From positions 1 through 57,678 of the forward strand of contig DWVG01000017.1 in assembly GCA_019120355.1 (NCBI GenBank): DNA of 57,678 nucleotides. Reading direction: 5' to 3'. Under the pieces are notes generated by a model that had not been told where the DNA came from, did no database searches, and saw nothing but the letters and a program-made list of their open reading frames with translations. The stretch is from Candidatus Ligilactobacillus faecavium. Lineage in GTDB: Bacteria; Bacillota; Bacilli; Lactobacillales; Lactobacillaceae. Below are positions 1-57,678 of the stretch, in pieces. The position numbers were made by a program, and so were the translations under genes. Every line of letters starts with the position of its first letter. Position 1 is the stretch's first letter.

Positions 1-74
1 GCTGCGCCTAAAATCACCCATAAAATTCCGATTACCAAACTGAACCAGTCAAATTTTCGTTCTGAATTAATCAT
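1..74 (-). CDS. N-terminal fragment of a membrane protein (truncated by window edge)
   Basis: Reverse strand reads ATG ATT AAT TCA GAA CGA AAA TTT GAC TGG TTC AGT TTG GTA ATC GGA ATT TTA TGG GTG ATT TTA (MINSERKFDWFSLVIGILWVILGA), a typical start of a small membrane protein. Confidence 0.5.
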   Translation of the reverse strand, partial: MINSERKFDWFSLVIGILWVILGA

Positions 75-131
75 CCTTCATTTTCCTCTCACTTTAATAC
101 TTTCATTCTAGCACGCTTCGCATCAAATTCC

Positions 132-785
132 TTAACTAAAGGCAGCTAAGAAACTTTCCTCAAAGGTATCCTGACCGCGAAAATACTTTTTACCGAACTC
201 ATCGATCAGGCCGTGAAAGATCTGGGCTTCGTGAAACGTAAAATCGGCTGGAAGCGTGATTTGCCGGGCAAGGTCCTGATAGTTTTTGCTGGAAACGCCG
301 AAATGCGCAAACAACTTTTGCGCGTAGTTATCCGCCACGAATGCCGGAACATCAAATACATAGATCAGCAAAACATCCGCCGTTTCATTGCCAACACCGC
401 GAAGCTTTAAAAGTTCGCGGCGTAAGTTCGTTCCAAAGTGCTGTCGAATTGCCGCATAGTCAAAATTAAAGTCATCCAGCCACGTAAACACCGCGCGAAT
501 TGCTTTGGATTTATTACGGTAAAAGCCGCTTGGACGAATCAAGGTCTGCAACGTTTGATCATCCAGCTGTAAAATACGCTGCGGATCAAATGCCGTGGCT
601 TCCTTTAACTGGTCAAGCGACTTTTGCGCACTTTCCCAGCTTGTATTCTGAACTAAAATCGCTCCAAGGACGATCTCCGGCTTGGATTCGGCCGGCCAAT
701 TTTGTTCCCCGCAATGAGCAACCATTGTTTGATAAAGTTTCCGAATATCGATCATTTTTTCCTCCGCCTTAATTGGTGTAAACAA
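132..785 (-). CDS. Endonuclease III-related HhH-GPD DNA repair protein (start may be Met at 755)
   Basis: HhH-GPD-like LRGVGNETADVLLIYVFDVPAFVADNYAQKLFAHFG; SD-proximal MIDIRKLY start is likely. Confidence 0.8.
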   Translation of the reverse strand: MFTPIKAEEKMIDIRKLYQTMVAHCGEQNWPAESKPEIVLGAILVQNTSWESAQKSLDQLKEATAFDPQRILQLDDQTLQTLIRPSGFYRNKSKAIRAVFTWLDDFNFDYAAIRQHFGTNLRRELLKLRGVGNETADVLLIYVFDVPAFVADNYAQKLFAHFGVSSKNYQDLARQITLPADFTFHEAQIFHGLIDEFGKKYFRGQDTFEESFLAAFS

Positions 786-812
786 AAAAGATACGCCGAA
801 GCGTATCTTTTC
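784..812 (-). terminator. Rho-independent terminator of gpmA
   Basis: AAAAGATACGC-CGAA-GCGTATCTTTT hairpin. Confidence 0.8.
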
Positions 813-830
813 ATTTCAATCAACTTCAAA

Positions 831-1517
831 TTAAAGTTGCTTCTTGTCAACAACTTTCAAGTTTTCGTCTAAATCGTAAACGATTGGTTGACCTGTTGGG
901 ATTTCCAAGTTGATGATGTCATCATCTGAAATACCTTCAAGATATTTTGTCAAAGCACGTAATGAGTTACCGTGAGCAGCAACGATTACATTCTTGCCAG
1001 CTAACAAGTCTGGAGCAATGTGGTCTTCCCAGAATGGCATTACACGTTCAAGTGTAACTTTCAAGTTTTCACCGCCAGGGATAACGTTTGGATCCAAGTT
1101 TGCGTAACGACGATCTTGAGCAGCTGAGCGAGGATCATCTTCACTTAACATTGGAGGTAAAACGTCATATGAACGACGCCAGATGTGAACTTGTTCTTCA
1201 CCAAATTTTTCAGCAGCTTCTGCCTTGTTTTGGCCTTGCAAGTCGCCATAGTGACGTTCGTTTAAGCGCCATGACTTAACTTCTGGAATCCATAATTGGT
1301 CTGATTCTTCCAAAGCATAGTGCAATGTCATGATAGCCCGCTTTAAAACTGATGTGTATGCTTGGTCTAATTGGATGCCGGCATCTTTAAGTTTACGGCC
1401 AGCTTCCTTAGCTTCTGCAACACCATTTTCACTTAAGTTAACGTCTGTCCAACCAGTGAAAAGGTTCTTTAAGTTCCATTCACTTTGTCCGTGACGGATG
1501 AATACTAATTTTGACAT
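831..1517 (-). CDS. gpmA: 2,3-bisphosphoglycerate-dependent phosphoglycerate mutase
   Basis: [36 protein letters not shown] motif, [10 protein letters not shown]. Confidence 0.96.
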
Positions 1518-1600
1518 ATTCGTAACCTCTTTCTTGAATTAAGATATTACACTGGATATTTTACACTGAATCATTAAAAATTAATAGTCTCTTTAACAAA

Positions 1601-2791
1601 TTATTCCTGATATGCCCGAACGGCTTGAATTAACTGCTTCGTTGCCTGGCGGACATTGGCCGGCGTCGTCGCTAAGTTAAAGCGGATGTGACCCTTGCCC
1701 GCTTCGCCGAACCAGTCGCCAAAATCAACGGCCAACTTTGCTTTGTCCTGAATGACGGTTTGCAGGTCTTCAGCTGCAACGAGTTGCGAAAGGTCGATCC
1801 ATGCAAGGTATGTCCCTTCAAGCGGCGAAATCACGGCTTCTGGAAGTTCCTTCTTCAACTCATCACGAACATAATGATAGTTATCCGCAATCGTTTCAAG
1901 CAATCCTTCGAGCCATTCGGTACCATGCCGGTATGCGGCTTCACCCGCAACTTGGCCTAACAAACAACCGCCTGGATTCTTCATCCGTTCCTGATATGCA
2001 TCATAGCGCATCATAATTTGCGGGTTGGGAATGATTACGTGACTGTTCCACAATGATGCCAGGTTAAAGGTTTTTGACGGTGAATCAACAACAACTAAAT
2101 TATCGCGGTAAAAACCATCCTTAATGTTTAGCATCGACGTAAATTGGCTGCCGTCAATCATTAAATCATGGTGAATTTCATCTGCGATCACCAATACTTG
2201 TTCCTGCCGGCAAAGTTCTAATACATCTTCGAGTTCTTGGGCTGACCATACACGACCGACTGGGTTATGCGGGCTGCAGAAAATCATCAACCGGACTTGA
2301 TTATCGATCATTTTTTGCCGCATGTCATCCAAATCAAGTTCATAATGGCCATGATTATCGATCAAATTTGAAACCACTAATTTGCGATCATTCTTTTCGA
2401 TCACATCCATAAATGGGAAATAAACGGGTTGCAAAACCATCACAGCATCCCCCGGCTTCGTTAATAATTGAACCAGGTTGCTTAATGATTGCACCACGTT
2501 CGGATTAAACCGGACCCATTCCTTATGCAGTTCGATTCCATACCGTTCTTTTTGCCATGTAAAGTAAGCATCATAGTATGAATCCGGCGTAAATGAATAG
2601 CCGAATGCTCCTTCATCGATTCGAGTACGCAAAGCTTCCCGCACTGCTTCCGGAGTTTTAAATTCCATATCGGCAACCCACATTGGCAACAGGTCATTTT
2701 CACCGAACTTGGCTTGCATGCCGTCCCACTTTACTGAATTCGTATTTTGGCGTTCAACCACATATTGTTTCACAAAATCTTCCTTATTCAT
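1601..2791 (-). CDS. MalY/PatB-family pyridoxal-phosphate aminotransferase / cystathionine beta-lyase
   Basis: PLP Lys motif SPSKTFNLASLWNS, ADEIHHDL; likely start MNKEDF. Confidence 0.9.
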   Translation of the reverse strand: MNKEDFVKQYVVERQNTNSVKWDGMQAKFGENDLLPMWVADMEFKTPEAVREALRTRIDEGAFGYSFTPDSYYDAYFTWQKERYGIELHKEWVRFNPNVVQSLSNLVQLLTKPGDAVMVLQPVYFPFMDVIEKNDRKLVVSNLIDNHGHYELDLDDMRQKMIDNQVRLMIFCSPHNPVGRVWSAQELEDVLELCRQEQVLVIADEIHHDLMIDGSQFTSMLNIKDGFYRDNLVVVDSPSKTFNLASLWNSHVIIPNPQIMMRYDAYQERMKNPGGCLLGQVAGEAAYRHGTEWLEGLLETIADNYHYVRDELKKELPEAVISPLEGTYLAWIDLSQLVAAEDLQTVIQDKAKLAVDFGDWFGEAGKGHIRFNLATTPANVRQATKQLIQAVRAYQE

Positions 2792-3854
2792 TGCTCTCAC
2801 CTTTCTTGCGCCGCTGTTGCACTTTCCGATGCAATTTCTGATGCCGGCCCGGATGTGGTTTGATTTCTAACACATTCAATAAGAAAGTGAAAATTGGAAT
2901 TCCAACGATCAACCCCCACGTTCCGAAAAGCCGTTCTGAAACAAATAACACAACAAAAGTGTAAAAAATCGGCAATTCGGTCCGGCTTGACATAAATTTG
3001 GGATTCAAAATATAGGCTTCAATTGCGTGAATGATCAACAGCATAATCAGGACATAAATCACATCACGAAATCCGCCATCCGTATACGCAACAAACGACA
3101 TTGGGATTGTCGAGATGATAACCCCCGCAACTGGTATCAAGCTTAACACAAAAATCATCACAGCTAAACTGGCAATTTGCGGAACACCGATGATTGCCAG
3201 TCCGATACATGTCAGAATCGTGTTAACGATTGCAATTAAAAATTGTGCTTCTAAAACAATTCCAAAGGTGTTAGTAAAAATCTTCGCAAAATGATAAATA
3301 TCTTTGAAGATCCATGAGTATGGGCCTTCTAAGAAGCTGCGTGAGAATTTAAACGTTGTATCCTTTTCAACCGTGAAGAAAAAACTCAGTAACAGCGACA
3401 TCACAAACGTAAAGCCCATTGAACCGGCCTTGCTGATATAGCCGAAAATAACCGTCATTCCGCCTTTCAGCTGCTGGCTAAAGTCGCTGTGCTTAATGTA
3501 GGCTGAAATGTACGTCGCAATTTCGCCGGCGCCTTCCGGTAAATGCTTATAAAAATGCAAAATTGAATGAATCATATTTTCCGACTGAACGATCAATTTT
3601 GGAACATAGGTCGTAACGGCTGCCACAAATAAAACGATCAGCAACAAGTACACTCCGACTACGATTACTGGCGACGGAATCTTGACCCGCTTTTGAATCC
3701 AATTAATCAACCGGATGATCAAAAATGAAAAAATAAACGTCAACAAAATAATACTGATCATCTTATGAAATGCAAATAAAATTCCTATCAAGAACAGCAA
3801 AATCACAAACCGCCGCAACCGCGTATTATTCAAAAAACGTTGCCATAAACTCAT
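2784..3854 (-). CDS. AI-2E family transporter (PerM/YhhT-like)
   Basis: Multi-TM protein with typical C-terminal AI-2E family block (LSLIPVAGVIISTIPMSFVA...EAYILNPKFMSSRTELP); the ORF opens at 3887 but MSLWQRFL is the likely start. Confidence 0.88.
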   Translation of the reverse strand: MSLWQRFLNNTRLRRFVILLFLIGILFAFHKMISIILLTFIFSFLIIRLINWIQKRVKIPSPVIVVGVYLLLIVLFVAAVTTYVPKLIVQSENMIHSILHFYKHLPEGAGEIATYISAYIKHSDFSQQLKGGMTVIFGYISKAGSMGFTFVMSLLLSFFFTVEKDTTFKFSRSFLEGPYSWIFKDIYHFAKIFTNTFGIVLEAQFLIAIVNTILTCIGLAIIGVPQIASLAVMIFVLSLIPVAGVIISTIPMSFVAYTDGGFRDVIYVLIMLLIIHAIEAYILNPKFMSSRTELPIFYTFVVLFVSERLFGTWGLIVGIPIFTFLLNVLEIKPHPGRHQKLHRKVQQRRKKGESNE

Positions 3855-3904
3855 TAATTCTTTCCCTTTCCATCTGTTAATTCGCAATAACTTAATTATA
3901 CATT

Positions 3905-3950
3905 AAAGGTGTAATGAAACCACGCTTTAACTTTGGCTCATTACACCTTT
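3905..3950 (-). terminator. 13-bp perfect inverted repeat after the HAD gene (terminator or operator)
   Basis: AAAGGTGTAATGA (3905-3917) / TCATTACACCTTT (3938-3950); U-tract is weak. Confidence 0.5.
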
Positions 3951-3953
3951 GAC

Positions 3954-4616
3954 TTAAATATTCAATAATTCATCCGGTTTTTCTAAAAGAAAATCTGAGT
4001 TTTCCGCTTTTAATAATTGGGGATCAAACGTATCCCACAGGCAACCACACGTCTTCACCCCAGCGGCCTTGCCCATTTGAAGGTCATACTTCGCATCGCC
4101 AATCATTACTGACTCGTTCTTGTCCAGATGATACTTCGCAACCACCATCAAGACCCCATCCGGTGCTGGTTTATAATGGTCAACTTGATCAGATCCAATT
4201 ACATCAGTAAACAAATCTGCAATCTCAAGGGTCTTTAGATTCCGTTTTAAAGAGGTTGAAGACTTGCTTGAAACGATGAAGAGCTTCTTGCCAGCATCCT
4301 TTAATGCAGTCAGCGTAGCCTTCATTTGTGGAAACAAAGTCGTTGTTTTCTGTTCGATTTCGCCATAGTGGCGGCGGAAACAATCATACATTGCTTCGAA
4401 CTGCTCGGCTGAATAGTGTTTGCCTTGTTTTTCAACCAATTCCGGGATAAAGGTTTCGATCGGAACCCCCATATAATACCGCACCGTTTCAGCGGATGGA
4501 ACTTCAAGGCCAAAGTCCTTAAAGCACGCTTGAGTTGCAAGGGTAGCCGCATCGCCAGAGTCCGCAATCGTCCCGTCAAAGTCAAATAAAAAATTCTGCA
4601 TTTTAAATTTCTCCAT
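3954..4616 (-). CDS. HAD-superfamily phosphatase (phosphoglycolate phosphatase-like)
   Basis: FDFDGTIADS, VSSKSSTSLKRNL, MIGDAKYDLQMGKAAGVKT. Confidence 0.9.
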   Translation of the reverse strand: MEKFKMQNFLFDFDGTIADSGDAATLATQACFKDFGLEVPSAETVRYYMGVPIETFIPELVEKQGKHYSAEQFEAMYDCFRRHYGEIEQKTTTLFPQMKATLTALKDAGKKLFIVSSKSSTSLKRNLKTLEIADLFTDVIGSDQVDHYKPAPDGVLMVVAKYHLDKNESVMIGDAKYDLQMGKAAGVKTCGCLWDTFDPQLLKAENSDFLLEKPDELLNI

Positions 4617-5668
4617 TAATCTTCCTTTTTGATCCGGTTGTATGTAAATGAAAACCGGTATGTTTGCTTGCTGTACCGCGGCAAAACAATGTCGCCAAAG
4701 TTATCTTGGTGAATTGCATCCGGCAGCATTTGACATTCAAGGGCGATTCCTTCGTTCTTATTGGCTGGTTCGCCATGGTCGCGGCTGAATGACATGTTTT
4801 GGCCCGTAATTTCTTCTGGCGTATAAACCACCAATCCGTTCCGATCAGAGTTGATCGTAATCTGGCGGCCGCTTTCCTGATCGCGTAAAGCCGCAACTGG
4901 CTTCGTGCCTTGACCAGGACCGTTTACAACATATGTCGTATCAAGACCGTGAGCTTTGCCGACTGCCAAGGCAACGTTACTGAAGTCACGGAAATCGTAT
5001 GGCGTATTTGCGACGGATAAAACTTCGCCGGTTGGAATCATTTGATCGTTAACATCCAAAATTCCGGTGCTGTTGATCTGCATTTCATGCGTTGTCAAAT
5101 CACGCCGGTCGCTTAAGTTAAAGTATGCGTGGCACGTTGGATTGAAAAGCGTATCTTCCTTACCGTTCATTGCACTGTATGCGATCGTTACCCGGTTATT
5201 GTTGTTCAACGTGTAAATAATCGTTGCCAAAATGTTGCCCGGAAAGCCGTCCATTTCCTCATCGATTTTCCGTTGAAAAATAACACTGATGCCATTCTTC
5301 GAAATTGAAGTTGAATAGTTCCAATTCAACGTTGAAAAGCCGTTCGGGCCACCGTGCAATGTATTGTCGTTTTCATTTGCCGGTAATTGATAATGCTTAC
5401 CGTTCAAATCATATGAAGCGCCTTTGATTCGGCCAGCAACGCGACCAATCGACTTACAAATGTTTTGATTATTTGAATAATAATCGTCAATTCCGTCAAA
5501 ACTCAGCAACAAGTTTTTCTTCGTTCCGTCATCTTCCGGTACTGCGAACCGGTGCCAAATTGCGCCCATCGTTAGACACGACACTTCAACCCCATTGTCA
5601 TTGACCAACGTAATTTCCGTAACCTTTTCATTCTGATAACGTCCAAATGTATGTTGTAAAATGTCCAT
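4616..5668 (-). CDS. galM: Aldose 1-epimerase
   Basis: GRVAGRIKGASYDLNGKHYQLPANENDNTLHGG, PTCHAYFNLS, EGIALECQMLPD. Confidence 0.93.
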   Translation of the reverse strand: MDILQHTFGRYQNEKVTEITLVNDNGVEVSCLTMGAIWHRFAVPEDDGTKKNLLLSFDGIDDYYSNNQNICKSIGRVAGRIKGASYDLNGKHYQLPANENDNTLHGGPNGFSTLNWNYSTSISKNGISVIFQRKIDEEMDGFPGNILATIIYTLNNNNRVTIAYSAMNGKEDTLFNPTCHAYFNLSDRRDLTTHEMQINSTGILDVNDQMIPTGEVLSVANTPYDFRDFSNVALAVGKAHGLDTTYVVNGPGQGTKPVAALRDQESGRQITINSDRNGLVVYTPEEITGQNMSFSRDHGEPANKNEGIALECQMLPDAIHQDNFGDIVLPRYSKQTYRFSFTYNRIKKED

Positions 5669-5766
5669 TTTTAATCTCCTGTAATTAAGTAGTATCGTTC
5701 TACGCCTCCATTATCTCATATCTTTAATTAGAGTAAAATGTATCACTTATTATTTTGAATTAAAAA

Positions 5767-5797
5767 ACGTGAAATGGAATTTAAACCATTTCACGTC
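5767..5797 (-). terminator. Terminator after galE
   Basis: CGTGAAATGG-TTTAAATT-CCATTTCACG followed by TTTTTT on the minus strand. Confidence 0.85.
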
Positions 5798-5812
5798 TAA
5801 AATCATTCTTAA

Positions 5813-6814
5813 TTAATCTTTATCATCAAAACCATTTGGATGCTTTGAGTGCCATGCCCATGCCGTTTCGATCAAGCTATGAACATCATCATATTTTGGT
5901 TCCCAACCTAAGATCTTGCGGGCCTTGTCTGAAGCTGCAACCAATGAATCCGGGTCACCGCCACGCCGGCCGGCAATTTCTGCAGGAATTTCTTTTCCTG
6001 TAACTTCACGGGCAGCCTTCAACATTTCTAAGTTTGAGAATCCAGTTGATGAACCCAAGTTGAATGCATCTGATGGATTGCCGTCACGCAAGTAGTTCAT
6101 TGCCAAAATGTGAGCGTCGGCTAAATCGTATGGGTGAACGTAATCCCGAATGTTGGTTCCATCTGGAGTATTGTAGTCGTCACCATAGATTTGAAGCTTA
6201 TCACGCTTGCCTTGAGCAACTTGTAAAATAATTGGAACCAAGTGAGTTTCTGGACCGTGGTCTTCACCAATTGAACCATCCGGCTTTGCACCGGCAACGT
6301 TGAAGTAACGTAATGCAACCCACTTGATGCCGTAAGCTTCGTCAGCCCACTTCATAATTTTTTCCATCATTAACTTACTTTCACCGTAAGGGTTGATTGG
6401 GTTTTGTGGGTCTGTTTCCTTGATCGGCATGTGATCTGGAATACCATATGTTGCAGCTGATGATGAGAAGACTAAGTTCTTTACACCGACTTCTTTCATA
6501 ACTTCAAGAAGCTTGATCAAGCCTGTAATGTTGTTATCAAAGTATTTCAAAGGTTTGTGCATTGATTCGCCAACCAATGAGTATGCAGCAAAGTGAATTA
6601 CTGTATCGATATCAGGGTTTTCCTTGAATACCTTCCGCATAAAGTCTTTGTCTGCGATATCGCCTTCATAGAATTTTGCTTTGTCGCTAACAGCTGCACG
6701 GTGTCCTGTGCATAAGTTATCAACGACAACTGTATCTTCGCCGTTTTCAATTAAACGGTCGACCATATGTGAACCGATATATCCGGCTCCGCCTACAACT
6801 AATACTGATGCCAT
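5813..6814 (-). CDS. galE: UDP-glucose 4-epimerase
   Basis: [38 protein letters not shown]. Confidence 0.96.
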
Positions 6815-7012
6815 AATATCCTCCTATTAGAGTTGATCTCTAACGTTCTTATGTAATTAAAAACTTACTTCTTCATTGAAATAAATTTTCCTAAAAGGAA
6901 TTATACACTTTTTACATTTTTCATGCATTAATTTGTCTTTCTAGATTTCACTTGTCATCTTCGCGGCCATGTGCTTAACTGGTAATAGCACTATAACAAT
7001 AGGAGTTTAATC

Positions 7013-7738
7013 ATGGCTGAATTGATTTACCAGCAAATTATCACCGATTTAAAAAAGAAAATTTTTAATAATGAATTCCCAGACATGAAATTGCCTGATG
7101 AACGCAGCCTTGCAGAAAAATACAATGTAAGCCGCAGTTCGATCAAACGGGCACTCAGCCGGATGGCCAGTGACGGGATTATTTTTAAAAAGCGCGGTTC
7201 CGGAACATTCATCAATCCACTTTACTTAAAGAATGAATCTGTATTCAATTACGGTTCTGGGAAGAACCTCGGAATTTCAGACAACTTCCAATTAAACGGT
7301 GAAAAACCCAGCGTCAAAGTTTTAAGTTTCGACGTTGTCCGTCCAACCGCCGAACTACAACGCGACCTCTTTCTTGAAAGTGAAGACTTTGTGTACCAGA
7401 TCAAAAGGTTGCGGTTCTTTGACGATCAGCCATTTATGATTGAAACTGGCTTTATTCCAATCAAGCTGCTTCCAAAGTTAAGCAGCAGTATTCTCGAAAA
7501 GTCGATTTTCGACTATGTTCACCGGGAATTAAAGCAATCCGTTTCAAAGTCATTCATGTCGGTTTTTGCCGAACCGTCAAATCAGCAAGATCAAGAACTG
7601 CTGAAACTTAATCCAACTCAACCGGTCGGCGTTATGGAAGGCATCTTCTTCCTTGATAACGGAACGCCGTTTGAGTTTTCAAGCATGCGGTTGCACTATG
7701 AATATATGAAATTCAATTCATTTGTAAGTATTCAATAA
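7013..7738 (+). CDS. GntR-family transcriptional regulator with UTRA domain
   Basis: N-terminal wHTH (LPDERSLAEKYNVSRSSIKRALSRMASDGIIFKKRGSGTFI) plus UTRA-like C-terminus. Confidence 0.92.
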   Translation: MAELIYQQIITDLKKKIFNNEFPDMKLPDERSLAEKYNVSRSSIKRALSRMASDGIIFKKRGSGTFINPLYLKNESVFNYGSGKNLGISDNFQLNGEKPSVKVLSFDVVRPTAELQRDLFLESEDFVYQIKRLRFFDDQPFMIETGFIPIKLLPKLSSSILEKSIFDYVHRELKQSVSKSFMSVFAEPSNQQDQELLKLNPTQPVGVMEGIFFLDNGTPFEFSSMRLHYEYMKFNSFVSIQ

Positions 7739-7740
7739 AA

Positions 7741-7868
7741 AGGTGCGACAAAACGTTCAAAACAAGCGTGTGGAAGCAGAAAAGCGAACGAATCGCGCTA
7801 GCATAGATTCGAAGATTTGAGTCCTTCACTAGCTTCGCGTCGCAGCTCCGTTTGTTTTGGAATCCGAT
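7741..7868 (+). repeat. Interspersed intergenic repeat, copy 1 of 3
   Basis: Shares GGAAGCAGAAAA, CGAATCGCGC, AGCATAGATTC and GTTTGTTTTGGAA in order with 25301-25420; all but CGAATCGCGC (there CAAATCGCGT) also with 42080-42203. Confidence 0.85.
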
Positions 7869-7869
7869 A

Positions 7870-7904
7870 AAAAAAGAAGGTTGCGATTGCAACCTTCTTT
7901 TTTT
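7870..7904. terminator. Bidirectional terminator (gntR/repeat and guaC)
   Basis: AAAAAAGAAGGTTGCGATTGCAACCTTCTTTTTTT. Confidence 0.88.
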
Positions 7905-8886
7905 ATTCTCCTAATTGATCGCCATTAATAATTGAATTTTTAACGATCACATAATCAACTTTCCGTAAATCAGTTAATTTCCGACCACCGGCATACGAAA
8001 TCGACGACTGCAAATCCTCCTGCATGGCTTGCAACGTATCACTGATTTTACCGCGATATGGTACTAATAACTGTTTTCCTTCAATGTTGTGCACATCATT
8101 TTTCTGAACGAATGAAGCTGAGCCCCAGTACTTCTTATACTTTTGACCGTCAATCGTTACGACCTCACCCGGTGATTCCAAATGACCGGCAAACATTGAT
8201 CCGATCATTACCATTGAAGCGCCGAACCGGATCGACTTGGCAATGTCGCCATTATACCGCACCCCGCCGTCTGCAACGATCGGATGATGAGCGACCGCAC
8301 TGCATGCTTGAATCGCTGCTAATTGCCAGCCACCAGTTCCAAAACCGGTTTTTAATTTAGTAATACATGCTTTTCCGGGCCCAATTCCAACTTTCGTAGC
8401 ATCGGCACCGGCATTTTCTAAATCAATTACCGCTTGCGGGGTTGCAATATTGCCAACAATCACAAAACTTTCTGGCAATTGTTTCTTAATATAATCGATC
8501 ATTTTCATTACGTAATCCGAATGACCATGCGCAACATCAATCGTGATATATTCCGGAACTGCATGCATTTCCTTTAATTGATCAACTAATTGGTATTCAC
8601 GATCCCTAATTCCAATTGAAATCGATGCGAATTGACCTTGTTGGTGCATCCGTTGGACGAACGCTGCCCGCGTTTGCGGTTCAAACCGGTGCATCACATA
8701 AAAGTACCCGTTTTGAGCTAACCATAAAGCTAGATTTTCATCAATCACGCTTGCCATGTTCGCCGGAACGACCGGTAATTTAAACGTGCGAGAGCCAAAT
8801 TTAATTCGGGTATCCGCCTCTTTCCGACTTTTCAAAACACATTTATTTGGAATTAATTGCACATCTTCATAATCAAAGGTTTCCAT
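7903..8886 (-). CDS. guaC: GMP reductase
   Basis: [56 protein letters not shown]. Confidence 0.94.
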
Positions 8887-9049
8887 TTTCGTTTTCCCCT
8901 TCAAAATTCTTAAAATGACCATTAATTATTTTATAGAAATCCCCAGTGATTTTCAAGAGCAAAATCGCCTTTTGTTTCCGAAATTGTTCATCAATGTTTG
9001 ACAATTCAAAATAATCGTTCATAATATAATTAACATTTAAATTAACTTT

Positions 9050-9121
9050 TTGCTTATATAATCGCTATGATATGGTTAGCAAGTTTCTACCCGATACCGT
9101 AAAACATCGGACTATAAGCTT
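9050..9121 (+). promoter_or_regulatory. Purine riboswitch aptamer (guanine/hypoxanthine type)
   Basis: P1 GCTTATA (9052-9058)/TATAAGC (9113-9119), P3 CCGAT/ATCGG, conserved TATAATCGC...ATATGG...AAGTTTCTACC...ACCGTAAA...GGACTATAAG with C in the GACTAT position. Confidence 0.93.
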
Positions 9122-9148
9122 TAAGTGTTCGGAATCATTTTAAGTCCG

Positions 9149-9206
9149 TTCATTTTTGCATTTGTTTTCCTGTCAGCATTTACAAGCAAAAATGAAGGGA
9201 TTTTTT
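9149..9206 (+). terminator. Riboswitch expression-platform terminator
   Basis: TTCATTTTTGC ... GCAAAAATGAA followed by GGGATTTTTTA. Confidence 0.75.
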
Positions 9207-9210
9207 ACAC

Positions 9211-9786
9211 ATGGAAGAACTTAAACAACGTATTTTACAAGATGGCGAAGTCCTTGATGGTGACATTTTAAAAGTCAATTCATTTCTGAATCATCAAATC
9301 GATCCGCAATTAATGCACCGCATCGGTCAGCAATTCAAGCACCTCTTTGATGACCAACCAGTTACTAAAATTTTAACGATTGAAGCTTCCGGAATCGCAC
9401 CGGCCTTGATGACTGGTTTGGCTTTCAACGTTCCGGTCGTTTTTGCCCGCAAATCTAAAAGTGCAATTCAAGATAACAACAGCTACCACGCTGACGTTTT
9501 TTCATACACCAAAAAGGTTACCAATCATATTTTAGTTGATCGTAAATTCATCAGTGCAACTGATCATGTCTTGATTATTGACGACTTTTTGGCAAATGGC
9601 GAAGCGGTCAATGGCCTAATTCAAGTATGTGATCAAGCCAAATGTACTCTTACTGGAATTGGAATCGTAATTGAAAAGACCTTTCAGAAAGGCGGTCAAC
9701 AACTTCGCGATTCAGGATACCAGCTTGAATCTTTAGTTCGAATCAAATCACTTGCTGATCAACACGTCACCTTTATGGAGGATTAA
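9211..9786 (+). CDS. xpt: Xanthine phosphoribosyltransferase
   Basis: MEELKQRILQDGEVLDGDILKVNSFLNHQIDPQLM, VLIIDDFLANGEAVNGL. Confidence 0.96.
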   Translation: MEELKQRILQDGEVLDGDILKVNSFLNHQIDPQLMHRIGQQFKHLFDDQPVTKILTIEASGIAPALMTGLAFNVPVVFARKSKSAIQDNNSYHADVFSYTKKVTNHILVDRKFISATDHVLIIDDFLANGEAVNGLIQVCDQAKCTLTGIGIVIEKTFQKGGQQLRDSGYQLESLVRIKSLADQHVTFMED

Positions 9787-9788
9787 CT

Positions 9789-11084
9789 ATGAACCAGCCA
9801 TCATCTGAAGTCAATCATCGCAAAGCATTTATTTTAGGAATTCAACACTTACTGGCAATGTACTCTGGAGCGGTTGCCGTTCCATTGCTAATCGGAACTG
9901 CGTTGCACTTCTCTAGCACTCAAATGACCTATTTGGTTTCAATCGACATTTTCATGTGCGGCTTGGCTACTTTCCTTCAGCTTGCACGCAACCGGTACTT
10001 TGGCATTGGCTTGCCTGTCATTTTAGGGTGTGCCATTCAAGCCGTTGAACCGCTCAAAATGATTGGGCACGAATATTCAATCGGAACAATGTATGGGTCA
10101 ATCATCGTTGCCGGAATTTTCGTTTTCCTGATTGCCGGTCAATTTGCCAAGATTCGGAAACTTTTCCCACCTGTTGTAACAGGCAGTTTAATTACCGTTA
10201 TCGGACTAACTCTGATTCCAATTGCTGTCCAAAATCTCGGCGGCGGAACCGTTGCCAGCAAATCTTTCGGTTCACTGCCGAATATCGCAATCGGCGGCAT
10301 TACGATTTTAATTATCCTTGCAATTCAATTTTGGGGTAAAGGATTTATCCGTTCGATTGCCGTTTTGATCGGCTTAATTGGCGGAACGATCATTGCCTCA
10401 TTCATGGGAATGGTTTCTCTCAAACCCGTTACCCAAGCCGCATGGTTCCACGTTCCCCAACCGTTTTACTTCGGTATGCCGCGGTTTGCCCTTTCACCAT
10501 CGTTAACAATGATTATCATCGCTTTAGTTTCAATGGTTGAATCGACCGGGGTTTTCTTTGCTTTAGGAAATCTGCTTGACCGTGATATTCAAAAAGAAGA
10601 CCTAAAGAAAGGATACCGGGCTGAAGGTTTAGCTGTGATCCTGGGCGGAATCTTTAACACTTTTCCATATACGACTTTTTCTCAAAATGTCGGATTACTT
10701 GAACTTTCCGGAATTCGGACAAAACGACCAATTTATTGGGCAGCATGCTTGCTGATGCTGATGGGGCTGCTTCCGAAAATCGGCGCATTAGCAACCATCA
10801 TTCCCACCCCGGTTCTAGGCGGCGCAATGCTTGTTATGTTCTCCATGATCAGTGTTCAAGGAATTCGCATGCTTTTGAAAGTCGACTTTACCGATGAACG
10901 CAACACGTTGATCGTTGCTATTTCAATTGGTGCCGGATTAGGCGTCTCAGTTTACCCAACCATTTTTCAGGCATTGCCGCAATCACTTCAACTTTTCCTC
11001 GGAAACGGAATCGTAATTGCCAGTATATGCGCCGTTGGATTGAATTTGCTTTTGAAACGACCGAAGTTCAGAAATCATGAATAA
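9789..11084 (+). CDS. pbuX: Xanthine permease (NCS2 family)
   Basis: Multi-TM NCS2 protein, GLPVILGCAIQAVEP, NTFPYTTFSQNVGLL; operon with xpt. Confidence 0.94.
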   Translation: MNQPSSEVNHRKAFILGIQHLLAMYSGAVAVPLLIGTALHFSSTQMTYLVSIDIFMCGLATFLQLARNRYFGIGLPVILGCAIQAVEPLKMIGHEYSIGTMYGSIIVAGIFVFLIAGQFAKIRKLFPPVVTGSLITVIGLTLIPIAVQNLGGGTVASKSFGSLPNIAIGGITILIILAIQFWGKGFIRSIAVLIGLIGGTIIASFMGMVSLKPVTQAAWFHVPQPFYFGMPRFALSPSLTMIIIALVSMVESTGVFFALGNLLDRDIQKEDLKKGYRAEGLAVILGGIFNTFPYTTFSQNVGLLELSGIRTKRPIYWAACLLMLMGLLPKIGALATIIPTPVLGGAMLVMFSMISVQGIRMLLKVDFTDERNTLIVAISIGAGLGVSVYPTIFQALPQSLQLFLGNGIVIASICAVGLNLLLKRPKFRNHE

Positions 11085-11094
11085 ACAAAAATGG

Positions 11095-11122
11095 AATCGG
11101 AAAAATCCGATTCCATTTTTGT
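11095..11122. terminator. Bidirectional terminator
   Basis: ACAAAAATGGAATCGG-AAAAA-TCCGATTCCATTTTTGT. Confidence 0.85.
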
Positions 11123-11123
11123 T

Positions 11124-12581
11124 TTATAAGATCGGCGATAACAGCCGTGAAAAATACTGTTTGAATTTTCGCCACCATGATTGTTTTTCAAAGTATTCTG
11201 GGGTTAATTCGGTACAGTGTTCCAAATCTTTTTCATAAATTATCTTTAACTGACGAGTCAAATCCGCGTCATAACAGAATGCGTTACATTCAAAGTTCAA
11301 CTCGAAACTTCGAAAATCGAGGTTGGCTGACCCGACTGAAGCAATCGTATCATCGGTAATCATCGTCTTAGCATGCAGGAAGCCATTGTCATACCGGTAA
11401 ACTTTGACCCCATTATTAACCAAATACTTCGCATAATATTCCGTTGCTCGATAAACAAACGGGTGATCAGGTTTGCTTGGAATCATGATTCGAACATCAA
11501 CTCCTGAAAGTGCCGCAATCACCAATGATTCCAAAACTGAATCATCTGGAATCAAATAAGGAGTTTGAATATACAAGTAGCGTTGCGCAGTTGAAATGAT
11601 CTTTTGGTATCCGCGCCGAATCGAATGGCGTTCGCTATCCGGACCAGATGAAACGATCTGCATCTTCGTCTTGCCGTTGCCTTCAAAGACCGGGAAATAC
11701 TTCTTTTCAAATTCAAACCGGCTCTTCGTTGTCCGCCGGCAAGTTGTATTCCAGTCCATCATGAACCGGGCTTGCATTTGAATCGTTACCATTCCGTAAA
11801 CACGCATGTGGGTATCGCGCCAATAGCCGTACTTTTCAAGCCGGCCAAGGTACTGATCTCCAATGTTGAAACCACCGATATAGCCCGTTTTACCGTCGAT
11901 AATCACCAGCTTGCGGTGATCGTGATAGTTTAAGCGCGGCGTGGTGATCAACTGCTTTTCGGAACTCGAAATGAATCCTTGAGCTTCACCGCCCAGCTGT
12001 TCTAACCGCTTAAAAAACTTGTAGTTCGTCCCAATCGAACCCCACATATCATACAGGACTCGAACTTCAACGCCGCGTTCGGCTGCATCCTCTAAGGCGT
12101 GCAGGACCTTGTGGCCGATTTTGTCTGCATAAAATGTATAAAATTCGATATGAATGCTGTGCTTGGCATTTTTAATATCCTTTAGCAGCGAATCAAAAAA
12201 GGCTTTACCATCATCAAACAGTTTTGTTTGATTATTCGTCGTTAAAAACGCTCCTTCAGATTCAAGGAATAGATGCTCTAGTTCGCGCTCCTGCTGGGTA
12301 CTATTCTTGTCCAAGTCCCGCTTTTGCCACATTTCTTTTTGCCGCCGTGTCAGCGAATTGATAACCTTTTCCTGTTCCTTTTGAATCGTAAAGATCTTAT
12401 CATGCGAAATCTTGCGTCCCACAAACAGATACAGCAAAAATCCAAAAATCGGAATAAAGACAAGCACCAGCAGCCATGCCCACGTCGTTGAAATATCGCG
12501 TTTTTCATGGAAAACCGTAATAATTGCAGCCAGTAAGTTAATGATCCAAATAACTCCAATTATAATCCCCAAAGTATGCAA
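11124..12581 (-). CDS. cls: Cardiolipin synthase
   Basis: Two PLD HKD motifs (YHDHRKLVIIDGK and FLHAKTMITDD), two N-terminal TMs. Confidence 0.94.
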   Translation of the reverse strand: MHTLGIIIGVIWIINLLAAIITVFHEKRDISTTWAWLLVLVFIPIFGFLLYLFVGRKISHDKIFTIQKEQEKVINSLTRRQKEMWQKRDLDKNSTQQERELEHLFLESEGAFLTTNNQTKLFDDGKAFFDSLLKDIKNAKHSIHIEFYTFYADKIGHKVLHALEDAAERGVEVRVLYDMWGSIGTNYKFFKRLEQLGGEAQGFISSSEKQLITTPRLNYHDHRKLVIIDGKTGYIGGFNIGDQYLGRLEKYGYWRDTHMRVYGMVTIQMQARFMMDWNTTCRRTTKSRFEFEKKYFPVFEGNGKTKMQIVSSGPDSERHSIRRGYQKIISTAQRYLYIQTPYLIPDDSVLESLVIAALSGVDVRIMIPSKPDHPFVYRATEYYAKYLVNNGVKVYRYDNGFLHAKTMITDDTIASVGSANLDFRSFELNFECNAFCYDADLTRQLKIIYEKDLEHCTELTPEYFEKQSWWRKFKQYFSRLLSPIL

Positions 12582-12665
12582 AAAAGTGCCGCTCCTTTCT
12601 CAAAGCTCATTTACTTTTATTTTACCAAAAGCAAATCATTCGATAAACCGAAGAGGCACTTAATT

Positions 12666-13547
12666 TTATTGCTTTACCTGCTGATGACCTGTTCCGGCAC
12701 CCGGAGCTGGATAATCAGAAGTTAAGATATATTTCTGAATTAGATCAACGATCTGCTGATTTTGCGGCAAATCAGAGTGTTCAGCATTCACGCCGGTAAC
12801 CGTAATTTCGGTGTAATGCTTAACTTGTCCTTGATAAACATATTTTTCCGCTTCCACACTATTTAACGGAACCAATCCGTCAGAATCATAGTTTTCAGTT
12901 CCCGCAACGGAATAAACCGTTAGATTCTTTGGAATATTTTTCCGTGCTTTAATGAAGTCAGACAACATCTGCGTTTTATATTTGAGATTCGTTTCATCAA
13001 AGTTGAACGGCGAACCAATCGTCATCAAACTCGTCATTCGAACATCATAATCTTTATAATATTTTTCCAAAAAAGCCGTGTAAACCAAACCGCCGTTTGA
13101 ATGTCCAATCGCTTTATAATTGTTGAAATAATATTTCTTTTGCAGCGCTTGGAATGCTTCGTTGAACATTTTTGCCTGTTTCAGAATGTTGCTATACCCA
13201 TCATGATTATTTTGAAAACCGACCACAATGATTGGTTCATTATCGCCAGAACGAATTTTGCCATAATATTTGATCTTCCCATCATTGAATACTTTGACCT
13301 TTAATAAACTATGATTTTGGTGATCAGTTTGATTAAGCAACTTGACCATATCATCAAACCGGTTGACCGTTGCTGAACTTCCGGGAATCATAATCACCGG
13401 CGAAAGTCTGGAATTTTGCCAATGAGCAAGTTCATCAATGTTATTGCGCGTCCAAAAATACGACGGAATTGCCATCGCTAACATGATGATTCCTGCAACC
13501 AATAAGAAAATCCCACTGCGTTTCTTACGTGCATCCATCTTCTTCAC
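12666..13547 (-). CDS. Alpha/beta hydrolase, DUF915-like, N-terminally anchored
   Basis: N-terminal TM, nucleophile elbow IGHSNGGLVYTAF. Confidence 0.85.
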   Translation of the reverse strand: MKKMDARKKRSGIFLLVAGIIMLAMAIPSYFWTRNNIDELAHWQNSRLSPVIMIPGSSATVNRFDDMVKLLNQTDHQNHSLLKVKVFNDGKIKYYGKIRSGDNEPIIVVGFQNNHDGYSNILKQAKMFNEAFQALQKKYYFNNYKAIGHSNGGLVYTAFLEKYYKDYDVRMTSLMTIGSPFNFDETNLKYKTQMLSDFIKARKNIPKNLTVYSVAGTENYDSDGLVPLNSVEAEKYVYQGQVKHYTEITVTGVNAEHSDLPQNQQIVDLIQKYILTSDYPAPGAGTGHQQVKQ

Positions 13548-13554
13548 TTCCTTA

Positions 13555-14904
13555 TTACCGCATTCTTAACCGTTGCCGTTCCTTGATTTTCATTTCGTTA
13601 TGCACCTGTTCGGAAAGTTTAACAAATGGAATATAAATTAGTACATCAAGTGTCATAATTAAAATTCCGATTAATAGTGCCATGAAGTTGCCGCCCGTGC
13701 CGATAAATGCCGACAAAGCCCCCGGCGTATCAAGCGGTGATGGATACGTTACCGGCGGCATAATTTGAAAATGAATTGCCAACGCCGCAATCAGCATATT
13801 GACTACTGGCGTGACCACAAAAGGAACTAAGAAAATTGGATTAAATAAAACCGGAATTCCTAATAAAATCGGCTGGTTAGCATTAAATAACGTTGGAAAA
13901 ACTGCCCACCGCGCAACCTGATGATACCGGCTTGTCCGCGCAACAATGATGATTGCAATCACAAGTGCTAAAGTTGAGCCGACTCCGCCAAACGTTCCAA
14001 AACTGTGATACAACGTTGTTTGCGTATACTTATACGGAACATTCCACGGACTGTGGTGTTTCAAAGCATAAGTTAGATCTGCAACCGCTGCGGGATCATC
14101 ATTAAAATTTGCATGGTTATACGGACCGCTTAGTCCAAGCCATGCTAAGAAACTCGACCACGCCCCCAAAATCAAGGTCATTATTAGGCCGTGTTTTTTT
14201 GACGACAATGCTTGATAATAGTTTGAAATTCCTGATGGGATTTGATATTTATAAGCTTGAATGATCAGTTGATTAACAATAATTGCTACTCCAAGGGTGA
14301 TCATAACCGGGATAATTGTCCGGTAAGCCCGCGAAAACGAATCTGAGCGGATCGAAATTGGCTTGCGGTTAAAAATTCGAAAAATCTGCCCTGTAATAAA
14401 TCCAATCAAAATTCCAATCAAAAGCCCTTGAATTCCCATCAAATTATTATTGACACTAAATTGAAGAAACGTTTGCGGCCCATATTGCCGTTGGACTGGA
14501 CGCAAAGCAATAATCAAGAAAGCCAACATTCCAGTCATCCCGGTCATTTCAGGATTTTTATGGTATAACCGCGCAGTTTGGGAACCTGCTTGATATGCAG
14601 CCAATACTGCTAAAATTTTGACCGTCATCATACTAAAAGCGGCAAACATTGAGCGGATTCGCGCAACGTGCGGCAACCATTGAGTAATGTAGAAAACATT
14701 TCCAATAAATCCTGTCCGCGATAAAATTGAAACATTGAAAACCGATGCAATACTGCCTAAAACTGCAAACGGAAAAAGCATCAGCATTGTTCGTCGCATT
14801 ACTAAAATAAATGGGAGCTGATACACTTTAACAATTAATTTGTACCCTTTCTCCGATAACTTCATTTCACTTACCTGATTTCTTATAGGATCTCTGATGG
14901 TCAT
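13555..14904 (-). CDS. PTS lactose/cellobiose-type EIIC permease
   Basis: Multi-TM protein; SFGTFGGVGSTLAL, NANQPILLGIPVLFNPIFLVPFVV. Confidence 0.88.
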   Translation of the reverse strand: MTIRDPIRNQVSEMKLSEKGYKLIVKVYQLPFILVMRRTMLMLFPFAVLGSIASVFNVSILSRTGFIGNVFYITQWLPHVARIRSMFAAFSMMTVKILAVLAAYQAGSQTARLYHKNPEMTGMTGMLAFLIIALRPVQRQYGPQTFLQFSVNNNLMGIQGLLIGILIGFITGQIFRIFNRKPISIRSDSFSRAYRTIIPVMITLGVAIIVNQLIIQAYKYQIPSGISNYYQALSSKKHGLIMTLILGAWSSFLAWLGLSGPYNHANFNDDPAAVADLTYALKHHSPWNVPYKYTQTTLYHSFGTFGGVGSTLALVIAIIIVARTSRYHQVARWAVFPTLFNANQPILLGIPVLFNPIFLVPFVVTPVVNMLIAALAIHFQIMPPVTYPSPLDTPGALSAFIGTGGNFMALLIGILIMTLDVLIYIPFVKLSEQVHNEMKIKERQRLRMR

Positions 14905-14975
14905 TATACAATGAAAAAGTCCTTGAACCTACTAATCTTCAGTAAATTCAAGGGTTATTCATTCAATATTCATTT

Positions 14976-16154
14976 TCACTTTTCATTGCGCATCTGCCGT
15001 TTAATTGCTGCTTTAAGCATAAATGGTGCTGCAAGCGTCGTCAGAATAATTACAAAAATTACGCTGGAATAGTATTCTGAATTCAGCAAATGGGCTTCAT
15101 ACCCGATTTGAGCGATGATCAGGGCCATTTCACCGCGCGAAACCATTCCCGATCCAATAATGTTCATTGAATCGTAATTCATTCCTAAAACTTTTGCCCC
15201 CAAGCCGCAACCAAGCCACTTGGTGATCAATGCTAAAATCGTTAACGAAACGATAAAAATCAAGTCATCAAAAAAGCCTTTAAACGTCATATTCAACCCA
15301 ATGCTGACAAAAAATACCGGAATAAACACAGCATAGCCAATCGGTTCAATATTAGAATCCACTTCCTGCTTATACGGTGTTTGAGCAATTGCAACTCCTG
15401 CAAAGAACGCCCCCACAACATCGCTTAAACCGACCTGTTCGGCAAGCCATGCCATGCCTAAGCACAAAACGATCGACATTAACGTAACCGATGAGGCCAC
15501 TTTCAAATGCTCGCCCAGCCGCATCATCTTCGGCGCGATCCATTCAAACAGGAAGAAAATCATCACAAAGTAAAGGGCATCCAATAAAAAGCTCATCCAA
15601 AGGTTGCTTGAATGGTGGCCACCTTGAGCCTTAGCAACGTTACTGAACATACTTACAAGCACGCTTAAAATGATCACTGAAATAATATCGTCGATCACGG
15701 CCGCTCCTAGAATCGTCGTTCCTTCTTTTGACTTCAGCCGCTTCAATTCCTTTAAAACTTCAACTGAAATGCTGACCGAAGTTGCCGAAAAAGTCACTCC
15801 CAGAAAAATCGCCTGTTCAAACGAAAAGTGAAATAACTTTCCGAAAAAGTAAATCAGCACCACGGGAAAAACAACACCGCTGAAAGCAACCGCCAGTGCT
15901 GGTTTAAAATACTTTTTCAACATTCCAAGGTCACTTTCAAGCCCTGCGATAAACATCAAAATGATGACGCCAATCTCAGAAAAAGTATGCATAAACGCGT
16001 TGTTATGTACCCATCCTAAAACGGCCGGGCCAATCAAAATTCCAACCAGCAACTGCCCAATGACAGCTGGAACCCCGATTCGCCGGCTAAAGTGACCTGC
16101 CAATGAAGTTGTGATCAATACCAAACATAATGTTCCTAAAAATTCCACAATCAA
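14976..16154 (-). CDS. CPA2-family Na+(K+)/H+ antiporter
   Basis: Multi-TM; GLESDLGMLKKYFKPALAVAFSGV, GAAVIDDIISVIILS; TTG at 16154 or GTG at 16148 as start. Confidence 0.9.
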   Translation of the reverse strand: MIVEFLGTLCLVLITTSLAGHFSRRIGVPAVIGQLLVGILIGPAVLGWVHNNAFMHTFSEIGVIILMFIAGLESDLGMLKKYFKPALAVAFSGVVFPVVLIYFFGKLFHFSFEQAIFLGVTFSATSVSISVEVLKELKRLKSKEGTTILGAAVIDDIISVIILSVLVSMFSNVAKAQGGHHSSNLWMSFLLDALYFVMIFFLFEWIAPKMMRLGEHLKVASSVTLMSIVLCLGMAWLAEQVGLSDVVGAFFAGVAIAQTPYKQEVDSNIEPIGYAVFIPVFFVSIGLNMTFKGFFDDLIFIVSLTILALITKWLGCGLGAKVLGMNYDSMNIIGSGMVSRGEMALIIAQIGYEAHLLNSEYYSSVIFVIILTTLAAPFMLKAAIKRQMRNEK

Positions 16155-16185
16155 ATTCCTTTCTCGACTCGCATCGACTGCCTAT

Positions 16186-16217
16186 AAAAAAAGAGTTTGC
16201 CTAAGGTTGACAAACTC
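16186..16217 (-). terminator. Terminator/attenuator within antiporter 5' leader
   Basis: Minus strand GAGTTTG-TCAACCTTAGG-CAAACTC-TTTTTTT about 30 nt upstream of the start codon. Confidence 0.65.
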
Positions 16218-16265
16218 CACTCCGAACAAATATTTCAACTACTATCTTATCATGCCTTCCTTTTT

Positions 16266-16295
16266 TTGTCATGTAATCGTCAATCTTGATATACT
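16266..16295 (+). promoter_or_regulatory. pepX promoter
   Basis: TTGTCA (16266-16271), 18-bp spacer, TATACT (16290-16295). Confidence 0.6.
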
Positions 16296-16325
16296 TAAAT
16301 TAAACTCTGATGGGAGGAATTTTAA

Positions 16326-18746
16326 ATGAAAATTAACCAGTTCGCACATCTCAAAGTTGATCACCAGCAAAAAATTAATGAACTTCAAAAAATTAATTTT
16401 TTGGATGCTGATTCATGCGCACTGCCATTAAATGACCTTTACCTTCATTTTCTGCGGTGTGCGTTGATCGAAGTTCAAAGTTCAAGTGCATTTGATCAAA
16501 AATTGCACGCATTGCTCGCAACCACTGATCAAGACTTAAAGGATTATCTTGATCATCAGCAATTGACGCTTGAAGTCTTCTACACGGTTGCGATGCAACT
16601 ATTAGGCTTTGAAGTTAACGATGACTTTGAAATCGATCATCTATTTGAAAAAATGGATGACCTGCACCTTTTCCACCACGATCAGTTAAACAATGCGGCC
16701 GACTTGATCGATGCTTGGTATGATTTGCTTTGTACTCATGGCAAGGGCGGACGGACCTACCTTGATTTGCTGGCTGCTAATGGCTACTTTAAACACTTTT
16801 GGAATTTACCAGTTAATCAAAAACCGTTGATTTTCAATGGAAAGACGCAACCGGTATTTGACACTTCCAAATTGATTCGGGAAGTTGTTTACGTTGAATC
16901 ATCCTTGGATACTGATCATGATGGCAAACGCGACCTGCTGAAAGCCGAAATCATTCGGCCTGCTGAAACCAACGCTGGTTTAAAGGTTCCAGCACTTTAC
17001 ACCGCAAGTCCCTACAATCAAGGGACAAATGATCATACGGCTGACAAGTTAATGCATAATGTTGACATTCCGCTTAATCGCAAACAACCCAACAGCAATA
17101 CATATGAAGACGTTGAATTTCATGAACCAGCCGTTGAACTCCCGCCTGCGCGCCAAGTTAAAGGTGAAACGCAAACTGCTGAAGAAACGTTCGGTCACGC
17201 CAAGGCCGTTACCTTAAACGACTACTTCCTTGCACGCGGATACGCGGCTGTTTACGCCGCTGGAATCGGAACAATGGATTCTGATGGTGAACGAACTTGC
17301 GGCTCAAAAGAAGAAACCGAATCAACCATTGCAATCATTGAGTGGTTAGCCGGCAATCGACGAGCATTCACCAACAAGACTGATAACATCGAAATCAAAG
17401 CATGGTGGTGTAACGGCGCCGTTGCAATGACCGGGAAGTCATACCTTGGAACTTTAGCAACAGCGGCAGCCACCACCGGCGTTGACGGTTTGAAGACAAT
17501 CATTTCAGAAGCTGCCATTTCAAGCTGGTATGACTACTACCGTGACGGCGGGCTTGTAATTGCTCCCGGCGGCTTTCCAGGCGAAGATGCTGACATTCTT
17601 ACTGAAGAATGCTTCAGTCGGCAAAAGCAAGCCGGCGATTACTTGAAATGCAAAGACCAGTTCAACCGTGATCTTGCTGAAATCACAGCTGATCAAGACC
17701 GCGCAACCGGTGATTACAACTCATTTTGGGACGCTCGCAACTATCTTAAAGACGTTGAAAACATTAAGTGTGATGTCGTAATGGTTCATGGATTAAATGA
17801 TTGGAATGTTAAGCCGCGAAACGTATATAACCTGTATCGTGAACTCGACAAACTACCAGTCGTCAAAAAAATTTTTCTTCACCAAGGGCAACACATTTAC
17901 ATCAACAATTTTCAATCAATCGACTTTACTGATATGATGAACCTTTGGCTTGCCAACAAGTTGTATGGCGTTCAGAACCATGCCAATGAATTGTTGCCTG
18001 ATGTATGCGTTCAGGATAACAGTTGCGAAAGCACTTGGCATTCATTCAACGGTTGGCATACTGAAAATCCAGAAACTCATCAATTGGGCTTTGAAAATGA
18101 GCAACTCGTTGACCATGCAGCTGCATCAGCAGTCGCATCATTTAATGACCAGCTTGAACAAGCTGCCTTTGATCAGTACAAAAAGAACTGGAATCAATGG
18201 CGGACGGACCTTTTAAGTGATGAAAAAAATGCATTGAATAATAATCGGTTGATTTTCAAAACGGAAAAACTGGAACATGACATCTACCTTCAAGGGTGTC
18301 CGCACGTTAAGCTGGACGTTGCATCAAGCGTGGATAAAGGCATGCTGAGCTTCATGCTCGTTGACTTCGGAATGGCCAAACGACTGGGCGAAGTTCCGAC
18401 AACCCTTGATATAAAGGCGCTCGATGCCGGTTATCAGTGGCGGCCAGATGATTTAAAAGAATTCAAACTTGCAAAACCGACCCCGTGGAAAATGATCACG
18501 AAGGGACACATCAATCTTCAAAACCGTGAACATCCATGGAAAACGGATGAGCTCGTTCCGAAGACGTTCTATCAATTTGAGCTGGACCTTCAACCAATGT
18601 TCTATCATCTGCTGAAAGGTCATCAACTTGGATTAGTCATTTACTCAACTGACATGGAAATGACCGTCCGCGGTAATGAAGACATTACTTACTCGCTCCA
18701 ACTTGAAAACTGTGAATTAAATGTTGATTATGAAGAATTGAAATAA
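16326..18746 (+). CDS. pepX: Xaa-Pro dipeptidyl-peptidase
   Basis: Active-site MTGKSYLGTLA, WWCNGAVAMTGKSYLG, VHGLNDWNVKPRN. Confidence 0.97.
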   Translation: MKINQFAHLKVDHQQKINELQKINFLDADSCALPLNDLYLHFLRCALIEVQSSSAFDQKLHALLATTDQDLKDYLDHQQLTLEVFYTVAMQLLGFEVNDDFEIDHLFEKMDDLHLFHHDQLNNAADLIDAWYDLLCTHGKGGRTYLDLLAANGYFKHFWNLPVNQKPLIFNGKTQPVFDTSKLIREVVYVESSLDTDHDGKRDLLKAEIIRPAETNAGLKVPALYTASPYNQGTNDHTADKLMHNVDIPLNRKQPNSNTYEDVEFHEPAVELPPARQVKGETQTAEETFGHAKAVTLNDYFLARGYAAVYAAGIGTMDSDGERTCGSKEETESTIAIIEWLAGNRRAFTNKTDNIEIKAWWCNGAVAMTGKSYLGTLATAAATTGVDGLKTIISEAAISSWYDYYRDGGLVIAPGGFPGEDADILTEECFSRQKQAGDYLKCKDQFNRDLAEITADQDRATGDYNSFWDARNYLKDVENIKCDVVMVHGLNDWNVKPRNVYNLYRELDKLPVVKKIFLHQGQHIYINNFQSIDFTDMMNLWLANKLYGVQNHANELLPDVCVQDNSCESTWHSFNGWHTENPETHQLGFENEQLVDHAAASAVASFNDQLEQAAFDQYKKNWNQWRTDLLSDEKNALNNNRLIFKTEKLEHDIYLQGCPHVKLDVASSVDKGMLSFMLVDFGMAKRLGEVPTTLDIKALDAGYQWRPDDLKEFKLAKPTPWKMITKGHINLQNREHPWKTDELVPKTFYQFELDLQPMFYHLLKGHQLGLVIYSTDMEMTVRGNEDITYSLQLENCELNVDYEELK

Positions 18747-18751
18747 ATTAA

Positions 18752-18789
18752 GAAAACGCCTTGCGGTAAGTTACCGCAGGGCGTTTTTC
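18752..18789. terminator. Terminator
   Basis: GAAAACGCCTTGCGGTAA-GTTACCGCAGGGCGTTTTTC. Confidence 0.85.
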
Positions 18790-18800
18790 ATTTGAATTTA

Positions 18801-21800
18801 TTATTTTTTCTTACTAAAAATCATTACACCAGCAGCACTTGTGAGCATCACAATCCCGATAATGAATGGAACTGCATATTGTTTTTCACCGGTTTGCGGT
18901 AAGTTTTCGCCATGACTATTGTTACTGTTCTTACCACTTTGTGTATTTTGAGCATTCACAGTTAATTGATTGCTTTCAGTATCAATATTACTTTGAATAG
19001 CTTGGCTACTGCTGTTTTCAACAGCCATCATGCTGTGATTAATTACAGTTGTGTTTTGCGGTGTTGTGCTACTGATTGTCGGTTTGTTAACAATCCTGTT
19101 GCTTCCCTTATTTGGAAGTTCGCTTTGGGAGTATATGATCACCGTTGTTCCAACCGTCGTTGCTGAACTGCCGTTCACGTTTTCCTTTGACCAGCTTGTT
19201 GCTGGAACGTTCATTGAGCTTGATACCAACGTTGGCTTGTTGATCATTGAGCTTCCAAATGAACTTGAACCTGATCCTGTCCGCACTGCTGATGAAATTG
19301 AACTTGCAACCATTGTGTTCGTTTCACTGCTTACAGTTACAGGAACCGATTTTTCAGTCGACTTGTTGACGTAACTGATCGTTGAAGCCTTTGATGGGAC
19401 TTCCACACTTGTTTCAATGTTCTTGCTTGGCTTGTTAGCTGAGCTTGATGAAACCGTGTTGATCGTTGAACTTGATTCAGTATTGATGCTGCTTGATGAT
19501 TCAACTGATGATGAACTCTTTACAGGACGATTGCCACTGCGGTGACTCTTGACTGTTGCTGACTTCATTGATGATGAACTTGCAACTTCTTTACTGCTTG
19601 ATTCAACTGACGACTTCTTACTTGAACTCTTTACGCTTGAACTCTTCTTGCTGCTTGAAATCTTGCTTGAACTTGATTTCTGACTTGATGAGCTCTTAAT
19701 GCTTGAACTCTTCTTGCTGCTGCTTGGAATCTTACTTGAGCTTGATTCCTGATTTATTGAATTCTTGATACTTGAACTCTTCGTACTGCTGCTTGAAACC
19801 TTACTTGAGCTTGACTTCTGACTCGATAAGCTCTTAATACTTGAGCTCTTTACAGGCCGATTACCACTACGGTGGCTCTTGACTGTTGCTGATTTCATTG
19901 ATGATGAATTGCTCTTCACGCTTAAACTCTTTTTACTACTGCTTGAACTTGATTTCTTACTTGATGAACTCTTAATGCTTGAGCTCTTCTCACTGCTGCT
20001 TGAAACCTTACTTGAGCTTGATTCCTTGCTTGATGAGCTCTTAATGCTTGAGCTCTTCTTGTTGCTGCTTGAAATCTTGCTTGAACTACTCTTCAAACTT
20101 GATGATTTCTTGTTGCTTGATGCAATCTTTGAGTTGCTGCTCTTGACTGCACTTGATGAGCTCTTTACACTTGAACTCTTTGCACTGCTTAAAATCTTGC
20201 TTGAACTTAACTTCTTGCTTGATGAACTCTTAATGCTTGAGCTCTTCTCACTGCTGCTTGAAACCTTACTTGAGCTTAATTTCTTACTTGATGAGCTGTT
20301 AATACTTGAGCTCTCTTTACTGCTTGATGAGATCTTTACACTTAAGCTCTTCTTGCTGCTTGAAATCTTGCTTGAGCTTGACTTCTTGCTTGATGAACTC
20401 TTCACACTTGAGCTCTTCTCACTGCTTGAAATCTTGCTTGAGCTTGATTCCTTGCTTGATGAACTCTTCACACTTGAGCTCTTCTTACTGCTACTTGATG
20501 AAATCTTGCTTGAGCTTGTTTCTTTGCTTGATGAGTTTTTAATACTTGAACTCTTCTCACTGCTGCTTGAAACCTTACTTGAGCTTGATTCCTTGCTTGA
20601 TGAGCTCTTAATGCTTGAGCTCTTCTTGCTGTTGCTTAAAATTACCTTGCTTGAACTACTCTTCAAACTTGATGATTTCTTGCTGCTTGATGCAATCTTT
20701 GAGCTGTTGCTTTTGACTGCACTTGATGGATTCTTTACACTTGAGCTCTTCTTACTGCTACTTGATGAAATCTTGCTTGAGCTTGTTTCTTTGCTTGATG
20801 AGTTTTTAATACTTGAACTCTTTGCACTGCTGCTTGAAACCTTACTTAAGCTTGACTTCTTACTTGATGAACTCTTAATGCTTGAGCTCTTCTTGCTGCT
20901 GTTTGAAATTACCTTGCTTGAACTACTCTTCAAATTTGATGATTTCTTGCTGCTTGATGCAATCTTTGAACTGCTGCTCTTGACTGCACTTGATGAGCTC
21001 TTTACACTTGAACTCTTCTTGCTACTGCTTGAGCTTGATTTCTGACTTGATGAGCTCTTAATGCTTGAACTCTTCTCACTGCTGCTTGAAACCTTACTTG
21101 AGCTTGACTTCTGACTCGATAAGCTCTTAATACTTGAGCTCTTCTCACTGCTTGAAATCTTGCTTAAGCTTGACTTCTTACTTGATGAACTCTTAATACT
21201 TGAGCTCTTCTCACTGCTTGAAATCTTACTTAAGCTTGACTTCTTACTTGGTGAACTCTTAATGCTTGAGCTCTTCTCACTGCTGCTTGAAACCTTACTT
21301 GAGCTTGACTTCTGACTCGATAAGCTCTTAACACTTGAGCTCTTCTTACTGCTGCTTGAAATCTTGTTTGAGCTTGATTTCTGACTTGATGACCTCTTAA
21401 TGCTTGAACTCTTTGCACTGCTTAAAATCTTGCTTGAGCTTGACTTCTTACTTGATGAACTCTTAATGCTTGAACTCTTCTTGCTGCTTGATGAAACCTT
21501 GCTTGATGAACTCTTAATGCTTGAGCTCCTTTTAATACTACTTGAAGATTTGACACTCCTTTTGATTGAACTGCTACTTGATGCAGTTGCAATCGGCGTA
21601 TCAACAACCTTTGCATCGTTTGTAATATTCTTTCCATTTACAGTAACCGTTGTAACTCCTGTGTCACTAATTTTCACAGTTATTACTTCTGGATTAAGCT
21701 TATATCCCTTCGGAGCTTTAATTTCTTTAATTGTATATGTTCCAGTTGGAAGGCCATTAAAATTAAAATATCCAGTTTGATTTGAAATTGCATCTTTCGT

Positions 21801-22976
21801 AATTCCATTCCCGCTAATTTGAAAAGTTGCTCCTGCTAAACCTACAACCTTTCCGTTTTGTTCACCAACCTTAAGTAAACTGACTCCATATTTAGGTTGC
21901 GAACCATTAATCGTTCCATGCCAATCATTCTTTACAGTTGCTGTTGCTGAACCAGCAGATGTACCGTTAGGATTTGTTTGATTAGCTGTATTTTGCCACT
22001 GATTTGCTTGTTCGTTTGATGAAACTTTGGTTTGATAAGTAATTGTATATGCCACTTGTTTTACTGGATACCAATCGCCGCTTTCATCAACTCCCATCAA
22101 AGCACCTGAAATATTATATTCATTAGCTGTGATGGTCAATGAATTACCCGTAACCGAAATTTTTCCTTCTGAGACCGGATAATTCGTTTGCGAATAAGTC
22201 AAATGTGCTGTTCCCCATTCTCCATCTTCATATTGAACAAAATAAGTTATCTTAACTGATCCAGGAACAATTTTCTGGCCGTCTTTTGCAGTATCCTTAA
22301 TCGTTGATGTTCCACTATTCGTCAACACGCCATGGACTTGCCAATTAATGTTCCCATTATTAGCAATTGTTCCGCTTTTTTTAACGGTTCCCTTGGGAGC
22401 AACGATATTAGGTGTCCCACCTTGATTACTTGAAGTTGACGGCGTTGATGTTACCTTAATTGTAGGCGTTGGAATTGAATTTGAATCCGGCCAACTATTA
22501 ACTTTCGCAGGCTTGGTTCCGTTTTCAGTTGTAACAACCCCGGTAAATTGTAATTTACCAGAATTTAAAACATGACCATTCATCTTACTATTAAAAGTAA
22601 TTGTGATCCCACTGTTTGTAATTTGCGCAGTTGCAACATCCTGACCATTTAACGGATCACCAGGATTACTTGGATCTTCGTATTTAATTGAAACAGTATG
22701 CGGAACTCCTGTTATCCCTGCTCCATCAGCCGTTGCTTTGGGAAATTCAACATGGATCGTATCACCTGTATGAACGACCTGTTTACTATTTCCTAAAGTC
22801 ATTGTGAAATGCACTTTTTGTCCTGCTGTCGCAGAACCCACATTTGTCGTAATTGAATCGACTTCAGAACTTGTTAAGTCTGCAGCATGCAGATCATTTT
22901 GTGATGGAATGAATACTAAAACCATCGATGTGATCAATACAATTAATCGAATAAAGTTCTTTTTTAATTTTGTCAC
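18801..22976 (-). CDS. LPxTG-anchored serine-rich repeat adhesin with Cna-B/SpaA-like domain
   Basis: Signal peptide, N-terminal adhesive Ig-like domain, CnaB-like GLAGATFQISGNGITKDAISNQTGYFNFNGLPTGTYTIKEIKAPKGYKL, very long SSS(I/V)KSSSSKKSSS tract, C-terminal LPQTGEKQYAVPFIIGIVMLTSAAGVMIFSKKK. Confidence 0.95.
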   Translation of the reverse strand: MTKLKKNFIRLIVLITSMVLVFIPSQNDLHAADLTSSEVDSITTNVGSATAGQKVHFTMTLGNSKQVVHTGDTIHVEFPKATADGAGITGVPHTVSIKYEDPSNPGDPLNGQDVATAQITNSGITITFNSKMNGHVLNSGKLQFTGVVTTENGTKPAKVNSWPDSNSIPTPTIKVTSTPSTSSNQGGTPNIVAPKGTVKKSGTIANNGNINWQVHGVLTNSGTSTIKDTAKDGQKIVPGSVKITYFVQYEDGEWGTAHLTYSQTNYPVSEGKISVTGNSLTITANEYNISGALMGVDESGDWYPVKQVAYTITYQTKVSSNEQANQWQNTANQTNPNGTSAGSATATVKNDWHGTINGSQPKYGVSLLKVGEQNGKVVGLAGATFQISGNGITKDAISNQTGYFNFNGLPTGTYTIKEIKAPKGYKLNPEVITVKISDTGVTTVTVNGKNITNDAKVVDTPIATASSSSSIKRSVKSSSSIKRSSSIKSSSSKVSSSSKKSSSIKSSSSKKSSSSKILSSAKSSSIKRSSSQKSSSNKISSSSKKSSSVKSLSSQKSSSSKVSSSSEKSSSIKSSPSKKSSLSKISSSEKSSSIKSSSSKKSSLSKISSSEKSSSIKSLSSQKSSSSKVSSSSEKSSSIKSSSSQKSSSSSSKKSSSVKSSSSAVKSSSSKIASSSKKSSNLKSSSSKVISNSSKKSSSIKSSSSKKSSLSKVSSSSAKSSSIKNSSSKETSSSKISSSSSKKSSSVKNPSSAVKSNSSKIASSSKKSSSLKSSSSKVILSNSKKSSSIKSSSSKESSSSKVSSSSEKSSSIKNSSSKETSSSKISSSSSKKSSSVKSSSSKESSSSKISSSEKSSSVKSSSSKKSSSSKISSSKKSLSVKISSSSKESSSINSSSSKKLSSSKVSSSSEKSSSIKSSSSKKLSSSKILSSAKSSSVKSSSSAVKSSNSKIASSNKKSSSLKSSSSKISSSNKKSSSIKSSSSKESSSSKVSSSSEKSSSIKSSSSKKSSSSSSKKSLSVKSNSSSMKSATVKSHRSGNRPVKSSSIKSLSSQKSSSSKVSSSSTKSSSIKNSINQESSSSKIPSSSKKSSSIKSSSSQKSSSSKISSSKKSSSVKSSSKKSSVESSSKEVASSSSMKSATVKSHRSGNRPVKSSSSVESSSSINTESSSTINTVSSSSANKPSKNIETSVEVPSKASTISYVNKSTEKSVPVTVSSETNTMVASSISSAVRTGSGSSSFGSSMINKPTLVSSSMNVPATSWSKENVNGSSATTVGTTVIIYSQSELPNKGSNRIVNKPTISSTTPQNTTVINHSMMAVENSSSQAIQSNIDTESNQLTVNAQNTQSGKNSNNSHGENLPQTGEKQYAVPFIIGIVMLTSAAGVMIFSKKK
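19440..21590 (-). repeat. Ser-rich low-complexity coding tandem repeats
   Basis: Repeated SSSIKSSSSKKSSSSKISSS units built from AGC/TCA-rich DNA. Confidence 0.9.
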
Positions 22977-23319
22977 TTTACTTACCCTTTCTTTATTAAT
23001 ATGTAATCCCCCAGATTTCGATTTTTATAATCTTTATCCGATTGATAATGTTATTCGCTTTCGTTCTAAATAGCAATAATTCCGCATTATTGTGCCTTTA
23101 AATTGATAAGAAATGGTAAATTAAGCAACATTCATTGCAAATTATTAATTTTTAAATCCGATTTATCACAAATAGCGGCTTTAATCTTACAGATTGTTAA
23201 GATGGGTTTTGCAAAATATTTTATCGAGTAAGCACAAACAATCAGTGTTCCAATTCTTGAGTTAAAAACAAAGGCGACCCTAATTCAACAGTTAGTAAAT
23301 GTCCTAGAATCAAAAAATA

Positions 23320-23368
23320 AAGTCAGCAATTCCGTGAATCGAATTCACCCTGGAAAAAACTGACTTAC
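23320..23368 (-). terminator. Structured hairpin upstream of adhesin gene (possible terminator)
   Basis: Minus strand AAGTCAG ... GTGAAT-TCG-ATTCAC ... CTGACTT followed by TATTTTTTG. Confidence 0.45.
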
Positions 23369-23404
23369 CCATTGTAATAAAAACTCTTCAACTGCTAATA
23401 ACTA

Positions 23405-23436
23405 AAAAAGATGCTGCCACCGCAACATCTTTTCCT
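23405..23436 (-). terminator. Terminator after DUF4097 gene
   Basis: AAAAAGATGCTGCCACCGCAACATCTTTT. Confidence 0.75.
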
Positions 23437-24305
23437 TATTCTTTTGTAATTTCAATTTCCTTATTTACATCCAAGTGACCTGCACTCGTTAAGAACGAAG
23501 CTCCGGCATGTCCGCGTTCATGCTGTGGTAACCCTTCAACACTAGCTGGATTCTTAAGATCGTTTCCGCGAATCGCTGCAATCGTAATCGTTGGGGCCTG
23601 AATCTGCCGTAATGACAAATCACCGATATTGGTTGATAAGTTAAAGTCACCTGTAGCCTTAAAACCACGAACCCGTACGTCTCCTTGACCAAGCGTGATC
23701 TTAGCGTCATTGAAGGTTACGTTCCGCATCTTCAACCGGCCTTCAGCAAACGCCGCCGTCATTGAATCGCCGCTTTGGAATTCATCCAGCAAAATATCGC
23801 CGGTCCGGTTTTCGATTTTGGCATTTCCAAGCAACGTCTTCTTCATCACTAAGTTTCCGCTTTGAGCCTTCACATCCAAATTATCGATCGTTGAATCAGC
23901 GACTGTTAATGCTCCACTTCCAACAATCAAATTAATCGTTGACGTTTTAACGTTATCGATTGCTACGTCTCCCTTGGTCACTTCGGCACTCAACTTTAAA
24001 AAGTCAGTCCGTGGGAGCGTAACTTCCAACCGACTTTTACCGACTGAAAATTTAAAGGCCAGTGTCTTTTTCAAAACATTCAAGCCGCTCTTTTCAATTA
24101 CCCGCAACGTATGGCCTTCCTGTTTCATTTCAAACCGATCATCATCTTTTTGTTCGCCATAGTAGATGATGCCCGCATTTTCTGCTTGCCGGATAACTAA
24201 ATCTGTTCCGGTCAGATTAATTTCTAATCGGTTAAAGTCCTTCACATCAAAGACATGTGCAAATTGTTTCTTATCAAACACAAATATCACCCTCTCATTG
24301 ATCAT
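23436..24305 (-). CDS. DUF4097-family beta-strand repeat protein
   Basis: LEVTLPRTDFLKLSAEVTKGDVAIDNVKTSTINLIVGSGALTVADSTIDNLDVKAQSGNLVMKKT, typical of DUF4097/adhesin-like beta-helix proteins. Confidence 0.85.
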   Translation of the reverse strand: MINERVIFVFDKKQFAHVFDVKDFNRLEINLTGTDLVIRQAENAGIIYYGEQKDDDRFEMKQEGHTLRVIEKSGLNVLKKTLAFKFSVGKSRLEVTLPRTDFLKLSAEVTKGDVAIDNVKTSTINLIVGSGALTVADSTIDNLDVKAQSGNLVMKKTLLGNAKIENRTGDILLDEFQSGDSMTAAFAEGRLKMRNVTFNDAKITLGQGDVRVRGFKATGDFNLSTNIGDLSLRQIQAPTITIAAIRGNDLKNPASVEGLPQHERGHAGASFLTSAGHLDVNKEIEITKE

Positions 24306-24391
24306 TCCTCTTCTAATATACTATAAGTTTGAGCATTTTCTAAAATTAGTGCTACAATTAAACTAATTTAGAGGAAATTAGGTGAAAAAAC

Positions 24392-25297
24392 ATGCGTCAA
24401 GGAACTCATATTATTACACTTGATAATGGCTACCACATTTGGACTCACACCGAAGGCCAAGGGAACATTAAATTACTTTGTCTCCACGGCGGCCCTGGCG
24501 GTAACCATGAATACTGGGAAAACTTTGGAGAAGAGCTTGCTGATCTCGGCGTTGAGGTTACAATGTATGATCAACTTGGTTCATTCTATTCAGATCAACC
24601 AGATTACTCTGATCCTCAGATTGCTGAAAAATATCTTACTTACAACTATTATCTTGAAGAATTAGAAGAACTTCGGCAAAAGCTCAACTATGATAACTTC
24701 TATTTAATTGGTCAATCATGGGGCGGTGCTTTAGCAATGATGTACGCCCTTAAATACGGCCAACACTTAAAGGGATTAATCATCTCATCAATGGTCGACA
24801 ACATTGACGAATACCTTGAACACATCAACGCCCTTCGGGAAAAAACATTGACCCCTGAAGCTGTTGCTTACATGAAAGAATGCGAAGCCAAAAATGACCT
24901 TGATAACGCTCGTTACCAAGGTTACGTTGACGTTTTGAACCGGGAATACGTTGACCGCAAGCAACCAATGGCAATTCGCCACTTGATTCCAACAATGGCT
25001 ACTCCAGTATACAACGCATTCCAAGGAAACAACGAATTCGTTGTAACTGGAAAATTAAAAGAATGGGATATCCGTAACCGGATGAAAGACATCACAATGC
25101 CAACCTTATTGACATTCGGTGAACACGAAACAATGCCATTGAAGTCTGCTAAACGAATGGCCCATGATATTCCACATGCTCGGTTAGAAACCACTCCTTA
25201 CGGTGGTCACCACCATATGATCGATAATGCTCCGGTTTACTTCGCGCACTTAAAACGGTTCTTAAGTGACGTTGAAAACGGAACTTTTAATGATTAA
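24392..25297 (+). CDS. pip: Proline iminopeptidase-family alpha/beta hydrolase
   Basis: LHGGPGGNHEYWENF, LIGQSWGGALAMMYALKYG, GGHHHMID. Confidence 0.93.
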   Translation: MRQGTHIITLDNGYHIWTHTEGQGNIKLLCLHGGPGGNHEYWENFGEELADLGVEVTMYDQLGSFYSDQPDYSDPQIAEKYLTYNYYLEELEELRQKLNYDNFYLIGQSWGGALAMMYALKYGQHLKGLIISSMVDNIDEYLEHINALREKTLTPEAVAYMKECEAKNDLDNARYQGYVDVLNREYVDRKQPMAIRHLIPTMATPVYNAFQGNNEFVVTGKLKEWDIRNRMKDITMPTLLTFGEHETMPLKSAKRMAHDIPHARLETTPYGGHHHMIDNAPVYFAHLKRFLSDVENGTFND

Positions 25298-25300
25298 ACA

Positions 25301-25420
25301 AGGCGTGCCAAAACATCAAAAACGAGCGTGGTGGAAGCAGAAAAGCAAACGAATCGCGCCAGCATAGATTCGGAGATTTACGTTCTTCCACGCAACTCGT
25401 TTGTTTTGGAACCTGATTAT
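25301..25420 (+). repeat. Interspersed intergenic repeat, copy 2 of 3
   Basis: GCCAAAACATCAAAAACGAGCG ... CAACTCGTTTGTTTTGG terminal complementarity; shared internal blocks with copies 1 and 3. Confidence 0.88.
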
Positions 25421-25430
25421 ACCAAAATAA

Positions 25431-25469
25431 TTAAGAGGTTGTGACATAATTGTCACGACCTCTTTTTTC
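25431..25469 (+). terminator. Terminator after repeat copy 2
   Basis: AAGAGGTTGTGACATAATTGTCACGACCTCTTTTTT. Confidence 0.85.
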
Positions 25470-25547
25470 ATCTTATAATCAACTTTTAAAATTCAATTCA
25501 AAAGTGGTAAACTTGTTATGTTTAATTAGTATTGGAGAGAATTATAT

Positions 25548-27341
25548 ATGAAGAAAAAATTATTATCTGGAAGTTTTTGGATGATGATGGGGAGTATCCT
25601 TTCACGGGTCCTCGGAATCATCTATTTAATTCCCTGGTTAATGATGATGGGAAGCCTCGAACAGCGAAATGCTGCTCAGGCAATCTTTAATTCAGCGTAT
25701 ACTCCATACGCCCTTTTTCTTGTTTTAAGTCAATCAGGATTTCCGTCTTCGATTGCCCGACAAATTGCGGAATACAATAGTGAAAATAAATTTCGCAACA
25801 GTTTACGGGTCTTCAAGTACGGAATAATCGTAATGATCGGGATGGGGTTGATTTCCGGAATCATTTTCTGGGTCGCCGCTCCTTGGATTGCGGCAACGAG
25901 CCCGGTTGTTTCTGTTCGGGCAACAACGGTTACCATTCGGTGCTGCGTTCCCGCGTTGGTAATTTTACCGCCAATGAGTTTGATTCGGGGATTCTTCCAA
26001 GGAAATCAAGACATGCAACCGTATGGAATTTCTCAATTATGGGAACAACTCATGCGGGTCATCTTTATCATCGCAACGACGTTTGTGATCATGGAAGTTT
26101 TCCACGGAAGTTTCTTAAAGGCTGTTAACTACAGTACATTTGCTGCCTTTGTCGGGGCGGTCTTCAGTTTACTGTACTTAACATATCACGGATTTAAAAA
26201 GCGCAATGAATATAAGGAAATGTACGAACAAAGTCTGCCAGCAGACAATAATCACATTCCTTCAATTTTCAAAGCAATCATTCACGATGCCATTCCGTTC
26301 GTTGTTATCGGATCAGCAATCACGATTTTCCAATTTGTCGATCAGATGACTTTCAAAACAATTGCGGTCGGAATGATGGATATGCCGCTGAAAACGGCGC
26401 GCGACCTCTTTACTTATTTCTCGGCCAACCCGAATAAGATCACCGCGGTCGTGATTTCATTAACAACGGCCATTTCCGAAACATCTTTGCCGCTGTTAGC
26501 GCAAAAGCAAAGCTGCAAGGAAACCGGAACTGTTCTTTCACAAAACATTGAATTAAACTTAGCATGTTTGATTCCGGCATCAATTTTGCTCTCGATCTTA
26601 GCCTGGGAAGTCAACGGCATCTTCTTCGATTTCCAAAAAATCGGTGCTCAGTTAATGTCATTTGCATTGATCAACAGTATTATTCTGGCCCTTTTCATGA
26701 ACTTCTTCACTGCAGTTCAATCAATGGGCTATCAGCGCTATGCGATTAAGAAATTCGGTGTCGGGGTAATTTTAAAATTGGCTTTGCAAACACCTGCAAT
26801 TTACTTCTTTGGCGCATTCGGTCCAACATTGGCAACTTCAATTGCCTTTGGGCTGGTAACCTTAGATGTTTACTTAATGTTGCGGCGCAATTATATTCAA
26901 AAAGGCCAACTGCGCTATGCTGGTAAAATTCTTAAAATCAACGTTGTCTTATTAGCAATTACATTTGTCATTAACAAGTTGATCAAGATCTTCTTTGTTC
27001 CAGAATCAAAGGTCACCGCATTCATTTACTGTGCAGTGCTTGCTGGTGGTTTTGGACTTGCATACCTCGCAATTTTGAAGAAGACCGGATTATTAGGGGT
27101 CATCTTTGGAACCGCGGAGGAAAATACTTCACCTGCCGAAGATGAAGACATTCTCATCGAACCAGCAACCGATTATGAAATTCAAAATGACGATCAACCG
27201 GTTGATCAGTCAACTCCGACAGATTCAAATCACGAATCAAATTCTTCATCCGAAGAACCAATTCCGCCACGGAAACAAACGAAGCCTGCTAAAAAGAGGA
27301 CTTCTGGCTGGTGGAATAAACCAAAAGGAAAACACTTTTAG
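25548..27341 (+). CDS. Polysaccharide biosynthesis / MATE-like flippase (SpoVB/MurJ-type)
   Basis: About 14 TMs; GSFWMMMGSILSRVLGIIYLIPWLMMMG, SALIRGFFQG-like SLIRGFFQGNQDMQPYGISQLWEQLMRV. Confidence 0.9.
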   Translation: MKKKLLSGSFWMMMGSILSRVLGIIYLIPWLMMMGSLEQRNAAQAIFNSAYTPYALFLVLSQSGFPSSIARQIAEYNSENKFRNSLRVFKYGIIVMIGMGLISGIIFWVAAPWIAATSPVVSVRATTVTIRCCVPALVILPPMSLIRGFFQGNQDMQPYGISQLWEQLMRVIFIIATTFVIMEVFHGSFLKAVNYSTFAAFVGAVFSLLYLTYHGFKKRNEYKEMYEQSLPADNNHIPSIFKAIIHDAIPFVVIGSAITIFQFVDQMTFKTIAVGMMDMPLKTARDLFTYFSANPNKITAVVISLTTAISETSLPLLAQKQSCKETGTVLSQNIELNLACLIPASILLSILAWEVNGIFFDFQKIGAQLMSFALINSIILALFMNFFTAVQSMGYQRYAIKKFGVGVILKLALQTPAIYFFGAFGPTLATSIAFGLVTLDVYLMLRRNYIQKGQLRYAGKILKINVVLLAITFVINKLIKIFFVPESKVTAFIYCAVLAGGFGLAYLAILKKTGLLGVIFGTAEENTSPAEDEDILIEPATDYEIQNDDQPVDQSTPTDSNHESNSSSEEPIPPRKQTKPAKKRTSGWWNKPKGKHF

Positions 27342-27346
27342 ATAAC

Positions 27347-27383
27347 AAAAAAACGAACTGATAAAAATCAGTTCGTTTTTTTT
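27347..27383. terminator. Bidirectional terminator
   Basis: AAAAAAACGAACTGAT-AAAA-ATCAGTTCGTTTTTTTT. Confidence 0.88.
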
Positions 27384-27384
27384 A

Positions 27385-28266
27385 CTATTTATTTGCTTTT
27401 TCGTCTTCTTCTTGTGCTAAAAGTAAGCATCCGGTGATTCCGGCATCATCGCCTAATGCACAGTGAACGATGTATTTATCCAAGTCAGGCGTCTTCAAGT
27501 AGCCGTTCATTTGCTTCTTAAATGATTCACGCATCATTGGGAAGAGTTGTTCTTGCTTTGAAACTCCGCCACCAAAGATAATCATTTCTGGTGAAAGAAC
27601 AACTGTTAAGTCCATGCAAGCCTGAGCAAGGTAATATGCTTCAATTTCCCAGTCATGGTCATCCTTTGGAATTTCATATGCCTTTACCCCATGGTGCCGA
27701 GCTTCAACTGCAGGGCCAGCTGTTAATCCTTCAAGGCAATCCTTGTGATATGGGCAATGGCCTTCGTACTTGTCATCCGGGTGACGCCGCATGATCATGT
27801 GCCCCATTTCAGGGTGACCAAAGCCTTCAAGCAATTTACCGTTAACAACCCCGCCGCCACCGACGCCGGTTCCGACAGTTAAGTAAACGCAACTGTCTAG
27901 TCCTTTAGCAGCTCCGCGTTTTAATTCGCCGTATGCAGCAACGTTAACGTCCGTTGTCCATGCGTATGGAACGTCGAACCGTTTCTTCATTTCGCCAAGG
28001 AAATCATAATTTGCCCAGCCTTCCTTAGGCGTTGTTGTAATGTAACCGTATGTATCTGAATTGCGGTTAACATCGATTGGACCAAATGAACCAATTCCAA
28101 TTGCATCACATGGGTTTTCTTCAAAGAACTTGAAAACTTCACTCATCGTTTCGGCAGGAACCGTTGTTGGAATTTTAACCCGCTTTAAAACGTTTAAATT
28201 TTCATCACTGACAGCACAAACAAACTTTGTTCCACCGGCTTCAATCGCACCATATCTCTTTGCCAT
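27385..28266 (-). CDS. scrK: Fructokinase (ROK family)
   Basis: GAIEAGGTKFVCAVSDE, LTVGTGVGGGGVVNGKLLEGFGHPEMGHM, Zn-ligand GHCPYHKDCLEGL. Confidence 0.92.
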   Translation of the reverse strand: MAKRYGAIEAGGTKFVCAVSDENLNVLKRVKIPTTVPAETMSEVFKFFEENPCDAIGIGSFGPIDVNRNSDTYGYITTTPKEGWANYDFLGEMKKRFDVPYAWTTDVNVAAYGELKRGAAKGLDSCVYLTVGTGVGGGGVVNGKLLEGFGHPEMGHMIMRRHPDDKYEGHCPYHKDCLEGLTAGPAVEARHHGVKAYEIPKDDHDWEIEAYYLAQACMDLTVVLSPEMIIFGGGVSKQEQLFPMMRESFKKQMNGYLKTPDLDKYIVHCALGDDAGITGCLLLAQEEDEKANK

Positions 28267-28301
28267 ATGCTTTCTCCTTATTTGTTATATTCACATTTAT
28301 G

Positions 28302-28340
28302 ATTATAAAACAAAAGCGCTTTAAAATAAACGCTTTCAAA
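28302..28340 (-). promoter_or_regulatory. scrK promoter region with two cre-like sites
   Basis: Minus strand TGAAAGCGTTTATT and AAAGCGCTTT followed by TATAAT. Confidence 0.6.
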
Positions 28341-28426
28341 ATTATTGATCAATTTTTTAACGAATCAAGTTGCTTTGTGTATAATATTATGTGTTTAATT
28401 AATTGTTCTAGAAAGGAGCACCCATT

Positions 28427-28816
28427 ATGCGTGTTCGACGTCTTGATCATATTGTTTTAACGGTCAGCAACATTCCGCAAGCAACGCGGTTTTATCACGA
28501 AGTTTTTGACATGCCTGTCATTGAAGATCAAACCGATGAAAATGTCACTACATTACGGTGCGGTCACCAGTTGATTCGGCTTCAAAAGACCGACCGGCCA
28601 ACCGAATTAAAAGCTGACCATCCAACAATTGGGGCGGCTGATTTATGCATCGTTGTCGGTGATGACATCAATGATGTTGAAAACCACCTTAAAAGTTACT
28701 TTGTAAACATCGTTGAAGGCCCTGAAAAAAAGATGGGATCCGAAGGCGAAATGACTTCAATTTACATTACTGACCCGGATAACAATTTAATTGAAATTGC
28801 TTCATATAAAAAATAA
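28427..28816 (+). CDS. VOC/glyoxalase-family protein
   Basis: RLDHIVLTVSNIPQATRFYHEVFDMPVIED ... SIYITDPDNNLIEIASY. Confidence 0.9.
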   Translation: MRVRRLDHIVLTVSNIPQATRFYHEVFDMPVIEDQTDENVTTLRCGHQLIRLQKTDRPTELKADHPTIGAADLCIVVGDDINDVENHLKSYFVNIVEGPEKKMGSEGEMTSIYITDPDNNLIEIASYKK

Positions 28817-28859
28817 AGTGGTTGCACCTGGAAATTCCAGGACAACCACTTTATTTTTC
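28811..28859. terminator. Bidirectional terminator
   Basis: AAATAAAGTGGTTGCACCTGGAAATTCCAGGACAACCACTTTATTTTT. Confidence 0.88.
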
Positions 28860-29606
28860 TAACCAGCCGCCATCGATTGGAACCGCTGTTCCATGAATGT
28901 AATCAGCTCGCGGACTTGCTAAGAACATCGTCAATGCGGCCACTTCTTCTGGTTGAGCCCACCGTTTAGCTGGCGTTTGATCAGCAACCCATTTGGCCAT
29001 CTTGCCATCGTCCTCTTCAAAGTCCTTTGCGTTCATTGGGGTTTCAATTGCCCCGGGAGCAATACAATTTGCTCGAATGCCTTTCGCAGCATAATCATAA
29101 TCCAACTGCTTTGTATAACCGATAATTCCAAATTTTGCAGCCGTGTATGCAGCGCCGCCACCACCGGCAACCATGCCAGCAATCGATGCCATATTAACGA
29201 TCGTTCCATGACCATTTTCAAGCATCTGCGGCAAAATCAGGTTTGTGATCCTGAAAATACTCTTCAAATTCGTATCAAAAATTTTGTCCCACTGATCTTC
29301 GGTCGTTTCTAAAGTCGGAGCATAGCCGTCAAGGATTCCGGCCGTATTGATCAAAATATCGATCTGGTTGTTTTCAATAATCGGATTCAGCCAGGCTTCA
29401 ATTTCTTGCGGATCACTCACATCACATTTCGTAAAGTTAAAGTTTCCGTGGTCATTCAGCTCATATACTTGGCCGCCATTTTGAATATCGGCCCCGAAAA
29501 CCTTTGCCCCGGCATCCAAAAATGCCTTGGCCTGCTCAAAGCCGATTCCAGATGAAACGCCCGTAATAACAACGATTTTTCCTTCAAATTCCGGATATAA
29601 ATTCAT
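28851..29606 (-). CDS. Short-chain dehydrogenase/reductase
   Basis: VVITGVSSGIGFEQAKAF, YTAAKFGIIGYTKQL, Rossmann motifs. Confidence 0.92.
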   Translation of the reverse strand: MNLYPEFEGKIVVITGVSSGIGFEQAKAFLDAGAKVFGADIQNGGQVYELNDHGNFNFTKCDVSDPQEIEAWLNPIIENNQIDILINTAGILDGYAPTLETTEDQWDKIFDTNLKSIFRITNLILPQMLENGHGTIVNMASIAGMVAGGGGAAYTAAKFGIIGYTKQLDYDYAAKGIRANCIAPGAIETPMNAKDFEEDDGKMAKWVADQTPAKRWAQPEEVAALTMFLASPRADYIHGTAVPIDGGWLEK

Positions 29607-29830
29607 TAGTCAACCAACTTCCAATCCTCAGCTAAAACATCACATGAAGTCGGCATGAATTGTGATAATGCCGGCTCTTCCTTTGTCCGAATCATTAAAT
29701 ACGGGTTGATTGCTTCGCCATTTAAAGTATCGTTATTGACAACGAAAATATATTCTTCAGAACCGCCCCAACCTGTTCGAACAGCTTTCTTACCCTTTTT
29801 TAATTCTGGTAAAACTTCTTCAAATGTCAT
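29606..29830 (-). CDS. DUF2829-family protein
   Basis: MTFEEVLPELKKGKKAVRTGWGG...YLMIRTKEEPALSQFMPTSCDVLAEDWKLVD. Confidence 0.85.
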   Translation of the reverse strand: MTFEEVLPELKKGKKAVRTGWGGSEEYIFVVNNDTLNGEAINPYLMIRTKEEPALSQFMPTSCDVLAEDWKLVD

Positions 29831-29842
29831 TTTGATCCTCCA

Positions 29843-30337
29843 TTACTTTGTTAAATCAATTCGTTTACTTAAAATTCCAAAAATTACTGCGCCAATGACC
29901 ATTGAAATAAATTCACCGACTGCAACCGCTAAGTACGTTGGCCAAAACGGAAGGTGATTTACGAAATGCAATTCTAACGCAACAGTCCAGGTCATCAACG
30001 TGCATACAACCACTGCAATTGCGAGCTTGCCGGCCGTCGATTTGACCCGCCGGCTTAAAAAATAACTCAAACTTGTCATTAAAAGCGTCCCCAAGGAACC
30101 GAAGATAATATCAACAATTCCAAGCGGTGAATTAAGATTGGCAATTGCGCATCCAATCGTTAATGCCCAAATATAACGCTTATTGAAAACGGCAAGGTTA
30201 TTAAAAATTTCAGATAACCGAATCTGCATTGCACCGTAACTGATTGGCGACAATACAAGGGTCAATGCCGCATAAAGAGCCGCAACGATTCCGGCTTTAG
30301 TTAGACTAACTAAAGACTGTTTTTTTTGATTATTCAC
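29843..30337 (-). CDS. queT: QueT-family queuosine precursor ECF transporter S component; GTG start at 30337
   Basis: LTKAGIVAALYAALTLVLSPISYGAMQIRLSEIFNNLAVFNKRYIWALTIGCAIANL; the ORF track opens at 30391 but codons before V19 lie in the riboswitch. Confidence 0.92.
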   Translation of the reverse strand: MNNQKKQSLVSLTKAGIVAALYAALTLVLSPISYGAMQIRLSEIFNNLAVFNKRYIWALTIGCAIANLNSPLGIVDIIFGSLGTLLMTSLSYFLSRRVKSTAGKLAIAVVVCTLMTWTVALELHFVNHLPFWPTYLAVAVGEFISMVIGAVIFGILSKRIDLTK

Positions 30338-30347
30338 AGGTATCAAA

Positions 30348-30389
30348 CCTCTTTCTAGTTTTTTTAAGTGGGATTTTCGCGAACCACTC
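30348..30389 (-). promoter_or_regulatory. preQ1-I riboswitch controlling queT translation
   Basis: Minus strand AGTGGTTCGCGAAAATCCCACTTAAAAAAACTAGAAAGAGG: GTGG/CCAC stem, A-rich AAAAAAACUAG tail next to SD AAAGAGG. Confidence 0.9.
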
Positions 30390-30448
30390 ATGTTTTAGTA
30401 TAAAAAAAATCAGCAATGATGACAAATTCACCATCCCTGATTTTTAGC

Positions 30449-31306
30449 TTAACCCCAACTGATGACGATCCCATCCGTTCCGATATGGGCGATCATCGAA
30501 AGGTTCATTTCATATAATTTAATTTTGGCAGCCGGAAACGTCCGGTTGATGGCTTTAATCAAACGTGAAATCACCTGATCATTATGCCGCGTTCGAATTG
30601 CGGTAATCGTAATTTGAAGTTGCCCTGCCATTTCTTGGTACGCCGGCATGATCATTCGCCGGATCGTCCGGGAAAGTTTACTTTGCTGCAGATAAGCATG
30701 TTGAACTTCAAGCTGCCCTTGAGCGTTAAAGGACATCAACGTCTGCGGCCGAAAAATCGTTTTTTGAATTGGAAAAACGCCATTCCGAACGTAGCCGGTC
30801 GTTGAAATATGCCGCAAATTTTTTAAAATCATTACGGTCCGATAGCTATTCCGAACCTCTTTCAAAATCGGTTCAATTGCATTCCAGTCTTTCCCTTGAG
30901 CAACCAGGTTCGCCGCTAATACCGCTAAATTTCCTTCTGCGACTCCCATTGAATGCGAATCAATTAGATGAATGTTAATTTGATTATGGCGTTGCTGATA
31001 TGAGCGTAAGTTATTTCCTAATCCGCTGATCTCATTATCAAGGTATATCCAAATAACATCCGTATAACCCTTATCAATCAATTCGTTCAAAAATTCATCA
31101 ATTGCCGCCACCGATACCTGACCGCACATCAAAAATGAATTTTTCTCGCGAAGCATTTCCTTAACCTGTTGCCGATCATAGTCATACTTTTCATAATACC
31201 GCTTGCCGTTTAACAATAACGGTAACGACAACGTTTTAATTGCTAATTTATGCTTGATTTGAGGAGCAATAATCGCCGCGCTATCTGTCAGAATCGCAGT
31301 TTTCAT
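30449..31306 (-). CDS. DegV-family fatty-acid-binding protein
   Basis: ILTDSAAIIAP, LIDSHSMGVAEG, IAHIGTDGIVISWG. Confidence 0.88.
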   Translation of the reverse strand: MKTAILTDSAAIIAPQIKHKLAIKTLSLPLLLNGKRYYEKYDYDRQQVKEMLREKNSFLMCGQVSVAAIDEFLNELIDKGYTDVIWIYLDNEISGLGNNLRSYQQRHNQINIHLIDSHSMGVAEGNLAVLAANLVAQGKDWNAIEPILKEVRNSYRTVMILKNLRHISTTGYVRNGVFPIQKTIFRPQTLMSFNAQGQLEVQHAYLQQSKLSRTIRRMIMPAYQEMAGQLQITITAIRTRHNDQVISRLIKAINRTFPAAKIKLYEMNLSMIAHIGTDGIVISWG

Positions 31307-31365
31307 TTCTTACCATCCAATTCATTAATCCTTCAATTCTAAACATCACTAACTATCTTACCATA

Positions 31366-31725
31366 TTAACCAATCAAATGCTGACCAAGCATAAACCCTA
31401 GAAAGGCGAAACTGATTCCAATCACATAACTTAATATTCCGTATAACAACGCCATCCGGTAGTTATGATCGTCCAGTAATGCAAACAATTCCGTATTAAA
31501 CGTTGAAAAGGTCGTGTAACCGCCTAAAAAGCCGGTTCCAAGAATTGCGTACGATAATGTTTTGAGCTTGATTCCAACAACGAATCCTAAAACAAGTGCT
31601 CCTGAAACATTTAAAAAGAACGTTGCTAATGGGAATGAACCCTTGACGTGTTTTTTGATCAGATTCGTTAAAAAATACCGCACACATGCTCCAGCGCTTG
31701 CACCTAAACCTAACATCCAAATCAT
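31366..31725 (-). CDS. crcB: Fluoride exporter subunit CrcB/FluC
   Basis: GASAGACVRYFLTNL, GFLGGYTTFSTFNTE. Confidence 0.92.
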   Translation of the reverse strand: MIWMLGLGASAGACVRYFLTNLIKKHVKGSFPLATFFLNVSGALVLGFVVGIKLKTLSYAILGTGFLGGYTTFSTFNTELFALLDDHNYRMALLYGILSYVIGISFAFLGFMLGQHLIG

Positions 31726-32114
31726 TAAAATTCACCCTTTTCCTTCCTTACCAGCCGGCTTGCTAAAATATAGCCGAGAGTTACACATAAAAAACCGCCT
31801 AGAATACTAATACTTAAATAAGCCATCGCATGAATCAAATGATGGGCGTTTACCAATTTCATGAAATCAACTGTAAATGAAGAAAAGGTCGTAAATGCCC
31901 CGATAAACCCGGTTCCCAATCCAACATTCAGCCATCCAGCAAGCAAATCGCGTTCAATCACATAATACGTCAGAAATGCTAACAAAAAGCATCCTACCAA
32001 ATTAGCAACGATCGTTCCGCTGCTTTGCCAAATTTTTCCTAAATAATACCTGCTGATTCCGCCAAAAAAGGCAAAGAAAGCAACACTCAAGTAATTTTTC
32101 ACCTTATCGCTCAT
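31725..32114 (-). CDS. crcB: Fluoride exporter subunit CrcB/FluC (second copy)
   Basis: FFGGISRYYLGKI, GFIGAFTTFSSFTVD. Confidence 0.92.
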   Translation of the reverse strand: MSDKVKNYLSVAFFAFFGGISRYYLGKIWQSSGTIVANLVGCFLLAFLTYYVIERDLLAGWLNVGLGTGFIGAFTTFSSFTVDFMKLVNAHHLIHAMAYLSISILGGFLCVTLGYILASRLVRKEKGEF

Positions 32115-32129
32115 TTTAAATTCTTCCTT

Positions 32130-32456
32130 TTAGTTTAGATATTGATCAATTTTTTGACGAAGATAATCTTCAAATGGTTTGAATGGCCGGTATCCTGTAA
32201 TTTTCTCTTTGGCCTGCCCATTAACAAATAAAATTTGAGTCGGAATATTTTGAATTCCAAATTGCTCCGCAAGTTCCCGGTATTGCCCAACATCAACCTT
32301 TGCAAACTTAATTTGGTTGCCGAATTGAGCTTCAAGCCAGGCCAAAACCGGATCAAGCATCTTGCACGGTTGGCACCAATTGCCCCAAAAATCGAGCAAA
32401 ACTAACCCGCTAGCTGTTTCTTCAGCAAAGTTTTGATCAGTAATCGTAACTGCCAT
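32130..32456 (-). CDS. trxA: Thioredoxin
   Basis: LLDFWGNWCQPCKMLDPVLAWLE, CxxC motif WCQPC. Confidence 0.93.
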   Translation of the reverse strand: MAVTITDQNFAEETASGLVLLDFWGNWCQPCKMLDPVLAWLEAQFGNQIKFAKVDVGQYRELAEQFGIQNIPTQILFVNGQAKEKITGYRPFKPFEDYLRQKIDQYLN

Positions 32457-32516
32457 TTTCCCACTTCCTTGAATCTGATAACATATCCTTTTATTTTACT
32501 CTTCTTTTAAAAATAT

Positions 32517-32546
32517 AAAAAGCCGGGAAAACCCGACCTTTTATCG
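32517..32546 (-). terminator. Terminator
   Basis: Minus strand GTCGGGTTTTCCCGGCTTTTTA. Confidence 0.65.
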
Positions 32547-32550
32547 TTTA

Positions 32551-34479
32551 TTATTTATCACTCTTTTTTCTGAAAGGAATCATTGCTCCCAAGCCAGCCA
32601 AAATTACTGCTCCAATCGCTGTTAAAATTCCGCGTTGTTCACCACCCGTTGCTGGCAACTTTTGGTTATCAGCATTCGACTTTGAAACAGCAGACTGCTT
32701 TGCATCCGTTTGTCCTTGGACAGCCGGATCATCCTGCTTCTTAACTACCGAATCAGCACTTTTAGCAGAACCAGTTGAATTTTTTGAATTCTTTTGATCT
32801 GGATCAATCGCATTTGTCCCAGAATCTGCTGGATTTTGGTTAGATGATGACTTTTTCAAGCTGCTTGTTGAGCTTTCACTCTTTGAACTTAGAGTACTAA
32901 TTGAAGTCTTACTTGATGAATGTTTGCTACTTGATTTATCATTTGAAGACTTAACTGATGAACTCTTTCCGCTTGAATTTTGTTTACTACTTGATGATGA
33001 CTTCGATCCACTCTTCGAAGTTTCTAAAGTTTTACTCGATGAATCCTCAACCTTTGAACTCTTTTTGCTACTGCTTGATGACTTCAATTGGCTGCTTGCG
33101 TTACTTGAAGCACTTGATTGCTTACTGCTTGAAGTTTTGCTTGTTGAACTTTCAACGCTTGAGCTCTTTTCGCTGCTTGATGACTTCAATTGGCTGCTTG
33201 CGTTACTTGAAGCATTTGATTGCTTGCTGCTTGAAGTTTTGCTTGTTGAACTTTCAACGCTTGAGCTCTTTTCGCTGCTTGATGATTTCAATTGGCTGCT
33301 TGCGTTACTTGAAGCACTTGATGAGCTTTTAACTGATGAACTTGAACTCTTCTTGATGCTTGATGAACTGCTTGAGCTTGAAGCACTTGTTCCATTCAAT
33401 GCTGCCTGTGCTTTATCAACTGCTTGTTGGGCATTTGTAACTGCACTCTTGGCATTATCAAGAGCTGTTTTCGCCGCTTGTTGCTCTTTAACTGCAGCAA
33501 CATATTGCTGGTAAGTGTTTGAAACCTGTACCTGTAAATTAGCGATTTCTTGATACAATTGCTTAGCGTCTGCTGTAGTCTTATCTGCTAATTGATGATA
33601 TTGGTCTTCTAATTGAATGGCCTGATTATCTAAATCATACCATTGCTGACTCAAACTGCGCGCTTTCTGCGTTGCATTATCATAATTTGTTTGCGCTGAT
33701 TGCAAGGCTTTTTGAGCGGCTGCAAGTTTTTGCTGAGCATCCTTCAACTGTTCTTGCGGCGTCAGACTTGAACTTGAAGATTTTGAACTTGCTGAAGTAC
33801 TACTGCTTGATGTCTTGGAACTTGAGCTTGTTTTTGATGAATTCGCACTGTTCGCAGCTGACAAACTGCTTGAAGCCTGAATCATACTGGAACTGTCGCT
33901 GGTTGCTACGCTTGAACTTCCATTTGAGGTACTGCTTGAAACCGTACTACTTGCCTGAGCAGCATCAAATGCTTGCTTTGCTTGATCATAAGCTTTTTGA
34001 GCAGTTGCTAATTGCTGTTGCGCATTGCTCAAGTTTGTCTTGGCAGTTTGTTGCTGTTGAGCTAACGTTATATGTTGCGCTTGGACATTTTTTAATTCAA
34101 CTTGAACTTGTTGAATTTGTTTAGCAACTTCGTCCCGAGGATCTGCTCCACTATTAGCACTGCTTGCATTACTGTTTAAACTTGCTAATTGGTTATCAAG
34201 CTCTTCAAGCTGTTTATCCAACGCTTGCCATTTATCGCTGTTATCTTTAACTTGCTGATTAATTGTATTTAATTGACTCTGCGCTGTGCTCACTTTCGTT
34301 TGCGCAGCTTGTAAGTTAGCCTGTGCTTGGTCTAACTGTCCCTGAAGTGAATTTCCGGATGATTGAGTCACTTGCTGATTGACCGCAACCGTCGTCGCAT
34401 TCACAGCCGGGGCCAAACTTCCCGCTGCCAGCATTCCCGTCAAAGTTAATGAACATAAAAGATAGTTTCGTTTCTTCAA
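32551..34479 (-). CDS. LPxTG surface protein: coiled coil + Ser-rich stalk
   Basis: Signal peptide, Gln/Ala-rich coiled coil, Ser-rich tandem repeats, LPATGGEQRGILTAIGAVILAGLGAMIPFRKKSDK. Confidence 0.93.
   Translation of the reverse strand: MKKRNYLLCSLTLTGMLAAGSLAPAVNATTVAVNQQVTQSSGNSLQGQLDQAQANLQAAQTKVSTAQSQLNTINQQVKDNSDKWQALDKQLEELDNQLASLNSNASSANSGADPRDEVAKQIQQVQVELKNVQAQHITLAQQQQTAKTNLSNAQQQLATAQKAYDQAKQAFDAAQASSTVSSSTSNGSSSVATSDSSSMIQASSSLSAANSANSSKTSSSSKTSSSSTSASSKSSSSSLTPQEQLKDAQQKLAAAQKALQSAQTNYDNATQKARSLSQQWYDLDNQAIQLEDQYHQLADKTTADAKQLYQEIANLQVQVSNTYQQYVAAVKEQQAAKTALDNAKSAVTNAQQAVDKAQAALNGTSASSSSSSSSIKKSSSSSVKSSSSASSNASSQLKSSSSEKSSSVESSTSKTSSSKQSNASSNASSQLKSSSSEKSSSVESSTSKTSSSKQSSASSNASSQLKSSSSSKKSSKVEDSSSKTLETSKSGSKSSSSSKQNSSGKSSSVKSSNDKSSSKHSSSKTSISTLSSKSESSTSSLKKSSSNQNPADSGTNAIDPDQKNSKNSTGSAKSADSVVKKQDDPAVQGQTDAKQSAVSKSNADNQKLPATGGEQRGILTAIGAVILAGLGAMIPFRKKSDK
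33079..33350 (-). repeat. In-frame 102-bp (34-aa) tandem repeat inside the LPxTG gene
   Basis: TGACTTCAATTGGCTGCTTGCGTTACTTGAAGC starts at 33079 and 33181 and, with one substitution (TGATTTCAATTGG), at 33283: exact period 102. Confidence 0.95.
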
Positions 34480-34720
34480 ATTTTAACCTCCCAAAGTAAT
34501 CTTACTCATTAGTAATATTAATTATTGTCCGTTTTTTAATAACCTACATTTATCATTCTAGCAAAAATCAACCACTAACACTAGGAATTTAATTTTTAAT
34601 AAGACTTATTTATAAACTTTTTAAACTTTAACCGGATTCTCTTAATGACTAGTACTAAAATTTTATCCAGAATGCCCATTAATAATCACTTGGATAGTCC
34701 CCAAATCAAAGTAACCAACC

Positions 34721-34753
34721 AAAAAAAGCTATGGCTAAAGCCATAGCTTTTTA
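34721..34753. terminator. Terminator after sortase gene
   Basis: AAAAAAAGCTATGGCTAAAGCCATAGCTTTTT. Confidence 0.85.
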
Positions 34754-34761
34754 GTTATTTA

Positions 34762-35457
34762 CTATTTGTCAAACACTTTCAAGGTACTCTTATCAGCTTT
34801 TTGGACCTGTTGTAATTCACCGCGAACAATGATCCGGGTTTTAACTCCAGGCGTTCCTGATGAACAAGTTACCAATGTTAACAATTTTTGTCCTGGGACG
34901 TCATTTAACCATTGAACCTGATCTTCATTAACGATTTTCTTCAATGTAACCTTGTAAGTATAAACATTCTTTCCATCTGTCAAATATACCTTGGCCCCCA
35001 CGCCGATGTTGGCTAACGGTCCGAATAAAATACTATTGTCTTCCATGTGGTGGCCGGCAAGGCAATAGTTGCCTTCTTCACCCATCGTTTCATTTTGCTT
35101 CATCGTCCCAGCCCCACGCATTAAATTGTTTTGCGCTAAACCATAGAAGACCGGCAAGTGAATTCCAACATCTGGAATTGCGATTTTTCCAATTGAACCT
35201 GCTGCATTTGATGTTGCAGCTTTGGCAACGTCTTTCGTGTCAACTGGGCGAACAGCATCATAGTTGAATTGCCCTTTCTTAGGTTTTGAACTACTAATCG
35301 GCTTATTCAATGCAGTCGTTGAAATATGGTTAACAACAAATGATTTGATTTGTTCGTTAAAAATCAATGCTAAACCGCATAGTACCAATAGAACAACTAA
35401 AATACTTACAAAAATTTTTCTTACTTTCCCGTGTTTTCTACTTCTTGATGCTGCCAT
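34762..35457 (-). CDS. srtA: Class A sortase
   Basis: LAGHHMEDNSILFGPL, LLTLVTCSSGTPGVKTRIIVRGEL (His, Cys, Arg triad present). Confidence 0.95.
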   Translation of the reverse strand: MAASRSRKHGKVRKIFVSILVVLLVLCGLALIFNEQIKSFVVNHISTTALNKPISSSKPKKGQFNYDAVRPVDTKDVAKAATSNAAGSIGKIAIPDVGIHLPVFYGLAQNNLMRGAGTMKQNETMGEEGNYCLAGHHMEDNSILFGPLANIGVGAKVYLTDGKNVYTYKVTLKKIVNEDQVQWLNDVPGQKLLTLVTCSSGTPGVKTRIIVRGELQQVQKADKSTLKVFDK

Positions 35458-35487
35458 CTTAAATTCCCCCTTCGTTTTTTACCTTTA

Positions 35488-38205
35488 CTATTTTGTGGTT
35501 TCAGGTTCTGATTGCCGAACCGTTGAATTTTCTTTCTTCTTCAAAACGATCAAGATTCCGATACTTACGACGGATACGATTGCCCCGAGGAATAAGTATG
35601 GTGTGCGGTACGTGAATGTTACTTGGTGTTTTCCTGCACTGACAGGAACTGCTAAGAACTCATCAAGGGCCTTCTTCGGTTTGACCGTCTTGCCGTCGAC
35701 CTTAACGTGCCACCCAGTTTGAGCTGGAATCGTTGTCATGATCAATTCGTTCTTTGGAACATCGATCGTTCCGCTGATCTTCGTATTACTGAAGTGATCA
35801 AGTTTCAATGGATGTTCATTCAAATCATTCATCAACGACTTGTACTTACTCATATCAAGGTGATATAAACCAAAGCTATCAAGTTGTAAGCTATTATTAG
35901 TCAACGTCATCGTCAAGGTTTGCTTCTGATCTTTTTGATTTCCGGCTGTAAGATTCAGAATCATTGGTGAGTTAAAGTCACCGGTTTGAGTTAACTGTTG
36001 ATCACCCATCGCAAATGAACAATTCAAATTTCCGTTATTCGCAAAAGCCGGTCCAATCGTTAAATAATATGGATCATTCGTTTTGGGGGTAAACGGCATT
36101 TGAATCACTGCATCCTGATTGCTGTCAACTTTTGTATAAGTATTGTTTCCCTCATCTTTCAAGTTACTGTAAACAACACTCAAGTCCTTGTATGTCTTGA
36201 AAAGTTTCAGCTTCTTATCACCCGCCAAACCAGCGGCAATCATGTTTTGATTTTGAATTGGCTGCGCGGATTGCAACTTCACATTTAAGATATCAGGACT
36301 AGCAGCAAACCCCAGCGGCAAGACGTATGGATTCTTGTAAATATTGATCGTGCTCGTTCCATTAACTAAATTATCATTTCCTAAATCAAGCCGCGTTGAA
36401 TATGGTGATAAAACGCTTGTATCGGATGTCTGGTTCAACATGTACTTAATTCCAAGGAATGAATCTGAGAACAATGTTCCGTTACTGTAACTGGTATAGT
36501 TATCACCGGATGAATCGCCAATTTCATTCATAAAGTTGGACGTCTTCGGATCCATCATTGAATTAAATTCGTCGGTTCCGTAAAAGTTACATTGCATTGG
36601 ATCATCTTTGGAACGTTCAAATGTTTTACCGATCCGATAAAATTCATTCTTTCCTGGCCGAATCCCCTCAAGTGCCGTATTTAAATTTGAAATAAAGCCG
36701 GCAAAATCACTTTGTTTGACATAGTCGATCGGATTCAAACTCAAAGCAACGTTTGCTCCCATTTCAACGGTTGTTAATGCCAGCAATGCAAGTTTGAACC
36801 CCTTCTTCATTGGAACTGAGAACAGTACTAAGAAGCCAACGATGATCACACTGCTGATCACGATGTTAGTGCTCTTTAAGAAGCCAAACTTCTTAATGTT
36901 GTAGAAGCTGTATTCGACGATCACCCCGAGAACAATGACACTGAGCATCAACTGTAACCGGGACAGCCGGGTAATCTTCAATAATCCGCGCGCCGCAATT
37001 AGAATCATCCAGAAGCAGACAATGTATGAGAACCGGTATGGGTACCATACTGGAAATTGCATTGCGTGCCAGAACAAATCAAGCGGTTGGTAGCAAAGTG
37101 ATAAAACAAAAAACGCACTCACAACGATCGTGGCAATTTTTTCTTTCAGTTTGATTTCTTTACATGTGAGGTAGCAGATAAATCCAATTAAAACCAAAGT
37201 TCCAACAAAGATGTTCGGTGTCCCCTTTGGCATTTGGTCAAAGTTAAAGCCACCGACCAAGAACTTCGGTAAGATCTTCCATGGTGAGTAATCAAATTTC
37301 CATTGGAATGACTTCGTATTGTATTGTGCCTTTGTCTGCAGAATATTAAAGAACGTCGGCAACAAAACAACGGCTGCCATTCCTGCTCCAAGAAGCGACC
37401 GGCCGATAAAACTTCCAATCGTCTTCCACTTTTCTTGAATCTTCTCGCTGTTACGAACATATGTCCATGCGAAGTACAAAACAGCGAAAATGCAGATCAT
37501 GTAACCCATGTAGTAGTTTGTAACTAAAATAATTGCTAAAAATACCGGGTAGACCCACATGCTCTTCCGTTCAATCAAGTTTTCAATTCCGATGATCATC
37601 AATGGTAAGAAAACCAATGCATCTAACCACATAATGTTCAAAATATTGGCAACTACAAAACCATTTAAGGCATATGCGATTGAAAATGCTGGAACTAAAA
37701 ATCCTTTTTGCCACTTTTCCTTAAGAAGCAGCTTGCTGAATGCCCATCCACTGCATCCGACTTTCAAAACAGTAATCAAAAGGATTCCAAATGTGATCCA
37801 TTTTCCGGGCGTAAAAAGCAATACTAAGTTAAATGGACTAAACAGATAGTATGCCCATGTTCCCCACATGCTGCCCCCAATCGCATTTTGGAATGAATAG
37901 AAAAATTGACTGAAGTGATGCAGTAATGTATTCCGATAAAATGAATAAAAATCAACATACTGCTGTCCCAAGTCAACCGTCAAAATTGACGAATTTCCAA
38001 ACGGGAACATTTTCCGATAAGCAAAGTACCCCAATAAGATCAAAATTGGCAATGCAAATGAAAGCAATTGCAATAAGCGAGTATTTTTGCTTGAATCTGA
38101 AATTTTACGCGAGGATTTCTTTTCTCTTTTTCTCACGTTTAAACTCACCCCATAATAGTTATTTGTTTGATAAAATTTTTTTACTTTTTTAACTCTATCA
38201 CTCAT
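35488..38205 (-). CDS. YfhO-family membrane protein (putative GT-C-type glycosyltransferase)
   Basis: Large multi-TM protein; TVDLGQQYVDFYSFYRNTLLHHFSQFFYSFQNAIGGSMWGTWAYYLFSPFNLVLLF, C-terminal YfhO TIPAQTGWHVKVDGK. Confidence 0.92.
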   Translation of the reverse strand: MSDRVKKVKKFYQTNNYYGVSLNVRKREKKSSRKISDSSKNTRLLQLLSFALPILILLGYFAYRKMFPFGNSSILTVDLGQQYVDFYSFYRNTLLHHFSQFFYSFQNAIGGSMWGTWAYYLFSPFNLVLLFTPGKWITFGILLITVLKVGCSGWAFSKLLLKEKWQKGFLVPAFSIAYALNGFVVANILNIMWLDALVFLPLMIIGIENLIERKSMWVYPVFLAIILVTNYYMGYMICIFAVLYFAWTYVRNSEKIQEKWKTIGSFIGRSLLGAGMAAVVLLPTFFNILQTKAQYNTKSFQWKFDYSPWKILPKFLVGGFNFDQMPKGTPNIFVGTLVLIGFICYLTCKEIKLKEKIATIVVSAFFVLSLCYQPLDLFWHAMQFPVWYPYRFSYIVCFWMILIAARGLLKITRLSRLQLMLSVIVLGVIVEYSFYNIKKFGFLKSTNIVISSVIIVGFLVLFSVPMKKGFKLALLALTTVEMGANVALSLNPIDYVKQSDFAGFISNLNTALEGIRPGKNEFYRIGKTFERSKDDPMQCNFYGTDEFNSMMDPKTSNFMNEIGDSSGDNYTSYSNGTLFSDSFLGIKYMLNQTSDTSVLSPYSTRLDLGNDNLVNGTSTINIYKNPYVLPLGFAASPDILNVKLQSAQPIQNQNMIAAGLAGDKKLKLFKTYKDLSVVYSNLKDEGNNTYTKVDSNQDAVIQMPFTPKTNDPYYLTIGPAFANNGNLNCSFAMGDQQLTQTGDFNSPMILNLTAGNQKDQKQTLTMTLTNNSLQLDSFGLYHLDMSKYKSLMNDLNEHPLKLDHFSNTKISGTIDVPKNELIMTTIPAQTGWHVKVDGKTVKPKKALDEFLAVPVSAGKHQVTFTYRTPYLFLGAIVSVVSIGILIVLKKKENSTVRQSEPETTK

Positions 38206-38305
38206 CTAACGATTGTACCATAATTATAGGTTTTCTATTATTTCTCGTCGGGAATCTTAAAAAAAATAATATTTGTTTAACGAAAAATTCTTACTCTTAC
38301 GGTTT

Positions 38306-38349
38306 AAAAAATAAAGGTTACGGCAAATTACCGCAACCTTTATTTTTTA
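38306..38349. terminator. Terminator
   Basis: AAAAAATAAAGGTTACGGCAAATTACCGCAACCTTTATTTTTT. Confidence 0.85.
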
Positions 38350-38351
38350 AA

Positions 38352-39677
38352 CTATCTCAATGAATCCCATGCCGGCAAATCAATCTTTGCTTGCTGGTTG
38401 ATTTGTTTAGCATGTTTCGAAATGTATTTTTGGTTAATAATGACTTCATAAACGTATTTGTCGAACCATTCATCTGACATTACAAAGTATCCTTGATCGC
38501 CGATTTTACTGCCCCATGAATTTTCAACTTTCCACTTGGTTGGTTTGCCATCTACAACGTCAACCCCTGTAAACGTCATTGCGTGGGAGACTTCACCGTT
38601 GCGCGACATCAACCGTTCCTTCTTGCTTAATTCAAGGTCAATGTTAAATAATTCACCCTGTTTGAAGAACTCAGATGAAAGGTAGCCTTTTTGCCGGTCA
38701 AGATCTTGTAAAACATCACACCCAAACCAAACCGTTTCACCATTTTTCAATGATTCGATGACCGCTTCCTTTAATTCTTGGGTGCCCACATTCAAGAATT
38801 CAATATGCTTGCCATCGTAAATATAATCTTGACTAGGTAAACCGAATTTTTGATCCATTTTATGATCTGGTGCATCTAATAAGCAAACATAGTCATCAAA
38901 ATTCCGTTTGCAGTATTTTTCAAAGAAACTCTTGGGGGTCAAATCCCGATCAATGTGATATTTTTTATCTTGATCACGGTATTCAAAATCAAATTTAACT
39001 GGCGGTTGCCCAAAAGCATAAACAAGCATCCGGTAAATATCGCTTAAAGCTTCTTTCTTATATGCTCGTAATTCTTCATCCGATTTTCCAGCCGCCTTCA
39101 TTTCACGAAGATGCATTGCATCCTTACTAAGTTTCAAATTTAATGATGAATTCAAATCACTTGTCTGGTCACTTGCGAAAGTTTCCGGCATAACACTTTG
39201 CGGAACAACGCCATATTTATTGATCAAAGCCGCTGCATTTGCCCATTGGCCGCCATCATTATCATTCCAATTCAAAACATCAAGGAGTTCCCGATCATCA
39301 TTGGGACGATCAGCTAACCGAATCACTTCTTCAAGATAATGATTAGCTTTTTCCAACCGATCAAAAAATGAATTATAGTTTTGTGAAAATTGGAAGTCTT
39401 TAACATGGTATTCCTTTTCAAATTCGTGCCGCATAGTATTCAACGTTGCAAATAACCAACAGCGTCCACTCTTTTTTTGAGCAGTTACCGCTCCGGTTTC
39501 AACTTCAATCGAAAATACCCGGTTCAAATCACGTTTGGCTGCATAGTTACGACTAGCTGCCGTTACCCCGTTTTCTTGAACCGCGCGGCCGAGTGCAGCC
39601 GATGCGGGCGTTTGTTCATAATCTTGATTGAACTTTTGTAAATCTTGGTATGTAATGTCCTGTTCCGTTGTCATCAT
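38352..39677 (-). CDS. pepC: C1-family aminopeptidase (PepC-like)
   Basis: QKKSGRCWLFATLNTMRHEF (Cys), NGEVSHAMTFTGV (His), KVENSWGSKIGDQGYFVMSDEWFD (Asn). Confidence 0.93.
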   Translation of the reverse strand: MMTTEQDITYQDLQKFNQDYEQTPASAALGRAVQENGVTAASRNYAAKRDLNRVFSIEVETGAVTAQKKSGRCWLFATLNTMRHEFEKEYHVKDFQFSQNYNSFFDRLEKANHYLEEVIRLADRPNDDRELLDVLNWNDNDGGQWANAAALINKYGVVPQSVMPETFASDQTSDLNSSLNLKLSKDAMHLREMKAAGKSDEELRAYKKEALSDIYRMLVYAFGQPPVKFDFEYRDQDKKYHIDRDLTPKSFFEKYCKRNFDDYVCLLDAPDHKMDQKFGLPSQDYIYDGKHIEFLNVGTQELKEAVIESLKNGETVWFGCDVLQDLDRQKGYLSSEFFKQGELFNIDLELSKKERLMSRNGEVSHAMTFTGVDVVDGKPTKWKVENSWGSKIGDQGYFVMSDEWFDKYVYEVIINQKYISKHAKQINQQAKIDLPAWDSLR

Positions 39678-39755
39678 GATCCTTCTTTCATCGAAAACTA
39701 ATTTTAATTTAATTGTATTTTAACATAAGCATTCAAAATATCAACTCAACAAAAT

Positions 39756-39788
39756 AAAAAAAGTTGAGCACCTCCGTCTCAACTTTTC
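39756..39788. terminator. Terminator
   Basis: AAAAAAAGTTGAGCACCTCCGTCTCAACTTTTC. Confidence 0.7.
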
Positions 39789-40510
39789 TAATCATTTTGA
39801 ACAACAACCTTTGTTCCAACCTTTAAATTCTGCATCATCCATTTAGCATCCGGAACTGATAACCGAATACATCCGTGCGAAGCCGGTTGTTTTCCGAGTT
39901 TTTCAGCTTCTGGAACGTTATAACTTCCATCTTTTTTCGTTGGAACCGTATGGAAAAGATAAACCCCGTTATCCTTCCATGAAACCCAGTAATTTGCCCC
40001 TTCATTTAATGAATTATTGAAGAAACTTTGGCCCCGCTCCGGCTGAATTTGATATGTTCCCGTTGGAGTATCACTGACCATTTTTCCGGTATTCGGATCT
40101 TTATGGAAAAGGCCGCCGCTGCAATACATCGTATAAACCACTTTATTGCCCGACATTAAATATGTGCGGTTCTTTAACAACGCAACTTTAACCCAAAAAT
40201 CTTTAACGTTATTCAGGTTAGGATACGGAACCTTTTCTGAAGATTCTTTCCAATTGATTGGTGTTCGCATTACTGATTTAGCAGCCCGTTTCTTTGTAGC
40301 TGCGGCTTTTTCCTTCGCAATTTTAGCAGCCCGCGCTTTGGCCTGTTGTTCAATCACGATTTGATGATGCTCAGCAACATGCATACAGTGATGGTATCCC
40401 CAAAATCCCAGAAGCGCCATTATTAAGATTAAAATATCAATTTTTCGAAATTTAATATTTGCCAGTTTCTCCTGTCGCCGGCGTTTGATCGATTCGCTTC
40501 GTTTTTCCAT
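39788..40510 (-). CDS. L,D-transpeptidase (YkuD domain), membrane anchored
   Basis: HTVPTKKDGSYNVPEAEKLGKQPASHGCIRLSVPDAKWMMQNL. Confidence 0.9.
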   Translation of the reverse strand: MEKRSESIKRRRQEKLANIKFRKIDILILIMALLGFWGYHHCMHVAEHHQIVIEQQAKARAAKIAKEKAAATKKRAAKSVMRTPINWKESSEKVPYPNLNNVKDFWVKVALLKNRTYLMSGNKVVYTMYCSGGLFHKDPNTGKMVSDTPTGTYQIQPERGQSFFNNSLNEGANYWVSWKDNGVYLFHTVPTKKDGSYNVPEAEKLGKQPASHGCIRLSVPDAKWMMQNLKVGTKVVVQND

Positions 40511-40575
40511 GCTTTCCTTTTATCTCCAATAGATACAAAAGGTTGAACAGCAATGTTTTCCGTTCAACCCATTGT

Positions 40576-41538
40576 TTAAATATTATCATTTTTGTTAAAT
40601 AATGAATCAACTGATTGATTGTGGTAAATCAATGAAATTGCCTTCGCAAAAATCGGCGCAACTGATAAGATTTTTAATTGTTCAAATTTCTTTTCTTCAG
40701 GCATTTGAATCGTATCGGTTACAACAACTTCTTTAAGAGCTGAATTTTTCAATTCACTAACCGCATTGCCGGAGAAAATTGCATGGGTCGCACAGCCGTA
40801 TACATCCGTTGCCCCGGCCTGTTTTAAGACGGCAGCGGCATCCGCCATTTTCGCTCCCGTGTCGATCATATCATCAAAGATAATACATTGGTGACCCTTG
40901 ACTTCACCGATCACATCCGTATTTTTATCAACCCGTTTCGAATCCCGCTTATCAACAATTGCAATGGGCGCTTTCAAACATTCTGCTAAGTTCCGGGCTA
41001 ATTTAACGCTGCTATGATCTGGAGCAACAACTACTACATCCTTATCAAGCCCGTTCTTTTTAAAGTAATCAGCTTGACTATAAATTGCCAAAAGATGATC
41101 AACTGGAATATTGAAAAATCCTTGTAACTGTCCAGCATGTAAATCAAGGGTAATCACCCGATCTGCACCGGCCATCGTCAAGAAGTTAGCAATCAATTTC
41201 GCTGTAATCGGTTCCCGTGGCCGCGTCTTCCGATCAGCCCGGGCATAACCGTAATACGGAATTACACAGTTGATCGTTCCGGCACTTGCCCGCCGTAACG
41301 CATCGATCATTACCATTAGTTCCATAAAGTTTTCATTGACTGGATCTGAAATTGATTGAATAACAAAAACATCGCATCCGCGAACACTTGTGTCGATATT
41401 GATTTGAATTTCACCATCGCTGAAATGATGAACAGTTGTATCGCTCAACCCAACTCCAAGATCATCGGCAATTTTTTGAGCCAATTTAGGATTGGAATTT
41501 AAGGCAAAAAGTTTAATTCCGGCATTATCTTGATTCAT
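40576..41538 (-). CDS. prs: Ribose-phosphate pyrophosphokinase
   Basis: DLHAGQLQGFFNIPVDHLLAI, VPYYGYARADRKTRPREPITAKLIANFLTMAGAD-like, IIFDDMIDTGAKMADAAA. Confidence 0.94.
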   Translation of the reverse strand: MNQDNAGIKLFALNSNPKLAQKIADDLGVGLSDTTVHHFSDGEIQINIDTSVRGCDVFVIQSISDPVNENFMELMVMIDALRRASAGTINCVIPYYGYARADRKTRPREPITAKLIANFLTMAGADRVITLDLHAGQLQGFFNIPVDHLLAIYSQADYFKKNGLDKDVVVVAPDHSSVKLARNLAECLKAPIAIVDKRDSKRVDKNTDVIGEVKGHQCIIFDDMIDTGAKMADAAAVLKQAGATDVYGCATHAIFSGNAVSELKNSALKEVVVTDTIQMPEEKKFEQLKILSVAPIFAKAISLIYHNQSVDSLFNKNDNI

Positions 41539-41710
41539 TTATGTCTTTCCTCCAGCATTCAGCAATCATTATGTTCTTTCTTAATTCTATGGTATTTCAG
41601 GCGTTTGTCAAGAACGCTTAGATGACGAAAACATGACAATGGGGTTAAAAACAGGAGGCTGCCCATAGATGCAACCTCCTCGCTCAGTTTTATCAAGACT
41701 CGCTTAATTC

Positions 41711-41911
41711 TTACATCGCATGTTTTAACAGCTGGTCAACTGAAATGTGATATAAATCACTTAAATATACCAGACTTTCCAAATCCGGATAGCTGACATC
41801 ACGTTCCCAGTTTGAAACAGTTTGCCGTGAAACGTGCAAAATGTCAGCAACCTCTTTTTGGGTAAAGTGATAACTTTCACGTTCTTCTTCTAAGTTCTTT
41901 CCAAGTTCCAT
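41711..41911 (-). CDS. XRE-family HTH regulator (66 aa)
   Basis: FTQKEVADILHVSRQTVSNWERDVSYPDLESLVYLSDLYHISVDQLL. Confidence 0.9.
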   Translation of the reverse strand: MELGKNLEEERESYHFTQKEVADILHVSRQTVSNWERDVSYPDLESLVYLSDLYHISVDQLLKHAM

Positions 41912-42079
41912 AAAATACCCTCCATTCTTTCATAAAAATTTAATCTTGAATCCCCTAATAAAACTGTTTTCCCCTTTAGTCTTAATTCTAACACACCTCG
42001 ATTAATTAAAAAAATCTAATCAAGGTATACAAGCGCAAAAAATTTCTGTACCAATTCTAATGATAATATTCAAAAGGAA

Positions 42080-42203
42080 GGGGGGCAAAACGTTAAAAAC
42101 GAGCGTGGCGGAAGCAGAAAAACGAACAAATCGCGTCAGCATAGATTCAAAGGTTTTCGAACTAGCTTCGCGGCGGAGCTCGTTTGTTTTGGAACCCGAT
42201 TAT
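42080..42203 (+). repeat. Interspersed intergenic repeat, copy 3 of 3
   Basis: GCAAAACGTTAAAAACGAGCGTGGCGGAAGCAGAAAA...AGCATAGATTC...GCTTCGCGGCGGAGCTCGTTTGTTTTGGAACCCGATTAT. Confidence 0.88.
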
Positions 42204-42215
42204 GCGGATAATAGC

Positions 42216-42246
42216 AAAGAGGTTGTGACTTGTATCACAACCTCCT
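42216..42246 (+). terminator. Terminator-like hairpin after repeat copy 3
   Basis: AAAGAGGTTGTGACTTGTATCACAACCTCC (poor U-tract). Confidence 0.6.
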
Positions 42247-42252
42247 TGAACC

Positions 42253-42972
42253 CTAGAATGAGCGAATATTCAATTTTTTCTTTAACAGATACCGCACACC
42301 AAAACCAATAAGTGCAAACAAGATATCAGCAAGTGGCGGAAAGGCCGGGTTGATTTGCGGCGGAATCTTGGCAATTAATGCAAAGGCGGCGAACCAGACG
42401 ATCAATAAACCTAAGAAAACACCAATTGCCCGCAGAATCCGGTGCTTTGCTTGGCGGTTATTCATTACCTTGTAGAATCCGGCTAATCCTAAACCGGCAA
42501 TTACAGAAGTCGAAACGATCGTTAACCAGCCAGCATCTGCCGTTTGATGTTTTGAGAACAAACCTAAAATTCCGTACATTGCACAGAACATAACGAACAT
42601 TAATAATCCGTTATCCAAAGCTGATTCCCAGAACTTTGGCGGTTTGTTTTCTAATTCCCGCTTTGGTCCGTTAATAATATCATCTGCTTTTTTAGCAGCT
42701 GGGCCATATAACTTCGCAGCTGTATAGCCTTGTTTTTGCTTAACTTTTAATTCTTCATAAACTTCATTTAAAGCAGTTGCTTTCTTTTCAGGATCATACC
42801 CTTGAGCATTCAACGCCCGGTTTAACTTGATCATATACTCTGCATTTCGTTTGGTTAGATCCGCAAATTGCTTGTTGATCTCAATCATTTTTTCCTGACG
42901 TTCTTTTTCACGAGTTTCTGCCTGACGTTGAGCTGCTTTTTGATTTTTTTGCCGAATATCTTCGTTTGCCAC
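42253..42972 (-). CDS. DUF1129-family membrane protein
   Basis: Charged coiled N-terminus then TMs; located after ychF as usual in lactobacilli. Confidence 0.8.
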   Translation of the reverse strand: MANEDIRQKNQKAAQRQAETREKERQEKMIEINKQFADLTKRNAEYMIKLNRALNAQGYDPEKKATALNEVYEELKVKQKQGYTAAKLYGPAAKKADDIINGPKRELENKPPKFWESALDNGLLMFVMFCAMYGILGLFSKHQTADAGWLTIVSTSVIAGLGLAGFYKVMNNRQAKHRILRAIGVFLGLLIVWFAAFALIAKIPPQINPAFPPLADILFALIGFGVRYLLKKKLNIRSF

Positions 42973-43009
42973 AACGGTCCCTCCTTTAATTGACTTTTAA
43001 AATTTGATT

Positions 43010-44119
43010 TTAGACATTGAACCGGAATTCAATGATGTCGCCATCTTGAACCACGTAATCTTTTCCTTCAAGGCGCATTTTACCAGCTTCTTTAACAGCC
43101 TGCATGCTGCCATACTTATCAAGATCATCAAATGAAACGGTTTCGGCACGAATAAAACCCCGTTCAAAGTCTGAGTGAATGATTCCAGCAACTTGCGGCG
43201 CCTTCATTCCGTGTCTGAAAGTCCAAGCCCGAGTTTCCTTGCCGCCGGCTGTAAAGAAAGTTTCAAGGCCTAATAACTTATATGAGGCCCGAATCAACCG
43301 ATTCAAGCCCGGTTCTTCAACGCCTTCCATTTCAAGGAATTCTTTCTTTTCGTCGTCATCCATTTCGGCAATTTCTTCTTCTGTTCCGGCAGCGACCCCA
43401 ATAACTTCTGAACCAGGATCATTTTCATCCAAGAACTTCTTGATTTCAGGCATGTACTTATTGCCGTCTGGATCAGCCATGTCTTCTTCGCCAATGTTTG
43501 CAACGTAAAGGACCGGTTTTGAAGTTAATAAGAATAAGCCCTTAACGATCTTCTTTTCATCATCGTTAAATTCAATTGAACGAACTGGCTTGCCATCTTC
43601 AAGGACAGGCTTGATCTTTTGCAAAACTGCAAATTCAGCTTGGGCATCCTTATCGCGACCAGTTTTAGCAACCTTTTCAACCCGTGTATACCGTTTATTG
43701 ATCGATTCAAGGTCCGCTAATACTAATTCAAGGTTGATCGTGTTAATGTCATCGATTGGGTCAACCTTTCCTGAAACGTGAGTAATGTTATCATCATCAA
43801 AGGCCCGCACAACGTGAACGATTGCATCGCATTGACGAATGTTTTCAAGGAATTTGTTTCCTAATCCTTCACCTTTGCTGGCTCCCTTAACGATTCCCGC
43901 AATATCTGTAAATTCAAAGGTTGTGTGCACGATTTTTTTTGCAGGGATAATTTCATCGATCCGGGCTAACCGTTTATCAGGAACTTCAACCATTCCTACG
44001 TTCGGATCAATTGTCGCAAATGGATAATTTGCCATTTCTGCCCCTGCTTTTGTAATTGCGTTAAATAACGTTGACTTTCCAACATTTGGCAAGCCGACAA
44101 TTCCAGCTGTTAATGCCAT
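43010..44119 (-). CDS. ychF: Redox-regulated ATPase/GTPase YchF
   Basis: MALTAGIVGLPNVGKSTLFNAITKAGAEMANYPFATIDPNVG, C-terminal TGS domain. Confidence 0.97.
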   Translation of the reverse strand: MALTAGIVGLPNVGKSTLFNAITKAGAEMANYPFATIDPNVGMVEVPDKRLARIDEIIPAKKIVHTTFEFTDIAGIVKGASKGEGLGNKFLENIRQCDAIVHVVRAFDDDNITHVSGKVDPIDDINTINLELVLADLESINKRYTRVEKVAKTGRDKDAQAEFAVLQKIKPVLEDGKPVRSIEFNDDEKKIVKGLFLLTSKPVLYVANIGEEDMADPDGNKYMPEIKKFLDENDPGSEVIGVAAGTEEEIAEMDDDEKKEFLEMEGVEEPGLNRLIRASYKLLGLETFFTAGGKETRAWTFRHGMKAPQVAGIIHSDFERGFIRAETVSFDDLDKYGSMQAVKEAGKMRLEGKDYVVQDGDIIEFRFNV

Positions 44120-44133
44120 TTCATTCACTCTTT

Positions 44134-44322
44134 CTAATTAGCTTTTTCTAAAATTTTCTTCATTTTGCGTTCAAATTCGCGCCGGGGAAGCATCACAATA
44201 TGCCCGCAGCCCGTACATTCGATCTTGATATCCATTCCCATCCGAATGATTTTCCAGCGGTTTGTTCCGCACGGATGAGCCTTCTTCATTTCAACAATGT
44301 CGTTTAAATCATAATCTTTCAT
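44134..44322 (-). CDS. DUF951-family protein
   Basis: MKDYDLNDIVEMKKAHPCGTNRWKIIRMGMDIKIECTGCGHIVMLPRREFERKMKKI. Confidence 0.93.
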   Translation of the reverse strand: MKDYDLNDIVEMKKAHPCGTNRWKIIRMGMDIKIECTGCGHIVMLPRREFERKMKKILEKAN

Positions 44323-44352
44323 TAAAAGCTCGCCTCATAAATCAATTCATGA

Positions 44353-45225
44353 TTACAACTCAATGTTTAAAACATCCAAGATGCGATTGAAATCTTCCGT
44401 TGACAAATAATTGATCTCAATTTTACCTTTGCCGGTCTTTTCGTTAGCTTTGATTGCAACTTTGGTCCCAAACTTTTCTTGAAGCCGGTCTTGACTTTGA
44501 AGAAGGTAAGGTGAAAGTTTCTTTTTCCGGTCTTTTTTGACTTTCTTTTTACCGTTCATGTCATTGACGATTTGTTCTAATTGACGAACCGTGTAATTTT
44601 CCTTGATCGTCTTCTTGGCAAGTTCAACCAGCTTATCCTTGTCCTTCAAGGCTAATAATGTCCGGGCTTGTCCCATTGACAGCTTACCATCTTGAACAAA
44701 TGTTTTGACTTCGCGCGGCAGATCCAAAAGACGCAAGTAATTTGCAATGTATGGTCGTGATTTGCCCAAGCGTTCTGACAATTCTGATTGGGTAATTTTC
44801 AAGTTCTTCATCAATGTGCTGTAAGCCTCGGCTTCTTCAAGCGGGCTTAAGTCTTCCCGTTGCAAGTTTTCAAGGACAGCAACTTCCATCATTTGTTCGT
44901 CATCAATTGCGCGAACAATTGCCGGAATTGAATCCTTTCCAGCTAATTTTGAAGCCCGGAAACGGCGTTCGCCGGCAATGATCTCATAACCCATCACGCT
45001 TGATTTGCGCACAATGATTGGTTGAAAGACCCCGTTTTTCCGAATTGAATCTGATAAATCTTTTAAATTTTCTTCATCAAAGTTTTTCCGCGGTTGATAA
45101 GGATTCGGACGAATCTCATCAAGTTGAAGTTCTTCAACCTTCTCATCTGCTTCTTTTTCTTCGTCAAAATCTGCAAATAAGGCATTGATTCCGCGGCCAA
45201 GTCCCTTTTTATTTTTACTTGCCAT
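44353..45225 (-). CDS. parB: Chromosome partitioning protein ParB (Spo0J)
   Basis: LGRGINALF, IAGERRFRASKLAGKDSIPAIVR, ENLQREDLSPLEEAEAY. Confidence 0.96.
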   Translation of the reverse strand: MASKNKKGLGRGINALFADFDEEKEADEKVEELQLDEIRPNPYQPRKNFDEENLKDLSDSIRKNGVFQPIIVRKSSVMGYEIIAGERRFRASKLAGKDSIPAIVRAIDDEQMMEVAVLENLQREDLSPLEEAEAYSTLMKNLKITQSELSERLGKSRPYIANYLRLLDLPREVKTFVQDGKLSMGQARTLLALKDKDKLVELAKKTIKENYTVRQLEQIVNDMNGKKKVKKDRKKKLSPYLLQSQDRLQEKFGTKVAIKANEKTGKGKIEINYLSTEDFNRILDVLNIEL

Positions 45226-45982
45226 GAGCTGCTAAGACCTCCTTTGCTAACGCCATGTATTCCTTTGCTCCCCGCGATGATGGATCGTAATCAATAATTG
45301 ACATTCCATGACTTGGAGCTTCCGAAAGCCGGACGTTACGCGGAATAATTGTTTGGTAAACCTTATCTTTAAAGAAGCGTTTAACTTCTTCAACGACTTC
45401 ATTTCCAAGGTTGGTCCGGGCATCCAGCATCGTCAATAAGACTCCTTCGATCTTCAAGTTTGGATTAAAGTGCTTTTGCACAAGCTGAATCGTATTTAAT
45501 AACTGACTTAATCCTTCCAAAGCATAGTATTCGCTTTGAACCGGAATTAAAATCGTATCACATGCCGTAAACGCGTTGATCGTCAGCATTCCGAGTGAAG
45601 GCGGGCAGTCGATCAAAATGTAATCATAGCTTTCCCGAATCGGCACGACCGCATCAGCTAACCGCTTTTCCCGTGCCATCTGCGATGTTAATTCAATTTC
45701 AGCACCCGATAATTGAATCGTTGCTGGAACGATATCAAGATTCTTCCGGCTTGTGTGAATGATTACATCCGTCATTGGAGCTTCATTTACCAAAACGTCA
45801 TAAACATCAGCTTTAATATCCGCTTTCCGAATTCCAAGTCCGCTCGTTGCGTTTCCTTGAGCATCGGCATCGATCAGTAATACTTTCTGGCCTAATTTTG
45901 CTAAACAAGCACCAAGGTTGATGCTCGTTGTGGTTTTACCAACCCCGCCTTTCTGGTTGGCAAGTGCAATTACGCGTCCCAT
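45215..45982 (-). CDS. parA: Chromosome partitioning ATPase ParA (Soj)
   Basis: RVIALANQKGGVGKTTTSINLGACLA, DCPPSLGMLTINA. Confidence 0.97.
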   Translation of the reverse strand: MGRVIALANQKGGVGKTTTSINLGACLAKLGQKVLLIDADAQGNATSGLGIRKADIKADVYDVLVNEAPMTDVIIHTSRKNLDIVPATIQLSGAEIELTSQMAREKRLADAVVPIRESYDYILIDCPPSLGMLTINAFTACDTILIPVQSEYYALEGLSQLLNTIQLVQKHFNPNLKIEGVLLTMLDARTNLGNEVVEEVKRFFKDKVYQTIIPRNVRLSEAPSHGMSIIDYDPSSRGAKEYMALAKEVLAAHGK

Positions 45983-46000
45983 CTAATCCACTCTCCTTCA

Positions 46001-46879
46001 CTATTTTCGTTCATTTTTATCTTTTAATGGAATTTCGATTACAATTTTTTGAACGTCATCAGTGGTCTCTTCTTCAACCTGAACGTCAATTCCCGTTTCG
46101 CGAACCATCTTGACTGACTGTTTGATCGTATTGACAGCTAGTCGAACATCCTTGGCAACTCCTTTAATTTGAGGCCGGTTCTTCGGTTTCATTCGGGGAA
46201 CAACGATTCGATTGACCTTCTTTTCAGTTTCTTTAACTGAAAGGTGATTATTCAAAACGTCTTTTAAGACCTTGGCCTGCTGTTCGTTATCTAATCGAAC
46301 CAGTGCCCGCCCGTGCCGTTCTGAAATCTTACGGTTTAAGATTGCCTGCTGAACTGGCCGGCTTAGCTTCAATAACCGTAATTTATTGGCAATAAACGAT
46401 TGACTTTTCCCGAGTTCTTCAGCCAACTGTGCTTGGGTCAAATTGTTCAAATCAAGCAACCGCTGATAAGCTTCAGCCTCTTCAATTGAAGTCAATCCTT
46501 CACGTTGGAGGTTTTCAATCACCGCCATTGAAGCCGCTTCGGTATCTGACATTGTCCGAACAATTGCCGGAACTTTTTCCCATTTTAACGTCTGAATTGC
46601 GCGAAAACGCCGTTCACCAGCAATAATTTCGTATTTCCCGGGTTCATATTCACGCAAAATAATTGGCTGAAGCAGCCCGTGATCTTTAATTGTGTCTGCT
46701 AATTCATCGATCTTTTCCTGAGCAAAAATTTGCCGCGGTTGAAAGCGGTTCGGAATGATTTGATTGACCGCAATTTTCTCAACCTGGTCTTCTGAACGCG
46801 GCTGCGGTTCAATATCCGGAGTTGCGGTTTCAGCATTCTTTTCTTTCTTTTTATTCTTACCCCAAAATAAAAATGCCAT
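46001..46879 (-). CDS. noc: Nucleoid occlusion protein Noc (ParB paralogue)
   Basis: ParB-like core (IAGERRFRAIQTLKWEKVPAIVRTMSDTEA) with short amphipathic N-terminus MAFLFWGKNKKK; located between rsmG and parA. Confidence 0.93.
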   Translation of the reverse strand: MAFLFWGKNKKKEKNAETATPDIEPQPRSEDQVEKIAVNQIIPNRFQPRQIFAQEKIDELADTIKDHGLLQPIILREYEPGKYEIIAGERRFRAIQTLKWEKVPAIVRTMSDTEAASMAVIENLQREGLTSIEEAEAYQRLLDLNNLTQAQLAEELGKSQSFIANKLRLLKLSRPVQQAILNRKISERHGRALVRLDNEQQAKVLKDVLNNHLSVKETEKKVNRIVVPRMKPKNRPQIKGVAKDVRLAVNTIKQSVKMVRETGIDVQVEEETTDDVQKIVIEIPLKDKNERK

Positions 46880-46899
46880 AATTTTCCTCCTTTGATTGT

Positions 46900-47625
46900 T
46901 TAAACAATCGGATTCCGTGCAGGAGTACCCGCCTTGCGCGGATATTGCTTTGGCGTTGATTTAACTTTCTCAACGATCAATAAGTGACGTTCATCATGTG
47001 TAACTGGTAATTCGGTTGCAACATCTTGCTTAAGTCGCCCGCCAAGAACTTGAATCGCTTTTTGGGCATCTGCTAATTCTTGGTCAGCTTTCTGAGCTTT
47101 AAGCGCAATAAATTGACCGCCGACTTTGACCAACGGCAAACACAGCTCAGTCAAAACCGACATGCGAGCAACCGCCCGGGCTGTCACAAAATCATAGTCT
47201 TCACGATGCTTACTCTTTTTGCCAGCGAATTCTTCTGCCCGGGCATGACACAGTTCAACATTATCAAGTTCCAACCGGGTAGTTAATTCTTGAAGAAACT
47301 TAATTCGTTTATTCAATGAATCCACGATCGTCACTTTTAATTGCGGAAAAGCAATCTTCATTGGAATTGACGGAAATCCGGCACCGGCACCAACATCACA
47401 AAGCGAAACTGCTTCTGTTTGAAGAGATGGAACTTCAATTCCTAAAATCAATGAATCATAAAAGTGTTTCAAATAAACTTCTTTTTTTTCGGTAATTGCT
47501 GTTAAGTTTACAACTTTATTGGTCTCAACAAGAAGCTTGTAGTAATCTTCAAATTGTTTCATCTGCTGATCAGAAAGCATGATTCCATGAAGTGCAAGTT
47601 CCCGTTTAAATTCTTCTGGTGTCAT
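46900..47625 (-). CDS. rsmG: 16S rRNA (guanine527-N7)-methyltransferase
   Basis: NLTAITEKKEVYLKHFYDSL, DVGAGAGFPSIPMKIAFP, VTARAVARMSVLTEL. Confidence 0.96.
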   Translation of the reverse strand: MTPEEFKRELALHGIMLSDQQMKQFEDYYKLLVETNKVVNLTAITEKKEVYLKHFYDSLILGIEVPSLQTEAVSLCDVGAGAGFPSIPMKIAFPQLKVTIVDSLNKRIKFLQELTTRLELDNVELCHARAEEFAGKKSKHREDYDFVTARAVARMSVLTELCLPLVKVGGQFIALKAQKADQELADAQKAIQVLGGRLKQDVATELPVTHDERHLLIVEKVKSTPKQYPRKAGTPARNPIV

Positions 47626-47640
47626 CGAATTTCCTTTCTC

Positions 47641-47677
47641 TGTTCTTCGTGAAACACTTAATTTTTCAATGTTTCAC
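47641..47677. promoter_or_regulatory. Divergent parS-like half-sites upstream of rsmG-noc-parAB
   Basis: TGTTCTTCGTGAAACA (47641-47656) and TGTTTCAC (47670-47677); GTGAAACA...TGTTTCAC inverted repeat. Confidence 0.4.
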
Positions 47678-47813
47678 ACTACTGATAAGTTTAATTTATT
47701 TACTCATTAAAAGCAAGGTGAATTCCGGAACCGACCTTTTTCTTTGAGAATTTTTATTCATTTCTTTTTACGCTATACTTATATAGTAGAAATTTATCGA
47801 ATGAGGAATTTAA

Positions 47814-48503
47814 ATGACTGAATTTTTTAACGAACCAACCACTGAACAACTCCCGCATTTAAGCTTAAATCATGAATATTTACCGCATCATTTTGTTCAC
47901 GTTCTTGTTTCCCCAACTGCCAAATTTAATCCGTTGATCATTTTCATTGGGGACAGTCAAGAACAGCTTCACATTATTCCACTTTCTCACCTAAGCAGTC
48001 ACGGATTCACGATTGCTCTGCTATCAGCCGACCAATTGAATGGTGATCTGCATCAGCAAGTAAGTGAAATTAAATCTGCGATCCGTTTTTTACTTTTACA
48101 TGCCAACCAATTTTCAATTGATACAAACCGCATTTTCATCTGGGGCGAAGGTCGCGGTGCTGATCTAAGCGGGATTACCATTTTAACCGCCAATGATCCG
48201 GAATGGAATGCGGAAGACCCGCGTGTTCTTCCGCTCCGTTTGCGAGCTGGATTCTTATTTGGCGCATCGGAATATGATAAACTGACCGCAATGATTCCAG
48301 CGCATAAACGCCCGGCATTGTTTGTCTATAACGGAGAATGCGACTCATTTGATGAATCATCCCGGGATCAGTTTATCCATACTTATCGGCTTCAAAATGA
48401 AGCCCAAGATTTTATTTTGAAAAACACGACCAGCGGAACCAGTGCGTTTTACACCCCGTATATGCTGACAATTATTGAAAACCAGCTTCGAAAATATTTA
48501 TAA
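47814..48503 (+). CDS. Alpha/beta-hydrolase-like protein lacking the nucleophile Ser
   Basis: Esterase-like fold signature FIWGEGRGADLSG in place of GxSxG. Confidence 0.65.
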   Translation: MTEFFNEPTTEQLPHLSLNHEYLPHHFVHVLVSPTAKFNPLIIFIGDSQEQLHIIPLSHLSSHGFTIALLSADQLNGDLHQQVSEIKSAIRFLLLHANQFSIDTNRIFIWGEGRGADLSGITILTANDPEWNAEDPRVLPLRLRAGFLFGASEYDKLTAMIPAHKRPALFVYNGECDSFDESSRDQFIHTYRLQNEAQDFILKNTTSGTSAFYTPYMLTIIENQLRKYL

Positions 48504-48526
48504 ATAAAAAATAACTTAAAAAAGGA

Positions 48527-48555
48527 TTGACACCTGATCAAAACCACGTTATCAT
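48527..48555 (+). promoter_or_regulatory. Sigma-A promoter of candidate sRNA
   Basis: TTGACA (48527-48532), 17-bp spacer, TATCAT (48550-48555). Confidence 0.75.
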
Positions 48556-48561
48556 ATAGAC

Positions 48562-48687
48562 ATTGATGAAAGAGCTTTGTGAGCTTCCATCTCCCCCTAG
48601 ATTCGGCTCACGTTAATATGAGTTCTGTTCATCATCACTTACTCCTTTTTTCTCTGCACTATACGATGTATAATGCAGAGTTTTTTT
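48562..48687 (+). ncRNA. Candidate small regulatory RNA (~126 nt) with own promoter and terminator
   Basis: Stem GATGAAAGAGCT/AGTTCTGTTCATC plus GTGAGC/GCTCAC, loop ATCTCCCCCTAGAT, linker CTTACTCCTTTTTT, terminator CTCTGCACTATACGATGTATAATGCAGAG-TTTTTTT. Confidence 0.75.
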
Positions 48688-48762
48688 ATGCCTTCTCGCA
48701 TCCCATGCGGGTTATTTTTTTACTCTTTTTTCACTTCACAAAAAATTCAATAAAAAAATTTA

Positions 48763-48899
48763 AATCGTAATCCTCGTTTTTCACTTTCTAATAAACAAGC
48801 AATTCAATTCAATTTCTAAATCGTAATCCCGATCTAACGGACTTTTGGCTGTTGACACGCCTAGTTTGCCCCTTTATTATCTAAAAAGTAATCATTACT
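48763..48899 (+). promoter_or_regulatory. Zur-box-like operator cluster and promoter of metal ABC operon
   Basis: AATCGTAATCCTCG (48763), AAATCGTAATCCCGAT (48818), palindrome AGTAATCATTACT (48887-48899); TTGACA (48852-48857) - 17 bp - TATTAT (48875-48880). Confidence 0.7.
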
Positions 48900-48922
48900 A
48901 ATTTCATTAAAGGAGCTACTGA

Positions 48923-49813
48923 ATGAAGAAATTTTCAAAATTATTTTTATTAGCTGTCGGCGCAATTTTACTCACGTTTTCTTTAAGTGCTTGCGGAAAG
49001 CAATCGTCCACTAAAAAAGCATCAACTGACAAACTCAATGTCGTTGCAACAACCAATTTTTACGGCAACATTGCTCAGGAAGTTCTCGGCGATCACGGAA
49101 CCGTAACGTCGATCATTAATAGCCCAAACATTGATCCGCATGACTTTACCCCGACAACCGCAACCGCCAAAAAAGTTGCTAAGGCCAATCTTGTGATTGA
49201 AAACGGAGTAGGGTACGATACATGGATCAATAAGCTGCAAGCCCGGAAAATTCTTTCGGTCGGAAAAGTCGTTGGTGCCAAAGATGGTGATAACGAACAT
49301 CTATGGTACAATCCCGATAACATCGAAAAGTATGTTGACGCCCTTGCTGTCCAATACGGTCGGCTTTTGCCTCAAGACGCCGCAGCCTTCAAAAAGAACG
49401 CGGCTGCTTATAAAAAGAAATTAAACGTTCTTAATCAAAAAATGAATCAAATCAAAAACGAAAAGCAAAATGCAAATGTCGCCGTCAGTGAGCCAGTCTT
49501 TAACTATGCCCTTCAAAAGATGGGCTTCAAGGTCACTGACAATCATTTTGCCCTTGCAATCGAAGAAGGATCAGATCCGTCATATACTGATATTCGTGAC
49601 TTGCAAAACAGTATTAAAGAACACAAAATTGCATTTTTCGTTTTAAATAAACAGGATGATAGCAAAATCGTTGATAACATCGCTGACCTTTGCCGCAAAG
49701 AAAACGTTCCGATCTTAGAAGTCACCGAAACAATGCCAAAGGACGGTAACTACATCGAATGGTTCAGCAATGAATTAGATCAACTTGCTAAAATCGTTCA
49801 AGCAAAGAGGTAG
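48923..49813 (+). CDS. Metal (Zn/Mn) ABC transporter substrate-binding lipoprotein
   Basis: Lipobox LSACGKQ, NIDPHDFTPT, NEHLWYNPDN, IEEGSDPSYTDI. Confidence 0.93.
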   Translation: MKKFSKLFLLAVGAILLTFSLSACGKQSSTKKASTDKLNVVATTNFYGNIAQEVLGDHGTVTSIINSPNIDPHDFTPTTATAKKVAKANLVIENGVGYDTWINKLQARKILSVGKVVGAKDGDNEHLWYNPDNIEKYVDALAVQYGRLLPQDAAAFKKNAAAYKKKLNVLNQKMNQIKNEKQNANVAVSEPVFNYALQKMGFKVTDNHFALAIEEGSDPSYTDIRDLQNSIKEHKIAFFVLNKQDDSKIVDNIADLCRKENVPILEVTETMPKDGNYIEWFSNELDQLAKIVQAKR

Positions 49814-49820
49814 TCATCAT

Positions 49821-50483
49821 ATGCAACCAATTTTAGAAGTTGAAAATTTAGATATTAAAGTCCCTGATCGAACGCTTTTCCGGAATCTAAACTTTGCAAT
49901 TCCGCGAAATGAATTAACATGCATTACGGGCGAAAACGGCGTTGGCAAATCAACCTTGATCAAACATTTGATTCAGGATCTGAACCGCAACTCAACGATT
50001 CATGCGCAATTTGCGATTCCGCGCGATAAAGTTCAGTACGTGCCGCAATTGCGCAACATTGACGATGAATATCCGCTTAGTATTCATGACTTTGTTGCCT
50101 TAGGATTTAAGCATCGTATTTTGCCTTGGAATTCAAAAGCCATGAAGCAACGCTTGCGAGAAATTTTGGATGAAACAAAATTGACCCGCATCCAAGCGCG
50201 ACCGCTCGGAAAAGCTTCCGGCGGTGAAAAACAACGCGCTTATCTTGCCCAAGCATTGTGTGCTGATCCGCAGCTTTTAATTTTAGATGAAGCCACTGCG
50301 AACTTGGACCAATCAGCCAAACATTTTCTGTTGCAGCTTTTAAAATCGATCATGCAAAATCATGATCTTACTGTAATTTTTATCACGCACGACCCGGAAT
50401 TGATTGCTGCGTATGCTGATAACGAGCTGCACCTTGAAAATCAAACCGCAACAATGACTCGAATGAAGAAAGGAGAAAATTAA
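49821..50483 (+). CDS. Metal ABC transporter ATP-binding protein (start at 49821)
   Basis: Walker A GENGVGKSTLI, signature ASGGEKQRAYLAQAL, Walker B LLILDEATANLD; SD AGAGG before MQPILEVENL. Confidence 0.94.
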   Translation: MQPILEVENLDIKVPDRTLFRNLNFAIPRNELTCITGENGVGKSTLIKHLIQDLNRNSTIHAQFAIPRDKVQYVPQLRNIDDEYPLSIHDFVALGFKHRILPWNSKAMKQRLREILDETKLTRIQARPLGKASGGEKQRAYLAQALCADPQLLILDEATANLDQSAKHFLLQLLKSIMQNHDLTVIFITHDPELIAAYADNELHLENQTATMTRMKKGEN

Positions 50484-51283
50484 TGTTTAATTATGCTTTT
50501 ATGCAGTATGCATTCATTGCTGGAATATTTATCGCATTAATTTGTGCTGTGATGGGCGTTTTCGTCATCGCTCGGCAAACGTCATTTTTTGCCCATACCC
50601 TTTCTGAAATCGGCTTTTCAGGTGCAAGTTTTGGCGTGTTTGCGGGCATTTCACCGCTTACAGGCATGCTGCTTTTCACCTGTTGCAGTGCGTTATTTAT
50701 CGGATTTTCAGGTGAAAAAGTCAGTCGGCGCGAATCATCGATCAGTGTTTTTTCAGGAATTTTCTTAGGTCTGGGAGTTCTTTTCCTGTCGCTTTCCGAT
50801 AAGCAAGCAAATTACGCAACCAGCATTTTATTTGGAAGCATCGTCGGCATTGACGCTGCTAATCTGCGTGATCTCGTTTGTTTGAGTATCTTCTTATTGA
50901 TTCTAATTTTCTTTACTTTCCGGAAATTAGCCTTCAATTCTTTTGACGCTCAAGGTTCTGAATATAATCAGCGGTATAACAAGTTAATCTCGGTGCTCTT
51001 CCTCTTAATGCTGGCGTTGACCGTCAGCATTACTGCGCAAATTATTGGTGCGTTGCTGATTTTCGTTCTGCTTACGATTCCAGCATCTGCATCTAAGTAC
51101 TACGTTCATTCATTATGGAAAATGATTGGTCTGACCTTTATCTTCGCAATTACCGGAATTTGGCTTGGGTTATATTTAAGTTATTTAACAAACTGGCCCG
51201 TTAGTTTCTTTATCACGGTGATCGAAGCATTGATCTATGGTAGTGCGCTTTTAAAACAAAAAATCAGCAATCATCATAATTAA
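50483..51283 (+). CDS. Metal ABC transporter permease
   Basis: ABC-3 family TM protein: FFAHTLSEIGFSGASFGVFAGISPL. Confidence 0.94.
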   Translation: MFNYAFMQYAFIAGIFIALICAVMGVFVIARQTSFFAHTLSEIGFSGASFGVFAGISPLTGMLLFTCCSALFIGFSGEKVSRRESSISVFSGIFLGLGVLFLSLSDKQANYATSILFGSIVGIDAANLRDLVCLSIFLLILIFFTFRKLAFNSFDAQGSEYNQRYNKLISVLFLLMLALTVSITAQIIGALLIFVLLTIPASASKYYVHSLWKMIGLTFIFAITGIWLGLYLSYLTNWPVSFFITVIEALIYGSALLKQKISNHHN

Positions 51284-51414
51284 TATTTAATTGTTATAAT
51301 TCGATTTATTTTTGAAAAATACCCAATAGTGTTCATTATTAAATGAACATTATTTTTTTATATTCAAAATTTATATGGAATTAAATTTATTAAAGTGCTA
51401 AAATAAATCACAAC

Positions 51415-51502
51415 AGGGGTAGGATATATCTCGTAAATGGCCAATGGAACGGAATGTGAACTTTGGCAGAACCGCAATGGGCGATTTATATCCGCATTCA
51501 CC
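51415..51502 (+). promoter_or_regulatory. Tetrahydrofolate (THF/folT) riboswitch
   Basis: GGGGTAGGATATA ... TATATCCGC closing helix (GGATATA 51422-51428/TATATCC 51487-51493), inner GCCAA/TTGGC, located directly before folT-like gene. Confidence 0.75.
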
Positions 51503-51522
51503 ATAAAATTCATCTGGTGTAT

Positions 51523-51558
51523 GTGTCTCCCCCGTGGATTTTGGGAGGCTTTTTTTTG
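51523..51558 (+). terminator. Expression-platform terminator overlapping the folT SD
   Basis: GTCTCCC-CCGTGGATTTT-GGGAGGC-TTTTTTT; GGAGG is also the SD for ATG at 51559. Confidence 0.7.
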
Positions 51559-52101
51559 ATGAAAAAATTATCATGGAAAAGTCCGAAACTTGATGTTCGG
51601 ACCATCACTTTGTCTGCATTGTTAGTTGCAATTCAGATCGTTCTTAACAAAATTTCAATTGGCGATCCTGCCATTTTTAAAATCGGGATTGGTTTTCTCG
51701 GAACGGTATTGATCGGTTACCTTACCGGTCCGTGGCTTGGCGGTGTGATTCTCGTCCTCGTTGATATTATTTCAAATACCGTGTTCAGTTCCGGGGGAGT
51801 CTTTTTCCCAGGATTTACCTTTTCGGCATTCATCAGTGGAATTATTGCCGGGGCATTGCTCTATCACCAGAAGGTTACCTGGCAACGGATCTTTTTATAT
51901 GAATTTATTCAAATCTTAATTTCAAACGTTATTTTTACTACTCTTTGGATTTATATTTTGAGCATGACCTCGCCGCATCATATGGCGCTGACTGCTTTAC
52001 TGGCTGCCCGGATTCCCAAGGAAGTCATTTCATGGCCGATCCAAGCCATCGTTGATTTCTTGATTCTAAAGGCTGTATCAAAAACGCAAATTGCAAAATA
52101 A
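51559..52101 (+). CDS. folT: Folate ECF transporter S component (start at 51559)
   Basis: RTITLSALLVAIQIVLNKISIGDPAIFKIGIGFLGTVLIGYLTGPWLGGVILVLVDIISN. Confidence 0.9.
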   Translation: MKKLSWKSPKLDVRTITLSALLVAIQIVLNKISIGDPAIFKIGIGFLGTVLIGYLTGPWLGGVILVLVDIISNTVFSSGGVFFPGFTFSAFISGIIAGALLYHQKVTWQRIFLYEFIQILISNVIFTTLWIYILSMTSPHHMALTALLAARIPKEVISWPIQAIVDFLILKAVSKTQIAK

Positions 52102-52131
52102 AAAATGGTTGGCAATTGCCAACCATTTTTT
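52100..52131. terminator. Bidirectional terminator
   Basis: AAAAAATGGTTGGCAATTGCCAACCATTTTTT. Confidence 0.88.
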
Positions 52132-53341
52132 ATGCTTTCTTTGTATCAATTTCTTTTGTACTGTGATGAACCCATCCGATATTGATCAAAACCAATAAAG
52201 CCGTTGATAAGAACACCCCGCCGTAACCAAATGCTCCTGAAACCGTTGAACCAATCAACGGACCAAAAATATTTCCCATAAACTGAGCTGATTGATTATA
52301 GCTGAATACCCGGCCTGAGTATTCATTTGGCGAATACTTCGCTAATAATGTCTGAACTTGCGGAAGCAATGCTGCATCTGAAATGCCAACTAAGAACCGC
52401 AAAATTCCTAACTGCCAGACATTTGTTACAAAGGCTTGCGGAATGTAGACTAACATTGCAAAGATCAAACCGCCACGCAAAATCTTCTGCGTTCCGATTT
52501 TATCACCCCATGTTCCGAACAACGGAGCTGCAAACAACGTTGCAATCCCTGGCAAGGCGGCGATGATTCCACTAACCATGTCAACACTATGGCCGCCATG
52601 CAATAATTGTTGAACATATAAACTAATGACTGGTGAAATCGAATTATTTCCAGCCTGAATGATCAACGTTGTAACAAACATTCCAATAATGACTTGCGGA
52701 TATTCAAGCGATTTGAACAATTCGCGGGCCGGAAGCGTCTTTTCCTTTGAAACCGGAGTGAAGTTCCGTTCGTGAACAAAAAACAAGGTCAACGTAAATA
52801 CCGTTGCGTATGCCAGCCCAGTCAAGAAAAAGGTTACTCGATAACCGAATGCTCCGGCAATCGCTCCCCCGAATAATGGTCCGAGAAGCATTCCGGCCGT
52901 TGTCCCGGTCGACAAGGTACTTAATGCTTTCCCGCTATGCTTGCTTGGAACTTGAGAAGCAATCAGCGCTGATGTGTTCGCAACGTATCCGGCAAAGAAT
53001 CCCTGGAGTAACCGCAAAAGAGCTAACTGCCATACATGAGCAACCAATCCCATCGAAGCCATCATGACTCCCATGCCGGCAGCCGAAATCAGCATCACTT
53101 TCTTGCGGCCGTGCCGATCAGCAAATTTTCCCCAAATCGGGGCCATCCATGATGAAACTAAAAAAGTTGCTGAAAAAACGATTCCGCTCCAAAGATTCAA
53201 TTGCATCCGATTAAAATGTCCTAACGTCTTAATATATAAGGACATAAACGGCATGATCAATTGGAATCCCATTCCAACAATAAAGTTTCCAAACCAAAGA
53301 ACCCGCAAGTTTTGTTTCCATTCTGGGATTTTTGCTTTCAA
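52130..53341 (-). CDS. MFS multidrug efflux transporter
   Basis: 12-TM MFS; GKFADRHGRKKVMLISAAGMGV. Confidence 0.93.
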   Translation of the reverse strand: MKAKIPEWKQNLRVLWFGNFIVGMGFQLIMPFMSLYIKTLGHFNRMQLNLWSGIVFSATFLVSSWMAPIWGKFADRHGRKKVMLISAAGMGVMMASMGLVAHVWQLALLRLLQGFFAGYVANTSALIASQVPSKHSGKALSTLSTGTTAGMLLGPLFGGAIAGAFGYRVTFFLTGLAYATVFTLTLFFVHERNFTPVSKEKTLPARELFKSLEYPQVIIGMFVTTLIIQAGNNSISPVISLYVQQLLHGGHSVDMVSGIIAALPGIATLFAAPLFGTWGDKIGTQKILRGGLIFAMLVYIPQAFVTNVWQLGILRFLVGISDAALLPQVQTLLAKYSPNEYSGRVFSYNQSAQFMGNIFGPLIGSTVSGAFGYGGVFLSTALLVLINIGWVHHSTKEIDTKKA

Positions 53342-53440
53342 AGTCTCACCTCATTCTAACTATTTGTAAGTAAATTCATAACTTACTATTATACACGCTT
53401 TTCAGAAAAAAGCTAACTTTTGCGGTGAGCTTTCAAAAAA

Positions 53441-54025
53441 CTATCTCAATAATTGGTCGATTCGATGTTTCAGATCCGGCAAGACCTCTTCTTCAAACCA
53501 CGGATTGCAACTCATCCATAGTTGATTCCGCGGTGAAGGGTGAACCAACGGGAAATATTGTGGCAAATAATCTTGATAATTATGAACAACATCCGTTAGT
53601 TTAGCTGAACTTTTAAGGTGTAAATAATGCTTCGTTGCGTAACTTCCAACTAATAATGTTAATTTCAAATTCGGCATGGCTTCTAACAACCGCGGATGCC
53701 ATTTTTCAGCAAAGCCCTTCCGCGGTGGCAGGTCGCCTGATTTCCCTTTTCCCGGAAAATAAAAGTCCATCGGAAGAACCGCAATTTTACCTGAATGATA
53801 AAATTCTTCGCGGTTAATCCCCATCCAATCGCGAAGCCGGTCACCGCTTTTATCATTCCATACCATTTGGGTATCTTGAGCAACCCTTCCCGGAGCTTGG
53901 CCGACAATTAGGATTTGGGCATTCGCATCAGCATAATATAGCGGATCAATGCCCTGTTTCGTGTATTCTTGATTCATTGGATCTGCTTTGATTTCTTCAA
54001 AAATCTCTTGAAACTGATCTGCCAT
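53441..54025 (-). CDS. Uracil-DNA glycosylase family protein
   Basis: ILIVGQAPGRVAQDTQMVWNDKSGDRLRDWMGI, PLVHPSPRNQLWM. Confidence 0.9.
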   Translation of the reverse strand: MADQFQEIFEEIKADPMNQEYTKQGIDPLYYADANAQILIVGQAPGRVAQDTQMVWNDKSGDRLRDWMGINREEFYHSGKIAVLPMDFYFPGKGKSGDLPPRKGFAEKWHPRLLEAMPNLKLTLLVGSYATKHYLHLKSSAKLTDVVHNYQDYLPQYFPLVHPSPRNQLWMSCNPWFEEEVLPDLKHRIDQLLR

Positions 54026-54077
54026 TTTTCTCCTCCTAAAATCCTTAATCACCCTTATTATAGTAAAAAAGCAAAGA

Positions 54078-54094
54078 TGTAACAGAACTGTAAA
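54078..54094 (+). promoter_or_regulatory. WalR-box-like direct repeat
   Basis: TGTAAC-AGAAC-TGTAAA matches TGTWAH-N5-TGTWAH. Confidence 0.5.
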
Positions 54095-54259
54095 TTATTA
54101 AGATCATATTAACATCTCCAAAAGCGTATTATATCAACGTTTTAGTTAAATCGATTCTTTTTTTATATATTTTTAATTATTTGACGCATTATGGAAAGCC
54201 CTTTAAAATATAATTTGGGTGTATTTTTAAAGTCTATATAGTTATAGGAGTGAAATTTT

Positions 54260-55771
54260 TTGAAGAAAACAGCAAAGAAAATCGTTGCAGGAACAGTAGG
54301 TGCCGCTGGATTGTTTTTAGCTTCAGCAGCAACAACTGCAAATGCTGATTCTGTTCACCACGTTGTTAAGAATGACACTGTGTGGGCCTTATCTCAAAAA
54401 TTTGGAGTTTCAATTAAATCAATTGAACAACTAAACCACATTGATCAAAATACCAATATGATTTATGTTGGCCAAGATTTACAAATTCCAAATAAGGACA
54501 CACAAACTCCGAAGAACAACACACATACATATACTGTTCAATCCGGAGATTCTCTTTGGGCAATCGCTCAAAAATTCAATACAAGTGTTGACCACTTAAA
54601 ACAATTAAATGGTTTAACATCAAACTTGATCTATGTTGGTCAAACATTAAATGTCGATGGTCAAGCTGTTGCACAACCAGCAAAGGCTGCAACACCTGCT
54701 CCAGCTAAGACAGTTGCTCAGCCAGTTCAACAACAAGCACCAGTTGCAAAGGTTTCAGTTACTTCATCAACTCAAAAGGCAGCTCCAGTTGCTTCATCTG
54801 CAACCCAAGTTCAACCATCATCAGTTGCAACTTCAAAGGTTGCTCCTGCAGTTACAAGTTCATCAGCAACAACTGTTTCAAGTTCACAAGCTCCAGTTTC
54901 AAGTTCTGCTTCAACTTCAGTAAGTTCAAGCAGTTCTTCACAACAAACAGTTACAAGCAGTTCAAACTCACAAGCTTCAGTTGCCTCATCTGTTAGTTCT
55001 GCTGCTCCGGCTTCAACAGTTAGCTCACAAAGCAGTTCAAAGCAGGCTGTCATCGCTGCTAACCACATAACCGTTACGGTTAAGACAGGTGATTCCCTTT
55101 ACACGATCGCCCAAGAATACGGTGTATCAGTTGCTTCGTTACGTGAAGCTAATCCAAATTTAGGCAATTCATTGACAGTTGGTCAAAAGATCATCGTTAA
55201 TAATCCAACAAAGAACCCGGCAGCTGCTTCGTCTTCATCACAACAAGCTCAAGCAAGCTCAGCCAGTTCACAACAAGCAGTCCCAGCACCTCAAACACAG
55301 ACTGCTAATAACAATAACCACCAAGTTGCTCAAAGCAACAACAATCAACAACAAAACAACAATAATAATCAAGCTGCCCAAGCAAGCTCACAAACTCAAC
55401 AAAGTTCAACAACACGGACAGGCAGCGGAAACAACGTTGTTTCATTTGCTGAATCATTGATTGGGGTTCCATACGTATACGGCGGAACAACTCCAAGCGG
55501 TTTTGACTGCTCAGGTTTCGTTCAATACGTATACAGTCACTTTGGCGTAAACTTACCACGGACAACAACGCAACAAGAAAATTGCGGTACTCAAATTCCT
55601 GTAAGTCAAGCACAACCAGGTGACTTATACTTCTGGGGTAACAAGGGCTCTGCATACCACGTTGCCATCTGTATTGGCAATGGCCAATACATTGCCGCTC
55701 CAGAACCAGGCCAAAGCGTTTCAATTGGAAGTACCCAATACTTCCAACCATCATTTGCTGTTCGGTTGTAA
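54260..55771 (+). CDS. Secreted LysM (x3) - NlpC/P60 peptidoglycan hydrolase
   Basis: Signal peptide, three LysM repeats (HVVKNDTVWALSQKF, YTVQSGDSLWAIAQKF, VTVKTGDSLYTIAQEY), catalytic FDCSGFVQYVY ... AYHVAICIG. Confidence 0.96.
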   Translation: MKKTAKKIVAGTVGAAGLFLASAATTANADSVHHVVKNDTVWALSQKFGVSIKSIEQLNHIDQNTNMIYVGQDLQIPNKDTQTPKNNTHTYTVQSGDSLWAIAQKFNTSVDHLKQLNGLTSNLIYVGQTLNVDGQAVAQPAKAATPAPAKTVAQPVQQQAPVAKVSVTSSTQKAAPVASSATQVQPSSVATSKVAPAVTSSSATTVSSSQAPVSSSASTSVSSSSSSQQTVTSSSNSQASVASSVSSAAPASTVSSQSSSKQAVIAANHITVTVKTGDSLYTIAQEYGVSVASLREANPNLGNSLTVGQKIIVNNPTKNPAAASSSSQQAQASSASSQQAVPAPQTQTANNNNHQVAQSNNNQQQNNNNNQAAQASSQTQQSSTTRTGSGNNVVSFAESLIGVPYVYGGTTPSGFDCSGFVQYVYSHFGVNLPRTTTQQENCGTQIPVSQAQPGDLYFWGNKGSAYHVAICIGNGQYIAAPEPGQSVSIGSTQYFQPSFAVRL

Positions 55772-55789
55772 GATTAAAATTAATTATTA

Positions 55790-55826
55790 AAATAGGCTGT
55801 GACTTTCGTCACAGCCTATTTTTTTG
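55790..55826. terminator. Bidirectional terminator
   Basis: AAAATAGGCTGTGACTTTCGTCACAGCCTATTTTTTTG. Confidence 0.88.
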
Positions 55827-55827
55827 T

Positions 55828-57618
55828 TTAAACTTTCAAAATCACAAAGCCATTTTGAGCGATTTTATTTTCATCTTCCATCAAATTCTGGCTCAAAACA
55901 ATTTCGGAATTTTGCGGAATAACAACCTTCACGCTACCATATCCAAAATTAAACAAACAGAACAATTTCTGACCGTCATATTCCCGGGTCAACGTAAAGT
56001 ACCGGTACTTATTGCTTAATTGGCCCCATTCAAGGGTCCCGTCATTTAGCAAATCAGCGTATTCCCGCCGCATTGCAATCGCATTTTTCATGAATTGCAG
56101 CATCGATGAAGACTGATCTTCATCCTTCCACTTCATCGGTGCAAGGTTCGTTGGCACATCTTCACCCGTTACCCCCACTTCAGTTCCATACATGAATGAT
56201 GGAATCCCAATTTGCATAAAGGTAAAGGCAATGATTGCCCGCGCTAGATCTTCTTCGCCGTTACATTCGCTGATCAGCCGCGGAGTTCCAAAACTTTCAA
56301 CCTCGTTGATCAGCGTTTGATTTGTATAAACGGTATTCTTCATTAATGCATCGTTGATTCGCGAAATCATTTCCGTAACGTTTAACTGATGGGTAATGAA
56401 GAAATCATGCATAATCGTATAGAAATCAACGTTATTTGCACTATCAATATAATCCTTGGCCAAATCGCCGTTGGGTAAATATTGATATTGCCCCATTACA
56501 ACAAAATCAGCTTTGATGCTGTGCATTTGTTGGGTCATTAAATTCAGGAATGTCTGATCAACCTCATCGGCATTCAAAATTTCCCAGCCGTCAATATCAA
56601 ACGTTTCGATCCAATACCGGGCAGTTTCCAGCAAGTATTGCTGAACCGTTGGGCTTTGCAGGTTTAATTTCGGCATATGGATGTTGCCGTCAATCGTTAA
56701 GTAATACTTGTCCGGATCTTCATTTTCATTTGGAATCTGAACCGGGAACTGCCGCACCTTGAACCAGCTTGCAAACCGTGATTGCGCTCCAAGGCGTTGA
56801 ACATCTTGCCATTGAAGCGCCATGTCACTCATCCGATCAAGCGGTAGTTGAACCATGACGCGCATTCCACGTTGATGTGCCTTTTGCACAAATTCACGGA
56901 AAAGCTCTTTTGAACCGAACATGTAACTTAAATCATAAAAATCAACCGGATCATTTTTCTGGTTCGAATATGATGCAAAAATTGGCGAAAGCTTAATCCC
57001 GTTGATTCCGAGCTCATCAAGATAATCGAGATGGTCGATCACCCCTTGCAAGTCACCGCCATAAAAGTTTGTCGCCGTCGATTTGTCAAGGTCCCACCGC
57101 GCTTTTTCAAGCGGTTCGTTGTTTTCGTCACCATCCGCAAACCGATCGAGCATAATTTGGTACCACACCGTGTGCTTCGTCCATTCAGGATTTGAATGCA
57201 TCAAAAACATGTTTTGATAATACGGCGTGTTAAACGGGGTTGCCTTTTCCAAGAAATCCGCCATGTAAAGGCGGACGTTGACTGCATCATAAAGCAGTTC
57301 GCCATCATGATCACCAATCAAATGGAAAAGATATTGGGTTCGTTCCCGAACCTTGACTGGAATCGTGATTTCCCAGTAATCATACAAATCCGTTTTTAAG
57401 ATACACTGCATTGCTTCCACGTTCGGCCGGATGATTTCCATATCTTCTTCACTGTCAGCTGCTAGTTTTTGCTGTTTAATGCGATCCAGTTTGCCGTAAA
57501 TGATTTCGACCTGGTGCACATCGGCATGTTTGGTTCGAAGCCGAATTCGAAACTGGTTTTTGCCCGCCAAGTAAGCCATTTCGCTTTCCGGGCGGTGATA
57601 AATTGCCGCCTTTTCCAT
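55828..57618 (-). CDS. GH13 neopullulanase/maltogenic-amylase-like protein, predicted catalytically inactive
   Basis: Full-length GH13_20-like architecture (MEKAAIYHRPESEMAYL..., HTVWYQIMLDRFADGD, FYGGDLQGVIDHLDYLDELGINGI) but motifs I-IV replaced. Confidence 0.88.
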   Translation of the reverse strand: MEKAAIYHRPESEMAYLAGKNQFRIRLRTKHADVHQVEIIYGKLDRIKQQKLAADSEEDMEIIRPNVEAMQCILKTDLYDYWEITIPVKVRERTQYLFHLIGDHDGELLYDAVNVRLYMADFLEKATPFNTPYYQNMFLMHSNPEWTKHTVWYQIMLDRFADGDENNEPLEKARWDLDKSTATNFYGGDLQGVIDHLDYLDELGINGIKLSPIFASYSNQKNDPVDFYDLSYMFGSKELFREFVQKAHQRGMRVMVQLPLDRMSDMALQWQDVQRLGAQSRFASWFKVRQFPVQIPNENEDPDKYYLTIDGNIHMPKLNLQSPTVQQYLLETARYWIETFDIDGWEILNADEVDQTFLNLMTQQMHSIKADFVVMGQYQYLPNGDLAKDYIDSANNVDFYTIMHDFFITHQLNVTEMISRINDALMKNTVYTNQTLINEVESFGTPRLISECNGEEDLARAIIAFTFMQIGIPSFMYGTEVGVTGEDVPTNLAPMKWKDEDQSSSMLQFMKNAIAMRREYADLLNDGTLEWGQLSNKYRYFTLTREYDGQKLFCLFNFGYGSVKVVIPQNSEIVLSQNLMEDENKIAQNGFVILKV

Positions 57619-57678
57619 AAACTAATTCCTCGCTTTTATTTCATAATAATTTTTAAGTTTGTTGGTTGAACTGCCTTG

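Follow-up and report, generated by a model that had tools for sequence, protein, structure and literature searches.

Between a hydrolase-like gene and a zinc-type ABC transporter operon, the 57,678-nt stretch of DNA from Candidatus Ligilactobacillus faecavium analyzed in this work (referred to as the window) carries what we consider, with a probability of about three in four, to be an independent gene encoding an anti-Shine-Dalgarno sRNA that acts in trans by base pairing. This sRNA would lower translation or message stability of its targets and would represent a lineage-specific copy of a Lactobacillaceae group of such RNAs. Sequence comparison shows that the locus has its own promoter, a hairpin presenting CUCCCCCU at the predicted open tip, a linker ACUUACUCCUUUUUU that is unpaired and invariant, and finally an intrinsic terminator. 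An earlier, sequence-only reading of this DNA had proposed an autonomous sRNA gene; the comparison of seven species backs it, together with the C-rich loop and the CUCCUUUUUU linker. Regulatory RNAs of lactobacilli are little characterized, and most of those studied in L. casei BL23 are group-specific (PMC8220740). The RNA described here can be defined by comparison alone, including its likely pairing segments, promoter and ends, has related RNAs in several Lactobacillaceae genera and offers a starting point for testing how gut and food lactobacilli control translation.

Promoter, predicted fold and conservation

The hydrolase-like gene (47814..48503, plus strand; Pfam BD-FAE; synteny kept in relatives) and the operon encoding substrate-binding protein, ATPase and permease of a transporter (48923..51283, plus strand) are separated by 419 bp (48504-48922). 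The gap had been located correctly by the sequence-only reading, with its size given as 420 bp, and the metal ABC operon noted 3' of the sRNA gene is of the zinc type as judged by Pfam ZnuA, ABC_tran and ABC-3. A sigma-70-type promoter, TTGACA-17-TATCAT, is present on the plus strand at 48527..48555 (-35 box 48527-48532, 17-nt spacer, -10 box 48550-48555), and transcription is predicted to start near A48562, 7 nt past the -10 box. The resulting sRNA of about 126 nt (48562..48687, plus strand), for which orthologues occur in six species, has a predicted folding energy of -39.2 kcal/mol as compared to -19.2 +/- 3.0 kcal/mol in 200 dinucleotide shuffles, none of which folded as well (z -6.6). Predicted fold and pairing across seven species agree on a long interrupted hairpin (48564..48634) with the outer stem GATGAAAGAGCTT/GAGTTCTGTTCATC and the inner stem GTGAGC/GCTCAC. 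Its apical part CCATCTCCCCCTAGATTC (48587..48604), proposed as the first pairing segment, exposes CCCCC in the loop and is followed, beyond the stem, by the unpaired 17-nt linker TCACTTACTCCTTTTTT (48635..48651), the proposed second, anti-Shine-Dalgarno segment. The intrinsic terminator (48652..48687) consists of CTCTGCA (48652-48658), TGCAGAG (48674-48680) and seven T (48681-48687). The near-perfect promoter, the ~126-nt unit, the long stem with its inner helix, the C-rich segment displayed in the loop, the CTTACTCCTTTTTT stretch left free just 5' of the terminator and the strong terminator itself had all been read from the sequence before and were all recovered.

Promoter-like patterns are not above chance here (three found versus 3.4 expected from shuffled sequence), terminator-like patterns are likewise no commoner than in shuffled sequence, and the long-stemmed terminator at 48652-48687 was not picked up by a simple terminator scan. 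Since such patterns occur at chance frequency, pattern matching alone would not suffice to reveal the gene. The chance explanation is removed by the finding that the hexamers and the RNA are kept in seven species while spacer and flanks are scrambled.

Six genomes of the Ligilactobacillus aviarius/araffinosus clade, to which the window probably belongs, carry the same element in the same synteny, always flanked by hydrolase-like and adcA-like genes; five of these records are by name Ligilactobacillus aviarius (two), L. araffinosus, Candidatus L. excrementigallinarum and an uncultured Ligilactobacillus. Conservation beyond the strain, without which the sequence-only reading would have fallen, is thus given. 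When the seven genomes including the window are aligned, none of the 17 linker positions varies (one extra T is inserted in a single genome, G002), and a single one of 18 is variable in the C-rich apical part. Variable positions amount to 1/6 in the -35 box and 2/6 in the -10 box, as opposed to 16/17 in the promoter spacer, 5/6 in the discriminator and 31/32 in the 5' flank. In the comparison of loop and stem that had been suggested, loop and linker stand almost still and stems change, nearly always in a pairing-compatible manner, with 98.8% of stem pairs kept versus 28.6-44.4% when the partners are slid against each other. The terminator shows two compensatory changes in the seven species, and in the main hairpin every change affects one partner only and is compatible with pairing, so that covariation support for the latter is modest. 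As the hydrolase proteins of the clade genomes share as little as 46% identity with that of the window, recent ancestry alone does not explain why loop and linker are nearly identical. Judged from this alignment, variation tends to sit at positions where it would do no harm, and conservation tracks function.

Known sRNA families and a proposed wider Lactobacillaceae group

Covariance-model searches of Rfam, at the gathering threshold and at lax E-values, returned only chance-level matches to the window RNA. It is therefore not a known housekeeping RNA and, as the sequence-only reading had conceded, cannot be assigned to a named family. No description of it was found in the open-access papers searched. 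The resemblance to C-rich base-pairing sRNAs of Firmicutes that had been pointed out is apt. Most csRNAs comprise a hairpin, an unpaired linker complementary to Shine-Dalgarno sequences and a terminator hairpin, are short and intergenic and occur in many sequence types and copies (PMC3091779). The window RNA shares this layout, including an unpaired linker of such complementarity between hairpin and terminator. However, the defining trait of csRNAs is a CiaR-driven promoter containing NTTAAG-N5-TTTAAG, and CiaH homologues have been reported in streptococci, not in Lactobacillus (PMC3091779). Direct reading and the seven-species alignment found no such repeat around 10 nt 5' of the -10 box in the window; TTGACA-17-TATCAT, a plain promoter, precedes the window RNA, whose C5 apical loop is a further difference from csRNAs.

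In the multicopy RNAs LhrC1-5 of Listeria monocytogenes, the start region of target mRNAs is bound by C-rich motifs that lie exposed in a loop and in a single-stranded stretch; UCCC is found in loop A, the single-stranded stretch and the terminator loop, and the system is LisRK-dependent (PMC4132741). An exposed C-rich loop, a single-stranded stretch and membership in a multicopy group are common to both, whereas the window RNA carries UCCC in the apical loop only, has CUCCUU in its linker and lacks a C-run in the terminator loop. Only one of the three LhrC sites, that in the loop, thus has a counterpart, and LhrC gave no sequence match to the window RNA in Rfam. RsaE, FsrA, SprD and RNAIII also direct UCCC-type motifs against Shine-Dalgarno regions (as summarized in PMC4132741). 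Their use of C-rich motifs is similar, and the window RNA has no Rfam match to any of them. Presumably, all four also differ from it in size and structure. By analogy, the window RNA is best read as working like a csRNA or LhrC while belonging to neither family.

A covariance model built from the seven orthologues and searched across the genus yielded weak further matches, most of the better ones being sRNAs that follow the same plan although their stems are unrelated; weak DNA matches in distant genomes (L016, L017) lay inside coding genes and were dropped. In other Ligilactobacillus, the shared plan consists of C4-6 runs in hairpin loops, an unpaired ACUCCUUUUUU and an intrinsic terminator. 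Six further genomes harbor such sRNAs at or near the same locus, either 5' of adcA (G012, G020 and G023, the latter with two in a row; about 600 nt 5' of it in G021) or adjoining the hydrolase gene (G021, G022, G014). Because unrelated sRNAs of one plan in a single gap of several species are improbable by chance, we infer that they are positional orthologues with fast-changing stems, a case of rapid stem turnover in which pairing segments and genomic place persist. Paralogues, such as the near-identical set L050-L055, are located elsewhere in the same Ligilactobacillus genomes, and others turn up in a few further genera of the Lactobacillaceae. A related observation concerns the loci L040 and L041, where two species carry related sRNAs beside one and the same MFS transporter gene, again with the place kept and the stems changed.

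ACTCCTTTTT is common to the wider group and the linker of the window RNA. The stricter pattern CCCC-N14-44-ACTCCTTTTT-N12-42-TTTTTT occurs in 50 of 401 Lactobacillaceae genomes and 11 of 40 genera, some of these matches being chance or coding ones, as compared to five matches for the reversed pattern. One highly conserved sRNA with C-rich loops is present in 18 sampled genomes of a single genus, g55 (L192, L194-L209); it carries TTCACA-N5-TTCACA repeats and is not in Rfam. Genus g50 includes a tandem pair (L219, about 1180-1680 in G233) of two nearly identical related sRNA copies, each copy possessing a separate promoter region and terminator. Related loci of the wider group have no Rfam match either, and no name for the group was found in Rfam or in the literature searched. 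The proposed Lactobacillaceae C-loop/ACUCCUUUUUU group is characterized by C3-7 in the apical loop, an unpaired ACUCCUUUUU(U), an intrinsic terminator and an intergenic position, all of which the window RNA shows. This membership in a wider lactobacillus group absent from Rfam goes beyond what the sequence-only reading had envisaged.

In many group members, TTCACA-N5-TTCACA repeats end about 8-13 nt 5' of the -10 box, a layout resembling the sites of OmpR-type response regulators such as CiaR. They are present at L050, L051, L053, L055, L057, L192, L195 and L203 and were looked for and not found at L042, L044, L045, L047 and L048; being found in many members, not in all, they are not taken as group-defining. 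Upon direct reading the window copy lacks them and has a full -35 box instead, and its positional orthologues lack them as well. Since it differs in this respect from many paralogues, the window sRNA probably has either a plain housekeeping promoter or a regulator that escaped recognition here. We tentatively put forward, with slightly less than even confidence, that these RNAs are multicopy anti-Shine-Dalgarno sRNAs forming a fast-evolving, undescribed group within the Lactobacillaceae, a counterpart of csRNA and LhrC. In this view, an OmpR-type two-component regulator would recognize TTCACA-N5-TTCACA and control many of the copies, and those at the hydrolase/zinc locus would form a separate branch outside that control.

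Probable mode of action and candidate targets

The complementarity of loop and unpaired segment to Shine-Dalgarno regions claimed earlier is indeed seen: CUCCCCCU and ACUUACUCCUUUUUU, both exposed in the predicted fold and nearly invariant, are complementary to purine-rich ribosome-binding sites. Composition, exposure and invariance suggest that the window RNA probably pairs with ribosome-binding sites of mRNAs. Both segments would bind the purine-rich Shine-Dalgarno regions of target mRNAs, thereby blocking ribosome binding and lowering translation or message stability; the linker may serve as an anti-Shine-Dalgarno element of broad range, and ribosome sites with G runs may be preferred by virtue of the C5 loop. 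By analogy with LhrC (PMC4132741) and the csRNAs (PMC3091779), the RNA is expected to act in trans on several mRNAs and repress their translation.

AGGGGGA occurs 67 times shortly 5' of ATG in the seven genomes versus 33 times for the reversed pattern, an about twofold excess, although much of the total may be ordinary ribosome sites and C-rich and U-rich segments can pair with many mRNAs by chance. Candidate targets with AAGGGGGA start regions are uvrC and pyrD (named from protein sequence), where the site is kept by all four of the closest species, and a gene for a GT2-type glycosyltransferase, where three keep it. These species are too close for site retention to be evidence of selection. 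A sortase gene that formed the best loop duplex in the window (-20.7 kcal/mol) was rejected, its site being lost in relatives. The linker complement AAAAAGGAGTAA gave, besides the antisense of the sRNA gene itself, only scattered matches and none at a conserved start region; perfect 18-nt matches of this type in G003 and G025 have no start codon behind them.

Alternative readings and the zinc operon

The exposed C/U-rich motifs, repeated across the group, could also be protein sites, in which case the sRNA would sequester an RNA-binding protein instead of pairing with mRNAs. We regard this as unlikely, as no known C-run-binding regulator was identified here and the motifs fit ribosome-site complementarity as in csRNA and LhrC (PMC3091779, PMC4132741). 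It is also quite improbable that the RNA lacks a transcription start of its own and is derived from the hydrolase 3'-UTR or forms a long terminator structure. It does begin only 24 nt 3' of the hydrolase stop codon on the same strand, and direct reading of the sequence revealed no separate terminator in between; however, the two promoter hexamers and the distance between them are kept whereas the surrounding bases vary, and in G020 the related RNA lies beside adcA with no hydrolase gene found nearby. A small peptide of 16 codons (ATGAAAGAGCTTTGTGAG...), whose ATG frame begins near the predicted 5' end, is hardly credible. The predicted fold locks its start region in the outer stem, no space is left for a ribosome site, and the reading was rejected because a 1-nt insertion breaks the frame in three species (G009, G003, G025).

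The sRNA gene is co-directional with adcA and adjoins it in most clade genomes, as would be expected if it acted in cis as leader or attenuator of the downstream zinc operon. This role is very improbable because the RNA ends 5' of the promoter that adcA itself possesses (TTGACA-17-TATTAT, 48852-48880) and of the conserved TAAATCGTAAT boxes that the gap also contains. Several Ligilactobacillus genomes have adcA and TAAATCGTAAT boxes without such an RNA upstream, and in G022 the sRNA lies near the hydrolase gene and is followed by small ORFs, with adcA on another contig. Pairing with the adcA start region is predicted to be weak (linker -11.3, loop -6.7 kcal/mol), and adcA is not favored as a target of the anti-Shine-Dalgarno sRNA either.

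Apart from the sRNA gene, TAAANNGTAAT is repeated three times within 48756-48900, at about -162, -106 and -41 from adcA (start 48923), with a spacing of about 53-68 nt that is preserved in many Ligilactobacillus genomes; the adcA-proximal repeat runs on into the palindrome GTAATCATTAC. This arrangement suggests a multi-site operator for a metal regulator with a full palindrome only at the promoter-proximal site. Elsewhere in the window, riboswitches above Rfam thresholds are a purine riboswitch (9034-9134, plus strand), a PreQ1 riboswitch (30349-30393, minus strand) and a THF riboswitch (51413-51504, plus strand), the last of which lies 5' of a membrane protein gene starting at 51559.

Follow-up and report, generated by a model that had tools for sequence, protein, structure and literature searches.

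A GH13_20 homolog with a kept fold and a replaced active site

A gene for an amylase-like protein in Candidatus Ligilactobacillus faecavium lacks the catalytic residues of its relatives, which raises the question of whether it is decaying or has been kept for another role, and what that role might be. The gene lies at one end of the window, by which we mean the whole analyzed stretch of 57,678 nucleotides, and runs from 57618 to 55828 on the minus strand. It starts with ATG, preceded by the ribosome-binding sequence GCGAGG, and encodes 596 amino acids with no internal stops. A perfect 14-bp terminator hairpin with A/T runs on either side, recognized by reading the sequence (positions 55790 to 55821), is common to this gene and a convergent gene encoding a LysM-NlpC/P60 protein.

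We classified the whole gene as a degenerate GH13_20 homolog on the basis of its open reading frame, Pfam domains, a fold match, and intact orthologs. Pfam placed an Ig-like N-terminal domain (Alpha-amylase_N) at residues 1 to 111 (E = 1.3e-20) and an alpha-amylase catalytic domain at residues 154 to 512 (E = 2.2e-38). An AlphaFold2 model of the monomer reached a pLDDT of 91.3 and a pTM of 0.91; with the Pfam match, this predicted model delimits the N-terminal Ig-like domain at residues 1 to 125 (57244 to 57618, minus strand). In GH13_20 enzymes, this domain is the dimerization domain. In a fold search, the model matched the alpha-glucosidase 7ehh over its full length with a TM score of 0.92, and the closest solved structures were the Weissella cibaria alpha-glucosidase (7ehh/7d9c) followed by the maltogenic amylase and neopullulanase group. 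Pfam, model, and fold search together identify the GH13_20 layout of N-domain, GH13 barrel, domain B, and domain C. The protein also shares with GH13_20 enzymes (neopullulanase, maltogenic amylase, and cyclomaltodextrinase) most of the framework residues, glycines and tryptophans among them, as well as the region V-type MPKLN motif, kept as HMPKLN. No signal or membrane segment was seen in its N terminus.

Unlike these enzymes, the window protein has neither the catalytic triad nor the other conserved active-site residues. We aligned it with 31 Lactobacillales sequences of active GH13_20 proteins, where "active" is a label resting on sequence and denotes a copy that keeps all eight standard active-site residues. 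All 31 active rows read D N H R D E H D at these columns; the window protein carries Q257, D261, R262, E346, L348, Q377, F443, and G444, differing at all eight. None of the triad is kept: the nucleophile Asp is replaced by L348, the acid/base Glu by Q377, and the transition-state-stabilizing Asp by G444. Other residues of the −1 subsite are changed as well (Y209 to K, H220 to Q, and Y222 to N). The alignment locates these replacements, all on the minus strand, in former region I (QLPLDR for DAVFNH, residues 257 to 262; 56833 to 56850), former region II (DGWEILNADEVD, residues 343 to 354, with Arg changed to Glu346 and the nucleophile Asp to Leu348; 56557 to 56592), former region III (MGQYQY, with the acid/base Glu changed to Gln377; 56479 to 56496), and former region IV (SFGTPR, residues 442 to 447, with His changed to Phe443 and Asp to Gly444; 56278 to 56295). 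Over all active and degenerate rows, 33 columns are invariant, among them W146, W152, Y153, GGD187-189, W270, W285, F286, D343, R447, Y477, G478, and E480. Judging from the alignment, the protein has lost its chemistry but not its scaffold.

Purifying selection on the degenerate gene

Three further assemblies, two of L. aviarius and one of L. araffinosus, carry identical replacements except for Val at position 444. Because independent assemblies share the replacements, sequencing or assembly error is ruled out. Position 444 is Gly in the window protein, Val in the proteins of those three assemblies, and Asp in orthologs of 69% identity; this variation among close orthologs suggests that the former catalytic position is free of constraint.

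The closest orthologs are 98% and 97% (L. aviarius) and 95% (L. araffinosus) identical. Compared with close orthologs, the degenerate gene gave dN/dS values of 0.011 to 0.020 (NG86) and 0.024 to 0.038 (YN00), and the intact paralog of the same genomes gave 0.029 to 0.033 (NG86) and 0.048 to 0.063 (YN00). These values are given for close pairs alone because dS was saturated in more distant ones. The degenerate gene is under strong purifying selection, with constraint no weaker than that on the intact paralog, which in the source genome lies on contig C86 and has the active-site columns DNHRDEHD. In G008, an 89% complete draft, the degenerate gene is split into two frames; all other full-length copies are intact. 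A decaying pseudogene is ruled out by the low dN/dS together with intact copies in independent assemblies.

An earlier note, made from the DNA letters alone, had described a full-length neopullulanase/maltogenic amylase framework with an undisturbed reading frame and every catalytic motif replaced, and had read the gene as a retained pseudoenzyme, not a decaying one. The Pfam domains and fold match, the uninterrupted frame, the eight changed columns, and a dN/dS at or below that of the intact paralog all agree with this description, and the active paralog that it suggested looking for elsewhere in the genome is represented by the active-looking copy on contig C86. The spread of the clade through the genus and the shift of constraint to domain C, described below, lay beyond what the note could see.

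One clade across Ligilactobacillus

When relatives were searched and their catalytic columns read, full-length degenerate homologs were found in 20 further Ligilactobacillus genomes and partial copies in two more (a contig-end fragment in G015 and the broken copy in G008), in draft assemblies on which all presence and absence calls rest. An amylase-like protein without a cutting site is retained by most Ligilactobacillus species. In a sample of about 750 other Lactobacillales genomes, no degenerate copy was found outside the genus. Within it, absence of the gene looks genuine in G001. In G016, the contig stops about 270 bases past the neighboring uracil-DNA glycosylase gene, and because it terminates so near the locus, the absence may be an assembly gap. 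Neither the degenerate gene nor the neighboring uracil-DNA glycosylase gene was found in G009.

All 21 full-length degenerate rows formed one clade in the tree (support 100/100), adjoining the active Ligilactobacillus GH13_20 copies. The clade was recovered with an SH-aLRT of 100 when every motif column was removed and with an SH-aLRT of 99 from domain C alone (stem length, 0.98), which rules out convergent loss mimicking a clade. Each of 16 representative degenerate copies keeps at most one triad residue; activity was therefore probably lost once, and anciently. We infer that this single loss took place near the base of the clade. In the early-branching pair G024 and G004 (L014:1501-3270 and L022:1501-3270), the eight columns read D S Y H E E H V, with the acid/base Glu retained, a Glu at the nucleophile position, and Val in place of the third acid. 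These copies may represent an intermediate step in the loss of activity.

A domain C profile scored 144 to 158 bits on the degenerate clade, a match that holds by construction for the rows from which the profile was built, and at most 69 bits on every other GH13_20 protein sampled among 401 genomes of the family and 398 of the order (partly overlapping sets). Every clade member belongs to Ligilactobacillus. The informative part of this search is that no intermediate scores occurred outside the clade in the sampled genomes.

As a separate observation, residue 158 in the PERF motif (window positions 57145 to 57147, minus strand) is Glu in 31 of 31 active sequences and Asp in 16 of 16 representative degenerate copies, a conservative change yet a perfect marker of the clade.

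Constraint has moved from the barrel to domain C

The degenerate clade is most conserved in domain C (residues 501 to 596; 55831 to 56118, minus strand), which, unlike that of GH13_20 enzymes, carries a new conserved motif specific to the clade, WGQxSNK...TR...FN.GYGS.K..P...QN, with the members W531, G532, R545, F553, F556, N557, G559, Y560, P568, Q577, and N578. Of the motif positions, 532, 553, 560, and 568 never vary within the degenerate clade but do so in active enzymes. Mean pairwise identity in domain C is 0.51 among degenerate proteins versus 0.30 among active enzymes, so that the extremes are swapped: the most conserved part of the former is the least conserved part of the latter. 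In contrast, the half of the barrel containing motifs II to IV has a mean pairwise identity of 0.32 in degenerate versus 0.63 in active proteins. Barrel identity in matched species is 0.42 versus 0.68, and N-domain identity is 0.37 versus 0.50.

Across 14 species with both copies, divergence in domain C relative to that in the barrel was 0.85 (0.74 to 0.96) for the degenerate and 2.21 (1.93 to 2.50) for the active copy, with ranges obtained by column bootstrap. Relative to the active copy, the degenerate copy had lower dN in domain C and higher dN in the barrel in each of seven comparisons between matched species, of which about four are independent. The constraint shift is a property of the whole clade, from which a single pair departs: between L. 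aviarius and G003, domain C is 56% identical versus 71% for the barrel (domain C of their active copies, 47%).

To our knowledge, domain C of the GH13 fold has no well-established function of its own. A sequence search of domain C against the PDB returned weak matches, exclusively to GH13 enzymes, and the idea of a known binding module was dropped on these grounds.

Genomic setting of the degenerate gene

In many species, the degenerate gene occupies one recognizable chromosomal region near the LysM-NlpC/P60 gene and a uracil-DNA glycosylase-like gene. Several loci also contain sugar genes, for which the names mal and scr were assigned from Pfam domains and gene order. In two species, an operon-like run of malL, an active GH13_20 gene, malE, malF, malG, and a membrane protein gene ends in the degenerate gene; one of these runs, that of G020, has a LacI-type gene at its head. 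Four species have malL and an active GH13_20 gene followed by the degenerate gene, and in two species it adjoins a sucrose-type PTS permease gene with GH32 and LacI genes. An active GH13_20 copy lies beside or near the degenerate gene in six species. Partial matches to the CRE consensus of catabolite-response sites were found upstream in a few species, inconsistently.

The L. aviarius subclade has no mal or scr sugar genes at the locus; instead, a 5′-nucleotidase-like metallophosphatase gene lies 15 to 17 bp upstream. The window holds the last 43 bases of this gene (57636 to 57678, minus strand), ending 17 bp before the start of the degenerate gene; it was identified from sequence and from intact copies on L035 to L037, L069, and L070 (for example, L036:6400-7983). 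Its position makes it a probable operon partner, only in the subclade of L. aviarius, L. araffinosus, G003, and G025.

Three species (G004, G013, and G019) carry the degenerate gene without any intact GH13_20 gene. This rules out an obligate partnership with the active enzyme; the earlier note had listed a partner of an active amylase among the possible roles, and as an obligate role it did not hold up. Only 7 of the 26 genomes of the genus have a MalE ortholog; the degenerate gene is present in 6 of those 7, and most of its carriers lack MalE, which rules out an obligate component of maltodextrin import. Likewise, glgA scored above the cutoff in just 10 of the 26, and many carriers have no glycogen synthase, ruling out an obligate tie to glycogen. 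Since the degenerate gene is kept without the active GH13_20 enzyme, the MalEFG-type transporter, or glycogen synthase, it is an obligate accessory of none of them.

Two features of the surrounding region were recorded in their own right. The convergent LysM-NlpC/P60 gene (54260 to 55771, plus strand) encodes a secreted protein, with three LysM repeats in the type-strain ortholog and a long Ser/Ala/Gln-rich linker of strain-variable length; the protein has 503, 546, or 547 amino acids in L. aviarius and 511 in L. araffinosus. Genes for a metal-type ABC transporter (binding protein, ATPase, and permease; 48923 to 51283, plus strand) occur near the degenerate locus in several species.

Interpretation and rival explanations

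Across the clade, the glycosidase machinery has been lost and the fold kept under purifying selection, with constraint moved from the barrel to the C-terminal beta domain. With the cutting site gone and the tail domain best conserved, the protein is therefore probably a binding or regulatory protein, not an enzyme. The explanation that we favor with reasonable confidence, taken as a whole, is a cytosolic, Ligilactobacillus-specific pseudoenzyme whose function has moved to domain C. It would have originated when a GH13_20 maltodextrin hydrolase was duplicated early in the history of the genus. Domain C would do the binding, the barrel and N-domain would serve as its scaffold, and the protein would probably still be dimeric. 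The ligand would most likely be a protein partner or a glycan of carbohydrate uptake and its control. This setting is suggested because mal and scr loci adjoin the gene in several species; since neighbors differ between subclades, it could also reflect inherited position only. Slightly better than an even bet, in our estimate, is the further proposal of a genus-specific family that turned from amylase to regulator or scaffold, with selection moved to domain C and successive stages of active-site loss preserved in the lineage.

Alternatively, the barrel cleft may have been rebuilt for another reaction with other residues, possibly different ones in each subclade. The cleft of the L. aviarius subclade is still polar (K209, Q257, D261, R262, E346, and Q377), five of these residues (K209, Q257, D261, R262, and E346) are common to orthologs of 69% identity, and the 5′-nucleotidase-like gene 15 to 17 bp upstream might fit such a change. 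However, the former catalytic positions carry no clade-wide conserved replacement, the motif II to IV columns are the most variable of the whole protein, and position 444 varies (G, V, or D) even among close orthologs; we therefore consider a new enzyme unlikely. Slightly less likely still is a role in which the protein, as a regulatory subunit or decoy, joins the active GH13_20 enzyme at the N-domain dimer interface and modulates that enzyme's activity. Retention of the N-domain and overall fold would suit this role, as would the nearby active copy in six species, but G004, G013, and G019 retain the dead gene with no intact GH13_20 copy, and conservation of the N-domain falls short of that in active enzymes (0.37 versus 0.50).

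We give still less weight to a lectin-like sensor that binds maltodextrin or another sugar with the remains of the old cleft. That several species carry the gene in a mal or scr locus is consistent with it, and 4F2hc, which lacks the triad, might keep glycosidase-like binding without catalysis (PMC8537225). Against this, the window protein has also lost the −1 subsite residues H220, Y222, and Y209, and no region evolves faster than the cleft. Decay or an assembly error, which the two-frame gene of G008 would fit, seems to us highly improbable: other full-length copies are intact, dN/dS is 0.01 to 0.04, independent assemblies agree on the residues, and the gene has its own ribosome-binding sequence and terminator.

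Relation to known proteins and significance

Animal GH13 pseudoenzymes have been described, and 4F2hc keeps none of the three catalytic residues (PMC8537225). In the favored reading, the window protein resembles the amino acid transporter heavy chains 4F2hc and rBAT in putting the GH13 fold to a noncatalytic role. In contrast to these animal membrane glycoproteins, which belong to another GH13 branch, it is bacterial and derived from GH13_20. Among bacterial amylases, BmaN1 of the GH13_45 group has lost only the third acid (Asp to His) and is still active (PMC5347038). The BmaN1 group and the window protein are both GH13 members that depart from the canonical triad; however, the window protein does not follow the GH13_45 pattern of two acids plus His, having none of the three acids and G, V, or D at position 444 in close orthologs. 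A literature search of papers available without subscription found no bacterial GH13-fold pseudoenzyme described.

GH13-fold pseudoenzymes are known mainly from animals. The degenerate clade is a conserved bacterial case in a common vertebrate-gut genus, in which automatic annotation sees only an alpha-amylase. Many of the same genomes hold active sister copies that serve as a matched control, and the early-branching G024/G004 pair may preserve an intermediate stage; the order of events from enzyme to regulator and the role of domain C are therefore directly testable. For the genus itself, GH13 gene counts in Ligilactobacillus overstate its starch-degrading capacity.
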